A stretch of DNA of 64,000 nucleotides, from positions 1 through 64,000 of the forward strand of contig NZ_WTVS01000014.1 of NCBI RefSeq assembly GCF_012911005.2. The letters run 5' to 3'. Positions 1 to 64,000 of the stretch are shown here, in pieces (the first letter of the stretch is position 1; every line of letters begins with the position of its first letter). The notes under the pieces were generated by a model that saw only the letters and a program-made list of their open reading frames with translations, searched no databases and was not told the origin of the DNA. A program made the position numbers and the translations under genes. Origin of the DNA: Aromatoleum toluolicum. Lineage in GTDB: Bacteria > Pseudomonadota > Gammaproteobacteria > Burkholderiales > Rhodocyclaceae.

Positions 1-141
1 GGGTGGGGATGGGTTAAGCACACGTCGCAGAAACCCATCCCCCTCCTAACCGGTAGTCTCGGCTTCGCATCGCCGCTCCGCAGGCAGCGAGCAGTGCTCG
101 CCGAAACCCCTGCTCCGCCCCCTTGAAGGGGGAGGAACAAG
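1..141. repeat. Dispersed palindromic intergenic repeat, copy A (possibly cut by window edge)
   Basis: This stretch downstream of putA shares blocks with 31469-31597 and 46711-46807. The shared blocks are GGGGATGGGTT, then AACCCATCCCCCTCCTA, then CCCCCTTGAAGGGGGAGGAAC. The last block is itself a hairpin. In this copy about 68 nt (49-116) separate the two right-hand blocks, which are nearly adjacent in the 31.5 kb copy. The left arm may continue beyond the window start. No coding potential is claimed here. Confidence 0.75.
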
Positions 142-147
142 TCGTCC

Positions 148-3100
148 TCAGTTGCCCATCGCCATCAGACTCGCGTTGCCGCCCGCCGCCGCAGTGTTGA
201 TGCTCAGCGTGCGCTCGGCCACCAGTCGGCCGAGGTCGTAGTCCGGCTGTGGACGCACCAGCGACAGGATCGGACCGTCGCGGCGCGCGAGGCGCACGCG
301 CCATTCGTCCGCGGCCCCTTCTTCGCCCTCGAACAGCAGCGCCCCGAACTCGCCGTCGAACCACTGCGCGTCGATGCGCACGCAGCGGGCGATCTCGGCC
401 GGCAGGGCTGCCAGGAACTTGCGTGCGAGTGCATCGTCGCCCAGCACGAGGCCGTTACCGGTCGCGAGCGCCGCCATCAGCTGGTGGAAGTAGCCCGCCA
501 TCGACCCCGCCACCGCCGCGACCGTGCCGCGCGGCCTGAAGCTCAGGCTGTTGTCCTCGCCGGTCGGCCCGGGCAGCGCGAGCCGCAGGTGCGCAAGGTG
601 ATGGCTGCGGTAGGCCTCGGCACGCAGGCGCAGCGCCATCGTGTCGTCGCCCTCCACGAGCGCGCGCCCCGCTTCGTCCACCCACGCGGCGAAACGTTCG
701 AAGAGCTCCGGCACTGCCGTTGCCGTCGCGAACTCCGCCCCCGGGCTGCGACGCAGCAGGCGATGCAGGTACAGCGGCCCGCCCGCCTTCGGCCCCGTGC
801 CCGAGCGCCCTTCGCCGCCGAAGGGCTGCACGCCGACGACCGCGCCGATCATGTTGCGATTGACGTAGATGTTGCCGACATGGGCACGGGCGACGATGTC
901 GTTGATGGTCTCGTCGATGCGCGAATGGATACCCAGCGTCAGGCCGTAACCGGTGGCGTTCACCTCGTCGATGACGCGCATCAGCTCGCGTGCCGGGAAG
1001 CGCAGCACATGCAGCACCGGGCCGAAGACCTCGCGCTTCAACTGCGCCAGCGAACGGATCTCGATCATCGTCGGCGGTACGTAGGTGCCCTTCGCGCAGT
1101 CTGCAGACAGCGGCAGCTGGAACACCTTGGCGCCGCCCTTGCGCATCGCCTCGACGTGCGCGAGCAGCCCGGCCTGCGCCTCGGCGTCGATCACCGGGCC
1201 GATGTCCGAACGCACGTCGGCAGTGTTGCCGACCGTGAGCTCGCGCGCCGCGCCCTCGATCATCTCGATCACGCGGTCGGCGATGTCCTCCTGCAGGCAC
1301 AGCACGCGCAGCGCCGAGCAGCGCTGGCCGGCCGAATCGAAGCTCGACGCGATCACGTCGCCGACGACCTGCTCGGGCAGCGCCGTCGAATCGACGATCA
1401 TCGCGTTCTGGCCGCCGGTCTCGGCGATCAGCGGTACGTCGCCGCCACGCTCGGCGAGCGTGCGGTTGATGATCATCGCGACCTCGGTCGAGCCGGTGAA
1501 CATCACGCCGCGCACGCGCGCGTCGCGCACCAGCGCCGCACCGACGACGTCGCCGCGGCCGGGCAGCAGTTGCACGACCGCATCCGGAACGCCCGCCTCG
1601 CGGAACAGGCGCACCGCCCAGGCGGCGATCAGCGGCGTCTGCTCGGCCGGCTTCGCCAGCACCGGGTTGCCGGCCACGAGCGCCGCGGCGACCTGCCCGG
1701 CGAAGATCGCCAGCGGGAAATTCCACGGGCTGATGCACAGCACCGGCCCCAGCGGCAGGTGCTGCGCGTTGTCCAGTTCGCGCGCCTGCTGCGCGTAGTA
1801 GCGGCAGAAGTCCACCGCCTCGCGCAGTTCGGCGATCGCGTTCGACCACGACTTGCCGGCCTCGCGCACCGCCAGCGCGATCAGTGCCGCCCCGTCGCGC
1901 TCCAGCAGGTCCGCCGTGCGTTCGAGACACTCGGCACGCTGCACCGGCAGACGCGCCGCCCAGTCGTGCGCGGCCGCCTCGGCGGCACGCAGCGCCGCCT
2001 CGACTTCGGCCAGATCGGCTTCGATGACGTCCCCGACGACATCCTCGAGGTCGGCGGGATTGCGCACCGGCTGCGGCGAACCTTCGATGACGAGACCGGC
2101 CACCAGCGGCCCGGCCGAATGGCGCTGCCTGCGGCTGTGCACCAGCGCGGCGGCGATCGCGGAGCGCGCGGGCTCGCTCGACAGGTCGAAGCCCTGCGAA
2201 TTGCGCCGCCCCTGTCCGTACAGGTCCCGAGGCAGCGGGATGCGCGGATGCGGCGAGCCGGCGAGCGGCTCGGCGAGCGCGACCGGGTCGCGGACGAGTT
2301 CCTCGACCGGCACGTTCTCGTCCACGATCAGGTTCACGAAGCTGGTGTTGGCGCCGTTCTCCAGCAATCGGCGCACCAGGTAGGCGAGCAGCGTCTCGTG
2401 GCTGCCCACCGGCGCATAGATGCGCACCATGCGGCGCAGCGCCGGGTCGCCGACGATCTGGTCGTACAGCGGCTCGCCCATGCCGTGCAGGCACTGGAAC
2501 TCGTACTCGCCGTTGCGGTAGTCACCCTCTGCCATGTGGATGATGGACGCCATCGAGTGCGCGTTGTGGGTCGCGAACTGCGGATAGATCACATCGCGCG
2601 CGGCCAGCAGCCGTTTCGCACACGCGAGGTAGCACACGTCCGTATAGACCTTGCGCGTATACACCGGATAGCCATCCAGCCCGTCGATCTGCGCACGCTT
2701 GATCTCTGCGTCCCAGTAGGCGCCCTTCACGAGGCGCACCATCAGGCGGCGCTCGTTGCGGCGGGCGAGGTCGACGATCCAGTCGATGACGAAGGGGGCG
2801 CGCTTCTGGTACGCCTGCACGACGAAGCCGATGCCGTCCCAGCCGGCGAGGCCCTTGTCCTCCGCCAACGCTTCGAGCAGGTCCAGCGAGATGTCCAGGC
2901 GGTCGGCCTCCTCGGCGTCGATGTTGAGGCCGATGTCGTAACCGCGCGCCAGCTCGCACAGCTGTTTCAGTTTCGGCAGCAGCTCGCCCAGCACGCGCTC
3001 GCGCTGCGCCCAGTTGTAGCGCGGATGCAGCGCCGAGAGCTTCACCGAGATGCCGTTGCCGTCGACCACGCCGCGCTTGCCGGAGCCGTTGCCGATCGCG

Positions 3101-3807
3101 TGGATCGCGTGCACGTAGTCCTTAAAGTAGCGCTCGGCGTCTGCCGCGGTCATGGCCGCCTCGCCGAGCATGTCGAACGAGTAGCGGTAGCCGCGTGTCT
3201 CACGCTCTGCGCCGCGCTCCAGCGCTTCCTCGATGGTGCGTCCGGTCACGAACTGCTCGCCCAGCAGCCGCATCGCCAGATCCATGCCTTTGCGGATCAG
3301 CGGTTCGCCGCCGCGCGTCAGCAGCTTGGAGAGAGCGCTGGCGAGTCCCTCCTCGCTGCGCGTCGCCACCAGCCGCCCGGTGATCAGCAGCCCCCAGGTC
3401 GCCGCATTCACGAACAGCGACGGGCTCTGGCCGAGGTGGGCCCCCCAGTCGCCGCGCGACAGCTTGTCGCGGATCAGGCGGTCGGCGGTTGCCTTGTCGG
3501 GCACGCGCAGCAGTGCCTCGGCCAGGCACATCAGCGCGACGCCTTCCTGGCTCGACAGCGAGAACTCCTTCATCAGCGCATCGACGCCGCTCGACCGCGC
3601 ACGCTTCGAGCGCAGGCCGACGACGAGCTGGCGCGCCAGGTCATGGATGCGCCGCTGCATCGTGGCGTCGACGCGGGCGGCCGCGACGAGCGGCGGCACG
3701 CAGATCGGTTCGGGGCTGCGGCAGGCGTTGAAGATGTGCCGGCGCAGTTCCGAACGCGCTTCGGCGGGGATGGCGGCGAGGAGGTCGGGATTGTTCTGGG
3801 TGCTCAT
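148..3807 (-). CDS. putA: Bifunctional proline dehydrogenase / L-glutamate gamma-semialdehyde dehydrogenase (PutA)
   Basis: This enzyme oxidises proline to glutamate in two steps: an FAD proline dehydrogenase, then an NAD-dependent P5C dehydrogenase. The 1219-residue protein starts at MSTQNNPD, preceded by GGAG; frame-open sequence upstream lacks family character. The PRODH barrel occupies roughly residues 90-420 (LMVRLVKGAYWD). The aldehyde dehydrogenase domain covers roughly 520-1000, with the catalytic Cys830 in SAGQRCSALR. A degenerate C-terminal extension of about 200 residues follows. The N-terminal ribbon-helix-helix DNA-binding domain of the E. coli-type protein is absent, so it should not repress itself. 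The divergent Lrp-type gene is the likely regulator. Confidence 0.96.
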   Translation of the reverse strand: MSTQNNPDLLAAIPAEARSELRRHIFNACRSPEPICVPPLVAAARVDATMQRRIHDLARQLVVGLRSKRARSSGVDALMKEFSLSSQEGVALMCLAEALLRVPDKATADRLIRDKLSRGDWGAHLGQSPSLFVNAATWGLLITGRLVATRSEEGLASALSKLLTRGGEPLIRKGMDLAMRLLGEQFVTGRTIEEALERGAERETRGYRYSFDMLGEAAMTAADAERYFKDYVHAIHAIGNGSGKRGVVDGNGISVKLSALHPRYNWAQRERVLGELLPKLKQLCELARGYDIGLNIDAEEADRLDISLDLLEALAEDKGLAGWDGIGFVVQAYQKRAPFVIDWIVDLARRNERRLMVRLVKGAYWDAEIKRAQIDGLDGYPVYTRKVYTDVCYLACAKRLLAARDVIYPQFATHNAHSMASIIHMAEGDYRNGEYEFQCLHGMGEPLYDQIVGDPALRRMVRIYAPVGSHETLLAYLVRRLLENGANTSFVNLIVDENVPVEELVRDPVALAEPLAGSPHPRIPLPRDLYGQGRRNSQGFDLSSEPARSAIAAALVHSRRQRHSAGPLVAGLVIEGSPQPVRNPADLEDVVGDVIEADLAEVEAALRAAEAAAHDWAARLPVQRAECLERTADLLERDGAALIALAVREAGKSWSNAIAELREAVDFCRYYAQQARELDNAQHLPLGPVLCISPWNFPLAIFAGQVAAALVAGNPVLAKPAEQTPLIAAWAVRLFREAGVPDAVVQLLPGRGDVVGAALVRDARVRGVMFTGSTEVAMIINRTLAERGGDVPLIAETGGQNAMIVDSTALPEQVVGDVIASSFDSAGQRCSALRVLCLQEDIADRVIEMIEGAARELTVGNTADVRSDIGPVIDAEAQAGLLAHVEAMRKGGAKVFQLPLSADCAKGTYVPPTMIEIRSLAQLKREVFGPVLHVLRFPARELMRVIDEVNATGYGLTLGIHSRIDETINDIVARAHVGNIYVNRNMIGAVVGVQPFGGEGRSGTGPKAGGPLYLHRLLRRSPGAEFATATAVPELFERFAAWVDEAGRALVEGDDTMALRLRAEAYRSHHLAHLRLALPGPTGEDNSLSFRPRGTVAAVAGSMAGYFHQLMAALATGNGLVLGDDALARKFLAALPAEIARCVRIDAQWFDGEFGALLFEGEEGAADEWRVRLARRDGPILSLVRPQPDYDLGRLVAERTLSINTAAAGGNASLMAMGN

Positions 3808-3909
3808 GGGCGAAAACTCCGTAAAGGATTCCCGGCGGGGTCTCCTGCCGCCGGCCCGGACGGGCGAACTCGCCCGTCGAAAACCCGATTCTTCACCCAA
3901 CATCCTAGT

Positions 3910-3944
3910 TTATGGCTCCGAAATTCGCTTCCAATAAGCCATAA
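3910..3944. promoter_or_regulatory. Inverted repeat in the putA/lrp divergent intergenic region; candidate Lrp operator
   Basis: TTATGGCT (3910-3917) is the exact reverse complement of AGCCATAA (3937-3944), with 19 nt between them. It lies about 100 bp upstream of the putA start and 50 bp upstream of the lrp start, in the most AT-rich part of the 186-bp intergenic region. Position and symmetry fit binding by the adjacent Lrp/AsnC regulator. That assignment is inference from context. Confidence 0.55.
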
Positions 3945-3993
3945 TTCCCGTCGACCTCACACTTTTCGGACGAATGGCCTGCAGGCGCACGGA

Positions 3994-4473
3994 ATGGACC
4001 GCATCGATCTCAAGATTCTCGCCGAACTCCAGAAGGATGCCCGCCTGTCATTCGTCGAACTCGCGCGCCGCGTCGGCCTGAGCAAGACCCCATGCGCCGA
4101 GCGGGTGCGCAAGCTGGAGGAAGGCGGCGTCATCCGCGGCTACCACGCGGATCTCGACCCGGTCGCGATGGACCGCGCGCACGTGGTGATCGTGCAGGTG
4201 CTGCTGAACGGCACGACCGCGCACGAACTGAAGCTCTTCAACGAGGCCGTGCAGCGCATCCCCGAAATCCAGACCTGCCAGATGATCGCAGGCGATTTCG
4301 ACTACCTGCTGACGGTGCGCACGCGCGACATCCAGACCTATCGCAGCGTGCTGGGCGAGAAGATCTCGGAGCTGCCGTGCGTCAAGCAGACGCACACCTA
4401 TGTGGTGATGGAAGTCGTGAAGGACGAGAAGACGATAGAGATACGGACCGGCGAGGGACGACGGTCGGGGTGA
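3994..4473 (+). CDS. Lrp/AsnC-family transcriptional regulator, probable putA activator
   Basis: This 159-residue protein has an N-terminal winged helix-turn-helix (residues 1-60; LSFVELARRVGLSKTPCAER) and a C-terminal RAM ligand-binding domain (about 68-150). Length and layout are standard for the family. It starts at MDRIDLKILAEL, the usual beginning of this subgroup. The open frame extends upstream only because it runs antisense through putA. Divergent placement from putA is typical of PutR-like Lrp proteins that switch on proline catabolism when proline is present. The effector is inferred, since Lrp paralogues cannot be told apart by sequence alone. Confidence 0.92.
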   Translation: MDRIDLKILAELQKDARLSFVELARRVGLSKTPCAERVRKLEEGGVIRGYHADLDPVAMDRAHVVIVQVLLNGTTAHELKLFNEAVQRIPEIQTCQMIAGDFDYLLTVRTRDIQTYRSVLGEKISELPCVKQTHTYVVMEVVKDEKTIEIRTGEGRRSG

Positions 4474-4580
4474 GGAGATTCGGGCCAATCGGTCCTGGTC
4501 GAAGGCGAGGTCAGTGCCTGCGTGAACCACCCCGCGGTCCGGCGCCCTCTGCCGGGCAGGCGCTCGCGGCCTTCGGCTTC

Positions 4581-4680
4581 CCGGTCCGATACAGTCTGCG
4601 GGGGCGGCGACGCAAACTCGGGCGCGTTGCGCCCTCAGACATGCGTCGCCTTGTTTCCCCCGCAGACTGCATCGGACCGG
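4581..4680 (+). other. Structured hairpin 1 of the inverted-repeat element
   Basis: The basal stem pairs 4581-4604 with 4657-4680: 24 positions, one A-C mismatch. A bulge TTGTTT (4651-4656) follows on the 3' side, opposite a single C. The next stem is GGCGACGCA (4606-4614) with TGCGTCGCC (4642-4650). An internal loop has AACTC on one side and TCAGACA on the other. The apical stem is GGGCGC / GCGCCC with a 3-nt loop. Total length is 100 nt. It may act as DNA or RNA. Confidence 0.8.
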
Positions 4681-4814
4681 CGCTCACGGACAGCCCGGCA
4701 AAGGGCACCGGACCGCCTTGCATGTGAACGGCCGGGCGAATATCGAGGCCGATGGGATGGTACGAATTTCCGCCCGTGCGCGGGCCGGGGGCGGATCCGG
4801 GCTGTCCGCGAGTG

Positions 4815-4913
4815 CCGTCGCGGCGTGCGTTGCGGGAGGAAAAGGCGACGCATGTCTGAGCCGGCGCAGCCGGCGAGTTTGCGTCGCCGCTCCCGCAACG
4901 CACGCCGCGACGG
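4815..4913 (-). other. Structured hairpin 2 of the inverted-repeat element
   Basis: Read on the minus strand, it has the same architecture as hairpin 1. The basal stem is a perfect 24 bp (4815-4838 with 4890-4913). There is a 3'-side bulge TTTTC, an identical 9-bp GGCGACGCA stem and identical AACTC and TCAGACA internal-loop strands. The apical stem is GCCGGC with a TGC loop. Total length is 99 nt. The middle of the basal stem and the apical stem differ in sequence from hairpin 1 but remain fully paired. Confidence 0.8.
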
Positions 4914-4982
4914 GAAGCCGAAGGCCACGAGCGCCTGCCCGGAGCCGCCCCCGGACCGCGCGCGGGCGGGGCGGCGCCTTCC

Positions 4983-5984
4983 TCAGCCCTCGAGGTGGTA
5001 CTTCGTCACGCGCGCGACTTCCTCCGCCGAGCCCAGCACCACGGGCACGCGCTGGTGCAGCTTGGTCGGCTGCAGATCCATGATGCGCTCGCGCCCCGTC
5101 GTTGCCGCGCCGCCCGCCTGCTCGACGATCATCGCCATTGGATTGGCTTCGTACATCAGGCGCAGCTTGCCGCCCTTGTCGCGGCACTTCTCGTCCAGCG
5201 GATACATGAAGATGCCGCCGCGCGTCAGGATGCGATGCACGTCCGCGACCATCGAGGCGACCCAGCGCATGTTGAAATCCTTGCCGCGCGGGCCGGACTT
5301 GCCCGCCTGCAGTTCAGCGATGTAGCGCTGCACCGGCGGCTCCCAATAGCGCGCGTTCGACGCGTTGATCGCGAACTCCTGCGTCTCGTTCGGCACGGTC
5401 ATGAAGGGATGCGTGTAGATGAAGCTGCCCATCTCGCGGTCCAGCGTGAAGCCATGCACGCCATCGCCGACAGTCAGGATCAGCTGCGTCGACGGACCGT
5501 ACAGCGCATACCCGGCGGCGACCTGATCACGGCCTGGCTGCAGGAAATTCTGCTCCGTCGGCTCGCCGTCGCCCTCCGGATTGCGCAGCACCGAGAAGAT
5601 CGTGCCGACCGAGATGTTCACGTCGATGTTCGACGAACCGTCGAGCGGATCGAACAGCAGCAGGAAGCCGCCCTTCGGATAATCGAAGGGGATCTGATGC
5701 ACCTCCTCCACCTCCTCCGACGCCATCGCCGCGAGGTGGCCGCCCCACTCGTTCGCCTGCAGCAGGATCTCGTTCGCGATCACGTCCAGCTTCTTCTGGG
5801 CCTCGCCCTGCACGTTGTCGGTGCCGGCCTCGCCCAGCACGCCGGCCAGCGCGCCCTTCGACACATTGACGCTGATCGCCTTCACTGCGCGTGCGACGAC
5901 CTCGATCAGCAGGCGCAGCTCGGGCGTGGTCCGGCCCGCGCGCTGCTGCTCGATCAGGAACTGGGTTAGCGTGACGCGTCGCAT
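4983..5984 (-). CDS. fbp: Class I fructose-1,6-bisphosphatase
   Basis: The 333-residue enzyme hydrolyses fructose 1,6-bisphosphate to fructose 6-phosphate in gluconeogenesis. The class I metal-site motif [13 protein letters not shown] is present, together with the substrate-side [11 protein letters not shown] segment near residue 265. The start at [10 protein letters not shown] is supported by AAGGAG 8 nt upstream; longer in-frame extensions are not. It is divergent from the amino-acid dehydrogenase gene. The 500 bp downstream hold the structured repeat element, which could act on its mRNA 3' end. Confidence 0.96.
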
Positions 5985-6190
5985 GAAATGACTCCTTGTG
6001 GATCCGGCCGGGCCGGATGCAGATAGTTGCGCAAGCTGAAAGAACGCGATTATCCCGCGTACGGCGGCCAAACGCATCAAGATCCGCGCACCGGCCGCCC
6101 CGCGAAGGGGTTATGATCGCCATTCCGCGGGCTTCCCCGCGCAGCGGCGGCGACGGCCGGTCCGGCGACCGCAAGATCCGATCACTCACT

Positions 6191-7456
6191 ATGCACGTTC
6201 TGGTTCTCGGCGCCGGCGTCACCGGCGTCACCACGGCCTGGTATCTCGCCAGAGCCGGATTCCAAGTCAGCGTCGTCGATCGCGAGCCCGAGGCGGCACT
6301 CGAAACCAGCCGCGCCAACGGCGGCCAGATCTCCATCAGCCACCCGGAACCGTGGGCCAATCCCGGCGCGCCGCTCACGGCGCTGCGCTGGCTCGGCCGC
6401 GAGGACGCGCCGCTGCTGTTCCGTCCGCATGCCGACAGCGCCCAGTGGCGCTGGGCGTTCGCCTTCCTGCGCGAATGCCTGCCCGGGCGCACGCGCCGCA
6501 ACACGGCGGCCATCGCCAACCTCGCCGTGCATAGCGGCCAGCAGCTGCGGGCGCTGCGCGCGGAAACCGGCCTCGCTTACGATCACCTCGAGCGCGGCAT
6601 CCTGCATCTCTTCTTCACCCCGGCGGAATTCGACCACGCCCGCGGGCGCGTCGCAGAACTCGCCACCTACGGCATCGCCGCGCGCGCCTGCGAGGCCGAC
6701 GAGTGCATAGACGTGGAACCCGCGCTCGCCGGCGTGCGCGAGCAACTCGCCGGCGGGCTGTACGCCCCCGGTGACGAATCCGGCGACGCCTGCCGCTTCA
6801 CCCAAGGCCTTGCGCGCCTCGCCGCCGAAGCGGGCGTGCATTTCCACTACGACACCAGGATCACCCGCCTGTCTTGCACGCGCGGCAGCATCGACGCAGT
6901 CGAGGTGCGCGACGCGCAGGGCCGCGGGGGCGCCCTGACTGCAGACGCGTATGTCGTCTGCCTCGGCAGCTACGGCCGCGCACTCGTTGAACCGCTGGGC
7001 GAGAAATTGCCGATCTACCCGGTCAAGGGCTACTCGATCACAGCCCCCGTCGTGGATCCCGCGCGCGCGCCCAGCGTCAGCCTCACCGACGAATCGCGCC
7101 GCATCGTCTGCTCGCGCCTCGGCGACCGCCTGCGCGTGGCGGGCACGGCAGAGCTCAACGGCTTCGACACCAGCATCAACGCGACCCGCTGCCAGGCGAT
7201 TCTCGACTGGGTCGAGGCACGCTTTCCCGGCGCCGTCGATCTCACCCGGGCCGAACGCTGGAGCGGCCTGCGCCCCGCCACGCCCGGCAACATCCCGCTG
7301 ATCGGGCGCAGCCGCATTTCCCGCCTGTGGTACAACACCGGCCACGGCACGCTGGGGTGGACGCTCGCCTGCGGTTCGGCGAGCGCACTCACCGACCTCC
7401 TCTCCGGGCGCGTCCCCCCGGTCGAGCACTTCCCCTTCCTCGACGGCCGGCGCTGA
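6191..7456 (+). CDS. dadA: FAD-dependent D-amino acid dehydrogenase (DadA-like)
   Basis: The 421-residue flavoprotein begins MHVLVLGAGVTGVTTAWYLA, an N-terminal Rossmann GxGxxG motif for FAD. It ends with the DAO-family segment WSGLRPATPGNIPLIG and a glycine-rich GHGTLGWTLACGSA that contacts flavin. Length fits DadA, which oxidatively deaminates D-amino acids (classically D-alanine) at the membrane and feeds electrons to quinone. No alanine racemase partner lies alongside, so the true substrate is unproven. It is monocistronic, followed by a hairpin before the convergent sspB. Confidence 0.88.
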   Translation: MHVLVLGAGVTGVTTAWYLARAGFQVSVVDREPEAALETSRANGGQISISHPEPWANPGAPLTALRWLGREDAPLLFRPHADSAQWRWAFAFLRECLPGRTRRNTAAIANLAVHSGQQLRALRAETGLAYDHLERGILHLFFTPAEFDHARGRVAELATYGIAARACEADECIDVEPALAGVREQLAGGLYAPGDESGDACRFTQGLARLAAEAGVHFHYDTRITRLSCTRGSIDAVEVRDAQGRGGALTADAYVVCLGSYGRALVEPLGEKLPIYPVKGYSITAPVVDPARAPSVSLTDESRRIVCSRLGDRLRVAGTAELNGFDTSINATRCQAILDWVEARFPGAVDLTRAERWSGLRPATPGNIPLIGRSRISRLWYNTGHGTLGWTLACGSASALTDLLSGRVPPVEHFPFLDGRR

Positions 7457-7534
7457 GCCCACCACGCGTACGCGCGGCGCGGGAGCGCCGACGAGACGAC
7501 GCGGCTTGCGCACCTGCACCGACGGCATGTCGAA

Positions 7535-7574
7535 ACGGCAGCGCAGACCGGCGGATCGCCGGCTGCACTGCCGT
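7535..7574. terminator. Nested hairpin between convergent dadA and sspB
   Basis: ACGGCAG (7535-7541) pairs with CTGCCGT (7568-7574), and the inner CCGGCG (7548-7553) pairs with CGCCGG (7557-7562). There is no T-run on either side. It is a candidate transcript end or mRNA-protecting structure rather than a textbook intrinsic terminator. Confidence 0.45.
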
Positions 7575-7585
7575 CCTGACGCTGC

Positions 7586-8038
7586 CTACTTGATGACCTT
7601 CAGGTGATTGCGGGCGGCGCTCCGCCCGCCCCCGGTCGGCGTGTCCGGCCCTTCGCCATCGCCCACGCCGGAACCCGGGCCGGCATCTACCGACACGTCC
7701 TCCTCGGGCTGCGCCTCACCGCCCGCCAGCTCCGGCTCGAACGCCATGCCGTGCCCGTTCTCGCGCGCATAGATCGCGAGAACGTTGGACACCGGCAGCG
7801 ACAGCGCATGCGCGACGCCGCCGAAGCGGGCCTGGAAGGTGATCAGGTCGTTGCCCATCACCAGATGGTTGGTCGCATCCGGCGCCAGGTTGAGCACGAT
7901 CTGTCCGTCGCGCGCGTAGCCGGGCGGAATGACGGTGCGCTCGTCGACCGCAACCGCGACGTAGGGCGTGAAGCCCTGATCGAGGCACCAGTCGTAGATG
8001 GCGCGCACCAGGTAGGGTTTGGTGGATACCTTGCTCAT
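7586..8038 (-). CDS. sspB: ClpXP protease specificity-enhancing factor SspB
   Basis: The 150-residue adaptor tethers ssrA-tagged proteins to ClpXP. The folded domain (residues 1 to about 112) starts with the family-typical STKPYLVRAIYDWCLDQGFTP. A disordered acidic/Gly-rich linker follows (about 113-145). The short tail HLKVIK matches the ClpX-docking C-terminal motif of SspB proteins. It lies 43 bp downstream of sspA in the usual sspA-sspB order. Confidence 0.95.
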   Translation of the reverse strand: MSKVSTKPYLVRAIYDWCLDQGFTPYVAVAVDERTVIPPGYARDGQIVLNLAPDATNHLVMGNDLITFQARFGGVAHALSLPVSNVLAIYARENGHGMAFEPELAGGEAQPEEDVSVDAGPGSGVGDGEGPDTPTGGGRSAARNHLKVIK

Positions 8039-8081
8039 GGATTCGATCCGTGGGGCCCCGACGCGCGGGGCCGCCTGCGCG

Positions 8082-8681
8082 TCAACGACGCATTACCTTT
8101 TCGGACGGCGTCAGGGCATCGATGAAGCCCTGGCGGCTGAAGATGCGCTCGGCGTACTTCATGAGGTTCGCGGCAGCCTTCGGCAGTTCGATGCCGTAGT
8201 GCTCGAGGCGCCACAGCAGCGGCGCGATCGCCACGTCGAGCATCGAGAACTCGTCGCCGAGCATGAACTTCTGCTTGACGAAGATTGGCGCGAGCTGGAC
8301 GAGCTGATCGCGAACGTGCGCGCGGCTCTTGTCGACCGTGCCCTTCTGGTTCTTCTCGAGCGCGTCGATGTGCGAGAACAGCTCGTGCTCGAAGGTGTGC
8401 AGCAGCTGGCGTGCACGCGCGCGCATGATCGGGTCGGGCGGCATCAGCTGCGGATGCGGGAAGCGCTCGTCGATGTATTCATTGATGATATTGGACTCGT
8501 ACAGGACGAGGTCGCGATCCACCAGTACCGGCACCCGGTTGTACGGATTGATGACGGCAATATCTTCCGGTTTGTTGTAGAGATCGACGTCGATGACTTC
8601 GAAGTCCATCCCCTTTTCGAACAGCACGATCCGGCAGCGATGGCTGAACGGGTCGGTGGTGCCGGAATACAGGTTCATCAT
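8082..8681 (-). CDS. sspA: Stringent starvation protein A (glutathione S-transferase fold)
   Basis: The 199-residue protein has an N-terminal thioredoxin-like GST domain (residues 1-78; NLYSGTTDPFSHRCRIVLFEKG and NPYNRVPVLVD) and an all-helical C-terminal domain. SspA binds RNA polymerase during starvation or acid stress and is not known as an active transferase. It starts at MMNLYSG, with GGGAG upstream. It sits between sspB and the bc1 operon, as is common in betaproteobacteria. A strong hairpin separates it from petC. Confidence 0.95.
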   Translation of the reverse strand: MMNLYSGTTDPFSHRCRIVLFEKGMDFEVIDVDLYNKPEDIAVINPYNRVPVLVDRDLVLYESNIINEYIDERFPHPQLMPPDPIMRARARQLLHTFEHELFSHIDALEKNQKGTVDKSRAHVRDQLVQLAPIFVKQKFMLGDEFSMLDVAIAPLLWRLEHYGIELPKAAANLMKYAERIFSRQGFIDALTPSEKVMRR

Positions 8682-8700
8682 GGTGTTGCAGCTCCCGATA

Positions 8701-8738
8701 CAAAAACAAAGCGCACCACGCGTGTGCCGCGTGGTGCG
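8701..8738 (-). terminator. Intrinsic terminator after petC
   Basis: On the minus strand GCACCACGCG and CGCGTGGTGC form a perfect 10-bp stem (8713-8722 with 8728-8737), followed by CTTTGTTTTTG. It ends the petABC transcript. It lies only about 20 bp before sspA, so some read-through into sspA is possible. Confidence 0.75.
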
Positions 8739-8775
8739 TCAGACTTCAAGGCAACGAATCAGTTCGCGCCGACGT

Positions 8776-9528
8776 TCAATGAACGTCCTTCCAGTAGTTC
8801 TTCTTCAGCGCGAAAGTCAGTGCGAACAGGCCCGCCAGGAAGATGAGGACGACAACGCCGACCGACTTGCGCTTCTCGGCGACCGGTTCGCCCATCCACA
8901 CGAGGAAGGAGACGAGGTCGGCGACGGTCTTGTCGTATTCCTGCGCGGACAGCTTGCCCGGCTTCGCGAGTTCCAGCTCGATCGACTTCACGCCGTCGTG
9001 CTCGCTGACCTTGGCGATCTGCTCGCCCTGCAGTTCCCACAGCACGTGCGGCATGCCGACGTTCTCGAAGACCTTGTTGTTCCAGCCGGTCGGGCGGTTC
9101 GGGTCGCGATAGAACTGGCGCAGGTAGGTGTACAGCCAGTCTGCGCCGCTGCCGAACTCCGATGCGCGCTGGCGCGCGATCAGGGTCAGGTCGGGCGGCG
9201 TCGCACCAAACCAGGCCTTCTGCTCCTTCGGGCTGGCCGAGACCTTCATCAGGTCGCCGACGCGCTCGCCCGTGAACATCAGGTTGTCGCGAATCTCCTG
9301 CTCGGTCAGGCCGATCTGCGTCAGCGTGTTGTAGCGGACGAAGCTCGCGCTGTGGCAGTTCATGCAGTAGTTGACGAAGGTCTTGGCGCCCGCCTGCAGG
9401 GCAGCCGGGTCCGTGCTGACCGGGGCCTTGTCCAGATGCAGCACGGCACCGGCGGCCAGCGCCAGCGTCGGCGCAAACAGCGCAGCCGCGGCCAGGCGCT
9501 TCAGGGTCTTGAATACGCTAATAGTCAT
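8776..9528 (-). CDS. petC: Ubiquinol-cytochrome c reductase, cytochrome c1 subunit
   Basis: The 250-residue subunit passes electrons from the Rieske centre to soluble cytochrome c. A cleavable signal peptide (about 1-25, ending LALAAG) precedes the covalent haem c motif CMNCHS (about residue 55). A C-terminal membrane anchor (VGVVVLIFLAGLFALTFAL) leaves a short cytoplasmic tail. Its start overlaps the petB stop by 4 nt, indicating translational coupling. It is the last gene of petABC. Confidence 0.96.
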   Translation of the reverse strand: MTISVFKTLKRLAAAALFAPTLALAAGAVLHLDKAPVSTDPAALQAGAKTFVNYCMNCHSASFVRYNTLTQIGLTEQEIRDNLMFTGERVGDLMKVSASPKEQKAWFGATPPDLTLIARQRASEFGSGADWLYTYLRQFYRDPNRPTGWNNKVFENVGMPHVLWELQGEQIAKVSEHDGVKSIELELAKPGKLSAQEYDKTVADLVSFLVWMGEPVAEKRKSVGVVVLIFLAGLFALTFALKKNYWKDVH

Positions 9529-10793
9529 TTGAAAGTCACCCTATCCGGTTCGGGTTTGCACTTGTCGAGTTTGCTGTACCACGGCATCGCCAGGAAGAAG
9601 GCGAAATAGATCACCGAGCAGATCTGCGCCACCAAGGTACGACCCGGGGTCGGCGGCAGAACGCCGAGGTAGCCGAGGATGAAGAAGGAGACGATGAAGA
9701 CCGCGAGGATGCCCTTGAACAGGCCACCCTTGTAGCGAATCGACTTCACCGGGCTACGGTCCAGCCACGGCAGGAAGGCGATGATGACCACGGCTGCGCC
9801 CATCGCGACCACGCCCCAGAACTTCGCGTCGATGCCGAACAGCGGGTAGGTGACCGCGCGCAGGATCGAGTAGAAGGGCGTGAAGTACCATACCGGAGCG
9901 ATGTGCGGCGGGGTCTTCAGCGGGTCGGCCGGGATGAAGTTGTTGTACTCGAGGAAGTAGCCGCCGCCTTCGGGGGCGAAGAACACGATCGCCGTGAAGA
10001 AGATCAGGAAGCCGACCACGCCGACGATGTCCTTCACCGTGTAGTACGGGTGGAAGGGGATGCCGTCGAGCGGAATGCCGTTCGCGTCCTTCTTCTTCTT
10101 GATCTCGACGCCGTCAGGGTTGTTCGAGCCGACTTCGTGCAGCGCGACGATGTGCGCGACCACCAGGCCGATCAGCACCAGCGGCACGGCGATGACGTGG
10201 AAGGAGAAGAAGCGGTTCAGGGTGGCGTCGGACACGACGAAGTCGCCGCGGATGACGACCGACAGGTCCGGACCGATGACCGGAATCGCCGAGAACAGGT
10301 TCACGATGACCTGCGCGCCCCAGAACGACATCTGGCCCCACGGCAGCAGGTAGCCCATGAAGGCCTCGGCCATCAGCGCAAGGAAGATCAGCGTGCCGAA
10401 GATCCAGATCAGTTCGCGCGGCTTGCGGTAGGAACCGTAGAGCAGCCCGCGGAACATGTGCAGGTACACGACGATGAAGAAGGCCGACGCGCCGGTCGAG
10501 TGCAGGTAGCGGATCAGCCAGCCGCCCGGGACTTCGCGCATGATGTATTCGACGCTGGCGAACGCGACCGGGATGCCGGAGGCGTTGAGCGAGGCATCGG
10601 GCTTGTAATGCATGACCAGGAAGATGCCGGTCAGGATCTGGATCACCAGCACGAGCAGGGCCAGCGAACCGAAGAAGTACCAGAAGTTGAAGTTCTTCGG
10701 CGCGTAGTACTCGGACAGGTGCTCCTTCCAGGTCGACGTCAGCGGAAACCGCTCGTCGATCCAGTTGAGCAGCTCTTGGGATTTCGTAGTCAT
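9525..10793 (-). CDS. petB: Ubiquinol-cytochrome c reductase, cytochrome b subunit
   Basis: The 422-residue integral membrane subunit holds two b-type haems and the quinol-oxidation and quinone-reduction sites. Expected features include the Qo-site helix GYLLPWGQMSFWGAQV, several paired transmembrane histidines, and eight helices including the C-terminal four (the full-length b form, not split b6/IV). It lies 3 bp after petA and overlaps petC. The bc1 complex implies respiration through cytochrome c, consistent with a denitrifying or aerobic betaproteobacterium. Confidence 0.97.
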   Translation of the reverse strand: MTTKSQELLNWIDERFPLTSTWKEHLSEYYAPKNFNFWYFFGSLALLVLVIQILTGIFLVMHYKPDASLNASGIPVAFASVEYIMREVPGGWLIRYLHSTGASAFFIVVYLHMFRGLLYGSYRKPRELIWIFGTLIFLALMAEAFMGYLLPWGQMSFWGAQVIVNLFSAIPVIGPDLSVVIRGDFVVSDATLNRFFSFHVIAVPLVLIGLVVAHIVALHEVGSNNPDGVEIKKKKDANGIPLDGIPFHPYYTVKDIVGVVGFLIFFTAIVFFAPEGGGYFLEYNNFIPADPLKTPPHIAPVWYFTPFYSILRAVTYPLFGIDAKFWGVVAMGAAVVIIAFLPWLDRSPVKSIRYKGGLFKGILAVFIVSFFILGYLGVLPPTPGRTLVAQICSVIYFAFFLAMPWYSKLDKCKPEPDRVTFK

Positions 10794-10796
10794 CGC

Positions 10797-11390
10797 TTAG
10801 GCCTTTGAGTCGTCACCGATGAGGATCGTGGTATCGGAAAGGTACTTGTGCGGCGGCACCTCGAGGTTGTCCGGCGCCGGCATGCTCTTGTACACGCGGC
10901 CGGACAAGTCGAACTTCGAGCCGTGACAGGGGCACAGGAAGCCACCGTGCCAGTCTTCGCCCATGCCGCTGTCGGCACCGACCTTGAACTTGTCGCTCGG
11001 CGAGCAGCCCAGGTGGGTGCAGATGCCGACGGTGATGAGGTACTCGGGCTTGATCGAGCGATGCTTGTTCTTGGCGTACTCGGGCTGCATTTCCTTGCCG
11101 GATTCCGGATCGCTGACCGCTGCATCGGTCTTTTCGAGCGATGACAGCATTTCCGGGGTCCGACGCAGAATCCACACGGGCTTGCCACGCCACTCCACCG
11201 TCATCATCTCGCCCGGCGCCAGCTTGCTGATGTCCGCCTCGACCGGCGCACCTGCAGCCTTGGCACGCTCGGACGGCGTCAGGCTGGCAACGAACGGCAC
11301 AGCCGTCGCAACCGCAGCCACGCCACCGGCGGCCGACGTCGCGACAAGCAGTTGCCGGCGGCCACTGTCCATCTTCTGATCCACGCTCAT
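10797..11390 (-). CDS. petA: Ubiquinol-cytochrome c reductase, Rieske iron-sulfur subunit
   Basis: The 197-residue subunit carries the [2Fe-2S] cluster bound by CTHLGC and CPCHGS. The N-terminal region RRQLLVATSAAGGVAAVATAV is a twin-arginine-type uncleaved signal anchor. The start at MSVDQKMDSG is preceded by GATGAGG; a longer in-frame reading begins in sequence without family character and is rejected. It is first in petABC. The 200-bp upstream region includes the terminator of the recR operon and must contain the pet promoter. Confidence 0.96.
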   Translation of the reverse strand: MSVDQKMDSGRRQLLVATSAAGGVAAVATAVPFVASLTPSERAKAAGAPVEADISKLAPGEMMTVEWRGKPVWILRRTPEMLSSLEKTDAAVSDPESGKEMQPEYAKNKHRSIKPEYLITVGICTHLGCSPSDKFKVGADSGMGEDWHGGFLCPCHGSKFDLSGRVYKSMPAPDNLEVPPHKYLSDTTILIGDDSKA

Positions 11391-11462
11391 GACCTCATCC
11401 CTGAAAAGAAACCCGTTTCCGGATACAAAAAAACTGCGGGATTTTAGCAAAAAGCCTGATAC

Positions 11463-11491
11463 ATAAAAAGAGGGCATGCCAAAAGCATGCC
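11463..11491 (-). terminator. Intrinsic terminator of the dnaX-ybaB-recR operon
   Basis: GGCATGC (11473-11479) pairs with GCATGCC (11485-11491). On the minus strand it is followed by CTCTTTTTATG. It lies about 100 bp past the recR stop and just upstream of the pet promoter region. Confidence 0.7.
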
Positions 11492-11588
11492 ATTGGCATC
11501 GCCTCCGAGCGCATTCCCGCGCCGCTGGACGGAATGGATGGACGGCGGATGCTGCAGCGCAGCTTCCGCAGCGCAACAACACCCCTGA

Positions 11589-12185
11589 TTACAGCGCGCG
11601 CCGCTCGACCAGAGCCTGCGCGATCGTGCCCGTATCGGTGTGCTCGAGCTCACCGCCGACGGGTACGCCGCGCGACAGGCGGCTGACCCTGACGCCGCGT
11701 GCGGCGAGGAGCTCGGCGATGACGTGAGCGGTGGCTTCGCCTTCGTTGGTGAAATTGGTCGCGAGGATGACTTCCTTGACTGCGCCGTCCGAGGCGCGCG
11801 CGAGGAGCTTGTCGAGGCGCAGCTCGCGCGGGCCGATGCCGTCGAGCGGCGACAGGCGCCCCATGAGGACGTAGTACAGGCCGTTGTAGAGCTGGGTCTG
11901 CTCCATCATCGCGAGGTCTGCAGGCATCTCGACGACGCACAGCAGCGAGTGATCGCGCTGCGGATTGGCGCAGCGCTGGCAGATGTCGGTCTCGGAGAAG
12001 GTGTTGCAGCGCTCGCAGTGGCGCAGGACTTCGAGCGCGTGCGCGAGCGCCCGCGCGAGCCGGCCGGCGCCGCGCTGGTCACGCTGCAGCAGGTGGTAGG
12101 CCATGCGCTGCGCCGACTTCGGGCCGACGGAGGGCAGCGCGCGCAGGGCTTCGATCAGTTCGTCGAGACTTGAGGGCGAGCTCAT
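11589..12185 (-). CDS. recR: Recombination protein RecR
   Basis: The 198-residue protein works with RecO and RecF to load RecA at single-strand gaps. It has an N-terminal helix-hairpin-helix ([20 protein letters not shown]), a four-cysteine zinc site ([16 protein letters not shown], about residues 57-72) and a Toprim domain from about residue 80. Its ATG overlaps the ybaB stop by one base, so the genes are translationally coupled in the conserved dnaX-ybaB-recR order. Confidence 0.97.
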
Positions 12186-12508
12186 CAGAACGGGAGCTTC
12201 ATCCCGGGCGGCAGATTGAGGCCGGACGTGAAGCCGGCCATCTTCTCCTGCGTGGTCGCCTCGGCGCGGCGCACCGCGTCGTTCATCGCGGCGGCGACGA
12301 GGTCCTCCAGCATTTCCTTGTCGTCCATGACCGAGGGATCGATCGTGACACGGCGAACGTCATGCTTGCAGGTCATGAGGATCTTCACCATGCCGGCCCC
12401 CGCCTGGCCCTCGACTTCGACGAGGGCGAGCTGGTCCTGCATCTTCTTCATGTTTTCCTGCATCTGCTGGGCCTGTTTCATCAGGCCGGCAATTCCGCCT
12501 TTCATCAT
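12185..12508 (-). CDS. ybaB: YbaB/EbfC-family nucleoid-associated protein
   Basis: The 107-residue DNA-binding protein has the family pattern: N-terminal [21 protein letters not shown], a central beta region [14 protein letters not shown], and a C-terminal helix ending [14 protein letters not shown]. EbfC-type dimers bind DNA and coat the nucleoid. The exact role in dnaX-recR operons is unsettled in the literature. The gene lies 25 bp after dnaX and overlaps recR by one base. Confidence 0.95.
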
Positions 12509-12533
12509 GGTGCGACTCTCCGCAATTGGGGAT

Positions 12534-14546
12534 TCAAAGAGGTTTCACCGACGCTTCCACGAGGGTTGCGTCGAATCGTTCGATCAGTTCGCGTACGAAA
12601 GGATCGCTTTCTAGGGCCGCGACCGCCTCGGCATGGCGCGCACGGCGGTGGGCCTCGTCGCGCTGCGCGGGCGTCTCGCCTTCGATCGCGCCGACGGCGG
12701 CCCGCAGCTTGAGCGGCGCCCCATACAGGGATGCGAGCTGGTCCTGGATGCGCTCGACCACACCCGGATTCATGTCGAGGAGATGGCGGTGGGCGTTCGA
12801 GAGCCTCAGGTCGATCACGCCGTCGGCGAAGCCGAGCCACTCGCAGTGCTGGGCGAACTCACGCACGAGGCCGCCAAGACCGAGCCGGCGGATGAGGCCG
12901 TGCCAGTTGCCGGCGGTGAAGTCCGCCGCTGCATCGCCGTCACCGTCGCCGCCGGGCGCGAGTGCAGTCGGCGCGACCGGAGGGGCCGGCGCCACAGGGG
13001 GCGCTTCGGGCGACGGAGCGGACTGCGGCGTCGTCTCGGGCCGCAACGCCGGCGCAGGTCGTGCGGCGGCCGGGGGCGGCGCGGCCTCGCGCGGGGGCTC
13101 GGAACGTAGCGCGGCCGGCTCGGCGCTCTGGCCGGCAAAGGCCTCGGGGGGAAGATCCTCCCACGGCGGCACCGAGTTGGCGGGCTCCGGACGGGCTTCC
13201 GCCGAGGCGCCTGCCGCGGCCGGCGCCGGACGTTGCACGGGTTCGGCCGCCGGAACCGGGGCCGACGGCGTGGACGCTGGCAAGACCGAAGGCGCCGGGG
13301 TGGCCGGCGCAGCCGGGGCCGCGGCAGCCGGGCGGGCGGGCGGTGCGCTGGCAGTGTCGGGGACGGGTCGCGGCGCTGCCGCAGGCCGCGGGGTCGCAGG
13401 CGGCACGCTGCGGGCGACGCCCCCGCCCCCACCTTCGGCCGCGGGGCTGCCGAGGGCCGGCGGCTGGTCGGGGCGGAACGCATGCAGGCGCAGCAGCGTC
13501 ATCGTGAAGCCGGCGTAGTCGTCGGGTGCCAGCGGCAGCTCGTCGCGGCCGTGGATCGCGATCTGGTACGCAAGCTGGAGGAATTCGGCGTCGAAGGCCT
13601 CGGTATAGGGCAGCACGCGCTGGCGCTCGGCCTCGTCGGCGATCGCGGCGGGGGCGAACTGCGCGAGGGCGACGCGATGCAGCAGGGATGCGAGGGCCTG
13701 CAGCGCGGCGTCGAACGAAAGGCTGCGCGCTTCCATGCGGTCGGCGACCGCCAGCAGCGCCGTGACGTCGGCGGCGGCGAGCGCGTCGAGCACGGCGTAC
13801 AGGTGGTCGTCGCCGACCGTGCCGAGCATGTGGGTGACCTGCTCTTCCTCGACCTTGCCCGAGCCGTGCGCGATGGCCTGGTCGAGCAGCGACAGCGCGT
13901 CGCGCATCGAGCCGTTGGCGGCCTTGGCGAGGTGGCGCAGCGCCGGGGCCTCGAAGGGGACGGCCTCGGCCGCGAGGATGCGCGACAGATGCTCGACGAT
14001 GTGGCCCGGCGGCATCTGCTTGAGGTTGAACTGCAGGCAGCGCGACAGCACCGTGACCGGGATCTTCTGCGGGTCAGTGGTCGCGAGGATGAACTTGACG
14101 TGCTCAGGCGGCTCTTCGAGGGTCTTCAGCATCGCGTTGAACGCATGCCCGGTGAGCATGTGCACTTCGTCGATCATGTAGACCTTGTAGCGGCCCTGCA
14201 CCGGCGCGTACACGGCCTTGTCGAGCAGCGCGGCCATATCCTCGACGCCGCGGTTCGACGCCGCGTCCATCTCGACATAGTCGGGGAAGCGGTCGGCGTC
14301 GATCGCCTGGCAGGCGGCGCACTGGTTGCAGGGCTCGGCGGTGACACCGGTCTCGCAGTTCAGCGCCTTGGCGAGGATGCGCGAGATCGTGGTCTTGCCG
14401 ACGCCGCGCGTACCGGTGAACAGCCAGGCGTGGTGCAGCCGGCCGGTCGCGAGCGCGTGGCTGAGCGCGCGGACGACATGCTCCTGGCCGACCAGCGTCG
14501 CAAAGGATTTCGGCCGCCACTTGCGGGCGAGAACTTGATAGCTCAT
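12534..14546 (-). CDS. dnaX: DNA polymerase III subunits tau/gamma
   Basis: The 670-residue clamp-loader ATPase has a Walker A motif (GTRGVGKTT), a four-cysteine zinc module, DEVHMLT, and the SRC sensor. A Pro/Ala-rich linker of about 150 residues (roughly 385-530) precedes the C-terminal tau domain, which binds polymerase alpha and DnaB. The start [15 protein letters not shown] is the canonical dnaX beginning; the open frame extends further upstream without similarity. I see no A-rich slippery heptamer, so production of a short gamma form by frameshifting is not supported here. Confidence 0.97.
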
Positions 14547-14610
14547 GGCGCGGGATTCTAGCAGAGCGCCGACGGCGAACCCGGTGCGATTCGCTGAACG
14601 TGCGTCGACG

Positions 14611-16809
14611 TCAGGGCTGGCCGAGCTGCAGGTAGTAGCGCACGTCGCCGACTTCGGGCGAGTAGCTCGCGCCGACGTAGATCGGACCGATGGCAGTGTC
14701 GGCGCCGAGGAAGAGCGAGTACGCGCGATGGCGGCCGGGGTCGGGCGTGAGCGAGGTGCCATAGTTGCGCAGTTCGGCCCATTCGGCAGTCGCGCCGGCG
14801 TACACGCCGCGGCCGAGGGTGTCGGGCAGGCGCGTGATCTGGCGGTAGTAGGCGGCACTCACGAGCGCCACCTGATCGGCGGCGAGTTCGCCGTAGCGGT
14901 AGCCGGACAGGCGGAAGGGGCCGCCCAGCAGGGTGCGGCCGACTTCAGGCAGGTCGCGGTCGGGGCTGCCGGCAAGCAGCGCGCGCAGGCGCCACACATT
15001 GGGGCCGAAGGACGTCGCGGCGTCGCCGTCGAGTTCGGTGAAGAAGTAGCGCTGGTCGGCGCCGAAGGTCGGCGTGTGCAGCTCCGCGCGCAACCGGGCG
15101 GCGTAGCCGCGGCGCGGGAAGAAGGGGCTGTCGAGGCGGTCGATGGTGGCGGTGCCATGCACCCAGCCGTCCTCGATGAGGCGTTCGGGGTAGAGCTCCG
15201 GACCGGCGGTGACTTCCGAACTGCGTCGCCCGCGCCGCCAGCCGGCACGCAGTTCGCCCCACATGCCGACTTCGTAGCCGGCATCGAGTCCGATCAGGCC
15301 GCCCTTCTCCTTGTTCTCGGACAGCTTGCGCCCGTCGACGAAGACCGGCAGCACGCGGTTGAAGAGCTCGACGGACGGCGCGACGAACCAGCCGCTGTCG
15401 AGGTCGAGCGGCTGGAACAGCTCGGTGCGGATGCGGTTCGTCGTGCCCAGTTGCAGGTCGGTGTCCCAGCGCCCGCCGCGGGTGTTGAGCCAGCGGCGCG
15501 AGAAGCCGGCGTAGAGGCCGACCTGGGAGCCGCCTTCGAAGTCGGCCGCGAGGCCGCCGCCGAAGCGCAGCAGGTTGGGCCCCGAAGCCTTCTCGTCGGC
15601 ATCGAGCTGCACCGTGGCGCGCGGCCCGTCGTGCAGGACGCTGTAGCGCAGGCGGTCGAAGTCGCCGCGCTCGTAGATGCGCGCGATGTCCTGCTCGAGC
15701 TTCTGGGGGTCGAGCGCTTCGCCGGTCTTCTGCGTGAGCGTGGCGCCGAACAGGCGTTCGGGCACGAACTTGAGGCCGTCGACCTTGATGTCGGCAACGA
15801 CGGGGGCGCGCTTGTGCCAGCGGAACTGGCGCAGCGCCTGCCACTTCGCGTAGCTGTCCTCGTCGACGCTGAAGCGCGCGAGCGACGCCGACTGGCGCAG
15901 CGCGGCCTCGGTGCCGTACGGGATGGTCTCGAGCACGCGCTCGAAGTCGCGCGAGGTGATGCCAGGGAGTTCGACCTGGATCAGGGCGTCGTCCGGCCCC
16001 AGGCGCGCGAGCTGCTGGCGCACGTTCTGCTCGAGGGCGAGGTTGATCGCCTGCAGCGCGATGTCGGTCGCGGAACGCAGGCGCTCGCGCGCGTGCGGCG
16101 GCGTGCCGAGGTTCACGGCGATGACGCGCCCGCCGCACAGCTCGCGGCCGATATCGACCGGGAGGTTCATGACGAGGCCGCCGTCGACGAGCAGGCGCTG
16201 GTCGTTCTCGATCGGCAGGAACACGCCGGGCACGGCCATGCTCGCGCGCATCGCGCGCCACAGCGGCCCCTTGTCGAGCAGCACGAGTTCGCCGGTCTCG
16301 AGGTCGGTGGCGACGGCGCGGAATGGCAGCGCGAGGCTGTCGAAGGTGTCGAGCACTTCGGCGTCGCCGGCGAGCCGCGTGAGGAAGCGGTCCATCGCCT
16401 GGCCCGAGATCGCGCTCTGCGGCAGCAACAGCGCACCGTCACCGTAACCCAGCGTGATCGCGGAGCGGTTGCGCGCGGCGTCCTGCTTGTCGCGGAAGGG
16501 CTGGTCCTCGCGCGGCACGCTGCTGGAGAACATATTCACCCAGTCGACGGCGTGGATCTCGCGCACCATGTCGCCCAGCTCCATCCCCGCCGCGTAGGCG
16601 CCGCCGACGATCGCGCCCATCGAGGTGCCGACGATGCAGTCGACGGGGATGCGCATGTCCTCGAGCACCTTCAGCACGCCGACGTGAGCGATGCCGCGCG
16701 CGCCGCCGCCCGACAGCACGAGGGCGACGCCCTGCGTTTCGGCGCCCACGGGCGCGGCGGCGATGCCGGCCAGGCACAACAGGGAAAGGAAGAAGGGACG
16801 CAGTTTCAA
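14611..16809 (-). CDS. Patatin-like phospholipase fused to an outer-membrane barrel (PlpD-type, type Vd secretion)
   Basis: This 732-residue protein has a Sec signal (residues 1 to about 22, ending APVGAE). A patatin domain follows (about 27-300) with the oxyanion motif SGGGARGIAHVG, nucleophile GTSMGA and catalytic Asp in DGGLVMNLP. A POTRA-like segment lies near 320-400, and the rest is a bacterial surface-antigen (Omp85-type) barrel ending in an aromatic-rich beta strand. Length and order match PlpD of Pseudomonas aeruginosa, a type Vd autotransporter that secretes its own lipase. The start is uncertain: TTG at 16809 places the signal at the N-terminus, and GTG at 16845 is an alternative. 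Confidence 0.85.
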   Translation of the reverse strand: MKLRPFFLSLLCLAGIAAAPVGAETQGVALVLSGGGARGIAHVGVLKVLEDMRIPVDCIVGTSMGAIVGGAYAAGMELGDMVREIHAVDWVNMFSSSVPREDQPFRDKQDAARNRSAITLGYGDGALLLPQSAISGQAMDRFLTRLAGDAEVLDTFDSLALPFRAVATDLETGELVLLDKGPLWRAMRASMAVPGVFLPIENDQRLLVDGGLVMNLPVDIGRELCGGRVIAVNLGTPPHARERLRSATDIALQAINLALEQNVRQQLARLGPDDALIQVELPGITSRDFERVLETIPYGTEAALRQSASLARFSVDEDSYAKWQALRQFRWHKRAPVVADIKVDGLKFVPERLFGATLTQKTGEALDPQKLEQDIARIYERGDFDRLRYSVLHDGPRATVQLDADEKASGPNLLRFGGGLAADFEGGSQVGLYAGFSRRWLNTRGGRWDTDLQLGTTNRIRTELFQPLDLDSGWFVAPSVELFNRVLPVFVDGRKLSENKEKGGLIGLDAGYEVGMWGELRAGWRRGRRSSEVTAGPELYPERLIEDGWVHGTATIDRLDSPFFPRRGYAARLRAELHTPTFGADQRYFFTELDGDAATSFGPNVWRLRALLAGSPDRDLPEVGRTLLGGPFRLSGYRYGELAADQVALVSAAYYRQITRLPDTLGRGVYAGATAEWAELRNYGTSLTPDPGRHRAYSLFLGADTAIGPIYVGASYSPEVGDVRYYLQLGQP

Positions 16810-16899
16810 GCGCGTGCTCGGTGAGTGCTCAGTGAGGGGACGCACCGACGATAGCGCAAGACCGCGGGGCGTACGTAACGGAAGTCCCGCAAGGAGGCA

Positions 16900-16937
16900 C
16901 AAAATGAAACGGGCGCCCCGTTTCCGGAGCGCCCGTT
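16900..16937 (-). terminator. Intrinsic terminator of the SRP RNA gene
   Basis: ACGGGCGC (16909-16916) pairs with GCGCCCGT (16929-16936). On the minus strand it is followed by TTCATTTTG. It lies just 3' of the 4.5S RNA gene. Confidence 0.6.
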
Positions 16938-16948
16938 CGCGAATCAGG

Positions 16949-17049
16949 GTGGCGAGCCCGACCCCCGGCACTTGCAGGGAACGGCTGTGGCTGCTGCCTT
17001 CCGGCCCTGACCAGATTCACCGCGCTGCAATGCGGGGAGACCCGCCACG
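16949..17049 (-). ncRNA. ffs: Signal recognition particle RNA, small bacterial type (4.5S)
   Basis: On the minus strand the conserved SRP domain IV core is readable: GGTCAGGGCCGGAAGGCAGC, containing the symmetric and asymmetric internal loops and the GGAA tetraloop that bind Ffh. The two ends (GTGGCG near 17048 and CGCCAC near 16950) pair to close the hairpin. Length is about 100 nt. A TACAAT -10 element (17056-17061, minus strand) sits about 7 nt upstream of the inferred 5' end. The RNA guides Ffh-bound ribosomes to the membrane. Confidence 0.9.
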
Positions 17050-17117
17050 GGGCGCATTGTAGCAGCTTATACCGCCACTGCACGTGCCCCTTGATGCGAT
17101 GCGCAATGCGCGGCGGT

Positions 17118-18806
17118 TCAGCCCTTGAGCTCGGGGAAGTCTTCCTCGAAGAACTCCAGCGCGCCGCGCACGGAGCCGTCCTTGCCTTCCTCGCTCTTGC
17201 GCAGTTCGACGCGGCGGATCTTGCCGGAGATGGTCTTCGGCAGGTCCGAGAACTCGAGGCGGCGGATGCGCTTGTACGGGGCGAGCTTGTCGCGCGTGAA
17301 GGCGAAGATGTCCTTCGCGAGCTCCTTCGACGGCTCGAAGCCGGCGGCGAGGATCACGTAGGCCTTGGGCACGGCGAGACGCACCGGGTCCGGGCTCGGC
17401 ACGACGGCGGCTTCGGCGACGGCCGGGTGCTCGATCAGCACCGATTCAAGCTCGAACGGGCTGATGCGGTAGTCGGAGGCCTTGAACACGTCGTCGGCGC
17501 GGCCGACGTAGGTGATGTAGCCTTCCTCGTCGATGTTCGCGACATCGCCGGTGCGGTAGTGGCCGTCACGCATGGCTTCGGCGGTCTTGGCTTCGTCGCC
17601 GGCGTAGCCGAGCATCAGACCCATCGGGCGCTTGGCGAGCACCAGGCTGATCTCGCCTTCATCGGTGGGCTTGCTGTCGGCGTCGAGCAGCGCGATCGTG
17701 TAGCCGGGCAGCGGACGGCCCATCGAACCGGGCTTCAGGCGCTGGCCGGGCGTATTGCCGATCTGGGCGGTGGTCTCGGTCTGGCCGAAGCCGTCGCGGA
17801 TCGTGATGCCCCAAGCCTTCTTCACCTGGTCGATGACTTCGGGGTTGAGCGGCTCGCCCGCGCCGATGAGTTCGCGCAGCTTGGTCTTCACCGAGGCGAG
17901 ATCCTGCTGGATCAGCATGCGCCACACGGTCGGGGGCGCGCACATCGTGGTTATCTCGTACTTCACGAGCACGTCGAGCAGCGCCTTGGCGTTGAAGCGG
18001 TTGTAGTTGTACAGGAAGACGCAGGCGCCGGCGTTCCACGGCGCGAAGAAGCAGCTCCACGCGTGCTTGGCCCAGCCCGGCGAGCTGATGTTCATGTGGC
18101 GGTCGTTGGGCTGCAGGCCGATCCAGTACATCGTCGACAGGTGGCCGACCGGGTAGGACTGGTGGCTGTGCTGGACGAGCTTGGGTTTCGACGTGGTGCC
18201 GGAGGTGAAGTACAGCAGCAGCGGGTCGGTGACCTTGGTGACGCCCGACGGCGCAAACTCGGGCGACGCGGCGTAGGCATCCTCGAACGAGAGCCAGCCG
18301 GCGGTCGCACCGCCGACGCTGACGCGCGTGTAGCTGCCGGCGAGGTCGGCGAACTTGTCGGTGTGGGCCTTGCCGATCACGACGTGCTTGACCTGGCCGC
18401 GCTCGAGGCGGTCGAGCAGGTCGTCGGGGGTCAGCAGCGTGGTTGCGGGGATCACGACGGCACCGAGCTTGATCGCGGCGAGCATGGTTTCCCACAGCGG
18501 CACTTCGTTGCCGAGCATGATCAGGATGCGGTCGCCGCGCGCGACGCCCTGCTCGCGCAGCCAGTTCGCGACGCGATTCGAGCGTGCGGACATCTCGGCG
18601 AAGGAGAGCTTCGATTCGCGGCCGTCTTCCTCGACGATCCACAGCGCGGGCTGCTCGTTGCCCTTGGCCATCGAATCGAAATAGTCGAGCGCCCAATTGA
18701 ACTCGGTGAGCTGCGGCCATTGGAATCCGGCGTACGCGGTGGCGTAGTCGGTGCGGTTGGCCAGCAGGAAGTCCCGTGCTTTCAGAAACTCGGCAACTGC
18801 AGTCAT
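17118..18806 (-). CDS. AMP-forming acyl-CoA synthetase (ACSM / medium-chain-like)
   Basis: The 562-residue ANL-superfamily ligase activates a carboxylic acid with ATP and CoA. The phosphate-binding motif FTSGTTSKPKLVQHSHQS is near residue 200. The hinge and C-terminal signature YRTGDVANIDEEGYITYVGR is near 430, and the catalytic lysine is expected in SGKIRRVELR near the C-terminus. The start MTAVAEFLKARD has GGAGAGG upstream. Overall similarity is to acyl-CoA synthetases for medium-chain or aromatic acids; the substrate cannot be read from sequence. It is monocistronic, with a palindromic operator candidate in its upstream region. Confidence 0.85.
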   Translation of the reverse strand: MTAVAEFLKARDFLLANRTDYATAYAGFQWPQLTEFNWALDYFDSMAKGNEQPALWIVEEDGRESKLSFAEMSARSNRVANWLREQGVARGDRILIMLGNEVPLWETMLAAIKLGAVVIPATTLLTPDDLLDRLERGQVKHVVIGKAHTDKFADLAGSYTRVSVGGATAGWLSFEDAYAASPEFAPSGVTKVTDPLLLYFTSGTTSKPKLVQHSHQSYPVGHLSTMYWIGLQPNDRHMNISSPGWAKHAWSCFFAPWNAGACVFLYNYNRFNAKALLDVLVKYEITTMCAPPTVWRMLIQQDLASVKTKLRELIGAGEPLNPEVIDQVKKAWGITIRDGFGQTETTAQIGNTPGQRLKPGSMGRPLPGYTIALLDADSKPTDEGEISLVLAKRPMGLMLGYAGDEAKTAEAMRDGHYRTGDVANIDEEGYITYVGRADDVFKASDYRISPFELESVLIEHPAVAEAAVVPSPDPVRLAVPKAYVILAAGFEPSKELAKDIFAFTRDKLAPYKRIRRLEFSDLPKTISGKIRRVELRKSEEGKDGSVRGALEFFEEDFPELKG

Positions 18807-19184
18807 TTCCTCTCCTTTCCCAGAAGCGGCGCGGTGGATGAACCTCCGCCACGCCCGATGTACGCCCGCTTGCCGCAGGCCCCGACAGTGCAGCCGGAGT
18901 ATTGTGCCGCAGGCGACTTTGATTGAGTTTCGACGCCCCTGTCGGACGTCGGGCGGTATTTTGACGTTGACGTCAACGTCACGCAACCATGCTGCACCGC
19001 AGCGCTGCCCAATTTGGCCATCGATACTCACGCCGGCCGAACCGGTGGCCTGCCACACCGCGCCCGACGGCCCGTACGCAGGCAGCCGGCAAGGGCTTGT
19101 CGCGTCCCGGCATTGTGTGTAACAACAATTGTCCGGGGTGGGGGCGACGGGTAGACTGCGCCGCTTTTTCGCTTGGGGAACAAG
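18807..19184. other. Divergent intergenic region between the acyl-CoA synthetase and purine permease genes
   Basis: The 378-bp region contains no gene. It holds the 20-bp perfect palindrome at 18962-18981 (separate entry) and an AACAACAATTGT stretch near 19120. The GGGGAA ribosome binding site of the permease gene is at about 19175. I see no purine-riboswitch-like conserved core ahead of the permease gene. Confidence 0.6.
18962..18981. promoter_or_regulatory. 20-bp perfect palindrome, candidate operator of the acyl-CoA synthetase gene
   Basis: TGACGTTGACGTCAACGTCA is fully self-complementary and lies about 155 bp upstream of the acyl-CoA synthetase start. It resembles the TTGACGT-centred operators reported for MerR-type regulators of branched-chain or fatty-acid catabolism in proteobacteria (LiuR-like). 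That similarity is from memory. No such regulator gene is nearby. Confidence 0.5.
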
Positions 19185-20474
19185 ATGTTGGAACGCTTCT
19201 TCCAGCTCTCCGCGCATGGCACCGACGTCAGGACGGAACTGCTGGCCGGCCTGACGACCTTCCTCACGATGGCCTACATCATCTTCGTGAATCCGGACAT
19301 CCTGTCCGCGGCGGGGATGCCGCGGGAAGCGGTCTTCGTCGCGACCTGCATCGCCGCCGCGCTCGGCTCGGCGATCATGGGCCTGTACGCGAACTACCCG
19401 ATCGCGCTCGCGCCCGGCATGGGGCTCAACGCCTATTTCGCATTCGCGGTCGTCAAGGGCATGGGCTTCACGTGGCAGGCGGCACTCGGCGCAGTGTTCA
19501 TCTCCGGGTGCCTGTTCGTCGTCGTGAGCCTGTTCCGGCTGCGCGAGGCGATCGTGAATTCGATCCCGCGCTCGATGAAGTTCGCGATTTCGGCGGGGGT
19601 CGGGCTGTTCCTCGCGATCATCGGCCTCAAGAACGCGGGCATCATCGCCGGCCATCCGGCCACGCTGCTGACGCTGGGCGACCTGCACCAGCCGGGGCCG
19701 CTGCTGGCGGTGCTGGGCTTCGTCCTGATCGTCGCACTCGAGCAGCGGCGCATCCACGGCGGCATCATCATCGGCATCCTCGCGATCACCGCGCTCGCGA
19801 TCGCGCTGGGCCTCACGCCGTTCAACGGCATCTTCGCTGCGCCGCCATCGATCGCACCGACCTTCCTGCAGATGGACATCGCCGGCGCGCTCAACGCGGG
19901 CCTGCTGACGGTGATCCTGACCTTCTTCCTCGTCGAGTTGTTCGACGCATCGGGCACGCTGATCGGCGTCGCGCACCGCGCGGGGCTGCTCGATGCCGAC
20001 GGCAAGCTGCCGCGCCTGCGGAACGCGCTGCTCGCGGACTCGACCGCGATCGTGGCCGGCGCTGCGCTGGGCACCTCGTCGACGACAGCCTACATCGAGT
20101 CGGCGGCGGGCACTTCGGTCGGCGGACGCACCGGGCTCACGGCCGTCACCGTCGCGGTGCTGTTTCTCGCCGCGCTGGTGCTCGCGCCGCTCGCCGGCAC
20201 CGTGCCGGCCTTCGCGACTGCCCCGGCGCTGTGCTACGTTGCGGTGCTGATGATCCGCGGTCTCGCCGAGATCGACTGGGACGACCTCACCGAGGCGACA
20301 CCCGCCGTCGTCACCGCGATCACGATGCCCTTCACGTTTTCGATCGCGCACGGCATCGCGTTCGGTTTCGTGTCCTATGCTGCGCTCAAGGTCCTCGCGG
20401 GCCGCAGTCGTGATCTCTCGCCGATGGTGGTCGGCATCGCCATCGTGTTCGTCCTCAAGTTCGCCTTCCTGTGA
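19185..20474 (+). CDS. Purine permease, NCS2 family AzgA-like (adenine/guanine/hypoxanthine)
   Basis: The 429-residue membrane transporter has about 12-14 helices. N-terminal landmarks are [19 protein letters not shown] and [12 protein letters not shown]; a later signature is the [14 protein letters not shown] segment near residue 300. These are typical of the AzgA / xanthine-uracil-vitamin C subgroup importing purine bases by proton symport. ATG at 19185 follows GGGGAA at good spacing; a TTG 12 nt earlier is less likely. Its stop overlaps the apt start, so uptake is coupled with salvage enzymes. Confidence 0.9.
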
Positions 20475-21022
20475 TGACACTACAGCTCGACACCACCTTC
20501 CTGAAGAACGCGATCCGCACCGTGCCGGACTGGCCGCAGCCGGGGGTGATGTTCCGCGACATCACGCCGTTGCTGCAGGATCCGAAGGCCTTCCGCCTGC
20601 TGGTCGACGTCTTCGTGCTGCGCTACATGGACCGCGAGATCGATGTCGTCGCGGGCATCGATGCGCGCGGTTTCATCCTCGGCAGCGTCGTGGCGCACCA
20701 GCTCAATGCGGGCTTCGTGCCCGTGCGCAAGAAGGGCAAGCTGCCATTCACGACGATCGCTGAGGACTATGAACTGGAGTACGGCAACGCCACCGTCGAG
20801 ATGCACACGGATGCCGCGCGCAAGGGCGACCGCGTGCTGCTGATCGACGACCTGATCGCGACCGGCGGCACGATGATGGCGGCCTCGCGCCTGCTCGCGC
20901 GCCTCGGCGCCGAGGTCGTCGAGGCCGCGGCGATCGTCGATCTACCCGAACTTGGCGGCTCGAAGCTGCTGCGCGAAGCCGGGCTCGAAATCTTTACCGT
21001 TTGCGATTTTTCCGGACACTGA
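20474..21022 (+). CDS. apt: Adenine phosphoribosyltransferase
   Basis: The 182-residue enzyme makes AMP from adenine and PRPP. The PRPP-binding motif [16 protein letters not shown] and N-terminal [18 protein letters not shown] are diagnostic. The ATG at 20474 overlaps the permease TGA (TGATG); a GTG 3 nt earlier is possible. It is the middle gene of a permease-apt-hpt purine salvage operon. Confidence 0.96.
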
Positions 21023-21026
21023 AACG

Positions 21027-21587
21027 ATGAGCGTCGATCTCAACGAAATCAAACAGGCGATGGTCGAAGCCGACTGCCTCGCCACCCCCGCCGAAGTCGG
21101 CGCCGCACTCGACCGCATGGCGGCCGCGATCACCGCACGGCTCGCCGACAGCAACCCGGTGTGCTACTGCGTGATGAACGGCGGACTGGTGATCGCCGGA
21201 CGTCTGCTGTCGCGGCTGAATTTCCCGCTGGAGGTGGCCTACCTGCACGCGACGCGCTACGGCCATGCGCTCAACGGGCAGACGATGCTCGACTGGCGCG
21301 TGCGCCCGACGCAGGACCTGAAGGGCCGCACGGTGCTGGTCATCGACGACATCCTCGACGAGGGCCACACACTGGACGCGATCGTCGCGCACTGCCGCGA
21401 GGAAGGCGCGGCCGAGGTGCTCACCGCGGTGCTCGTCGACAAGCAGCACGCGCGCAAGGCGCGCCCGGGGATGAAGCCGGATTTCTACGGCCTGGACATC
21501 CCCGACCGCTTCCTCTTCGGCTGCGGCATGGACTACAAGGGCTATTGGCGCAACGCGGCCGGGATCTACGCGCTGAAGGGCGCCTGA
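21027..21587 (+). CDS. hpt: Hypoxanthine-guanine phosphoribosyltransferase
   Basis: The 186-residue type I PRTase has the PRPP loop VLVIDDILDEGHTLDAI and the flexible-loop/purine-specificity region with LFGCGMDYKGYWRN. It is distinct from apt, and the family converts hypoxanthine or guanine to IMP or GMP. It starts 4 nt after apt, so it is co-translated with it. Whether xanthine is also used cannot be told. A convergent gene ends 15 bp beyond its stop. Confidence 0.92.
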   Translation: MSVDLNEIKQAMVEADCLATPAEVGAALDRMAAAITARLADSNPVCYCVMNGGLVIAGRLLSRLNFPLEVAYLHATRYGHALNGQTMLDWRVRPTQDLKGRTVLVIDDILDEGHTLDAIVAHCREEGAAEVLTAVLVDKQHARKARPGMKPDFYGLDIPDRFLFGCGMDYKGYWRNAAGIYALKGA

Positions 21588-21602
21588 GGAGGCTTCCGCG
21601 CC

Positions 21603-22529
21603 TCAGGACTTCTTCCGCAGCATGTAGAACAGGTTGGGTTCGCTGACGATGTAGATGTTGCCGGCGGCGTCCATCGTGACGCCTTCGGGCGAGGGTGCGT
21701 CGTGCGCGAGGCCCGAGCGCCGGCCCGCAAGCGGCCGCGAGCTCACGAAGCGGCCGTCGGCGTCGAGCTCGACGAGTTCCTTCGACTCCTCGCTCAGCAG
21801 CACGAGGTGGCCCGTCTTCGGGTCGAAGCAAACGTCGGCGAGGTCGCCCGTGGACACCTCCCGGTCGATCCAGTCGGTGTGGTCCTGCAGCGCCAGCTGC
21901 AGCCGGCCGGCGAGCGCGGCGGCGACGCCGTCCACCTCGAAGAGCTGGCGCGGGTCGCGCTCCTTGGCAATGAAGACGCGGTCGCCGGCCACGTCGTAGG
22001 CGAGTCCCTCGAAACCCTTGTTGCCGCGATGCATGTTCAGGCCGAGTGCGAGGAAGGGCGATCCTTTCGCGTCGATCGTCCCTGACTGCGGCGGGATGTC
22101 GACGAAGTTGAGGCGCTGCAGGGTTTCGTTGGTGATCGCGACGCGCCCGTTGCCCATGTAGGCGATCGCTTCGGGGTCGTCGAAGCCTTCCAGTCGGTAG
22201 CGCTCGAGCACGTCGCCGCTGCGGCTCAGGGCGACGACCTCGGCCGGCCCGTCGTTGCCGATCGCGAGCAGGCGGTCGCGGTCGAAGTCGTAGGTGATGC
22301 CGGACAGCTCGGCGGCGCCGGGAATCGGTTTCGCATCGATGACGACTTCGTAGTCCTGCAGCGAGATCGCCGGCGTGGCCGCGTGCTGCCCGGCCGTGGC
22401 GTGCGAGGCGGCCTTCTGCCCCCAGTGCAGCGTGTGGTTCGCGACACCTGCGACCGCGAGCGCCGAGATCAGCGCGAGGCCATACAGGCGCCTGCGGGAG
22501 TAACGTACGGCACGATCGGTTCCGGGCAT
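21603..22529 (-). CDS. SdiA-regulated-domain beta-propeller protein, membrane-anchored
   Basis: The 308-residue protein has one N-terminal membrane helix (about 15-31; LYGLALISALAVAGVANHT). It is followed by a periplasmic propeller-like domain with repeated FDRDRLLAIGN / AGDRVFIAKE / PKTGHLVLLSEE strands, matching the SdiA-regulated family (E. coli YjiK type). Its molecular function is unknown; the fold suggests a binding or phytase-like protein. The start is supported by AGGAG. It lies 29 bp downstream of the glycosyltransferase gene, so the two probably act together. Confidence 0.8.
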   Translation of the reverse strand: MPGTDRAVRYSRRRLYGLALISALAVAGVANHTLHWGQKAASHATAGQHAATPAISLQDYEVVIDAKPIPGAAELSGITYDFDRDRLLAIGNDGPAEVVALSRSGDVLERYRLEGFDDPEAIAYMGNGRVAITNETLQRLNFVDIPPQSGTIDAKGSPFLALGLNMHRGNKGFEGLAYDVAGDRVFIAKERDPRQLFEVDGVAAALAGRLQLALQDHTDWIDREVSTGDLADVCFDPKTGHLVLLSEESKELVELDADGRFVSSRPLAGRRSGLAHDAPSPEGVTMDAAGNIYIVSEPNLFYMLRKKS

Positions 22530-22558
22530 CTTGTCTCCTCGTCCTTGTTGTCCCGATG

Positions 22559-24136
22559 TCAGAGCGGCGACTGCCATGCGAAGCGGAATTCGCGCGGATC
22601 GACGTCGCTGCGGCACTGTCCGTTGTCGGCGTCGGCACCGACGACGTACCACTCCGCGCGCGAGGTGCCGCCGACCTTGCGTGCCTTGTCCGGGACGAAG
22701 CAGCGTGCGAGTTCGCGCGCCGGCACCAGCGCATGGGCGTCGGGGTGGGTACGCAGCCAGCGGGCGGCCTCGTCGACGCCTGCGCCCGACTGGAAGCCGA
22801 AATGCACGATGGGCTGGCGGGCGAAGAGCCAGTGCCCCTCGCGCCATTCGATGAGGAGGAGGTCCCCGCCGCCGGTCACCTCCGCCGCCGCGCGCATCAC
22901 CTCCTGATGCGGGTTCGGACCTTCCTTGAGCGGCTCGACGAAGCCGGCGACGAACCACGCGACGAACCAGCTCGCGGCGAGCCCGCGGAAAATGCGCAGC
23001 GCGCGCGGACGGCCGCCGAACCAGCGTCGCAGCAGCCAGGGCACGAGCGGCGCGACCGTCAGCACCGTGCCGAGCAGGGCGGGGAAGATGTACAGCTTGC
23101 GCTTGCCGGTGCTCAGGGAGAAGAACAGCACGATCAGCACCGCCCAGCCGAGCAGCACGAGCACGCGGCCGTCGCGCCGGGCGAGCTGCTGTCGCCACGC
23201 CGGCACCAGCCACGGCAGACCGAGGACGAGCGGCAGCCAGACTTCCGGGATCACGTTCGCGACGAAATACCACGCCGGCTCGCGGTGCATCCACGCATTC
23301 GTGTAGCGCTCGGCGGTCTGGCGCAGCGTCACGTCCCGCACGTAGGCGAGGCTTTCCGCGTCGCCCTGCAGCAGCACGGTGGCCGCGAGCGGCGCCGCCC
23401 ACACGGCGACCGCCGCGAGCATCACGGCGAGGCCCAGCGCCCAGCGCCACGGCTCACGCGGCACCGGGCCCACGCCGTGCCAATCCTTGCGCACGGCCCA
23501 CGCGTAGGGCAGCAGCATGAACAGCGGCAGGAAGCCGATGACCTTGGTGATGACGCCGAAGCCCATCGCGGCGCAGGCGACGTAGAACCAGCCCCAGGCC
23601 GGCCCGCCGATCAGGTGGCGCACGAGTCCGTACGTCCCCAGCGCGATCCACAGGCACAGCAGCCCGTCAAGCTGGCCCGCGCGCAGCACGTTGTAGGTCT
23701 GGAAGCAGGCGAGGAAGAGCAATGCCGCGATGACGCCGGTGCGACGGTTCCACAGGCGCCGCCCGAGGTCGTACAGGCAGCCGGTGGTCACCGCACCGGC
23801 GATCAGGGCCGGCAGGAACAGGGCGACGCGCGGCGAGCCGGTGACGCGGACGAGGAACGCGACGGCCCACATGAAGAGAGGCGGCTTGTCCGGGTAGATC
23901 TGCCCGGCCCGGTGCGGAATGATCCACGAGCCGTTCTGCAGCATCTCCAGTGCGACGCCGAGGAAGCGCTCCTCATCGACGTTGGACGGTTCGCGCACGC
24001 CGAGGCCGGCACCGATCAGCAGGAGCGCCAGCAGCATCAGCGCGATCAGCTCGGCGAGCGGATGGTCGAGCGTGAGACCGAGGGGGCGCCGGAGCGGAAC
24101 CGGACCGAGGACCGAAACTTGGGTGTTGTCGCGCAT
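22559..24136 (-). CDS. ArnT/PMT-family membrane glycosyltransferase
   Basis: The 525-residue protein has about 10-12 transmembrane helices. A first periplasmic loop contains the GT-C catalytic-type acidic pair (NVDEERFLG, about residue 60) and the family landmark IYPDKPPLFMWAVA. Such enzymes transfer a sugar from a polyprenyl-phosphate donor to lipid A or another periplasmic acceptor. Donor and acceptor cannot be assigned; no arn aminoarabinose genes lie nearby, so a polymyxin-resistance role is not supported. The start MRDNTQVS is chosen because the longer frame reads only low-similarity Arg-rich sequence. Confidence 0.82.
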   Translation of the reverse strand: MRDNTQVSVLGPVPLRRPLGLTLDHPLAELIALMLLALLLIGAGLGVREPSNVDEERFLGVALEMLQNGSWIIPHRAGQIYPDKPPLFMWAVAFLVRVTGSPRVALFLPALIAGAVTTGCLYDLGRRLWNRRTGVIAALLFLACFQTYNVLRAGQLDGLLCLWIALGTYGLVRHLIGGPAWGWFYVACAAMGFGVITKVIGFLPLFMLLPYAWAVRKDWHGVGPVPREPWRWALGLAVMLAAVAVWAAPLAATVLLQGDAESLAYVRDVTLRQTAERYTNAWMHREPAWYFVANVIPEVWLPLVLGLPWLVPAWRQQLARRDGRVLVLLGWAVLIVLFFSLSTGKRKLYIFPALLGTVLTVAPLVPWLLRRWFGGRPRALRIFRGLAASWFVAWFVAGFVEPLKEGPNPHQEVMRAAAEVTGGGDLLLIEWREGHWLFARQPIVHFGFQSGAGVDEAARWLRTHPDAHALVPARELARCFVPDKARKVGGTSRAEWYVVGADADNGQCRSDVDPREFRFAWQSPL

Positions 24137-24176
24137 GCGTTTCTCGATCTTGGCCGCCACTCTGCACACGACGCGA

Positions 24177-24190
24177 CAGGATCGATCCTG
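24177..24190. promoter_or_regulatory. 14-bp palindrome upstream of the glycosyltransferase gene
   Basis: CAGGATCGATCCTG is perfectly self-complementary and lies about 40 bp upstream of the glycosyltransferase start, in a 199-bp intergenic region with no gene. It is a possible operator. A TTGACA (24285-24290, minus strand) lies further upstream but has no convincing -10. Confidence 0.3.
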
Positions 24191-24335
24191 CCGGGCGTGC
24201 AGTGCGACGGTCCATGGACATCGGGAGCGCCGCGGGACGGCACGACGGCCGCCCGCAGGCAAGACGCGACTCTACCGAGGCGGATGTCAAGAATCCGTCA
24301 AACTCGCGTGACGGCCCGCCTCACGAACAGGCGGC

Positions 24336-26474
24336 TCAGGCCGGTGCGGTCGCGGTGTTCGCCGCCAGCCAGGCATCGGCGGACGAGGCCGGCAGCGGAC
24401 GGGCGAAGAGATAGCCCTGGAACTCGTGACAGCCGGCTCCGGCGAAGAGCTTCCACTGGGATTCGGTCTCGACGCCTTCGGCGACGACGCGCAGGCCGAG
24501 GTCGCGCCCCAGCGTGACGATCGCCCGCGACAGGATGGCCTCGCCCTCGCCTTCGGTCGCACGCGACACGAAGGACTTGTCGATCTTGAGGATATCGAGC
24601 GGGAAGCGCGTGAGGTAGGCGAGCGAGGAGTAGCCGGTGCCGAAGTCGTCGACGGCGAGGCGCACGCCCAGCGCCTTCAACGCGCGCAGCTGCTCGATGG
24701 CATCGACGCCCTCGTCCATCAGCGTGCCTTCGGTGATCTCGAGTTCCAGGCAGTCGGCCGGCAGGCCGTAGTCGGCGAGCGCGGCGGCGACCTGCGTGGC
24801 GAAGCAGCCGGAGCGGAAGAGCCGCGGCGAGAGGTTCACAGCGACGGCGAGCGGCCCGAAGCCGGCGCGGTGCCACTGCGCGGCCTGGCTGCACGCGGTG
24901 CGCAGCACGAACTCGGTGATCGGCTCGATGAGGCCGGTCTCCTCGGCGATGGGGATGAAGGTCGCCGGCGAGACGACGCCGAACTCGCTGCCGGTCCAGC
25001 GCGCCAGCGCTTCGACCGAACAGGCACGCCCGCCGGCGTCGACCTTGGGCTGGAAATGCACCTCGATCTCGCCGCGCGCCAGCGCGTGGCGCAGCGCGGA
25101 TTCGAGCCGCAGCCGCTTTACGGCGGCGGAATTGAGCGAGGCCTCGTAGAAGGCAAAGGTCGCGCGGCCGGCCGATTTCGCCGCGTACATCGCCGCGTCG
25201 GCGTTCTTGAGCAGTTCGTCGACGCCCTGGTCGCCGTCGAGCATCGCGACGCCGATGCTGCAGGTGACCTGCAGTTCGTGCCCGCCCAGTTGCACCGGCC
25301 GGGCGATCTCGCGCAACACGCGCTCGAACACGCGCTGCAGCATGTCGGGGCCCGTGTCGCAATGCAGGATCAGCACGAACTCGTCACCGCCGTAGCGCGC
25401 CACGGTGTCGATCGCGCGCAGGCAGCCCTTCAGGCGGGAAGCGGCGACGAGCAGCAACTCGTCGCCGATCGCGTGACCGAGGCTGTCGTTGATGACCTTG
25501 AAGTTGTCCAGATCGACGAAGGCCACCGCAACCGCCCCGCCTTCGCGTTCGACGAAGGCACGCGCCTGTTCGAGGCGGTCGCGCAACAGATTGCGGTTGG
25601 GGAGCCCCGTGAGGGGGTCGTGGTTGGCCTGATGCTCGAGCTGCTCGCGATAACGTCTGGCGACGCTGATGTCCTCGACCGTTCCCTGGTAGTACAGCAG
25701 CTCGCCGTAGGCGCCGTACACCGCGTGGGCGGTCTCGGCGATCCACAGCGTCGAGCCGTCGCGGCGGAACACCTCCGACTCGAAGTCGCTGACGTAGCCA
25801 CGCTCGGCGATCTGGCGCTTGAACTCCTCCCGCCGGCCGGACGAGACGTACAGGCGACGGTCGATGTCCTGCAGGTCGGCGATCAGGGCATCGGGCGAAT
25901 CGTAGCCGTACATGCGCGCGAGCGCGCCGTTGGCGGCGATGTAGCGGCCGTCCGCCGAGGTCTGGAAGATGCCGACCACCGAATTCTCGAACAGGCTGCG
26001 GTAGCGGCTTTCGGTCTCCGCCAGGCGCTGCTGGGCAGTGACCTGGTCGGTGATGTCCTCGATGAAGGCCTCGACAACGCGCCGGCCGCTTTCGTCGCGC
26101 ACGCCCACGCCGCGCTCAAGCACCCACTTGATGCTGCCATCGCGGCACTGCACGCGGTACTCGATGCGGTAGCGGGCGTCTGCGGCCAGCGCGCCCATGA
26201 CTTCGCGGCGCACCTGCGCGCGGTCCTCGCCGTGGATGACCTGCTCGAAGGCGACGTGACGACTGCCGACGAGTTCGCCGGGCGCGTAGCCGAGCAAGCG
26301 CCGCGAGCCTTCGCTGACGAACAGCAGCGTCCGGTCCCCATCGATCGCGCAGCGGCAGACCAGACCGTCGAGGTTGTCGATGAGCACCGCGAGCACCCGC
26401 CCGCTGTCGAGATGGTTCATCCCTGCGAGCGAACCACCGGCACGCCCTCCGCAGGACTCGTCGCGAGCGTTCAT
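24336..26474 (-). CDS. PAS-PAS-GGDEF-EAL cyclic-di-GMP signalling protein
   Basis: The 712-residue cytoplasmic protein has two PAS domains (about 27-145 and 155-275), a GGDEF domain (about 285-445) and an EAL domain (about 455-700). The cyclase motif GGDEF (362-366) is intact, with an inhibitory-site RAID (353-356) five residues before it. The phosphodiesterase motifs EAL (488-490), ELEITE and DDFGTGYSSL are also intact, so both activities are possible. Its ATG overlaps the stop of the NIT-like gene (ATGA), so it is coupled to it. It probably relays the same stimulus into c-di-GMP levels. Confidence 0.93.
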   Translation of the reverse strand: MNARDESCGGRAGGSLAGMNHLDSGRVLAVLIDNLDGLVCRCAIDGDRTLLFVSEGSRRLLGYAPGELVGSRHVAFEQVIHGEDRAQVRREVMGALAADARYRIEYRVQCRDGSIKWVLERGVGVRDESGRRVVEAFIEDITDQVTAQQRLAETESRYRSLFENSVVGIFQTSADGRYIAANGALARMYGYDSPDALIADLQDIDRRLYVSSGRREEFKRQIAERGYVSDFESEVFRRDGSTLWIAETAHAVYGAYGELLYYQGTVEDISVARRYREQLEHQANHDPLTGLPNRNLLRDRLEQARAFVEREGGAVAVAFVDLDNFKVINDSLGHAIGDELLLVAASRLKGCLRAIDTVARYGGDEFVLILHCDTGPDMLQRVFERVLREIARPVQLGGHELQVTCSIGVAMLDGDQGVDELLKNADAAMYAAKSAGRATFAFYEASLNSAAVKRLRLESALRHALARGEIEVHFQPKVDAGGRACSVEALARWTGSEFGVVSPATFIPIAEETGLIEPITEFVLRTACSQAAQWHRAGFGPLAVAVNLSPRLFRSGCFATQVAAALADYGLPADCLELEITEGTLMDEGVDAIEQLRALKALGVRLAVDDFGTGYSSLAYLTRFPLDILKIDKSFVSRATEGEGEAILSRAIVTLGRDLGLRVVAEGVETESQWKLFAGAGCHEFQGYLFARPLPASSADAWLAANTATAPA

Positions 26475-27388
26475 GCCGCGACCCCGCCTGCGCGCACATC
26501 GGCAAGCCCGGCGCGCGCCCGCGCCAGCGATGCCTCGACGAGCGCGCACTCGGCGCCGAGCAGTTCGAACACCCGGTCGATCGCCGCCGTGCCAAGCGTG
26601 AAGCATTCCCCGGCGGTGAGCTGGATGTCGCCCGACGCGAGCAGGCGGTCGCGCAGCGCAGCGACGAAGCGGTCCACGGCGCGGCCGGCATCGGTACTGC
26701 CCGCACCGGAACCGCCGGACGCCTTCACCACCTGCGCGAGCAGCGATTCGGCGCGCGACAGCAGGAACAGCAGGCGCACGCGCGACACCGGTGGGCACTC
26801 GCGGCGCGCCGCGACGGCGCTCGCGAGCGCCCGCGCCTGCCCCAGGCATTCGGCGAGCGCCGGCAGGCGATGCGCGAAGTTGCGCGCGGCGACCGCCGGC
26901 ACGAGCCCAGCGAGCGGCTGTTCGATGCGGGCCTCGCCGAGCGCGCCGAGCCAATCGAGCAGATCGGCGATGATGCGGCAGTGGACGGCGAAATTCTCCT
27001 CGGGCGTGGCGCGACCGAGTCCGCGCACGACGTCCTGCCACAGGTGGCGCAGCCGGCGCACGTCATGACTGACGAAGCACGGCACGACTGCCGCGTCCTC
27101 GTGCACCGCGTCGGCGAGCAGCTCACCGAACAGGCGTTCGATGGCCGACTGCTTCTCCGGCAGGCGCGCGGCAAAGCTCGCGTCGCCGGCCCGCCAAGCA
27201 TTGCTCATGCCGCGATGCTGCTGGACATGGGCGATCAGCTGCACGAGTTTGCCCCCGGTCGCGAGCGCCTGCCGGGCGCGCGGAACGCGTTTCCCCGCAT
27301 GCCGGCGCAGGCCGCCCCAGCGCACGGCGACGTAGGCGAGGCCCAGCGCGGCGGCAGTCGCAGTGGCGCGCCAAATCGTGTTCTCCAT
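26471..27388 (-). CDS. Membrane-anchored NIT-like (nitrate/nitrite sensing) helical protein
   Basis: The 305-residue protein has one N-terminal membrane helix (about 6-25) followed by Arg-rich sequence, suggesting the rest is cytoplasmic. The body is all-helical; the segment LVQLIAHVQQHRGMSNAW resembles the RG-containing first helix of NIT domains, and the domain length fits. No output domain is attached, which is unusual because NIT domains are normally fused to ANTAR, kinase or chemoreceptor modules. It sits between an MCP without a sensor and a GGDEF-EAL protein, overlapping the latter. The start at ATG 27388 has GAGGGG; GTG at 27400 is an alternative. The NIT call is tentative. Confidence 0.6.
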   Translation of the reverse strand: MENTIWRATATAAALGLAYVAVRWGGLRRHAGKRVPRARQALATGGKLVQLIAHVQQHRGMSNAWRAGDASFAARLPEKQSAIERLFGELLADAVHEDAAVVPCFVSHDVRRLRHLWQDVVRGLGRATPEENFAVHCRIIADLLDWLGALGEARIEQPLAGLVPAVAARNFAHRLPALAECLGQARALASAVAARRECPPVSRVRLLFLLSRAESLLAQVVKASGGSGAGSTDAGRAVDRFVAALRDRLLASGDIQLTAGECFTLGTAAIDRVFELLGAECALVEASLARARAGLADVRAGGVAA

Positions 27389-27396
27389 GGCGCCCC

Positions 27397-28596
27397 TCAC
27401 TCGTAACGGTAACTGTGGACGCGCTCCTCGAGCCGTCCCACGAGTTGTTCAAGGTAGCGCGCGAGTTCGGCACTTTCGACCACGCGGCGCGCGTTGTCGT
27501 CGGCAAGCTGGGCGACGCGTTCGATGTCGGCGGCGATACGCTCGCCGGCAATACTCTGCTCGGCGCTGCCGTCGGCGATCTCGCGCATGCGGCCCAGCGT
27601 GCGGCCGGCGGCCAGCTCGATCGAGCACAGCGCGTCGGCGGCATGCCGGGCGCGGCGGGCGCTGTCCTGCGCGCGCGTGTCGGCGGCCTCGACCGCGGCC
27701 AGCAGGCGCGCGACGTCGGCCTGGACTTCGCCGATCAGCGCCGCGATGTCGCGCGTCGCGGAGGTGGTGCCTTCGGCGAGGCCGCGGACTTCGTCGGCGA
27801 CCACCGCGAAGCCGCGCCCGGCCTCGCCGGCGCGCGCGGCCTCGATGGCCGCGTTGAGCGCCAGCAGGTTGGTGCGCGCGGCGATCTCCGCGATCGTGCC
27901 GGCGATGCCGTCGATGCGGCGCGAGCGCTCGGCGAGCGCCCCGGCGGCCTGCGCCGCACCGCCCACGTCGCCAGCGAGCGCCTGCATCGCGCCCGCCACT
28001 TCGGCGACCTCGACTGCCCCCTGGCGCGCCTCCTCGGCCGTCTCGCCGGCGACGCTGGCCGCCTCCGCGGCGCCGTCGCGGGTACTCGCGAGGCTGGTGA
28101 TGAGCTCCTCCAGCGTGGCAGCGGAGGACACCGTCGTATCGCGCTGCACCTGCACGCCGCGCTCGCCGGCAGCGGCGTTCTCGCTCGCCTCGCGCGAGAC
28201 GCTCTTCAATTCGTCGGTGGCGCGGCCGAGTTCCACCATTACCGCCGACAGGCCGCGCGCGGCGCCGTTGAAGCGCTCGCTCAGCGCGGAATACTCATCG
28301 CCCCCGCCGGTGGCGAGGCGCGCGGTCAGGCGGCGCTCGGACAACTCGGCGGCGAAGGTCTCCAGGCGCGTGAAGCGCTCGCGCAGCCTGCGCGCCGTCA
28401 GCACCGCCAGACCGAAACCGCTCGCCGCGATTGCCGCGCCGGAAACCTGCATCACAGGATCGGCGGCGGCGCTCGTCGCGACCGCTCCCAGCGCCGCCAG
28501 CACCGCTGCGCCCACGACACGGAGGTGCAACGGGGCGCCTGCCATGCCGGACGCGCGAACGAGCGGCACGGCACCTGCGGGCACCGATTGGTTCAT
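27397..28596 (-). CDS. Methyl-accepting chemotaxis-type protein lacking a periplasmic sensor domain
   Basis: The 399-residue protein has two adjacent N-terminal membrane helices (about 25-45 and 50-66) with almost no loop, then a HAMP-like stretch and a long cytoplasmic coiled coil. The signalling tip [38 protein letters not shown] (quoted in parts: [30 protein letters not shown]) is well conserved. There is no C-terminal CheR-docking pentapeptide. With no ligand domain of its own, it may take input from the NIT-like protein encoded next. It starts 65 bp after nasA and could be transcribed from the nitrate operon. Confidence 0.88.
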
Positions 28597-28661
28597 CGAA
28601 ATTCTCCCTGGGGATGTTCATCGTTATTGTTTGACGCTTTTGTTTACAACCGTGCCGCCGC

Positions 28662-31424
28662 TCAAGCGGCGCGGCGCCCGGCCGCGACCAGACGCTTGAT
28701 CTCCGGCACGCAGGAGCCGCAACTCGTGCCGCACTTGAGCTTCTCCTGCAGGTCGGCGAAGCCCGCGCCGCCCCCGATCGCCGCGGCGATGTCGCTCTCC
28801 GACACGTTGAGGCAGTTGCACACGATGCGTCCGCGGCTCTTCGCGGCCGCCGGCGGGCTCGACAGCGGCGCAAGGATCCAGCGCCGCAGCTCCGCGGTCG
28901 GCTGGCGCTCGACCAGCACGTCGCGCAGCCAGCCTGCCGCCGCCGTCTCGCCGGTCAGGCGCAGGCCGACGAGCAGCCCGTCCTCGATGCGCGCGCGCTT
29001 GGTGATGCCACGGCGCGCGTCGCTGTAGGCGAGGCAGTGGTCGTCGTCGAGCCCGAGCAGCGCGTCGAGCTCGTCCAGCCACGCCTGCGGGATCGGCTGG
29101 TCATGCGCGATGCGCAGCACCACCGCCGGGTGGTCGCGCCCGGCGAGCGCCAGCGACGCGTAGGCGAAGCGCTCCAGCCACGGAGCGAGGAGCGCGGCGC
29201 GCTCGAGCGTGACGCCGGCGGGATCCCTCTCCTCGCCCTCCTCCGCCGTCGCCCCGCCCCGCTTTGTGTCCCCCTCGCCGCGCATGATCAATGCCTGATG
29301 CGGCAGATTCGCCTTCTCGATCTGCACGGTGGCGTGCTTGAGTTCCGGCTGCTTCGAGTACGGGTCGAACTCGCGCAGCGTGAGCACATTGATCCCGCCC
29401 GAGTTGAGGGCGTTGGCGCCCCAGTGCATCGCAACGAAAGCCTGGCCGGAACGGATCTCGCCCGACGCGGCGGCGCGCAGCACGATTTCGCCGCGCCGGC
29501 TCTTCACGCGCACCAGCTCGCCATCGGCAATGCCGCGCAGATGCATGTCGTCGGCGTTGAGCTCGATGCGCGCCTCGTCGACGTGGTTGTAGAGGCGCGC
29601 GACCTTGCCGGTGCGGCTCATGCCGTGCCACTGATCGCGCAGCCGTCCCGTGGTGAGGCGCAGCGGAAAGCGCGCGTCGGCACGCTCGGCGGTGAGCTTC
29701 GCCGTCGGCACGACGAAGCGCGCACGGCCGTCGGCGGTCGGGAAGCGGCCGTCGGTGTAGAGCCGCGCGCGGCCTTGTGTAGCGCCTGCGGGGAAAGGCC
29801 ACTGTTGCGGACCTTGGGTGTCGAGCAGCGCATACGACAGGCCGGTGATGTCCAGGTCGCGGCCACGCGTGCTTTCGGCGTGTTCGACGAAGATCGCTTC
29901 CGGGCCGGCGTAACCGAACATGCGCTCGGCCTCGGGCTTGCCGATCAGCGGTCCCAGCTTGCGCGCGAAATCACACACGATCGCCCAGTCGGCGCGCGTC
30001 TCGCCCGGCGCCGGTATCGCGCGATTCACGTGTGTGATGCGACGCTCGGAATTCGTCACCGTGCCTTCCTTCTCGCCCCAGCTTGCGGCCGGCAGCAGCA
30101 GGTCGGCGAACGGGGCGGTCTCGGTGTTGCCGTAGGCCTCCTGCAGCACGACGAAGTCGCAGCGCACCAGCGCCTCGCGCACGCGCTCGAGCTCCGGCAA
30201 GGACTGCGCCGGGTTGGTACACGCAATCCACAGTGCCTTGATACGCCCCTCGTGCATCGCGTCGAACAATTCGACCGCGGTGAGACCGGGCTTCTCCGGC
30301 ACGTCGGCGACGCCCCACAGGCGCGCGACTTCGGCGCGGTGCGCGGGGTTCGCGAGGTCGCGGTGCGCCGACAGCAGGTTCGCGAGCCCGCCCACCTCGC
30401 GCCCGCCCATCGCATTGGGCTGGCCGGTCATCGAGAACGGCCCGCAGCCGGGTTTGCCGATCTTGCCGGTGGCGAGCGACAGCGCGATCAGCGCCGCGCC
30501 GTTGTGCGTGCCGTGCGTGGACTGGTTGAGACCCTGGCACCACAGCGACATCGCACGCGGCGACTCGCCCCACCAGCGGGCGGCGGTGCGGATGTCATCC
30601 GCCCCTTTCGGACCGAGGCCACACACCTCCGCCGCGACCGCCGGCGTGATCTCGCGCACGTGCTCGCGCAGCGCGTCGAAACCTTCGGTGTGCTCGCGCA
30701 CAAAGGCAGTGTCGACATGCCCTTCCCACAGCAGCACGTTGAGCATCGCATTGAACAGCCAGATGTCGGTGCCCGGCAGGATCGGCAGGTGCAGGTCGGC
30801 GGTCGCCGCGGTGTCGGTGCGGCGCGGATCAACGACGATGATCTTCATGTCCGGGCGCGCGGCCTTCGCGTCCTCGATGCGGCGAAACGCGATCGGGTGC
30901 GCGTAGGACGGGTTGCCGCCGGCGATCAGCAGGCAGTCGGTCTCGGCGAAATCCTCGTAGGAACAGGGCGGCGCGTCGGCGCCGAGCGTCTGCTTGTAGG
31001 CCGCGACCGCACTCGACATGCACAGGCGCGAGTTCGTATCGACGTTATTCGAGCCGATCAGGCCCTTCATCAGCTTGTTGAAGACGTAGTAGTCCTCGGT
31101 CAGCAGCTGACCGGAGATGTAGAACGCGACCGCGTCGGGGCCGTGCTCCTTGATCACGTCGGCGAAGCGCTGCGCCGCGGTGCCGAGCGCCTCGTCCCAC
31201 CCCACGCGGCGACGCGCCTCGCCCTTGGTGCCGCGCAGTTCCGGATGCAGCAGACGGGTTTCGTGCCGCGCGGTGAAGTGCAGCGTCGAGCCCTTCGTGC
31301 ACAGGCGGCCGAAGTTCGCCGGATGCTCCGGATCGCCGCGCACGCCGGTGATGCGCGCGCCGTCGTGTTCGATGAGGACGCCGCAGCCGACGCCACAGTA
31401 CGGACAGGTGGCCTTCGTTTCCAT
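28662..31424 (-). CDS. nasA: Assimilatory nitrate reductase, molybdopterin catalytic subunit with C-terminal BFD-like domain
   Basis: The 920-residue cytoplasmic enzyme reduces nitrate to nitrite. An N-terminal [4Fe-4S] site uses Cys7, Cys10, Cys14 and Cys42 (CPYCGVGC...LCTKGS). The molybdenum ligand is Cys135 in NSRLCMSS. Two bis-MGD domains follow. The last 55 residues form a BFD-like [2Fe-2S] domain (VCNCLNVS...CGTSCGSC), an electron-entry module seen in Klebsiella-type NasA. The start METKATCPYCG is supported by CGGAG at 6-7 nt; ATGs 24-30 nt upstream are weaker. It is last in the cobA-nirBD operon, 203 bp after the kinase gene, with a palindromic repeat between. Confidence 0.95.
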   Translation of the reverse strand: METKATCPYCGVGCGVLIEHDGARITGVRGDPEHPANFGRLCTKGSTLHFTARHETRLLHPELRGTKGEARRRVGWDEALGTAAQRFADVIKEHGPDAVAFYISGQLLTEDYYVFNKLMKGLIGSNNVDTNSRLCMSSAVAAYKQTLGADAPPCSYEDFAETDCLLIAGGNPSYAHPIAFRRIEDAKAARPDMKIIVVDPRRTDTAATADLHLPILPGTDIWLFNAMLNVLLWEGHVDTAFVREHTEGFDALREHVREITPAVAAEVCGLGPKGADDIRTAARWWGESPRAMSLWCQGLNQSTHGTHNGAALIALSLATGKIGKPGCGPFSMTGQPNAMGGREVGGLANLLSAHRDLANPAHRAEVARLWGVADVPEKPGLTAVELFDAMHEGRIKALWIACTNPAQSLPELERVREALVRCDFVVLQEAYGNTETAPFADLLLPAASWGEKEGTVTNSERRITHVNRAIPAPGETRADWAIVCDFARKLGPLIGKPEAERMFGYAGPEAIFVEHAESTRGRDLDITGLSYALLDTQGPQQWPFPAGATQGRARLYTDGRFPTADGRARFVVPTAKLTAERADARFPLRLTTGRLRDQWHGMSRTGKVARLYNHVDEARIELNADDMHLRGIADGELVRVKSRRGEIVLRAAASGEIRSGQAFVAMHWGANALNSGGINVLTLREFDPYSKQPELKHATVQIEKANLPHQALIMRGEGDTKRGGATAEEGEERDPAGVTLERAALLAPWLERFAYASLALAGRDHPAVVLRIAHDQPIPQAWLDELDALLGLDDDHCLAYSDARRGITKRARIEDGLLVGLRLTGETAAAGWLRDVLVERQPTAELRRWILAPLSSPPAAAKSRGRIVCNCLNVSESDIAAAIGGGAGFADLQEKLKCGTSCGSCVPEIKRLVAAGRRAA

Positions 31425-31468
31425 CTTGATCTCCGGGGGTGTCGTCATGTTCATTTATTGCCGCGCTC

Positions 31469-31597
31469 TTGCTCCCTCCCCTTCAAGGGGAGGGCTGGGG
31501 TGGGGATGGGTTTGGGACGAGGTTGCTACAGACGCCGGTTAGTCCCGACGGAAACCCATCCCCCTCCTAGCCTCCCCCTTGAAGGGGGAGGAACAAA
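31469..31597. repeat. Dispersed palindromic intergenic repeat, copy B (inside the nitrate operon)
   Basis: This is the most complete copy. The left arm (31469-31513) reads TGCTCCCTCCCCTTCAAGG onward and ends GGGGATGGGTTT. The right arm (31552-31597) is its imperfect reverse complement, beginning AAACCCATCCCCCTCCTAG. Each arm also contains its own C-run / TTCAA / G-run hairpin. The 38-nt loop differs from the other copies. It lies between the kinase gene and nasA, so it must be transcribed with the operon and could modulate nasA expression. Confidence 0.8.
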
Positions 31598-31627
31598 GTG
31601 CCCGCGCAAACCTCATACATTGGCCTA

Positions 31628-33397
31628 TTAGTGTCGGCTCAGCAGGTACAGCAAAACCAGGTTCAGCAGCAGCGAGGCGCCCGCAACAAGCTTCAGCGCG
31701 AAGGCGGGATTGCGCTCGACCAGCGGCGCGCGGCGATGGGTAGCGAGCGGGCGGTGGGCGCCGCGTTCGAGCGCCAGCAGGAACTCCTCCGCGGTCTCGA
31801 AGCGCTCCTTCGGCTCACGCGCGCAGGCCTTCAGCAAGACGGTTTCGAGCCATTCCGGCGTATCGGGCCGGTAGCGCGTCGGATGCACGGCCTCGCCAAA
31901 GCGGGGGCGCTGGAAGGGTTCGACCTCGCCGTAGGGGTATTTGTGCGTCAGCAACTCGTACAAGGTGACGCCGCAGGCGTATAGGTCCGAGGATTCGTTC
32001 GCCTGCTGCCCGGCGAAGAGCTCCGGCGCCATGTAGGACGGCGTGCCGGGGTTGTTGATCTCGCGCAGATCCTCTCCGTCTGAGGCGGCGACACCGAGAT
32101 CGAGCAGGCGCAGCTCACCCTTGCGGTCGACGTGGATGTTGTCCGGCTTGATGTCGCGATGCACGATGCCCAGTCGGTGCAGCGCTGCGACCGCACGCAG
32201 CAGCGCCGCGCCGATACGCACCAGTTCGTGCGCCGCGTAGCGGTGGCCGCGCGCGAGACTCGCCTTCAGCGTCTCGCCCTCGTGCCAGCTCATCAGGTAG
32301 TACAGGTGGTCGCGCTGCGAGTGGTCGCAGACGCGCGGAAAGCCGTGCCCCGGCACCCGGCGCGCCAACCACTCCTCGCGCACCAGCGCGGCCATCGCCT
32401 CCTCGTCGCCCTCGTCCAGGCGCAAGGTCTTCAACACCAGTGCGGCCCCGTCGGCCACGCGCGTCACGCGATACAGCAAGGTCACACGCGACTCGTGCAG
32501 CAGCTCCTCGACACGCAGGCCGTCGAGCGTCTCCCCGACCTTCAGCCGCGGCGGCAGCGGCAGGCGACGGCCGCTCGCGAGGCGGTCGCGCAGGTTGTCG
32601 GCGGGCACCGTGTCGACGTGGGCCACCAGCGCCGTGCAATTGTCGGTCGCTCCGCGGCGCAGCGCCTCCAGCACGAGGGCGTCGGCCGCCGCCTGCGGGT
32701 CGTCCCCGCGCGCCAGCAGCTCGCCCATGCCGTCGTCGCCCAGCGTGTTCCACACGCCGTCGCTGACGAGCAGGAAACGGTCGCCGACCGCCAGCTCGCC
32801 GTCGTCGAAATCCACCAGCAGCTGGGCGTCGAGCCCCACGGCGCGACGCAGCACGTTGTCGAGTTCGGGGTGTTCCCAGGTGTGGTCTTCGGTCAGGCGG
32901 CGCAGCGCCCCGTCGTGCCACAGGTAGGCGCGCGAGTCGCCGACATGCGCGACGTAATAGCGCCGCCCGCGCAGCACCACCGCGGTGAGCGTCGTCGCCA
33001 TGCCCGCGTAGTCGCGCGACTTCGCCGACTGCGCCAGCAGCCAGCGGTTGATCGCACCAACCACCGTATCGACCGACTTCTCGACGCTCCAGGTGTCGGG
33101 CGTCGCGTAGTAGTCCGCGAGCAGCCCGCGCACCGTGTATTCGGCCGCCTCGCGCCCGTTGGCGTGGCCGCCGACACCGTCCGCAACCGCAAGCAGCAGG
33201 CCCTTCGCCTCCAGCTCGGCGCCTTCCGGGGTGGCCGCGCCGACGAAATCCTCGTTGCGCGGCCGCAGGCCCTGCTCGGTCGCATGGCCGAGGCGCACGG
33301 AGAGCGGCTGGGTCTTGCCCGCCCGGCGCGCTGTCGCCAGCCCCGACGCCGTCTCCGGCGTCGCGGGGGGAAGCTCCAGGGTCGCGACCTTGTTCAT
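31628..33397 (-). CDS. PP2C-type phosphatase / Ser-Thr protein kinase fusion in the nitrate operon
   Basis: The 589-residue protein has an N-terminal PP2C phosphatase (about 30-265; RNEDF, ADGVGGHANG, HVGDSRAYLW, VSDGVWNTL, TDNCTAL) and a Hanks-type kinase (about 290-550). Kinase residues are Lys323, catalytic HRDIKPDN (Asp415) and DLG (433-435) in place of DFG. A C-terminal membrane helix (about 565-585) anchors it. Opposed enzymes on one chain suggest a self-resetting switch. A kinase gene also lies within the nirBD-nasA cluster of Pseudomonas aeruginosa (from memory), so a role in nitrate assimilation is likely but its substrate is unknown. Confidence 0.92.
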   Translation of the reverse strand: MNKVATLELPPATPETASGLATARRAGKTQPLSVRLGHATEQGLRPRNEDFVGAATPEGAELEAKGLLLAVADGVGGHANGREAAEYTVRGLLADYYATPDTWSVEKSVDTVVGAINRWLLAQSAKSRDYAGMATTLTAVVLRGRRYYVAHVGDSRAYLWHDGALRRLTEDHTWEHPELDNVLRRAVGLDAQLLVDFDDGELAVGDRFLLVSDGVWNTLGDDGMGELLARGDDPQAAADALVLEALRRGATDNCTALVAHVDTVPADNLRDRLASGRRLPLPPRLKVGETLDGLRVEELLHESRVTLLYRVTRVADGAALVLKTLRLDEGDEEAMAALVREEWLARRVPGHGFPRVCDHSQRDHLYYLMSWHEGETLKASLARGHRYAAHELVRIGAALLRAVAALHRLGIVHRDIKPDNIHVDRKGELRLLDLGVAASDGEDLREINNPGTPSYMAPELFAGQQANESSDLYACGVTLYELLTHKYPYGEVEPFQRPRFGEAVHPTRYRPDTPEWLETVLLKACAREPKERFETAEEFLLALERGAHRPLATHRRAPLVERNPAFALKLVAGASLLLNLVLLYLLSRH

Positions 33398-33432
33398 GCC
33401 TGCGCTCTCCGTCTATGCCTCGGGCTCGCGCC

Positions 33433-34647
33433 TCAGATGCGCGCCGAGGTGAGGTGCGCCGCACCCCAGGTCGTGCGCCACCGGGTCTTCACCGAGGTGA
33501 GGCCGATCAGCGCGGCGAGCGCGAGCCCGGCGAAGATCATGAAGCCCAGCTGATAGCTGCCGGTGACCTGCTTCGCGTAGCCGAGCGAGGACGCGAGGTA
33601 GAAGCCGCCGACGCCGCCCGCCATGCCGACCAAGCCCGTCATCACGCCGATCTCCTTGCGGAAGCGCTGCGGCACGAGCTGGAACACCGCGCCGTTGCCC
33701 ATGCCCAGCGCCAGCATCGCCAGCACGAACACCCCGAGCGCCATCCACGCCTCCGGCAGCCCGATGCCGACGATCGCGAGGAAGATCGCCGCGAACACGT
33801 ACATCACCGACAGGCTCTTGATGCCGCCGACGCGATCCGCGACGCGGCCGCCGATCGGGCGCACCAGCGAGCCGGCGAACACGCAGGCAGCGGTGAAGTA
33901 GCCGGCCATCTTCGCGTCGAGCCCATACTGGGTATTGAAGTAGATCGTCAGCGAGGACGCCAGCCCGACGAAGCCGCCGAAGGTCACCGAGTAGAAGAAC
34001 ATGAACCACCACGCGTCCTTGTCCTTCAGCACCTTGAAGTACTCGGTCAGCGGCTTGGCCGGCGGGCACTCGGGCGCATCCTTGGCGACGACGAGGTAGA
34101 ACACGAACACCAGCGCGAGCGGGATCAGCGCGAGGCCGAACACGTTGGTCCAGCCGAAGGCCGCCGCGAGGCCCGGCGCGAACAGCGCGGCGAGCGCGGT
34201 GCCCGAGTTGCCGGCCCCGGCGATGCCCAGCGCCGTGCCCTGGTGCTCCGGCGGATACCAGCGCGAAGCCAGCGGCAGTGCGACCGCGAAGGCCGCGCCA
34301 GCGAAGCCGAGGAACACGCCCAGCAGCAGCGTCTGCTCGTAGCTGTGGATGCCGAACTGCCACGCGACAAAGAGCGCACAGATCACGATGACCTGGCCGA
34401 TGGCGCCGGCCATCTTGGGCTTGAGATGGTCGACCAGCACGCCCATGAAGATGCGCAGGATCGCGCCGGCGAGCACCGGCACCGCCACCATCAGGCCCTT
34501 CTGCGCGTGGTCGAGCCCCAGGTCCTTGGCGATCTGCACGCCCAACGGCCCGAGGATGACCCACACCATGAAGGCCAGGTCGAAGTACAGGAAGGAGGCC
34601 AGCAGCGTCGGGGGGTGTCCGGCCTTGAGGAAGGATTGCTTGTCCAT
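33433..34647 (-). CDS. Nitrate/nitrite MFS transporter (NarK/NasA, NNP family)
   Basis: The 404-residue carrier has 12 predicted helices. The NNP nitrate signature is visible as GIAGAGNSGTALAALFAPGLA (in parts: GIAGAGNSG, ALFAPGLA), and a second glycine-rich signature as GLVGMAGGVGGF. The intracellular ASRWYPPEHQGTALG motif is typical of nitrate importers. Its place inside the assimilation operon, rather than beside narGHJI, argues for nitrate uptake rather than nitrite export. The start MDKQSFLKAGHPP is chosen on family pattern. The gaps to nirD and to the kinase gene are 35 bp each. Confidence 0.93.
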   Translation of the reverse strand: MDKQSFLKAGHPPTLLASFLYFDLAFMVWVILGPLGVQIAKDLGLDHAQKGLMVAVPVLAGAILRIFMGVLVDHLKPKMAGAIGQVIVICALFVAWQFGIHSYEQTLLLGVFLGFAGAAFAVALPLASRWYPPEHQGTALGIAGAGNSGTALAALFAPGLAAAFGWTNVFGLALIPLALVFVFYLVVAKDAPECPPAKPLTEYFKVLKDKDAWWFMFFYSVTFGGFVGLASSLTIYFNTQYGLDAKMAGYFTAACVFAGSLVRPIGGRVADRVGGIKSLSVMYVFAAIFLAIVGIGLPEAWMALGVFVLAMLALGMGNGAVFQLVPQRFRKEIGVMTGLVGMAGGVGGFYLASSLGYAKQVTGSYQLGFMIFAGLALAALIGLTSVKTRWRTTWGAAHLTSARI

Positions 34648-34682
34648 GTCGATCTCGCGTTTCGGCTGGGTGGGGGGCGGAC

Positions 34683-35015
34683 TTAGGCCTTGAGCAGGAC
34701 CTTGCCGTCCTCGACTTTCACTTCGAAGGATTTGGTGCAGCCGACGTCCGGCGCGACCGCGTTCCCGGAGTCGAGCTCGATCTTCCAGCTGTGCAGCGGG
34801 CAGGTCACCTGCCGCCCATGCACGATGCCCTGCGACAGCGGGCCCTGCTTGTGCGGGCACTTGTCGTGCACCGCGAAGACCTCGTCTTCGGCGTTGCGGA
34901 AGATCGCGATGTCGCCGCTCGTCGACTTCACCACGCGCGAACCCAGGACCGGGATGTCCTCGACCGCACAGATCAGTTTCCAGCCCGCTTCCAGGCTCGA
35001 CTCGATGGTGCTCAT
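34683..35015 (-). CDS. nirD: Assimilatory nitrite reductase small subunit
   Basis: The 110-residue Rieske-fold subunit carries CPHKQGPL and CPLHSWKI, the two loops that bind a [2Fe-2S] cluster. In many NirD proteins these residues are lost, so an intact set is notable. It partners NirB. The start MSTIESSLEAG follows GGAG. It lies 17 bp after nirB. Confidence 0.95.
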   Translation of the reverse strand: MSTIESSLEAGWKLICAVEDIPVLGSRVVKSTSGDIAIFRNAEDEVFAVHDKCPHKQGPLSQGIVHGRQVTCPLHSWKIELDSGNAVAPDVGCTKSFEVKVEDGKVLLKA

Positions 35016-35032
35016 GAATTCAATCTCCACGT

Positions 35033-37489
35033 TCAGATCTCCAGCATCTCGAATTCGCGGCGCACGGCGGGCGCGGCGTCGGCGGCGTAGCGTTCGGCCC
35101 ACGGATCCTTCGCGTCCTGCAGCGCGAACAGCAGGCGCTCGAACAGCGCCTTGCGCTTGTCGGCGTCTTCGAGCACGTGCTTCTTCACGTACTCCAGGCC
35201 CACGCGTTCGACGTAATGCACCGTGCGCTCGAGGTAGTAGCCTTCCTCGCGGTAGAGTTGCAGGAAGGCGCCGGAGTACTCCATGACCTCCTCGCGCGTC
35301 TCGACCTTGCACAGGAACTGCGCGACCTCGGTCTTGATACCGCCGTTACCGGCGACATACAGCTCCCAGCCCGAATCGACCCCGATCACGCCAACGTCCT
35401 TGATGCCGGCCTCGGCGCAATTGCGCGGGCAGCCCGACACCGCCAACTTCACCTTGTGCGGGCTCCACATGCCGAACAGCATCTTCTCGAGGTCGATGCC
35501 CATGGCCATCGACCGCTGCGTGCCGAAGCGGCAGTGCTCGGCGCCGACGCAGGTCTTCACCGTGCGGATGCTCTTACCGTAGGCGTGGCCCGAAGGCATG
35601 CCGAGATCCTTCCACACGTTGGGAAGGTCCTCCTTCTTGATGCCCAGCAGGTCGATGCGCTGCCCGCCCGTGACCTTCACCGTCGGCACGTGGTATTTCT
35701 CGGCGACTTCGGCGATGCGCTTCAGCTCCGCCGGCGTCGTCACGCCGCCCAGCATCTGCGGCACCACCGAGTAGGTGCCGTCCTTCTGGATGTTGGCGTG
35801 CGCGCGCTCGTTGATGAAGCGGCTCTGCGGATCGTCCTTCGCCTCGTGCGGCCAGGTCGAGATCAGGTAGTAGTTCAGCGCCGGGCGGCAGGTCGAGCAG
35901 CCGTTGGGCGTCTTCCACGACAGCGTTTCCATCGTGTCGGGGATCGTCAGCAGCTTGTGGTCGCGGATCGCCTTCCGCACCGCGCCGTGCGACAACTCGG
36001 TGCAGCCGCACACCGGCTTGTCGTGCGCCGAGACGGCTTGGTAGGCGCCGCCGACGGTCGAAGCGAGGATCTGCTCGACGAGCCCGGTGCAGGAGCCGCA
36101 GGAGGACGCCGCCTTGGTGTGCTTCTTGACCTCGTCCAGCGAGAACAGGCCCTTCTCCTTGATCGCCTTGACGATCGTGCCCTTGCACACGCCGTTGCAG
36201 CCGCACACCTCGGCGGTGTCGGCCATTGCGGCGGCCTTGTTCTCGCCCTTGTGGCCCGCATCGCCGAGGTGGTTCTGGCCGAACATCAGGTGATCGCGGA
36301 TCGAATGGATGTCCTGCTGATCCTTCATCAGCTGGAAGTACCAGCTGCCGTCGGCCGTGTCGCCGTAGAGCACCGAGCCGACGATGCGGTTGTTCTTGAT
36401 CACGATGCGCTTGTAGACCCCGCCCTGCTTGTCGTGCAGCACGATGTCCTCGGTGTCCGCGCCGCCGCTGAAGTCGCCCGCCGAGAACACGTCGATGCCG
36501 GTCACCTTCAGCTTGGTCGAGGTCACCGAGCCCTCGTAGCGGCCGATGCCGAAGTTCGCGAGGTGGTTCGCCGCGACCTTGCCCTGCTCGAACAGCGGAG
36601 CAACCAGGCCGTAGGCGATGCCGCGATGCGCGACGCACTCGCCGACCGCATACACGCGCGGGTCGGTCACGGTCTGCAGCGTGTCGGAGACGTGGATACC
36701 GCGCACGCGCCCCGTGCCGCAGTAGATGCCGGCCGACTCGGCCAGCGCGTAATTCGGGCGGATGCCGGCGGCGACGACCACGAGGTCCGCCGGGATCTCC
36801 ATGCCGTCCTTGAAGCGCACCGCGGATACACGCCCACCCTCGCCGCGGATCAGCCCCTCGGTCTGCTTCGACAGCAGGAAGTTCATGCCCTTCGCTTCGA
36901 GCGAGGCCTGCAGCATGTCGGCCGCCGGCTTGTCGAGCTGGCGCTCCATGATCCAGTCGGCCAGATGCACCACGGTGACGCTCATGCCGCGCAGCATCAG
37001 GCCGTTCGCCGCTTCCAGGCCGAGCAGGCCGGCGCCGATCACGACCGCGTGCTTGTACTTCGTCGACGCCTCGATCATCGCCTCGGTGTCGCCGATGTCA
37101 CGGTACGCAAGCACGCCCGGCAGGTCCGCGCCCGGGATCGGCGGAATGAACGGGGTCGAGCCGGTCGCGATCAGCAGGCGGTCGTAGTCGGCTTCGGTGC
37201 CGTCGGAGGCGATGACCTTGCGCTTCGTGCGGTCGATCTTCGTCACCATCTTGCCGGCGTGCAGCGTGATGTCGTTGTCGCGGTACCAGTCGAGATCGTT
37301 GAGCATGATCTCGGGCAGCGTCATCTCGCCGGCGAGCACCGGCGAGAGCAGGATGCGGTTGTAGTTGCCGTGCGGCTCGGCGCCGAACACGGTGATCTCG
37401 TAAAGATCCGGGGCGAGCTTGAGCAGTTCTTCGAGCGTGCGACAGCCGGCCATGCCGTTACCGATCATCACGAGTTTCTGTTTTTTCAT
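35033..37489 (-). CDS. nirB: NAD(P)H-dependent assimilatory nitrite reductase large subunit
   Basis: The 818-residue cytoplasmic enzyme reduces nitrite to ammonia. An N-terminal FAD/NAD(P)H oxidoreductase (about 1-330; VMIGNGMAGCRTLEE) is followed by two BFD-like [2Fe-2S] segments (CGCNGVCKG...CGSC and CGCTELSHG...GCSTC). The C-terminal sulfite/nitrite reductase repeats bind [4Fe-4S]-sirohaem through CVGAEHCRFGT and SGCPRNCAEA. The start is supported by AAGGAG. It lies 11 bp after cobA, whose product feeds its sirohaem cofactor. Confidence 0.97.
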   Translation of the reverse strand: MKKQKLVMIGNGMAGCRTLEELLKLAPDLYEITVFGAEPHGNYNRILLSPVLAGEMTLPEIMLNDLDWYRDNDITLHAGKMVTKIDRTKRKVIASDGTEADYDRLLIATGSTPFIPPIPGADLPGVLAYRDIGDTEAMIEASTKYKHAVVIGAGLLGLEAANGLMLRGMSVTVVHLADWIMERQLDKPAADMLQASLEAKGMNFLLSKQTEGLIRGEGGRVSAVRFKDGMEIPADLVVVAAGIRPNYALAESAGIYCGTGRVRGIHVSDTLQTVTDPRVYAVGECVAHRGIAYGLVAPLFEQGKVAANHLANFGIGRYEGSVTSTKLKVTGIDVFSAGDFSGGADTEDIVLHDKQGGVYKRIVIKNNRIVGSVLYGDTADGSWYFQLMKDQQDIHSIRDHLMFGQNHLGDAGHKGENKAAAMADTAEVCGCNGVCKGTIVKAIKEKGLFSLDEVKKHTKAASSCGSCTGLVEQILASTVGGAYQAVSAHDKPVCGCTELSHGAVRKAIRDHKLLTIPDTMETLSWKTPNGCSTCRPALNYYLISTWPHEAKDDPQSRFINERAHANIQKDGTYSVVPQMLGGVTTPAELKRIAEVAEKYHVPTVKVTGGQRIDLLGIKKEDLPNVWKDLGMPSGHAYGKSIRTVKTCVGAEHCRFGTQRSMAMGIDLEKMLFGMWSPHKVKLAVSGCPRNCAEAGIKDVGVIGVDSGWELYVAGNGGIKTEVAQFLCKVETREEVMEYSGAFLQLYREEGYYLERTVHYVERVGLEYVKKHVLEDADKRKALFERLLFALQDAKDPWAERYAADAAPAVRREFEMLEI

Positions 37490-37500
37490 GGCGGGCTCCT

Positions 37501-38271
37501 TCAGGCAGCGCGGGATACGAATTCGGGGGAGGATTCGGAGGGGGACATGGCGAAGCGGTTTTCGGCGTAGGCCGCGACGTCGCCGATGACGATCAGCGCG
37601 GGCGCAGGCAGCGCCGCTGCACGGGCGCGTTCGGCGATGTCGGCGAGCGTGCCGACCACCTGCCGCTGCGTCGGCAGCGTGCCGTGGGCGATCACCGCGG
37701 CGGGCGTCGCACGCGACAGGCCGCCTGCGGCGAGGCTGTCGGCGATGTGCGGCAATGCGCCCAGGCCCATGTAGATCACCAGCGTTGTGCCGCTTTTCGC
37801 GAGCGCGGACCAGTCCGGCTCCGTGCCGTCCTCGGTGTGGCCGGTCACCATCGTCACGCCGAAGCAGTGCGCGCGATGCGTCACCGGGATGCCGGCGGCA
37901 CCGGCCACCGCGACGCCGGCCGTCAGGCCGTGGATCACCTCGACCTCGATGCCCAGCGCGCGCAGGTAATCCATCTCCTCGCCGCCGCGCCCGAACACGA
38001 AGGGGTCACCGCCCTTCACACGTGCCACCGTCAGCCCGCGCCGCGCATAGCGCGCCATCGCGCGATGGATGAACTCCTGCGCCGCCGACTTCATCCCGGC
38101 GCGCTTGCCGACCCGCAACACGCGTGCCGTCGGCTTCGCCAGCGCGAGCACTTCGTCCGTCACCAGCGCGTCGGCCAGCAGCACATCGGCCTCAGCGATG
38201 GCGCGGGCGGCACGCAGCGTCAGCAGGTCTGCCGCGCCGGGGCCGGCACCAACGAGAAACACCTTGGCCAT
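37501..38271 (-). CDS. cobA: Uroporphyrinogen-III C-methyltransferase (SUMT)
   Basis: The 256-residue SAM-dependent enzyme methylates uroporphyrinogen III to precorrin-2, the first step to sirohaem. Family motifs are VFLVGAGPGAADLLTLRA, RVKGGDPFVFGRGGEE and PVTHRAHC. It is a stand-alone SUMT without the CysG dehydrogenase-ferrochelatase domain, so those steps come from elsewhere. The start MAKVFLVGAG follows GGAGTGGAG. It is the first gene of the cobA-nirB-nirD-transporter-kinase-nasA operon, directly behind an ANTAR-type leader. Confidence 0.95.
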   Translation of the reverse strand: MAKVFLVGAGPGAADLLTLRAARAIAEADVLLADALVTDEVLALAKPTARVLRVGKRAGMKSAAQEFIHRAMARYARRGLTVARVKGGDPFVFGRGGEEMDYLRALGIEVEVIHGLTAGVAVAGAAGIPVTHRAHCFGVTMVTGHTEDGTEPDWSALAKSGTTLVIYMGLGALPHIADSLAAGGLSRATPAAVIAHGTLPTQRQVVGTLADIAERARAAALPAPALIVIGDVAAYAENRFAMSPSESSPEFVSRAA

Positions 38272-38295
38272 GATCGATCTCCACTCCGTAAGGCG

Positions 38296-38404
38296 AAAAA
38301 AAACGGCATCGCGTCGCTCCCGGGATCGAAATCCCGAATAAACGACGGACGCCGTTGTCCGCATGCTCTGCACCAAGCACTTCACCGGAGCCTCGTTGCC
38401 CCGG
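38296..38404 (-). promoter_or_regulatory. ANTAR-responsive two-hairpin leader and overlapping terminator upstream of cobA-nirBD
   Basis: Read on the minus strand, hairpin P1 is CCGGGGC-AACGAG-GCTCCGG (38404 to 38385). Hairpin P2 is CGGAC-AACGGC-GTCCG (38361 to 38346). Both hexaloops have A at position 1 and G at position 4, the ANTAR recognition rule. The 3' half of P2 also forms the 5' arm of a terminator (38355-38343 with 38316-38303), which ends in eight U (38303-38296). P2 and the terminator are therefore mutually exclusive: NasT bound to P1-P2 would allow read-through. The P1-P2 linker is about 23 nt, longer than in the nrtA leader. Confidence 0.88.
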
Positions 38405-38421
38405 CTTGCGGTTCACCTAAC

Positions 38422-38436
38422 GCAAAATGGGTGCCA
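38422..38436 (-). promoter_or_regulatory. Sigma-54 promoter of the cobA-nirBD-nasA operon
   Basis: The minus strand reads TGGCACCCATTTTGC, a perfect -24 (TGGCAC) and -12 (TTGC) pair with 5 nt between. Transcription would begin about 12 nt beyond, close to 38410, placing P1 of the leader within about 10 nt of the RNA 5' end. An AT-rich stretch upstream (38447-38485) could bind a DNA-bending protein. Confidence 0.85.
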
Positions 38437-38525
38437 GTCCCCACACATTTACGTAAGTTGTTATTTTTAAATCAATAACTAACACGCCACCGTTCGCACG
38501 CCGCGCGCAAAGAAGGCGGGAAAGC

Positions 38526-38540
38526 GCACCATTCAGGTGC
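38526..38540. promoter_or_regulatory. NtrC-type enhancer site upstream of the cobA operon
   Basis: GCACCATTCAGGTGC is a perfect 5-bp dyad with a 5-nt spacer, matching the GCAC-N7-GTGC pattern of NtrC sites. It lies about 100 bp upstream of the sigma-54 promoter, a normal enhancer distance. This predicts induction under nitrogen limitation. A looser TGCACC...GGCACC pair follows at about 38554-38576. Confidence 0.7.
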
Positions 38541-38576
38541 ATTCCGCCAGATGCTGCACCACAACATTGCGGCACC

Positions 38577-38871
38577 TGAGGCGCGGGCGCGCCGGCAGCA
38601 CGGCCGATGCAGGACGGCAATCGGGAATGATCGTCACCGCGCACGAATGCCCGGCCGGGAGGATGTAATCAGGAAGGGCGCGATCTACGCCGATCAGCCA
38701 GGAAGGCGAAAAATCGGGGGCTGCGCCCGGTAGACGCCGCGGCGCCCACGCGGCAGCAACTACCGGGAGCGGAGAATCCGTACGCCCCCGGTCGGCTGCA
38801 AGACGTCATGTTCGCCCGCAGACGGCGAGCGATTCCGACGCGGCGCCCTGGGGGGGCGCCGTGACCAGGGC
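38577..38871. other. Intergenic region without a recognised gene between the NtrC site and the RTX gene
   Basis: The roughly 295 bp hold only short open frames without ribosome binding sites. A GC-rich stem near 38846-38862 (GGCGCC...GGCGCC around a G-run), just past the RTX gene stop, may end its transcript. I see nothing else. Confidence 0.4.
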
Positions 38872-40245
38872 TTACGCAAGGATCACGATATCGGAGGCAT
38901 CCAGATCGGCCATCCGGCCGGTCACGACACCGAGCAGGACGGCCGCGGATCCATCCCCGTTGCCGTCTTCATCGTAGTAGAGCTTGCCCGACGCGGTGTC
39001 GTAGATCAGGAAATCGTCCACACCCGTCTCGTTCGCGCTGGCACCGGTCAGCCCAGTGCCCTTGACGAAGTTCGTCGCGGTGAAGCCGGCGAGCGACAGG
39101 AACTCGTCGGCATCGAAGCCCAGCTTGTCGACGGTCGCGTCGAAATCGTTGATGCGATGCACCGTAGCCTTGGTGACCTGCGTGCCGTCCTGCTTGAACA
39201 CCGTGGTGCTGGGCGCGGTGAATAGCGTGTCGAACACGAAGGTGTCGCTGCCCGCACCACCCCAGACCTTGTCCGCGCCCTCGCCAAAGAAGATGACGTC
39301 ATCGCCGGCGCCGGTCTTGATCGTGTCGTTGCCCGCAGAACCAGCGCCATCCTCGGCATAGTAGCCATCCGGATCGATGGTGTCGTTGCCGGCTCCCGTG
39401 GTGATGATGTCGTCACCCTCGCCACCGATCACGACATTGTTGCCGTCGCCGGCGCGCACGTTGTCGCTGCCCGTACCCGACGCAATGAAATCGTCGCCGC
39501 TGCCGCCGGTAACGCGATCGTTGCCGTCGTTATCATCCACCAGGCCGATTTCGGCGAACACCGCATTGGAGCCGTTGCCGGTCTGGACGTTGTCGTTGCC
39601 CGTGCCCATGTAGATGATGTCATCGCCGTCGCCCGCCTTGACGGTGTCGTTGCCGGCATTGCCATCGATGACGTCATCGCCCGCAGTGCCGGTCAGCTTG
39701 TCGTTGCCGGTCGTGCCGATCAGGCCATCCCACTCGACGACCGACCACAGCAGGTTCGCGCCATCCAGGTCGTTCCACTGCCCCGGCGATCCGAGGCCGC
39801 CGGCCGGCGCAGGCCACTTGCCCGTTGCGATGGCGAGGAAGTTCTGCACCCCGCCAAAGTTGTCCGGCTCGCCGCCTAGGCTGCCGGAACCCCAGTTCTG
39901 GTAACCCGACCCGAGCAGCGTGCCGTCCAGCCACTGCCAGCTGCCTTCGCTTTGCACGTCCGACGCGCCGAGCCAGAGATAGCTCGCGTTTCCACCGTCC
40001 GTGGCCACGGTCGCCCCATTGGGGACCGACGGCTTCAGGTTCTTGAGGATTGCGGCGTTTTCGGCAGCGGAACCGATCAGCGAAAGATAGGACGGAACGA
40101 TCAACGGGCCGCCGAGACCGGCCCCCTCCAACCGGCCTTCGTCGCTCCATGCGAGCCCCAGCGCGTTCGCCGAGGCATCGTCCCAGCTCAGCGGTGCCGT
40201 CTCGATCTCGTAGGTATGTCCGTTGTAGTAGAAGTGCATCGCCAT
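38872..40245 (-). CDS. C-type-lectin / RTX calcium-binding secreted protein
   Basis: The 457-residue protein has an N-terminal C-type-lectin-like domain (about 1-175; YLWLGASDVQSEGSWQWLDG, GEPDNFGGVQNF and GQWNDL, which resemble calcium/carbohydrate-binding segments). About a dozen RTX nonapeptides follow (about 178-345; GNDTVKAGDGDDIIYMGTG type), then a C-terminal domain (FLIYDTASGKLYYDEDGNGDGSA) typical of type I secretion substrates. There is no N-terminal signal peptide, as expected. No HlyB/HlyD/TolC genes are in the window, so export must use a distant system. It lies alone between the two nitrate operons. Its role (adhesin or surface layer) is inferred. Confidence 0.88.
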   Translation of the reverse strand: MAMHFYYNGHTYEIETAPLSWDDASANALGLAWSDEGRLEGAGLGGPLIVPSYLSLIGSAAENAAILKNLKPSVPNGATVATDGGNASYLWLGASDVQSEGSWQWLDGTLLGSGYQNWGSGSLGGEPDNFGGVQNFLAIATGKWPAPAGGLGSPGQWNDLDGANLLWSVVEWDGLIGTTGNDKLTGTAGDDVIDGNAGNDTVKAGDGDDIIYMGTGNDNVQTGNGSNAVFAEIGLVDDNDGNDRVTGGSGDDFIASGTGSDNVRAGDGNNVVIGGEGDDIITTGAGNDTIDPDGYYAEDGAGSAGNDTIKTGAGDDVIFFGEGADKVWGGAGSDTFVFDTLFTAPSTTVFKQDGTQVTKATVHRINDFDATVDKLGFDADEFLSLAGFTATNFVKGTGLTGASANETGVDDFLIYDTASGKLYYDEDGNGDGSAAVLLGVVTGRMADLDASDIVILA

Positions 40246-40391
40246 CGCAGTTTTTCTCCGGTTCCGGGCTTCGGAGATGATAACCGCGCATCATTGCCAC
40301 GTCACCCGTACGTCGTGACACGGCCACACAAACGCAACGACGGACGCGCGCGACGGCGGGAGGTCGTACGCCCCTCCCGTCGCCGCTCCGC

Positions 40392-41183
40392 TCAGGCCGC
40401 GCGCTTCAGCTGCTTCTTGTAGAGGAAATCCAGCACCGCCGCGCGGCAGTGCGCGAACTCCGGCAACTCCGCGAGCGCCAGCCGGTCGCGCGGACGCTCG
40501 AGCTTCACGTCGAGGATCTCGCCGATCATCGCCGCAGGCCCGTTGGTGAGCATCACGACGCGATCGGAAAGCAGCACCGCCTCATCCACGTCGTGCGTCA
40601 CCATCACCATCGTCGCCTTCGTCGCCGCGAGGATCTTCACCAGTTCGTCCTGCAGGGTCGCGCGCGTCAGCGCATCGAGCGCGCCGAAGGGCTCGTCCAT
40701 CAGCAGGATGCGCGGCTCCATCGACAGCGCGCGGGCGATGCCGACGCGCTGCTTCATGCCGCCCGAGATCTCGTGCGGGAACTTCGTCTCGGCGTGCGAC
40801 AGCCCGACCAGCGCCAGCGCGTCCTGCGTGCGCTGCTTCAACTTCGCCTTGCCCTCCTTGGCGCCGAACACGCGATCGACTGCGAGATACACGTTGTCGT
40901 AGCACGTGAGCCACGGCAGCAGCGAATGGTTCTGGAACACCACCGCGCGCTCCGGCCCCGGACCGGCGATCTCGCGCCCGTCGCACAGCATCACGCCCGA
41001 ACTCGGCCGCGTCAGCCCCGCGATCAGGTTCAGCAGCGTCGACTTGCCGCAGCCCGAATGCCCGATCAGGCTGATGCTCTCGCCCTCGTGGATGTCGAGC
41101 GTGATGTCGCGCAACGCCGTGAAGGGGCCGTTCTTCGTGTTGAAGACCTGGCCGACGTTCTCGATCTGTACGATCTTCTTCAT
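40392..41183 (-). CDS. nrtD: Nitrate ABC transporter, ATP-binding subunit
   Basis: The 263-residue ATPase has Walker A (GHSGCGKST), signature ISGGMKQR and Walker B ([13 protein letters not shown]). It matches the NrtD/SsuB/TauB group that energises uptake of nitrate, sulfonates or cyanate. It lacks the NrtC-type fused substrate-binding domain. Substrate is assigned from the adjacent NrtA-like protein and the ANTAR leader. It is the last gene of nrtABD, 18 bp after nrtB. Confidence 0.92.
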
Positions 41184-41201
41184 GATGGTCTCCTCCGCCG
41201 C

Positions 41202-42140
41202 TCAGCGGCTTTCGTAGTTGAAGCGTCGCGCCACCAGCATCAGCGCCTGCTCGAGGATCAGGCCGACGATGCCGATCACGAAGATCGCGATGATGATGTG
41301 CTCGACCTTGAGGTTGTTCCACTCGTCCCACACCCAGAAGCCGATGCCCACGCCGCCGGTCAGCATCTCGGCCGCGACGATCACCAGCCACGCCGTGCCG
41401 ATCGACAGGCGGATACCGGTCAGCATGTAGGGCAGCACCGCCGGGAACAGGATCTTCGTGAACACCTTCCATTCGGACAGGTTCAGCACCCGCGCGACGT
41501 TGAGGTAGTCCTGCGGCACGCGCGTCACGCCCTGTGCGGTGTTCAGGATCATCGGCCAGATCGAGCAGATGAAGATCGTCCAGGTCGCCGCCGGGTCGGC
41601 GCGCTGGAACACCAGCAGGCCGATCGGCAGCCACGCCAGCGGGCTCACCGGGCGCAGCAGGCTGATGATCGGGTTCATCATGCGCGACAGCACCGCGAAG
41701 CGCCCCAGCAGGAAGCCCGCCGGGATCCCCACCAGCGCCGCGATGCCGAAGCCGATGGCGACGCGTTGCAGCGAGGCGAGCACGTTCCAGCCGATGCCCT
41801 GGTCGTTCGGTCCGGCGCGGTAGAACGGATCGGCAAAGATCGCCACCGCCGCGTCCCACGTCTTGCCCGGCGTCGGGATGCCACCGCCGTTCATCGTCGC
41901 CAGATGCCACAAGCCGATCAGCAGCGCGAGCCCCGCCAGCGGCGGCAGTGACGCCTGCATCAGCGCGCGCATCCACTCGCCCAGGCGCGCGCCGCCCCCC
42001 CTGCCCGGCACCGCCGCGGGTGCGTCGGCCGCCACCACCTTCACCGTCCTGCTCTTGCCGCGCGCCGCGAGCTCCGCGCGCAGCCCCTTGACTTCCGCGG
42101 TCCCGGCGTCGTTCCGGTCCGCCACCACTGCCAGCGTCAT
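41202..42140 (-). CDS. nrtB: Nitrate ABC transporter, permease subunit
   Basis: The 312-residue membrane protein has about six helices after a long polar N-terminal stretch of about 75 residues. The cytoplasmic coupling loop contains VPQDYLNVARVLNLSEWKVFTKILFPAVLPYM (read as VARVLNLSEWKVF and KILFPAVLPYM), the EAA-type interface with the ATPase. The start at MTLAVVADRN follows GGGAGGGGG. It lies 16 bp after nrtA. Confidence 0.93.
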   Translation of the reverse strand: MTLAVVADRNDAGTAEVKGLRAELAARGKSRTVKVVAADAPAAVPGRGGGARLGEWMRALMQASLPPLAGLALLIGLWHLATMNGGGIPTPGKTWDAAVAIFADPFYRAGPNDQGIGWNVLASLQRVAIGFGIAALVGIPAGFLLGRFAVLSRMMNPIISLLRPVSPLAWLPIGLLVFQRADPAATWTIFICSIWPMILNTAQGVTRVPQDYLNVARVLNLSEWKVFTKILFPAVLPYMLTGIRLSIGTAWLVIVAAEMLTGGVGIGFWVWDEWNNLKVEHIIIAIFVIGIVGLILEQALMLVARRFNYESR

Positions 42141-42156
42141 CACCGCCCCCTCCCGC

Positions 42157-43416
42157 TCACGCCCTGACCTTGAACGAACCCGCGTACTTCTTCGGGTCCT
42201 TGCCGTCCCACACCACGCCATCGATCAGCTTGTGGCTGCGCATGTCGCTCTTCGGCAGCGGCACGTTCGCCGCCGTCGCCGCCTGCTTGTAGATGTCGAT
42301 GCGGTTGATCTGCTTCGCCACAGCGAGGTAATCGACGTCGCGGTCGAGCAGCCCCCAGCGGCGGTGCTGCGTCAGGAACCACATGCCGTCCGACAGGTAG
42401 GGGAAGTTCACCGCGCCGTCGTTGTAGAACTTCATGTAGTTCGGATCGTCCCAGCTCTTGCCCAGGCCGTTGGAATAGCGGCCGAGCATGCGCTCGAGGA
42501 TCACGTCCATGTCCGTGTTGATGTAGGACTTCTGCGCCACCGTCTCGGCGGTGGCCCGGCGGTTGGGCAGCGACGAGTCGATCCAGCGCCCGGCTTCGAG
42601 GATCGCCGCAGTCAGCGCGCGCGCCGCGTTCGGATGCTTGGCGACCCAGTCGGCGGTCGTGCCGAGCACCTTCTCCGGGTGATCGGTCCAGATGTCCTGC
42701 GTCGTTACCGCGGTGAAGCCGATCTTGTCCATGATCGCGCGGTTGTTCCACGGCTCGCCGACGCAGAAACCGTCCATGTTGCCCACGCGCATGTTCGCGA
42801 CCATCTGCGGCGGCGGCACGGTGATGACCTTCACGTCCTTCATCGGGTTGATGTCGTGCGCGGCCAGCCAGTAGTACAGCCACATCGCGTGGGTGCCGGT
42901 CGGGAAGGTCTGCGCGAACGTGTACTCGCCCGGCTTCGTGGTGATCAGCTTCTTCAGTCCGGCACCGTCGGTGACGCCCTGTTCCCTGAGCTTGTTCGCG
43001 AGCGTGATCGCCTGACCGTTGTGGTTCAGGTTCATCAGCACCGCCATGTCCTTCTTCGGCCCGCCGATGCCCAGATGCACGCCATACACCAGGCCGTACA
43101 GCACGTGCGCCGCGTCGAGCTCGCCCGACACCAGCTTGTCGCGCACCGCGGCCCAGCTCGCCTCCTTGCTCGGGATGATCTTGATGCCGTACTTCTCGTC
43201 GAACTTCTGCACCGCGGCCATCACCACCGACGAGCAATCCGTCAGCGGAATGAAGCCGACGCGGATTTCCTTCTTCTCCGGAGCGTCCGAACCAGCCGCC
43301 CACACGCCGCCGCTCACGCCCAGCCCAGCCGATCCCATCATCGCCGCTCCCGAAAGCGCCACCGTGCGCCGCATGAATTCCCGACGCATCATCCCGTTGT
43401 CGTCCAATCCGCTCAT
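42157..43416 (-). CDS. nrtA: Nitrate-binding periplasmic protein of the NrtABD transporter
   Basis: The 419-residue solute-binding protein has a twin-arginine-like leader (MRREFMRRTVALSGAAMMGS) and an NrtA/SsuA-type two-lobed fold (VGFIPLTDCSSVVMAAVQKF; NMDGFCVGEPWNNRAI). The leader makes it the transport protein rather than NasS, the cytoplasmic nitrate sensor of the same fold. The start MSGLDDNG has GGGAG at 7 nt; ATG two codons earlier is too close to it. Upstream lie the ANTAR leader and sigma-54 promoter. Confidence 0.93.
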   Translation of the reverse strand: MSGLDDNGMMRREFMRRTVALSGAAMMGSAGLGVSGGVWAAGSDAPEKKEIRVGFIPLTDCSSVVMAAVQKFDEKYGIKIIPSKEASWAAVRDKLVSGELDAAHVLYGLVYGVHLGIGGPKKDMAVLMNLNHNGQAITLANKLREQGVTDGAGLKKLITTKPGEYTFAQTFPTGTHAMWLYYWLAAHDINPMKDVKVITVPPPQMVANMRVGNMDGFCVGEPWNNRAIMDKIGFTAVTTQDIWTDHPEKVLGTTADWVAKHPNAARALTAAILEAGRWIDSSLPNRRATAETVAQKSYINTDMDVILERMLGRYSNGLGKSWDDPNYMKFYNDGAVNFPYLSDGMWFLTQHRRWGLLDRDVDYLAVAKQINRIDIYKQAATAANVPLPKSDMRSHKLIDGVVWDGKDPKKYAGSFKVRA

Positions 43417-43443
43417 CTTCATCTCCCTGCAGGCCAGAAAAAC

Positions 43444-43531
43444 AAAAACGGCGCACACCGCCCGCGAAACACGTTCCGCAGGGATGGACGCCGTTGTCCG
43501 TAGCTTGCACCAGTCCCTGCTTTGGAACCGG
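43444..43531 (-). promoter_or_regulatory. ANTAR-responsive two-hairpin leader and overlapping terminator upstream of nrtABD
   Basis: On the minus strand P1 is CCGGTTCC-AAAGCA-GGGACTGG (43531 to 43510; 8 bp including two G-U). P2 is GGAC-AACGGC-GTCC (43499 to 43486), with the same hexaloop as the cobA leader. Both loops obey A1/G4. A terminator pairs AACGGCG (43495-43489, from P2) with CGCCGTT (43453-43447) and ends in a U-rich tract. The logic is the same as at cobA, but the stem and P1-loop sequences differ, which supports conservation of structure. Confidence 0.88.
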
Positions 43532-43577
43532 TCAATCTGCTGTCGAACCGCCGTTGATTCGACTCGTTGTCTCCCTA

Positions 43578-43592
43578 GCAGCCGACGTGCCA
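43578..43592 (-). promoter_or_regulatory. Sigma-54 promoter of nrtABD
   Basis: The minus strand reads TGGCACGTCGGCTGC: consensus -24 and one mismatch at -12 (CTGC for TTGC). Predicted transcription starts near 43567, about 35 nt before P1 of the leader. Confidence 0.7.
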
Positions 43593-43680
43593 GCTGACGC
43601 AATCTTCGCCAACAAGCTTCACGCAAGCCGCCTTCCGGCTCGCATCGATGTCAGAGACATAGCGCAGAGCCCATCCGGCC

Positions 43681-43695
43681 GCACTATTGCAGTGC
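43681..43695. promoter_or_regulatory. NtrC-type enhancer site upstream of nrtABD
   Basis: GCACTATTGCAGTGC matches GCAC-N7-GTGC with a further internal A-T step of dyad symmetry. It lies about 90 bp upstream of the sigma-54 promoter, mirroring the arrangement at cobA. It could also serve the divergent Cache gene. Confidence 0.65.
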
Positions 43696-43835
43696 ACAAC
43701 GCGCCTCGCCTGCACCAAACCTGCGCGGCGGTGCCGCCAACACATGCGGGAATCCACTTATTGCAGATAGCATCGTTAAATGATCATGTCACATCCCGTG
43801 TTAATCTATCCATCCGCACAATCGGGAGCTCAACC

Positions 43836-44297
43836 ATGCATTTTCTGAAAAAACTGCTCGTCCTCGCCGCACTGAGTCTCACCTTCGCCTCGCCCGGCCA
43901 GGCCGCCGTCAGCGCCGACGAGGCCAAGACGCTGGTGGACAAGGCCGTCGCGCACGTCAAGCAGGTCGGCATCGAGCAGGCATTCAAGGAGTTCAACGAC
44001 CCGGCGGGAAGCTGGGTCAAGGGCGAGCTGTACATCCTTGCCTACGACTACCAGGGCACCAACCTCGTCCTCGGCTCCAATCCGAAGATGAACGGCAAGA
44101 ATCTATGGGACATCAAGTCCCCCGACGGCAAGTTCGTCGTGCGGGAGTTCGTCGAACTCGTAAAGACCAAGGGCAGCGGCTGGGTGGACTACCAGTGGTC
44201 CAACCCCGAGTCGAAGAAGATCGAGAACAAGACGACCTTCGTGACCCGGGTGCCCGGCATGGACGCCGTGATCGGCTGCGGCATCTACAAGAACTGA
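43836..44297 (+). CDS. Secreted single-Cache-domain protein
   Basis: The 153-residue protein has a Sec signal peptide (about 1-22, ending PGQAA). It then consists almost entirely of one sCache_2-type sensor domain ([32 protein letters not shown], read as [11 protein letters not shown] and [11 protein letters not shown], then GSGWVDYQW and GCGIYKN). Such domains bind small organic acids or similar ligands in chemoreceptors. Here it is not fused to a signalling domain. The MCP gene begins 76 bp downstream on the same strand. GGGAG precedes the ATG. It could be a periplasmic ligand-binding partner. Confidence 0.85.
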
Positions 44298-44373
44298 TCG
44301 CGCACGCCGCGGACGCAACCGGGCGCGATGCCGCCCGGGAGCCCCCCTAGCTTCCGCCTTCCGAGCACACGCC

Positions 44374-46014
44374 ATGACGCGCCTTGTCCTTGACCTTCCG
44401 ATCACCGCAAAAACCGCCCTCGCTCCACTGGTCACCATCGCCTTCATGATCGTCGTGTTCGTGACCGGCTATGCAGCGCTGCGCGACCAGAAACTCGCGA
44501 TGGCAAGCCTCGTGACGGAGCGATTCGCGACCTACGAGGCGGTCGCCGCCTTGGGCAAGGAACTCGCGACGGCACACGGCAGGATTTACCGCGTGATCGC
44601 GTGGGCCAACCACAAGGACGGCGGTGCCGAGCTGACACAGCAGGTCCGGCAGCTCAGCACGCGTCTCGACGAGCTCGTCGCAGAGGGCCGCGCCCTCTCC
44701 GCGCGCGAGCACCTCGGGGCGGACGAGCGCGACAAGCTCGGGTCGGTGGAGGCCGCCGTGTCCGACTACGCCAAGGCGGCGAAGAACGCGCTCGACATGG
44801 CCGAGACCGATGCCGCCTTCTCGGCCATCTACATGGACGGCGCAAGCAAGGTTTTCGACCGCGCGAACGCCGACCTTTCGCAGCTGATCGATCTCGAAGA
44901 GGCGGCCGCCCGGCGTCAGTACGACGCCACTGCCGACAACTTCGCACGCAGCCAGCGCATCTTCGTCATTGCACTGGTGCTCGCGGCAACCATCGCGACG
45001 CTGCTGACCTGGCTGATGACCGGCACCATGCGGCGGGCCATCGGCGCGATCGAAACGGCGGCGAACCACCTGCGCGGGGGCGACCTCACACGCCGCGTGG
45101 AGGTACTCGGCAATGACGAGATCGGGCGCAGCGCGCGCGCCTTCAACGAATTCATCGCCTCCCTGCAGCAGACGCTGACGACCGTGCACGGACACGCCAA
45201 CGAGGTCTCGTCCGCGGCCGGCCACCTCACGTCGACCGCCGGCGCCGTCGCCCACAGCTCGGTCAAGCAGAGCGACGCTGCGATGCAGACGGCGGCGACG
45301 ATCGAGCAGCTCACCGCCAGCGTCGCGCAAATTCACGACAGCACGGACTGTCTGCGCGACATCTCCAGCGCGAGCCTCGAACACACCCGGCAGGGCACGG
45401 CCAGCGTGTCCGAGCTGCTGCGCGAGATGACGGTCGTCGGCGAGGCGGTGGATTCGATGCGCGGCACGATCGATGAATTCGTGCAGAGCGCGCAGTCGAT
45501 CAAACACATGACCCAGGTCGTCAAGGAAATCTCCGACCAGACCAATCTGCTCGCGCTCAATGCCGCAATCGAAGCCGCGCGGGCCGGCGAGCAAGGGCGC
45601 GGCTTCGCGGTGGTTGCCGACGAGGTGCGCAAGCTGGCGGAAAAGTCGAGCGCCACGGCAGACCAGATCGAATCCGTGACCCACACCCTGAGTGCGCAGT
45701 CCTCGGAGGTGCAACGCTCCATCCTCGGCGGCGCCGATGCCCTCCACTCGTGTCAGCAGTATCTCGGCAACGTCTCGGGCGTGCTGGAGCGGGCGAACCG
45801 CTCCGTGGATGAAACCGATCGCGGCGTCGACCAGATCGCCGACACGCTCTCGCAGCAGCAGCGCAGCAGTCTCGAGATCTCAAACCACATCGAGCGCATT
45901 GCGCGGATGGCCGAGGACAACAAGGGCGCCAGCGAACAGGCTTCGGTCGCCGCGCGCCAGCTCGAATCCTTGTCCGCGAACCTGCTGGGCGAGGTCAGAC
46001 GCTTCCAGGTCTGA
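44374..46014 (+). CDS. Methyl-accepting chemotaxis protein with four-helix-bundle sensor
   Basis: The 546-residue chemoreceptor has a first membrane helix (about 16-35), a helical periplasmic domain of about 155 residues and a second helix (about 192-212). A HAMP domain and cytoplasmic signalling hairpin follow, with the perfect tip [20 protein letters not shown] / [18 protein letters not shown]. There is no C-terminal pentapeptide. The sensor resembles 4HB_MCP-type domains, which often bind partner proteins or NIT-like ligands. It is divergent from nrtABD, just after the Cache gene and before nasT. Nitrate taxis is a guess from context. Confidence 0.92.
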
Positions 46015-46042
46015 GGCGCACGGCCCGAGATCGCCGCGCCTT

Positions 46043-46618
46043 CTACAGGAGGTATTTCGCCATGTCGATGAGATCCTGCGCGACTGCGGCCATCGGCTTA
46101 GCGCGCTCCATCGCCAGCTTGCGCAACGCCGCATAGGCTTCGGCCTCGTCCATGCCGCGCGACTTCATCAGCAAGCCCTTTGCGCGGTCGATCAGTTTGC
46201 GCTCGGAGAGCTTCTTCGTCGCCGCGGCGAGCTCGCTGCGCAAGGCCTGATGCTCCTCGAAACTGGCCACGGCCACGTCGATCACTGGTCTCAGGCGCCC
46301 GGGATCCAGCCCGTCGACCACATACGTCGAAACGCCCGCCTTGACCGCGGCGCGGATCGTCTCCTCGTCGCCCTCCTGCGCGAAGATGATCACCGGACGC
46401 GGCATCGCCGCGTTCATCACCGCGAGGTTCTCCAGCGTGTCGCGCGAAGGCGAATCGGTCTCGATCAGGATCACGTCCGGGCGGATCGACTCGATCTGCG
46501 CGCTCAGGTCCGAAGAGGATGCCAGGACAGCGGCCACCTGATGGCCGGCGAGCGCCAGCCCGGCGCAGATTTCGGCCGCCCGGGCACGAGATTCATCGAT
46601 GACGAGTACGCGAAGCAT
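46043..46618 (-). CDS. nasT: Nitrate-responsive antiterminator NasT (REC-ANTAR)
   Basis: The 191-residue protein has an N-terminal receiver-like domain (1 to about 120) and a C-terminal ANTAR RNA-binding domain (about 130-191; DRAKGLLMKSRGMDEAEAYAALRKLA). ANTAR proteins bind paired hexaloop hairpins and block terminators; the two matching leaders are in this window. In the receiver domain the usual phospho-acceptor position holds Glu53 (LIETDSPSRD), so activation is probably by partner binding, not phosphorylation. The classical partner, NasS, is not encoded nearby. The start MLRVLVIDES is chosen on domain pattern, and its ribosome binding site is weak. Confidence 0.92.
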   Translation of the reverse strand: MLRVLVIDESRARAAEICAGLALAGHQVAAVLASSSDLSAQIESIRPDVILIETDSPSRDTLENLAVMNAAMPRPVIIFAQEGDEETIRAAVKAGVSTYVVDGLDPGRLRPVIDVAVASFEEHQALRSELAAATKKLSERKLIDRAKGLLMKSRGMDEAEAYAALRKLAMERAKPMAAVAQDLIDMAKYLL

Positions 46619-46710
46619 GTTGAAATCCACGCAAGATTCGAGCCGCCACGAACAGGAAGAAGAATAATTTATTACGGCGGCAAGCAATTACATGAAGTGT
46701 GCTGAGGCAC

Positions 46711-46807
46711 CTTGCTCCTTCGCCTTCAAAGGGGGCGGATAAGAGGGGGATGGGTTTCTGCGGCGCCTGTTCAACCCATCCCCCTCCCCTTGAAGCGGAG
46801 GGAGCGA
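46711..46807. repeat. Dispersed palindromic intergenic repeat, copy C
   Basis: The left arm 46711-46757 (CTTGCTCCTTCGCCTTCAAA...GGGGATGGGTTT) and right arm 46773-46807 (AACCCATCCCCCTCC...GGAGGGAGC) form an imperfect inverted repeat around a 15-nt loop. It lies in the 320-bp gap between nasT and rlmB, downstream of rlmB. The rest of that gap holds no gene; the nasT promoter should lie just after 46618. Confidence 0.75.
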
Positions 46808-46938
46808 CCGTGCCGCTCTCATCCTGACATCACGCAATTGCCTGCCGGGTTAAGAATAGCTTACCGGAAACCCGGCCGATCCCAGGGGACAGTCGGCGGC
46901 GCGTTCCTCCACGGCGGCGTCCGCTCCGCCCGGGTCGT

Positions 46939-47745
46939 TCAGCCGCCGCGCTGGCGCCGTGCCTCGAACAGGCAGATTCCGCTCGCGACCGACACGTTGA
47001 GGCTCTCGACGGTGCCAAGCATCGGGATCTTCGCCAGTTCGTCGCAGGTCTCGCGCGTCAGCCGGCGCAGCCCCTCTCCTTCGGCGCCCATCACCCACGC
47101 GACCGGCCCCTTTTGGTCGATCTCGTACAGCGACTTCTCCGCCTCGCCCGCCGCGCCGACGACCCACACGCCGGCCTCCTGCATCTCGCGCAGCGCGCGC
47201 GCAAGGTTGGTCACCGTGATGTAGGGCACCGAATCGGCCGCGCCGCTCGCGACCTTCACCGCAGTCGCGTTGAGCCCTACGGCACGATCCTTCGGCGCCA
47301 CCACCGCGTGCGCCCCCGCCGCATCCGCCACACGCAGGCAGGCGCCGAGGTTGTGCGGATCCTGCACGCCGTCGAGCACCAGGATCAGTGCATTCTCTTC
47401 CAGCACGTCGAGCACGTCGGCGAGCTTGATGTCGCGGCTGCGCGCATCGACGCGCGCGATCACGCCCTGGTGCCGGCGCGTGCCGACCATGCCGTCGAGC
47501 CGGTCCGCCTCGGCCTGGATGATGCGCACCTTCTGCGCCTCCGCCAGCTGCTGCACATCCTTCGAGCGTGCGTCGGTGCGGGCGGACGACAGATACAGTT
47601 CGAACACCGCCTCCGGGTCGCGACGCAGCTTGCCCAGCACGGCATGGAAGCCGTAGATCAGGCGCGACTCCGCGCGCCCTGCTGCGGGCGCCTCGGCATG
47701 ATCCGCCTGCTGCGGGCGGGAACGGTTTGTGGGTTTGTTAGCCAC
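46939..47745 (-). CDS. rlmB: 23S rRNA 2'-O-methyltransferase (guanosine-2251) RlmB
   Basis: The 268-residue SpoU-family enzyme has an N-terminal substrate-binding domain (about 25-100; YGFHAVLGKLRRDPEAV) and a SPOUT knot domain with DPHNLGACLRVADAAG, VMGAEGEGL and SLNVSVASGICLFE. It methylates G2251 in the 23S rRNA P-loop. Its start overlaps the end of rnr by 8 nt, in the conserved rnr-rlmB order. Confidence 0.95.
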   Translation of the reverse strand: MANKPTNRSRPQQADHAEAPAAGRAESRLIYGFHAVLGKLRRDPEAVFELYLSSARTDARSKDVQQLAEAQKVRIIQAEADRLDGMVGTRRHQGVIARVDARSRDIKLADVLDVLEENALILVLDGVQDPHNLGACLRVADAAGAHAVVAPKDRAVGLNATAVKVASGAADSVPYITVTNLARALREMQEAGVWVVGAAGEAEKSLYEIDQKGPVAWVMGAEGEGLRRLTRETCDELAKIPMLGTVESLNVSVASGICLFEARRQRGG

Positions 47746-50584
47746 GGCGTTTCACTTTCCTCGTAGATGCTGCAGTTTCAGTTTTCGGGGCGGCCGCCTT
47801 CTCCGCCTTAGGAGCCTTCTCCGCCTTAGGAGCCTTCTCCGCCTTAGGAGCCTTCTCCGCCTCAGGAGCCTTCTCCGCCTTGGGAGTCTTCTCCGCCTTC
47901 GGAGCAGCCTTCTCCGTCGTCGGCGCCTTGCTCGTCTTCGTCACCGCGGCGGCCTTGGCAGGTTTGCGGGCCGTCGTTTCCGCGGCTGCCTTCCTCGCGC
48001 CCGCAGCCTTGACGGGTGCCGCCGGCTCGGGGCGCTGCGCTGCCTTCGCCGCCTTCTTCGGCGCGTCGGCAAGCTTGGTCGGCTTCTGCGCGACCACCTC
48101 CGCCTTCGCCCTGCCCCGCGCGGGACCCTTGCCCGGCGCTGCGGGCGCTTCCTCACGGGCCGCGACGACAACGGCCCCGCGCGTCGTCCGTGCCTTCTTC
48201 ACCGGCACTGCGGACACTGCGGGCGCCACAGCGGGCGCGGCCGTCGTCTTCCGGCCGCCTTTCGCCTTCGGCGCTGCCGCCACCGGAGCGGAGCTCGCGA
48301 CCGCGGCCTCCGGCACAGACTTCGCTGCAGCGGCCTTGTCCTTCGCCGTCTTCCCGGCCCGTTCGGTCGCGCGCGGCGCGCCTTCGATCAGGCGGAAGTC
48401 GATCTTGGTCGTTTCCAGATCGACCCGCACGACCTGCACCCGCACGCGGTCCGACAAGCGGAAACGCGCACCCGTGCGCTCACCGGCGAGTTCGTGGCGC
48501 GTCTCGTCGAAGTGGAAGTAGTCGCTGCCGAGGTCCGAAATATGGACCAGCCCCTCGATGAAGATGTCGTCGAGGGCGACGAAGAGGCCGAAGGGTACCA
48601 CCGCCGACACGCTGCCGGTGAATTCGGCGCCGACCTTGTCCTGCATGTAGTAGCACTTCAGCCACGCGACGACATCGCGCGTCGCCTCGTCCGCGCGCCG
48701 CTCGGTCGACGAGCAGTGCAGGCCGATCTCGTCCCAGTCGCCGGCCTCGTAGGTACGGTTTTCGAGCGCCGCCTTGATCGAGCGATGCACCAGCAGGTCG
48801 GGATAACGCCGGATCGGCGACGTGAAGTGGGTATACGCCTCGTACGCCAGGCCGAAGTGGCCCACATTGTCCGGGCTATACACCGCCTGGCGCAGCGAAC
48901 GCAGCATCACCGTCTGCAGCAGCTGTGCGTCCGGGCGGTCCTTCACGGTCTCCAGCAGCTTCGCGTAGTCGCCGGCCTTCGGCTCGTCGCCGCCGCTCAC
49001 GCTCAGGCCGAACTCGGCGAGGAAGCCGCGCAGCTTCTCGAGCTTGCCCGGCGTCGGACCTTCATGCACGCGATACAGCGCCGGATGCTCGCGCTCCTGC
49101 AGGAACTCCGACGCGCACACGTTGGCCGCGAGCATGCATTCCTCGATCAGGCGGTGCGCATCGTTGCGCACCTCGGCGACGATGCGCTCGATCTTGCCCT
49201 CGGCGTCGAAGATCATGCGCGTCTCGGTCGTCTCGAAGTCGATCGCGCCGCGCTTCGCGCGCGCCTTCAGCAGCACGCGGAAGAGCTTGTCGAGGTTCTC
49301 GAGATGGGGCAGCAACCCACCCACCACATCGCGCGCCGCCGCGTCCTTGTCGTACAGCGCCGCCGCCACCTGCGTGTAGGTCAGGCGCGCGTGCGAGAAC
49401 ATCACCGCCGGGTAGAAGCGATACGCCTTGATGTCCCCCGTCGGACCGATGCTCATGTCGCACACCATGCACAGGCGCTCGACCTGCGGATTGAGCGAAC
49501 ACAAGCCATTGCTGAGCTTCTCGGGCAGCATCGGGATCACTCGGCGCGGGAAATACACCGAGTTGCCGCGTTCCTGCGCCTCGTCGTCGAGCGCGCTGCC
49601 CGGCTGCACGTAATGGGAGACGTCCGCGATCGCGACGATCAGACGGTAGCCGCGCCCCTGACGCTCGCAATACACCGCGTCGTCGAAGTCCTTCGCCGTT
49701 TCGCCGTCTATCGTCACGAGCGGCAGCTTCGTGATGTCCTCGCGCCCCGCCCAGTCCTTCCTGCGCACGGTGGCGGGCAACTTGCGCGTTGCGGCCTTCG
49801 CCTCGGACGAGAACTCGAACGGCAACTCGTGCTTGCGCAGCGCAATCTCGATCTCCATGCCCGGATCCGCATAGTTGCCGAGCACCTCGATCACGCGTCC
49901 GATCGGTTGTGCGACCTTGGTCGGCTGTGCGATCAGCTCGACGGTGACCACCTGGCCCGGCTGGGCCTTCTTGCCCCCCGGCGCCACCAGGATGTCCTGC
50001 GCGATGCGCCGGTTTTCCGGCACCACCACCTGGACCCCATGCTCGTTCAAGACGCGGCCGACGACGCGCGCGTTCGCGCGCTCCAGGACCTCCACGACCT
50101 TGCCTTCGGGACGGCCGCGGCGGTCGAGGCCCGTGATGCGGACGATCACGCGGTCGCCGTGCAGCACCTCGCGCATCTCCTTCGGTCCGAGGAACACGTC
50201 GGGCTGACCGTCGTCACGGATCAGGAAGCCGAATCCGTCGGCATGCCCCGACACGCGTCCGCGGATCAGGTCCGCCTTGTTCGGCAGCAGGTAGGCGTCA
50301 CGGCGGTTGCGCAACAGTTCGCCGTCGCGCTGCATCGCCCGCAGGCGCCGCTCGAAGAGTCCCGCTTCGTCGCCACCCACGTCGAGCGCGGCACACAGCT
50401 CCTGGAAAGTCATCGGCACGCCCTGCTCGGCGAGCGTCTGTTCGACATACTCGCGACTCGGCAGGGGATGCTCGTAGCTGGCCGACTCGCGCTCGTAGAA
50501 CGGATCGGCACGGCGGATGGCGCTGGGTTTGCGGGCGCTGGCAGAAGTTGCCGCCGTGGTCGTTTTCCCTTTTTCTTTTTTCAT
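47738..50584 (-). CDS. rnr: Ribonuclease R
   Basis: This 3'-5' exoribonuclease of 948 residues (954 if the upstream ATG at 50602 is used) degrades structured RNA. Domain order: winged helix, two cold-shock domains, the RNB catalytic core (ITKLPLVTIDGETAKDFDDAVY, with the metal-binding Asp cluster; YFPRRVIPMLPEKLSNGLCSLNP as YFPRRVIPML), an S1 domain, and a Lys/Ala-rich tail of about 200 residues. The tail carries an in-frame AEKAPK hexapeptide array. The upstream ATG overlaps the -35 of the divergent tRNA promoter, so I favour MKKEKGK. Confidence 0.93.
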   Translation of the reverse strand: MKKEKGKTTTAATSASARKPSAIRRADPFYERESASYEHPLPSREYVEQTLAEQGVPMTFQELCAALDVGGDEAGLFERRLRAMQRDGELLRNRRDAYLLPNKADLIRGRVSGHADGFGFLIRDDGQPDVFLGPKEMREVLHGDRVIVRITGLDRRGRPEGKVVEVLERANARVVGRVLNEHGVQVVVPENRRIAQDILVAPGGKKAQPGQVVTVELIAQPTKVAQPIGRVIEVLGNYADPGMEIEIALRKHELPFEFSSEAKAATRKLPATVRRKDWAGREDITKLPLVTIDGETAKDFDDAVYCERQGRGYRLIVAIADVSHYVQPGSALDDEAQERGNSVYFPRRVIPMLPEKLSNGLCSLNPQVERLCMVCDMSIGPTGDIKAYRFYPAVMFSHARLTYTQVAAALYDKDAAARDVVGGLLPHLENLDKLFRVLLKARAKRGAIDFETTETRMIFDAEGKIERIVAEVRNDAHRLIEECMLAANVCASEFLQEREHPALYRVHEGPTPGKLEKLRGFLAEFGLSVSGGDEPKAGDYAKLLETVKDRPDAQLLQTVMLRSLRQAVYSPDNVGHFGLAYEAYTHFTSPIRRYPDLLVHRSIKAALENRTYEAGDWDEIGLHCSSTERRADEATRDVVAWLKCYYMQDKVGAEFTGSVSAVVPFGLFVALDDIFIEGLVHISDLGSDYFHFDETRHELAGERTGARFRLSDRVRVQVVRVDLETTKIDFRLIEGAPRATERAGKTAKDKAAAAKSVPEAAVASSAPVAAAPKAKGGRKTTAAPAVAPAVSAVPVKKARTTRGAVVVAAREEAPAAPGKGPARGRAKAEVVAQKPTKLADAPKKAAKAAQRPEPAAPVKAAGARKAAAETTARKPAKAAAVTKTSKAPTTEKAAPKAEKTPKAEKAPEAEKAPKAEKAPKAEKAPKAEKAAAPKTETAASTRKVKRRG
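47796..47903. repeat. In-frame tandem 18-bp repeat in the rnr tail (six units)
   Basis: Six consecutive copies of an 18-bp unit (GCCTTCTCCGCCTTAGGA and variants) run from 47796 to 47903. The first three are identical. The next three differ by one to a few bases. On the minus strand they encode a repeated Ala-Glu-Lys-Ala-Pro-Lys hexapeptide. Unit gain or loss keeps frame. Confidence 0.9.
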
Positions 50585-50595
50585 TGTTTTGCTCG

Positions 50596-50623
50596 TTGAC
50601 ATTCAAATTTTGGCGCTTATAAT
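50596..50623 (+). promoter_or_regulatory. Consensus sigma-70 promoter of the first tRNA-Leu gene
   Basis: TTGACA (50596-50601) and TATAAT (50618-50623) are both perfect, separated by 16 bp, with the tRNA beginning 12 nt after the -10. The -35 lies within the first codons of a longer reading of the divergent rnr gene. Confidence 0.9.
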
Positions 50624-50634
50624 GCGCGACTCTT

Positions 50635-50719
<85 letters not shown>

Positions 50720-50731
50720 GTTCTACAGGAA

Positions 50732-50755
50732 AGCCGACCTAGTGTCGGCTTTTTT
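50732..50755 (+). terminator. Intrinsic terminator of tRNA-Leu copy 1
   Basis: GCCGAC pairs with GTCGGC around CTAGT, followed by a run of six T. It lies 13 nt after the tRNA, so copy 1 is a single-gene transcript. Confidence 0.85.
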
Positions 50756-50827
50756 GTTGCCCGCTTTCCGGACTTCTCGTCCCCGCTGCGGGCTTGCTCC
50801 AAAGGCCGCGAGGCGTCGCTATTGCGC

Positions 50828-50856
50828 TTGGCCTCTCGCAAAGTTGTCGCTATAAT
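50828..50856 (+). promoter_or_regulatory. Promoter of tRNA-Leu copy 2
   Basis: A perfect TATAAT (50851-50856) lies 10 nt before the tRNA. The best -35, at 17 bp spacing, is TTGGCC (50828-50833), poorer than that of copy 1. Confidence 0.65.
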
Positions 50857-50866
50857 GCACGCTCTT

Positions 50867-50951
<85 letters not shown>

Positions 50952-50959
50952 GATCCAAG

Positions 50960-50993
50960 CAAAAGCCGGTCGAAAGACCGGCTTTTGCTTTTT
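50960..50993. terminator. Bidirectional intrinsic terminator between tRNA-Leu copy 2 and purA
   Basis: AAAAGCCGGTC pairs with GACCGGCTTTT around GAAA, with T-runs in both directions. It ends the tRNA transcript and may end the hfq-purA operon from the other side. The remaining 150 bp to the purA stop hold nothing I recognise. Confidence 0.85.
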
Positions 50994-51144
50994 GTGCGGC
51001 CCGTTCGAACCGGCCGCAAATGCCGTGCCCCGCCCCGCGAACGGCGACGCTGCCCGACAACGCACCCGCCGCAATCGGCCGGTGCGCGGCGCCGGACGGA
51101 GCCGGCCCCTGGTCGTTCAGCGTTTCCGTACCGCTCAAGCCTGC

Positions 51145-52455
<1,311 letters not shown>

Positions 52456-52460
52456 TTACT

Positions 52461-53615
52461 TCATTCTCCCTGAAGCGCCTCGACCGTCCAGCGGCCGTCA
52501 CGCCCGATCAGTTGCCGGTCGCAACCGGCCTCCTTCCAGCTTCCATCATGTCCCGGCAGGGCCGTCATCACGACCTCGCCCTGCGCGCGCAGTTGTGCCA
52601 CCGTTTCCTGCAGCGCCTCGTCCGCGACGGCCGGCGCCAGGATGGCGCCCGGCTCCGCCGCGTCGGGCAGGTGCAGGGCCAGCTCGCGCAGGTCGAGGCT
52701 GAATCCCGTCGCCGGCCTGCCACGGCCGAATGCCTGACCGATGCGGTCGTAGCGCCCGCCGAGCGCGAGTGCAGCGGGCGAACCGCTGCCGTAGGCCGCG
52801 AACACCACTCCGTTGTGATAGTGGTAGCCGCGCAGATCGGCAAGATCGAAACTGATCGGCAGGTCGGCAAGCGCGGCCGCGAGCGTGCTCAGATCGTCGA
52901 GCGCGGCGCGAATTTCGGGTTCGTCGGGCAGGCAGCGGCGCGCCTCGTCCAGCACGTCCGCACCGCCATACAGGGTCGGCAGGGCCAGCAATGCCGTGCG
53001 CGCCGGCTCGGCAACGTCGGCCAGCAGCTCGCGCAGGCCCGGCACGTCCTTCGCCTGCAGCAGGTCGAAGAGTTCTTCCTCACGCTCCGGCATCATCCCG
53101 GCCCGCGCGGCGAGCACGCGGAACAGGCCGACATGGCCCAGGTCGATCCGGCTGGCCGGCACTTCGGCGAGGCGCATCACCTCGGAGAGCAGACGCACGA
53201 TCTCGATGTCGGCATCAATGCCGGCATGACCGTAGAGCTCGGCACCCAGTTGCAGCGGCTCGCGCGTGGCGGTGAGCGTCGACGGCAGCGCGTGCAGCAC
53301 GCTGCCGCAGTAGCACAGCCGCGACACCCCCTTGCGGTTAAGCAGATGGGCGTCGATGCGGGCGACCTGCGGCGTCATGTCGGCACGCACGCCCATCGTC
53401 CGGCCCGACAGCTGGTCGGCCAGCTTGAAGGTGCGCAGCTGGAGATCCTGGCCGGCCCCGGTCGTCAGCGACTCGAGATATTCGAGCAGCGGCGGCACGA
53501 CCAGCTGGTAGCCATGGCTGCGGAAGGCGTCGAGCAGGCGCCGACGCAGGCGCTCGAGCTTTTCGGCCTCGGACGGCAGCGCGTCCTGGATGTGATCGGG
53601 AAGTACCCAGCGCAT
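52461..53615 (-). CDS. hisZ: ATP phosphoribosyltransferase regulatory subunit HisZ
   Basis: The 384-residue HisRS paralogue lacks aminoacylation capacity and activates the short-form HisG in histidine biosynthesis. Motif 1-like N-terminus ([24 protein letters not shown]), [16 protein letters not shown] and [12 protein letters not shown] are visible. A true hisS lies elsewhere in the window, confirming that this is the paralogue. It implies a short HisG without its own regulatory domain. It sits 5 bp from both neighbours. Confidence 0.95.
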
Positions 53616-53620
53616 GATAT

Positions 53621-53806
53621 TTACGAGAACACGACGAGCAGCGCGACACCGATCAGCATCGAGGTCAGTCCGATGAAGCGGATCTGACCGTCAGCCATCT
53701 GTGCGAGCCGCAAAAAAGTTTCGCGCCAGGCGGCTGGCGCGAGAAAGGGCAGGATGCCTTCGATCACCAGCATCAGTGCGAAGGCCATCAGCAGCTTGTT
53801 GCTCAT
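53621..53806 (-). CDS. DUF2065 small inner-membrane protein
   Basis: The 61-residue protein consists of two hydrophobic helices (about 4-25 and 42-60) around a short polar loop, [20 protein letters not shown]. It matches the DUF2065 (YjeT-like) family. Function is unknown. Its constant position after hflC suggests a link with the HflKC complex. It lies 4 bp after hflC and 5 bp before hisZ. Confidence 0.9.
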
Positions 53807-53810
53807 GAGC

Positions 53811-54692
53811 TCAGTTCTTCTTGCCCCCGCCGGAATCCTTCATGAACCTGAAGAACTCGGAGCTCGGATCGACGACCATCACGTCGCTCTTGTTGGCGAA
53901 GCTTTCGCGGTACGCCTCCAGGCTGCGGTAGAAGGAATAGAACTCGGGGCTCTGACCGTAGGCCTGCGCGTAGGTCGCGGTGGCCTTGGCGTCGCCGACA
54001 CCCTTGATCTGCTGCGCCTCGCGGTAGGCTTCCGCGACAATGACCTCCCGCTGGCGATCGGCGTCGGCGCGGATCTTCTCGGCGATCGCACCACCCTCGG
54101 AACGCAGCTCGTTGGCGACGCGTTTGCGCTCCGCCTCCATGCGGCGATACACGGACTCCGACACTTCGAGCGGCAGGTCGACACGCTTCAGGCGCACGTC
54201 AAGGATCTGCACGCCGATCTTGCGCGCATCGAGGTCGGCACGGGTGCGCATGTCTTCCATGATCTTGTCGCGCGCACCGGACACCACGTCATGCACGGTG
54301 CGGCGACCGAACTCCTCGCGCAGCCCGGCATTGACGGTCTGCAGCAGACGGGTGCGCGCGCGCGCCTCGTCACCGGCGACCGAGACGTAGTAGAGCTGCG
54401 GATCGACGATGCGCCACTTGACGAAGTGGTCGACCAGCACGTTCTTCTTCTCTGCGGTGATGAAGCGCTCGGGCTCCGGCGTATCCATCGTCAGGATGCG
54501 GCGGTCGAAGTAGCGCACGTTCTGGATCATGGGCCACTTGAAGTTCAGCCCCGGCTTGTCGATGACTTCCTTGACCTCACCGAGCTGGAACACGACGGCG
54601 AACTGCCGCTGGTCCACGGTAAACAGCGTCATCGACGCGACGGCGGCGAGCAGCAGCAGCGCGCCGGCGAAAATCGGCAACTTGTCACGCAT
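53811..54692 (-). CDS. hflC: HflC, modulator of FtsH protease
   Basis: The 293-residue SPFH/prohibitin protein has one N-terminal membrane helix (about 6-22) and a periplasmic SPFH domain followed by a coiled coil rich in EAYREAQQIKG-type sequence. HflC assembles with HflK into a large ring-shaped complex around FtsH. Its ATG shares one base with the hflK stop. Confidence 0.96.
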   Translation of the reverse strand: MRDKLPIFAGALLLLAAVASMTLFTVDQRQFAVVFQLGEVKEVIDKPGLNFKWPMIQNVRYFDRRILTMDTPEPERFITAEKKNVLVDHFVKWRIVDPQLYYVSVAGDEARARTRLLQTVNAGLREEFGRRTVHDVVSGARDKIMEDMRTRADLDARKIGVQILDVRLKRVDLPLEVSESVYRRMEAERKRVANELRSEGGAIAEKIRADADRQREVIVAEAYREAQQIKGVGDAKATATYAQAYGQSPEFYSFYRSLEAYRESFANKSDVMVVDPSSEFFRFMKDSGGGKKN

Positions 54693-55951
54693 CAGCGCTC
54701 TCCCCGTTCACGGTCGCGGGCCATCAGGTCGCGGCTGCGAGATTCCATCGAACTATCGGCCCGCGGCGCGGGCGCGGGCGCGGCGGCGCCGACCGCCGGC
54801 GCGGGAGTCGCGTCGTGCGAGCCCTGGGAGCCCGCGGCTTGCATCAACTTGTCGAGCGGCATGAACAGGAGGTTGCCGTTGCCCTTGGTATCGACCATGA
54901 CCTTGCTGGTTTTCGACATGACCTGCTGCATCGTGTCGATATACAGGCGCTCGCGCGTCACTTCTGGCGCACGACGGTACTCGGTCAGGATCTGAGTGAA
55001 GCGGCTCGCGTCGCCTTCTGCGTTCGCGATCACGCGGGACTGGTATGCATTGGCCTCCTCGATGAGTCGCGAGGCCGTGCCGCGCGCACGCGGAATGACG
55101 TCGTTGGCGTAGGCTTCACCCTCGTTGCGCAGGCGTTCCCGGTCCTGCCCCGCCTTCACCGCATCGTCGAACGCGGCCTGCACCTGCTCGGGCGGCTGGG
55201 CGTTCTGCATCGTCACGCGGCTGATCTGGATACCCGTGTCGTAGCGGTCGAGGATCTTCTGGATCCCTTCGTGCGCACTCGACGCCATCTGCTCGCGCCC
55301 TTCGTAGAGCACGAAGTCCATCTTGTTCATGCCGACGATCTCGCGCATCGCGGATTCGGCTGCATGCATCACCGACTCGTCCGCATAGCGGTTGTTGAAC
55401 AGGTACTTCTCCGGGCTCGTCAGCACGTACTGCACCGCGAACTGGATGTTGATGATGTTCTCGTCGTCGGTGAGCATCAGCGCTTCGCGCAGCACCTTGT
55501 TGCGCTCGGAGCCGCGATAGCCGACTTCGACGGTGCGCACGCCGGTCAGGTCGACGACGTCGCTGCTCTCGATCGGATACGGCAGGCGCCAGCGCAGGCC
55601 CGGCTCGGTGGTCTCGACGTACTTGCCGAAGCGCAGGACGACACCGCGCTGGTTCGCATCGACGATGTAGAAGCCGCTCGCCAGCCAGATCACGGCGATG
55701 AGGCCAAGCAACGCGCCAATGCCGCCGCCGAACTGCTTGAACGAGAGCTGCGGGAACTGCGGCCCGCCGCCGTCGCCACCACCGCCACGCGGCCCGCGCT
55801 TGCCGCCGAGCATGCCCGACAGCCGCTGGTTGAAGTCGCGCCACAGGTCCTCGAGGTCGGGCGGGCCCTGATTGCCCCCCTTCCTGTCGTCGCCGCGCTT
55901 GTCGTCGCCATTCCCCTGGTTGCTACCCCAGCGTGGATCGTTGAGAGACAT
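54692..55951 (-). CDS. hflK: HflK, modulator of FtsH protease
   Basis: The 419-residue partner of HflC has a Gly/Asp-rich cytoplasmic N-terminus (about 1-70), one membrane helix (about 78-97; IGALLGLIAVIWLASGFYIV), an SPFH domain (QRGVVLRFGKYVETTEPGL) and a coiled coil, then an Ala/Pro-rich tail. ATG at 55951 gives the usual MSLNDPRWG start. A GTG at 55969, overlapping the hflX stop, is an alternative. Confidence 0.95.
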   Translation of the reverse strand: MSLNDPRWGSNQGNGDDKRGDDRKGGNQGPPDLEDLWRDFNQRLSGMLGGKRGPRGGGGDGGGPQFPQLSFKQFGGGIGALLGLIAVIWLASGFYIVDANQRGVVLRFGKYVETTEPGLRWRLPYPIESSDVVDLTGVRTVEVGYRGSERNKVLREALMLTDDENIINIQFAVQYVLTSPEKYLFNNRYADESVMHAAESAMREIVGMNKMDFVLYEGREQMASSAHEGIQKILDRYDTGIQISRVTMQNAQPPEQVQAAFDDAVKAGQDRERLRNEGEAYANDVIPRARGTASRLIEEANAYQSRVIANAEGDASRFTQILTEYRRAPEVTRERLYIDTMQQVMSKTSKVMVDTKGNGNLLFMPLDKLMQAAGSQGSHDATPAPAVGAAAPAPAPRADSSMESRSRDLMARDRERGER

Positions 55952-55965
55952 TAGAACGCCTGTAA

Positions 55966-57126
<1,161 letters not shown>

Positions 57127-57161
57127 GGAGGAACTTGGCGTCCATGGGGCGCCGGCGGGAA

Positions 57162-57407
57162 TCAGCTATTGCCGTCACCCGAGTCCTGCTGCTGGATGTT
57201 GACCGGACGCGCGGGCACGACGGTCGAGATCGCGTGCTTGTACACCATCTGCGTGACGGTGTTCTTCAGCAGCACGACGTACTGGTCGAAGGATTCGATC
57301 TGGCCCTGCAGCTTGATGCCGTTGACCAGGTAGATCGCCACGGGGACATGCTCCCTGCGCAGGGTGTTCAGGAACGGGTCTTGTAGAAGTTGCCCTTTGT
57401 TGCTCAT
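57162..57407 (-). CDS. hfq: RNA chaperone Hfq
   Basis: The 81-residue Sm-like protein promotes pairing of small RNAs with mRNAs. Sm1 ([30 protein letters not shown]) and Sm2 ([12 protein letters not shown]) regions are intact, including the YKH motif for U-rich RNA and the rim arginines LRRE. The tail [13 protein letters not shown] is short, as in other betaproteobacteria. The start MSNKGQLL follows GAGG; a longer in-frame reading lacks family similarity. It is separated from der by 98 bp, where its promoter should lie. Confidence 0.97.
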
Positions 57408-57505
57408 TTTCAAACCTCGAGGCTGCGTTTTATTGTGAATGTAAAGGATTTCATGTTGCACTGCCACATTTGCACGAACAATCGATCCCGGTGTGGAGTT
57501 GGAAA

Positions 57506-58834
57506 CTAGTCTTTTCCGATATACGGATTGTGCGAGGTGCGGAATTGTATCCGCAACGGCGTGCCCTGCAGTTTGAACGCCTCGATGAAGGTACGTTCCA
57601 GAAAGCGCACGTAGGACACGGGGACGTGGTCGAGCGCGGCGCCGTGGATGACCACGACCGGCGGGTTGTTCCCCCCCTGGTGCGCGTAGCGCATCTTCGG
57701 ACGGGAGATGCCGTGGCGCGGCGGCGCCTGCTTCGCGAGCGCAGCCTGCAGCGTGCGGGTCAGGCGCGGGGTCGACAGGTTCACCATCGCGGCCGCATAG
57801 GCGGCATCGACCGACTTCATGACCGCGGCCACGCCCGCGCCCTTGAGCGCGGAAATGTAGTGGAAGCGCGCGAAGGACAGGAAACCGAGCTTGTGCGCGA
57901 TATCGCGCTTGATCAGTTCGCGGCGGTAGTCATCGACGCTGTCCCACTTGTTCACCGCGACGACCAGGGCTCGGCCCGATTCGAGGATGAAGCCGGCGAT
58001 GTGGGCGTCCTGATCGGAGATGTCCTGCGCCGCGTCGAGCACCAGCACGACGACGTTGCACTGCTCGATCGCCTGCAGCGTCTTGATGACGGAGAACTTC
58101 TCGATGGCCTCGAAGATCTTGCCGCGGCGACGCAGGCCGGCCGTGTCGATCAGCGTGTAGTTGCGGCCGTCGCGCTCGAACGGGATCGCGATGGCGTCGC
58201 GCGTGGTGCCCGGCATGTCGAAGGCGATGACGCGCTCCTCGCCGAGCAGGCTGTTCACGAGCGTCGACTTGCCGACGTTCGGGCGGCCGACGATCGCGAT
58301 GCGCGGGCCGCGATCCTCGGCCTCGCCCGGCTCATCATCGAGCGGGAAGTCGGCGAGCACCAGATCGATGACCTGCTTGATGCCGTCGCCGTGGGCGGCC
58401 GAGACCGGCAGCGGCGCTCCGAGGCCGAGCGCATGGAAATCGGCCGCGACGATGCTGCGCTCCATGCCTTCGGCCTTGTTCACGACCAGATGCACGGGGC
58501 GCCCGGCCCGGCGCAGGCGCGAGGCGATCTGCTCGTCGTGCGGCGTCAGGCCGGCGCGGCCGTCGACGAGGAACAGCAGCACGTCGGCTTCGGCGATCGC
58601 CTGTTCGGCCTGGCGGGCCATCTCGTGCATGATGCCGGTCTTGGCGACGGGATCGAAGCCAGCGGTATCGACGACCAGATAGTCGCGGTCGCCGACCCGG
58701 CCGATGCCGTAGTGGCGGTCGCGCGTGAGGCCGGGCTGGTCGGCGACGAGGGCGTCGCGCGTGCGCGTGAGCCGGTTGAACAGCGTCGACTTACCGACGT
58801 TGGGACGACCGACGAGGACGATGGTGGGTTTCAA
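57506..58834 (-). CDS. der: Ribosome biogenesis GTPase Der (EngA)
   Basis: The 442-residue protein has two tandem G domains: [14 protein letters not shown] with DTAGFDP in the first, and [14 protein letters not shown] with [10 protein letters not shown] in the second. A C-terminal KH-like domain follows. It acts in 50S subunit assembly. It is the last gene of the rodZ-ispG-hisS-yfgM-bamB-der run, 14 bp after bamB. Confidence 0.97.
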
Positions 58835-58848
58835 GCGCTCATTCCCGC

Positions 58849-59991
58849 TCAGCGGGCCTCATACACATGGATGCCGCCATCGCGCGTCTGGACGACGAAG
58901 CCGTCTCGCCCGAAACGGCGCGGGTCGGCGGTAACGGAGCTGCTGTCGGCGCGCGTCCGGGCGGCAAAGCTGCCGTCATCGCGCTTGAGCAGATGGATAT
59001 AACCTTCGAAGTCGCCGACCGCGACGAAGTCACCGACGATCAACGGGCGCGACAGGGCGCGGCGCTGCAGTGCTGCCTGCTTCCACACGTTCGCGCCGCT
59101 GGTGCCGTCGAGCGCATGGACCGCGTCGTTGTCGTCGGTGATCACGACGAAGCGGCTGTCGCGATCCATGCCGACGCTGCTGGAGAAGTCGCGCGACCAC
59201 AGCGCGTTGCCGTTGGTGGCATCGAAGCATGCGGCGCGCCCCTGGAAGGCGACGGCGCACAGCTCCTTGCGGCCGATCACCGGCGTGCCGGCGACGTCGG
59301 CGACGCGCTCGAGTTCGGTCGAGCCCTTGGGCGTCGCGACGGTCAGCTCCCAGAGCTGGCCACCGTTGGCGAGGCTTACCGCGACGAGCTTGCCGCCCGG
59401 GTAGCCGGCCACTGCGGCCGGGCCTTCCAGCGTGACACCGGCGAAGCTGCGCAGCGACAACGGCGGCGTCGCGCGCTGGAACACCCAGCGGCGTGCGCCG
59501 TTGGTGGCATCGAGACCGATCAGGCGGCTGTCGGAGGCGCGCACGACGACGATCGCGTCGCCGACCGCCGGGGCGGCGAGCACTTCCGCGCCGATCGCGG
59601 CGCGCCAGCGCTCGGCACCGTTCGCCGCGTCAAGCGCGACGACCTCGCCGGCCGTGGTGGCGACGACGGCGAGCTTGCCGTTGCTGCCCACGCCTGCGGA
59701 CAGGCGCTTGGCGGCGTTGACCGACCACACTGCCTTGCCGTCCTTGAAGCGCGCGACGGCGCCGTCATGGGCGGCAGCATAGACGTCCTCGCCGACGACG
59801 GCGGGCTGGAACACGTAGGGGCCGGACTTGCCGATGCGCGCCTGCCACACCGGGCGCAACTCGGCCGAGGCCTTGAAGTCGGGCAGCTTGGCCGGCTTCG
59901 GTCCCGACTCGGCGAACGGGTTGAGCGAGGAGCAGCCGGCAAGCAGCGCCAGCGAGGCCGCCAATGCGAGCGCGGTGAACGGTCGCTTCAT
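58849..59991 (-). CDS. bamB: Outer membrane protein assembly factor BamB
   Basis: The 380-residue lipoprotein of the BAM complex begins with a lipoprotein signal and lipobox LLAGC (Cys19). The rest is an eight-bladed PQQ-type beta-propeller (repeats such as [15 protein letters not shown] and [16 protein letters not shown]). It aids delivery of beta-barrel proteins to BamA. It starts 3 bp after the yfgM-like gene. Confidence 0.96.
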
Positions 59992-59994
59992 CGA

Positions 59995-60642
59995 TCAGCT
60001 CTCCAGGGCCTGCTGCTTGACGCGAATGACTTCGCGCAGGGTTTCGCTGCCGTCGGCACCTTCCGCGGCCAGCGCATCGAGTGCAGCCTGATAGGCGCTG
60101 CGGGCCTCGGCGGGCTTGCCGCTCGCTGCCAGCACGTCGCCGCGCAGGTCTTCGAAACGCGCCTTCAGGGCCGGGGCGGGAGCATTCGTGAGCTGCGCGA
60201 GCGCCTGATCGAAAGCGCCTTCATCGAGCAGCAGGGCAGCCAGGCGCAGGCGGGCGATGTCCTTCAACGCGGGATCGCTGCCCTTGGCGAGCAGCCATTC
60301 GAGCTGGGCGCGCGCGTTCTTCGCATCGCCCTTCTCGACCTGCACGCCGGCCGAGGCCAGTGCAGCCATTTCCGCATACGCCGTCGAGGGGAATTTTTCG
60401 ATGAGCTGCCCGGCCGCTTCACGCGTCTTCTGCGCGTCGCCGTTCATCACCGCCTGTTCGAGCGCGAAGTACAGCGCACCGGCATCGCTGGCCTGACGGT
60501 TCTTGTAGTACTGGAAGCCCTGCCAGCCGACCGAGGCCAGCGCGGCAGCCACGGCGATCGCAGTCACCAAATTGCCGTACCGGACCCACCAGGCCTTCAG
60601 TTCGGAAATCTGTTCCTGCTCTTCGAGGTCATACACTGCCAT
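59995..60642 (-). CDS. YfgM/tetratricopeptide-like membrane protein
   Basis: The 215-residue protein has a short cytoplasmic N-terminus ([18 protein letters not shown]), one membrane helix (about 21-41; [20 protein letters not shown]) and a periplasmic TPR-like domain. It matches the YfgM family, which associates with SecYEG and periplasmic chaperones. The start MAVYDLEEQ follows AGAGGAAAA and overlaps the hisS 3' end by 14 bp. The conserved place between hisS and bamB supports the call. Confidence 0.93.
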
Positions 60643-61948
60643 CGTTTTCCTCTTCTTCTTCAGTAAATAGGCATTCGGCGACGACATCGCCGAGGACTTC
60701 GAGGGCGACGCGCTGCTGGCCGCCGGGGCCGCGCAGGGGCTTCAGGCCGACCTCGCCCGCCGCGGCCTCGTCGTCGCCGATGACGACGGCGAGCTGCGCG
60801 CCGCTGGCGTCAGCCTTCTTCATCTGCGACTTGAAGCTGCCGCCGCCGCAGTGCGTGAGCACCGCGAAACCGTAGCCGCGCAGCGCTTCGGCGGCGCGGA
60901 AGGCAAGGCGCTGGGCCTGTTCGCCGAGATGCACGACATACACGTCGGGCAGCGCACGCTCGACCTCGCCGCCGCCGTCGCGCCACAGGGCCAGCAGGCG
61001 CTCGACGCCCATCGCGAAGCCGGCCGCCGGCGCAGGCTTGCCGCCGAGCTGCTCCACCAATCCGTCGTAGCGGCCGCCCGCGCACACCGTGCCCTGGGCG
61101 CCGAGCCGCGTCGTGACCCATTCGAACACGGTGCGGTTGTAGTAGTCGAGGCCGCGCACGAGACGCGGGTTGATGCGGTACGGGATGCCGGCGTCCTTGA
61201 GCAGGGCCTGCACGCCGTCGAAGTGCCGGAGCGAGTCATCGCCGAGGAAGTCGATCAGCCGCGGCGCCGCTTCGACGAGTTCCTGCAGGTCGGGGTTCTT
61301 GGTGTCGAGGATGCGCAGCGGGTTGGTGTGCAGGCGGCGCTTGCCGTCCTCGTCGAGACGTTCCTGGTGCGCGGACAGGTAGGCGATCAGCTCGGCGCGG
61401 TGGCGCGCACGCTCCTCGCTGGAGCCCAGCGAGTTGAGTTCGAGCCTGACGTCCTCGAGGCCGAGGTCGTCCCACAGGCGCGCGCACATCAGGATGTGCT
61501 CGGCGTCGATGTCGGGACCGTCGAAGCCCAGAGCCTCGACGCCGATCTGGTGGAACTGGCGATAACGGCCCTTCTGCGGGCGCTCGTGGCGGAACATCGG
61601 CCCGTGGTAGTAGAGGCGCTGGGCGCCCGTCGCGAGCATCTTGTGCTGGATCGCGGCGCGCACGCAGGACGCGGTACCTTCGGGGCGCAGCGTCAGGAGC
61701 TCGCCGTTGAGGGCATCCTCGAAGGAGTACATCTCCTTCTCGACGATGTCGGTGACTTCGCCGATGGCGCGCTTGAACAGCGGCGTCGGTTCGACGATGG
61801 GCATGCGGATCGGGCGGTAGCCGTAGCTGCGCAGCCAGTCGCGCACGATGTCTTCGAAGTGTTCCCAGGCCTCGGCGTCGTCGGGCAGGATGTCGTTCAT
61901 CCCGCGCACGGCCTGCAGTGTCTGAATTACTGTTTTCTTTTCGCTCAT
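60629..61948 (-). CDS. hisS: Histidyl-tRNA synthetase
   Basis: The 439-residue class II synthetase shows motif 1 ([12 protein letters not shown], then [14 protein letters not shown]), motif 2 ([23 protein letters not shown]), the HisA loop [14 protein letters not shown] and motif 3 ([14 protein letters not shown]), plus a C-terminal anticodon-binding domain. The insertion after the catalytic core is standard. It lies 11 bp after ispG. Confidence 0.97.
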
Positions 61949-61959
61949 GGCTGGACGGC

Positions 61960-63216
<1,257 letters not shown>

Positions 63217-63222
63217 TTCAGC

Positions 63223-64000
63223 TCACTCCAGGGTGAATCTAGCGACGCTGACGCGCACGTGAGGCTTCATGTCGTACGGCTTGCCGCGATAGTCGAGAGA
63301 CACCTGCCTGGCGTTGCCGACGACCAGCGCGAAGGGCGGCTTGCCCTGCACGGTGCGCGAACTGCCGGCGCCATTGACGCCCGAATAGACGATGGACCCG
63401 CGCGCATCGCGCACCTCGATCCAGGATTCGCCTTCGAAACGGAACACGATATGTTCGACGCCCTCGGCGGCGGGTAGCGCCGCCTGAGTGGCAGCAATTG
63501 GCGGCACCACCGCCGGCGGGACGGCCGTGGCGGCAGCGGGGACCGGCGCAAGCGCAGCGGACGGGGGCGCCGCCGGAGCCTGCACCGCCGCGGTTTCCGG
63601 CGCAGGCGCGGCAGACGTAGCCGGAGCAGCGACCGGAAGCGAAGGCACGACGCCGCTCGCGGCGAGCGCGGACTCCGACACCTGACCTTGCGGCGCCGCA
63701 GCGACGCTGGTCACGGCGGGGGCCGCCTGCGTCGCCGGTTCGACGACGGTTTCCGTGACTTCGGCGGTCTCCGCGGGCATGCGGAACCAGTCGAAGTACC
63801 AGCCCACCAGCACCACGAGCAGAAGCGCGCCGGCGATCAGTCCCGCAGGGATTTGCACCGCGCGCCCGCCGCTGCCGCTGGGCATGACGCCTACGGCGTT
63901 CGACACCGGCGCGAGTTCGAGAACGCGCGGGGCGACTTCGGCATCGAAGGCCGCGAGCACGGTCGCCGCATCGACACCGAGGTAGCGGGCGTAGTTGCGC
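63223..64000 (-). CDS. rodZ: Cytoskeletal protein RodZ (5' end outside the window)
   Basis: The visible 259 residues are the C-terminal part. They start in the last helix of the helix-turn-helix domain (RNYARYLGVDA), then a linker, one membrane helix (about 57-75 of the fragment; IPAGLIAGALLLVVLVGWYF), an Ala/Pro-rich periplasmic stretch and the DUF4115 domain (GESWIEVRDARGSIVYSGVN). RodZ links MreB to the cell-elongation machinery. The start lies beyond 64000. Confidence 0.93.
   Translation of the reverse strand, partial: RNYARYLGVDAATVLAAFDAEVAPRVLELAPVSNAVGVMPSGSGGRAVQIPAGLIAGALLLVVLVGWYFDWFRMPAETAEVTETVVEPATQAAPAVTSVAAAPQGQVSESALAASGVVPSLPVAAPATSAAPAPETAAVQAPAAPPSAALAPVPAAATAVPPAVVPPIAATQAALPAAEGVEHIVFRFEGESWIEVRDARGSIVYSGVNGAGSSRTVQGKPPFALVVGNARQVSLDYRGKPYDMKPHVRVSVARFTLE

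Follow-up and report, generated by a model that had tools for sequence, protein, structure and literature searches.

The lrp-fbp gap of Aromatoleum toluolicum, flanked by the genes for an Lrp/AsnC-type regulator on one side and fructose-1,6-bisphosphatase on the other, contains two large palindromic modules pointing away from each other. There is about an even chance that the two modules, inverted relative to each other, are halves of a palindromic mobile element that is non-autonomous and in which folding of the outward strand is required. The gap lies in the 64,000-nt stretch of DNA analysed here as a whole (the window), and the argument draws on the architecture of the two modules, the spread of related copies, the covariation of their stems and the strand on which wobble pairs are tolerated.

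Two three-way-junction modules in the lrp-fbp gap

A sequence-only reading of this stretch had described two oppositely oriented hairpins in the gap, and their positions were confirmed, with basal arms at 4581-4604/4657-4680 and 4815-4838/4890-4913. Watson-Crick pairs occupied 23 of the 24 basal-stem positions in hairpin 1 (4581-4680) and all 24 in hairpin 2 (4815-4913). Folded as single strands, both strands of both hairpins reached z-scores of -10.3 to -11.8, and in each case 0 of 200 shuffles folded as well. The remaining elements described, namely the 9-bp stem (GGCGACGCA), the T-rich bulge, the loop strands AACTC / TCAGACA and an apical stem of 6 bp with its 3-nt loop, were all present. 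The accompanying claim that every difference between the two stems is compensated held in the basal stem for 11 of the 12 differences found in the 5' arm (24 positions), while the twelfth leaves an A·C mismatch in hairpin 1. The apical stems, said to be almost completely different, differ at three of six positions (GGGCGC vs. GCCGGC), so that this contrast had been overstated.

Although the two hairpins are real, each is only the inner arm of a larger three-way-junction module. The earlier reading had missed the variable outer stem that encloses each hairpin, as well as a third, small hairpin in each module. The modules point apart over 53 bp, and their junction strands are conserved. The features are as follows.

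4534-4716, folded strand minus: module 1 as a whole (outer variable stem, junction, long hairpin, small hairpin), from inverted arms, fold and model match
4534-4557 / 4693-4716, minus: module 1 outer stem arms, 92% complementary
4569-4577, minus: module 1 small third hairpin, GCCGAAGGC on the folded strand, from the predicted fold
4581-4680, minus: module 1 long hairpin, basal stem 4581-4604/4657-4680, bulge 4651-4656
4606-4614/4642-4650, minus: module 1 core stem, with loop strands 4615-4619 and 4635-4641
4620-4625/4629-4634, minus: module 1 apical stem
4717-4769, no strand: 53-bp centre between the divergent modules, in which no promoter-like or terminator-like site was found
4770-4969, folded strand plus: module 2 as a whole, from inverted arms, fold and model match
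4770-4802 / 4937-4969, plus: module 2 outer stem arms, 91% complementary
4815-4913, plus: module 2 long hairpin, basal stem 4815-4838/4890-4913, A-rich bulge 4839-4843
4844-4852/4880-4888, plus: module 2 core stem, with loop strands 4853-4859 and 4875-4879
4860-4865/4869-4874, plus: module 2 apical stem
4917-4925, plus: module 2 small third hairpin, GCCGAAGGC, from the predicted fold

Covariance-model matches were obtained at 4584-4672 on the minus strand (75.9 bits, module 1) and at 4823-4910 on the plus strand (72 bits, module 2). The three-way-junction folds, of 146-147 nt per module (4552-4698 minus and 4797-4942 plus), had z-scores of -8.9 and -9.0. The module core is GCATGTCTGAG..CGAGTTTGC, and a search pattern for the core matched twice in the 64 kb compared to 0 matches in 100 shuffles. 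On the folded strand the conserved core strands are GCAUGUCUGAG / CGAGUUUGC and the internal loop of the long hairpin reads UGUCUGA / GAGUU, which may be kink-turn-like (GCAUG-UCU-GA / GA-GUUUGC). In Bordetella genomosp. 4, a larger hairpin takes the place of the small third one.

A dispersed family

Further copies were found elsewhere, and the module is thus a dispersed family rather than a single inverted duplication. The core pattern detected six copies in the organism's own 6.16-Mb genome and was found in 11 of the 17 genomes available for the genus; a reversed control gave 0 matches. An order sample of 300 genomes contained the pattern in 4, and the covariance model, at E 1e-5, matched 11 of 369 genomes of a class sample, the own genome being included in both. 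Bordetella genomosp. 4 gave 22 model matches (E up to 0.1). As regards a replication-strand bias, copies occur in both orientations in complete genomes.

A scan of GTDB contigs with the core pattern returned at least 118 stretches. From the 118 listed, 39 were dropped by eye as chance, one of them (L096) perhaps wrongly, and the remaining 79 together with the window made up 80 sources for a model search, in which 104 matches were obtained among the GTDB matches listed and the window. Well-paired copies with long paired flanks were seen, among the matches listed, on contigs labelled Lachnospiraceae, Clostridium, Desulfobacteraceae, Patescibacteria, Peptococcaceae and others; these cross-phylum copies lie mostly on metagenome-assembled contigs, whose taxon labels can err.

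In viral contigs, 13 pattern matches were judged by eye to be chance. In a plasmid search, neither the window interval nor a Bordetella copy had a match, while loci L143 and L384 partially matched five and three records, respectively, over at most 23% of the query. Spurious reading frames from the core give the peptide SERSEF (L383 4176-5651 minus, with similar ORFs in L099 and L143), and copies may therefore be present, unrecognised, among the small hypothetical proteins of databases.

Compensated stems at orthologous positions

Copies at orthologous positions have covarying stems, which argues against the simple decay of one inverted duplication. The 50 copies of the genus fell into 12 groups by flanking sequence. 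At the same position in different species of the genus the stems differ and the differences are mostly compensated; the outer stems also vary with compensation. Four genomes of group g3 have the apical stem GGGCGC, and the fifth has GCCGGC instead. Across 36 chosen sequences, both-sided changes numbered 10 to 20 for each of the seven core-adjacent stem pairs, and cells that were broken or gapped numbered 2 to 12. The invariance of the loop is partly by construction, since the loop letters belonged to the search pattern, and loop variants (UUUGAG, UCAAACA) do exist.

Between alaS and pgm, the module was found in 9 of the 17 genomes of the genus, by eye mostly between the terminator-like hairpins of both genes. 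Genome G009 has this gap without the module although its AlaS fragment is 96% identical, and its module-free site may be a deletion. No target duplication was recognised at alaS-pgm. Decayed copies were also observed: L264 (about 957-1213 minus) lacks only the long hairpin, L265 and L266 are among the decayed loci, the pair at the lrp-fbp locus of L272 has collapsed, and other decayed copies are cut inside the long hairpin.

Wobble pairs identify the folded strand

From the covarying arms, the sequence-only reading had concluded that either the fold is selected or some process rewrites the two arms together, and it had offered a folded-DNA transposition substrate, a structured RNA and a mobile palindromic module as explanations. 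The present results support that interpretation, with corrections to the strand and to the size of the unit. The strand bias of wobble pairs favours selection for a fold, acting on one strand. For this analysis, arms were aligned with a score that treats every mismatch alike, in 49 of the 50 genus copies, one having been missed by the pattern. Read on the GCAUGUCUGAG..CGAGUUUGC strand, the middle stem contained 75 G·U vs. 4 A·C pairs; the other positions comprised 945 Watson-Crick pairs, 33 other mismatches and one gap. The outer stem gave 59 G·U vs. 14 A·C in the same copies. When identical events were counted once, 72 G·U to 11 A·C were obtained in 48 genus copies.

Outside the genus, distinct events numbered 31 G·U to 8 A·C in 41 copies, made up of 18 to 2 in Bordetella genomosp. 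4 (20 of its 22 matches), 11 to 3 in G074, 1 to 1 in G044 and 1 to 2 in other class genomes, with none of the G187 matches used. A set of 27 loci outside the genus gave 19 to 2; it overlaps with the former set, G074 and L174 being the same sequence. Six Aromatoleum/Azoarcus copies showed no bias (4 to 5), and an earlier, looser alignment had given 52 to 29 and 10 to 5. Co-inherited copies enter these counts, whose events are not phylogenetically independent.

A symmetric process should not give this G·U bias, and we infer that selection acts on one of the strands in its single-stranded form. The strand that the sequence-only reading had described is, according to the bias, the complement of the selected one. 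Most simply, the selected form is RNA, single-stranded DNA being the alternative. Covarying stems combined with one-strand wobble tolerance, as found here, are the marks of a structured RNA, although the small sets of 4 to 5, 1 to 1 and 1 to 2 run counter. No sigma-70 promoter-like site was found in 4440-5010, and no conserved promoter was visible beyond the outer stems in the aligned groups of the genus.

Divergent pairs as a repeated unit

Among the matches listed, all 22 pairs of opposite-strand neighbours within 2 kb diverge in the manner of the window's pair, as did 11 of 11 pairs when they were grouped by lineage by hand and three further genomes were added. One partner of the L184 pair is weak (33 bits). 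Two copies in G413, 2.8 kb apart and hence beyond the 2-kb limit, face each other. Same-direction tandems with a spacing of roughly 66 to 270 bp were observed in L193 (2480-2843 and 7115), G187 (C2:66899 and C23:170548) and G065 (C1:1764593).

At Zoogloea-type loci, pair and spacer recur together as a block, of which about 530 bp are common to loci with differing flanks; by eye, this block ends in long terminal inverted repeats. These loci combine two properties of a MITE, namely terminal inverted repeats and a unit repeated at unrelated sites. No target-site duplication was recognised in six aligned Zoogloea-type loci. The evidence for a repeated unit comes from such loci, the copies in the window's genus being mostly single halves. 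In G074, the divergent pairs L387, L390 and L391 have very long outer stems, with near 40 pairs in the predicted folds. Small hairpins (CTTTCTTG..CAAGAAAG) lie just outside many copies, within larger inverted ends (L117, L154, L384-L389, L143).

A nuclease or transposase gene associated with the module had been suggested as something to look for. The one type tested, Y1/RAYT (PF01797), was not associated: it was detected in 3 of 11 module-bearing genomes of the genus and in all six without the core pattern, one of which (G010) has one weak model match. Y1/RAYT is therefore no general requirement for the module in the Aromatoleum genus.

These observations bear on the possibility that the module is a single-stranded DNA substrate, which we hold to be somewhat unlikely but serious. 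At both ends of the paired unit, the strand that terminates there with its 3' end would then fold as DNA during transposition or replication and be recognised by a transposase or similar enzyme, and the wobble bias would reflect tolerance of G·T. In every divergent pair the folded strand has its 3' end outward, just as the transferred strand does in cut-and-paste transposition, and the mobile paired unit, the lack of a visible promoter and the random direction relative to genes all agree with such a substrate. G·U pairs in RNA are, however, stable, and more so than G·T pairs in DNA, so that a bias of 75 to 4 fits RNA better. Moreover, compensated change across species at fixed positions suggests that each copy is used in place, and the Y1 transposase, the usual enzyme for folded single-stranded DNA ends, is absent from 8 of the 11 module-bearing genus genomes.

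Genomic context of the copies

Neighbouring genes were assigned with a crude ORF caller for 62 of 82 matches, the 20 at contig edges being left out. Among the 62 placed copies, 21 lie in convergent gene gaps and 4 in divergent ones. Both neighbours are co-directional with the folded strand in 14 cases and both antisense in 23, so its orientation with respect to genes is not fixed. Scarcity in divergent gaps and the absence of a fixed direction are as expected of insertion tolerated away from promoters.

The counts of 21 copies in convergent and 4 in divergent gaps, and the location of the window and alaS-pgm copies in convergent gaps, would also suit an RNA that acts only in cis, as an insulator, terminator or stability element at gene ends, and is not mobile. 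We consider this quite improbable: the 14 co-directional vs. 23 antisense copies do not conform to it, the alaS-pgm copies lie by eye beyond ordinary terminator-like hairpins in most genomes, and paired units repeated at other sites are left unexplained.

Genes between the halves

The gene content between the halves is variable at one orthologous locus, where L132 has no ORF, L099 one and L143 two. The between-module spaces are the following.

L143 4750-6260: two ORFs
L099 6857-7892: one ORF
L132 3196-3474: no ORF

The L099 and L143 gaps have their left part and a right-hand terminator-like palindrome in common, and their ORFs differ. The common left part stops at ATATCACGTTG, where the two diverge; this point recalls an integron-type junction (G/TTRRRY). 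An attC-like half site is located between the two L143 ORFs. The ORFs of L143 and L099 had no Pfam match at E up to 0.1.

In L384, two widely spaced divergent modules enclose an AT-rich gap with a 261-aa ORF (1573-2355 plus), for which neither Pfam nor PADLOC gave a match at E up to 1, and NCBIfam gave one of 13 bits vs. a cut-off of 210. In the L184 gap the ORF encodes an EamA transporter, which could be nothing more than a neighbouring gene. Gene-bearing pairs are few, namely L143, L099 and L384, with L184 uncertain.

Comparison with known families

No match to an already named repeat family was found. Rfam 15 had none in the interval, other weak matches being far below threshold, and 18 loci gave only two tRNAs. 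Elsewhere in the window, the Rfam search identified a bacterial small SRP RNA (16948-17046 minus) and two equal-scoring tRNA matches (50635-50716 and 50867-50948 plus). In the open-access literature searched, with core strings and one peptide among the queries, no recognisable description of the module was encountered.

REP sequences are intergenic palindromes, and REPINs are inverted pairs of them that go with a RAYT transposase. The module is likewise intergenic, palindromic and found in inverted pairs, but it is far larger, its stems are not conserved, and in the genus it lacks an association with Y1 transposases. OLE, GOLLD and ROOL are large folded ("ornate") bacterial RNAs with conserved loops, a trait that the module has too; the module, however, is smaller, occurs in many copies that are often paired, and gave no match in Rfam. 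Judged by eye, the modules do not look like integron attC sites, which have the core boxes RYYYAAC / GTTRRRY and stand in cassette arrays; the conserved core of the module is GCAUGUCUGAG / CGAGUUUGC and its copies are dispersed. Different genes within the same flanking ends at one locus do resemble integron cassettes or the MITE-flanked integrons in the available part of PMC10969869.

According to the same review, bacterial MITEs are short, non-coding and intergenic, have terminal inverted repeats, are thought to be moved in trans, and have transcripts said to fold. The module pair is similarly short, non-coding and intergenic, with terminal inverted repeats. It differs from MITEs as presented there in that its halves are long three-way junctions with an invariant internal loop and stems that vary yet stay paired, and in having solo halves and genes between halves; the MITEs reviewed are AT-rich, while the modules in the window are GC-rich. 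The available portions of PMC2267715, PMC2864571, PMC6429828 and PMC10969869 contain no matching description.

In the open-access literature searched, the published element nearest to the module is BRE. As far as the accessible text of PMC3110155 goes, BRE is a roughly 90-bp GC-rich intergenic repeat of Betaproteobacteria that occurs solo or in tandem and is linked to an sRNA, with one copy in Azoarcus sp. EbN1, 8 to 22 per Bordetella genome, and copies beside lexA. The module shares with it the GC-rich intergenic nature, the solo or tandem occurrence and the range in Betaproteobacteria, an Azoarcus included, and these traits, like the inverted pairs of REPINs, could be cited for membership in a family that already has a name, be it the BRE of Bordetella or the REP/REPIN elements and their RAYT transposase. 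Such an identity is nevertheless very improbable. Eight Bordetella-genus genomes other than genomosp. 4 had 0 or 1 model match each (1 in three of the eight), compared to the 8 to 22 BREs reported, and the core was not seen in eight of nine regions downstream of lexA. The identity with BRE is unsupported on account of these eight genomes; the module is also larger than about 90 bp, the comparison being with the description of BRE in that text and not with its letters. The distribution of Y1 (3 of 11 bearing vs. 6 of 6 element-free genomes) and the lack of an Rfam match further speak against a named family.

Finally, template switching at quasi-palindromes, in which one arm is rewritten from the other and no fold is selected, would account for arms that always match and long stems that are nearly perfect, but it is scarcely credible, being symmetric and predicting equal G·T and A·C left-overs where 75 to 4 and 18 to 2 were seen, and given that the loop strands, which do not belong to the arms, are conserved.

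Proposed mechanism and implications

In the reading that we favour, the element in the window would consist of the two modules and the 53-bp centre, with no gene inside, and the fold of the strand reading outward from the centre would be maintained. That strand would be an outward transcript, bound as RNA at the UGUCUGA / GAGUU internal loop by a protein, and the stems would serve as spacers. Pairs would be moved by a transposase, and solo copies would be leftover halves, kept because the RNA is useful. Among the points against this reading, the fold of a mobile element need not persist for as long as the orthologous positions suggest, and same-direction tandems occur.

The copies can be classed with the palindromic repeats of MITE-like kind, though there is a genuine possibility that they are more than that. 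They might form a new category of mobile element across several phyla, with large structured RNAs, read outward, as its ends. Recognition would then go by the fold and not by the stem sequence, so that the ends could diverge almost limitlessly; genes between them would be swapped like cassettes, and leftover ends would live on as functional RNAs. This wider proposal is unlikely, and we offer it as speculation.

The family combines a conserved internal loop, stems that are almost free to change yet compensated, and an identifiable folded strand, and seems undescribed in the open-access literature searched. Among the matches listed, its copies span Betaproteobacteria to contigs of Bacillota and Patescibacteria. 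With this family one can test what it is that reads a fold instead of a sequence, and whether selection acts on RNA or on single-stranded DNA. Pairs whose gene content differs between relatives at one locus are a hint of a system that carries genes outside the classical transposons.
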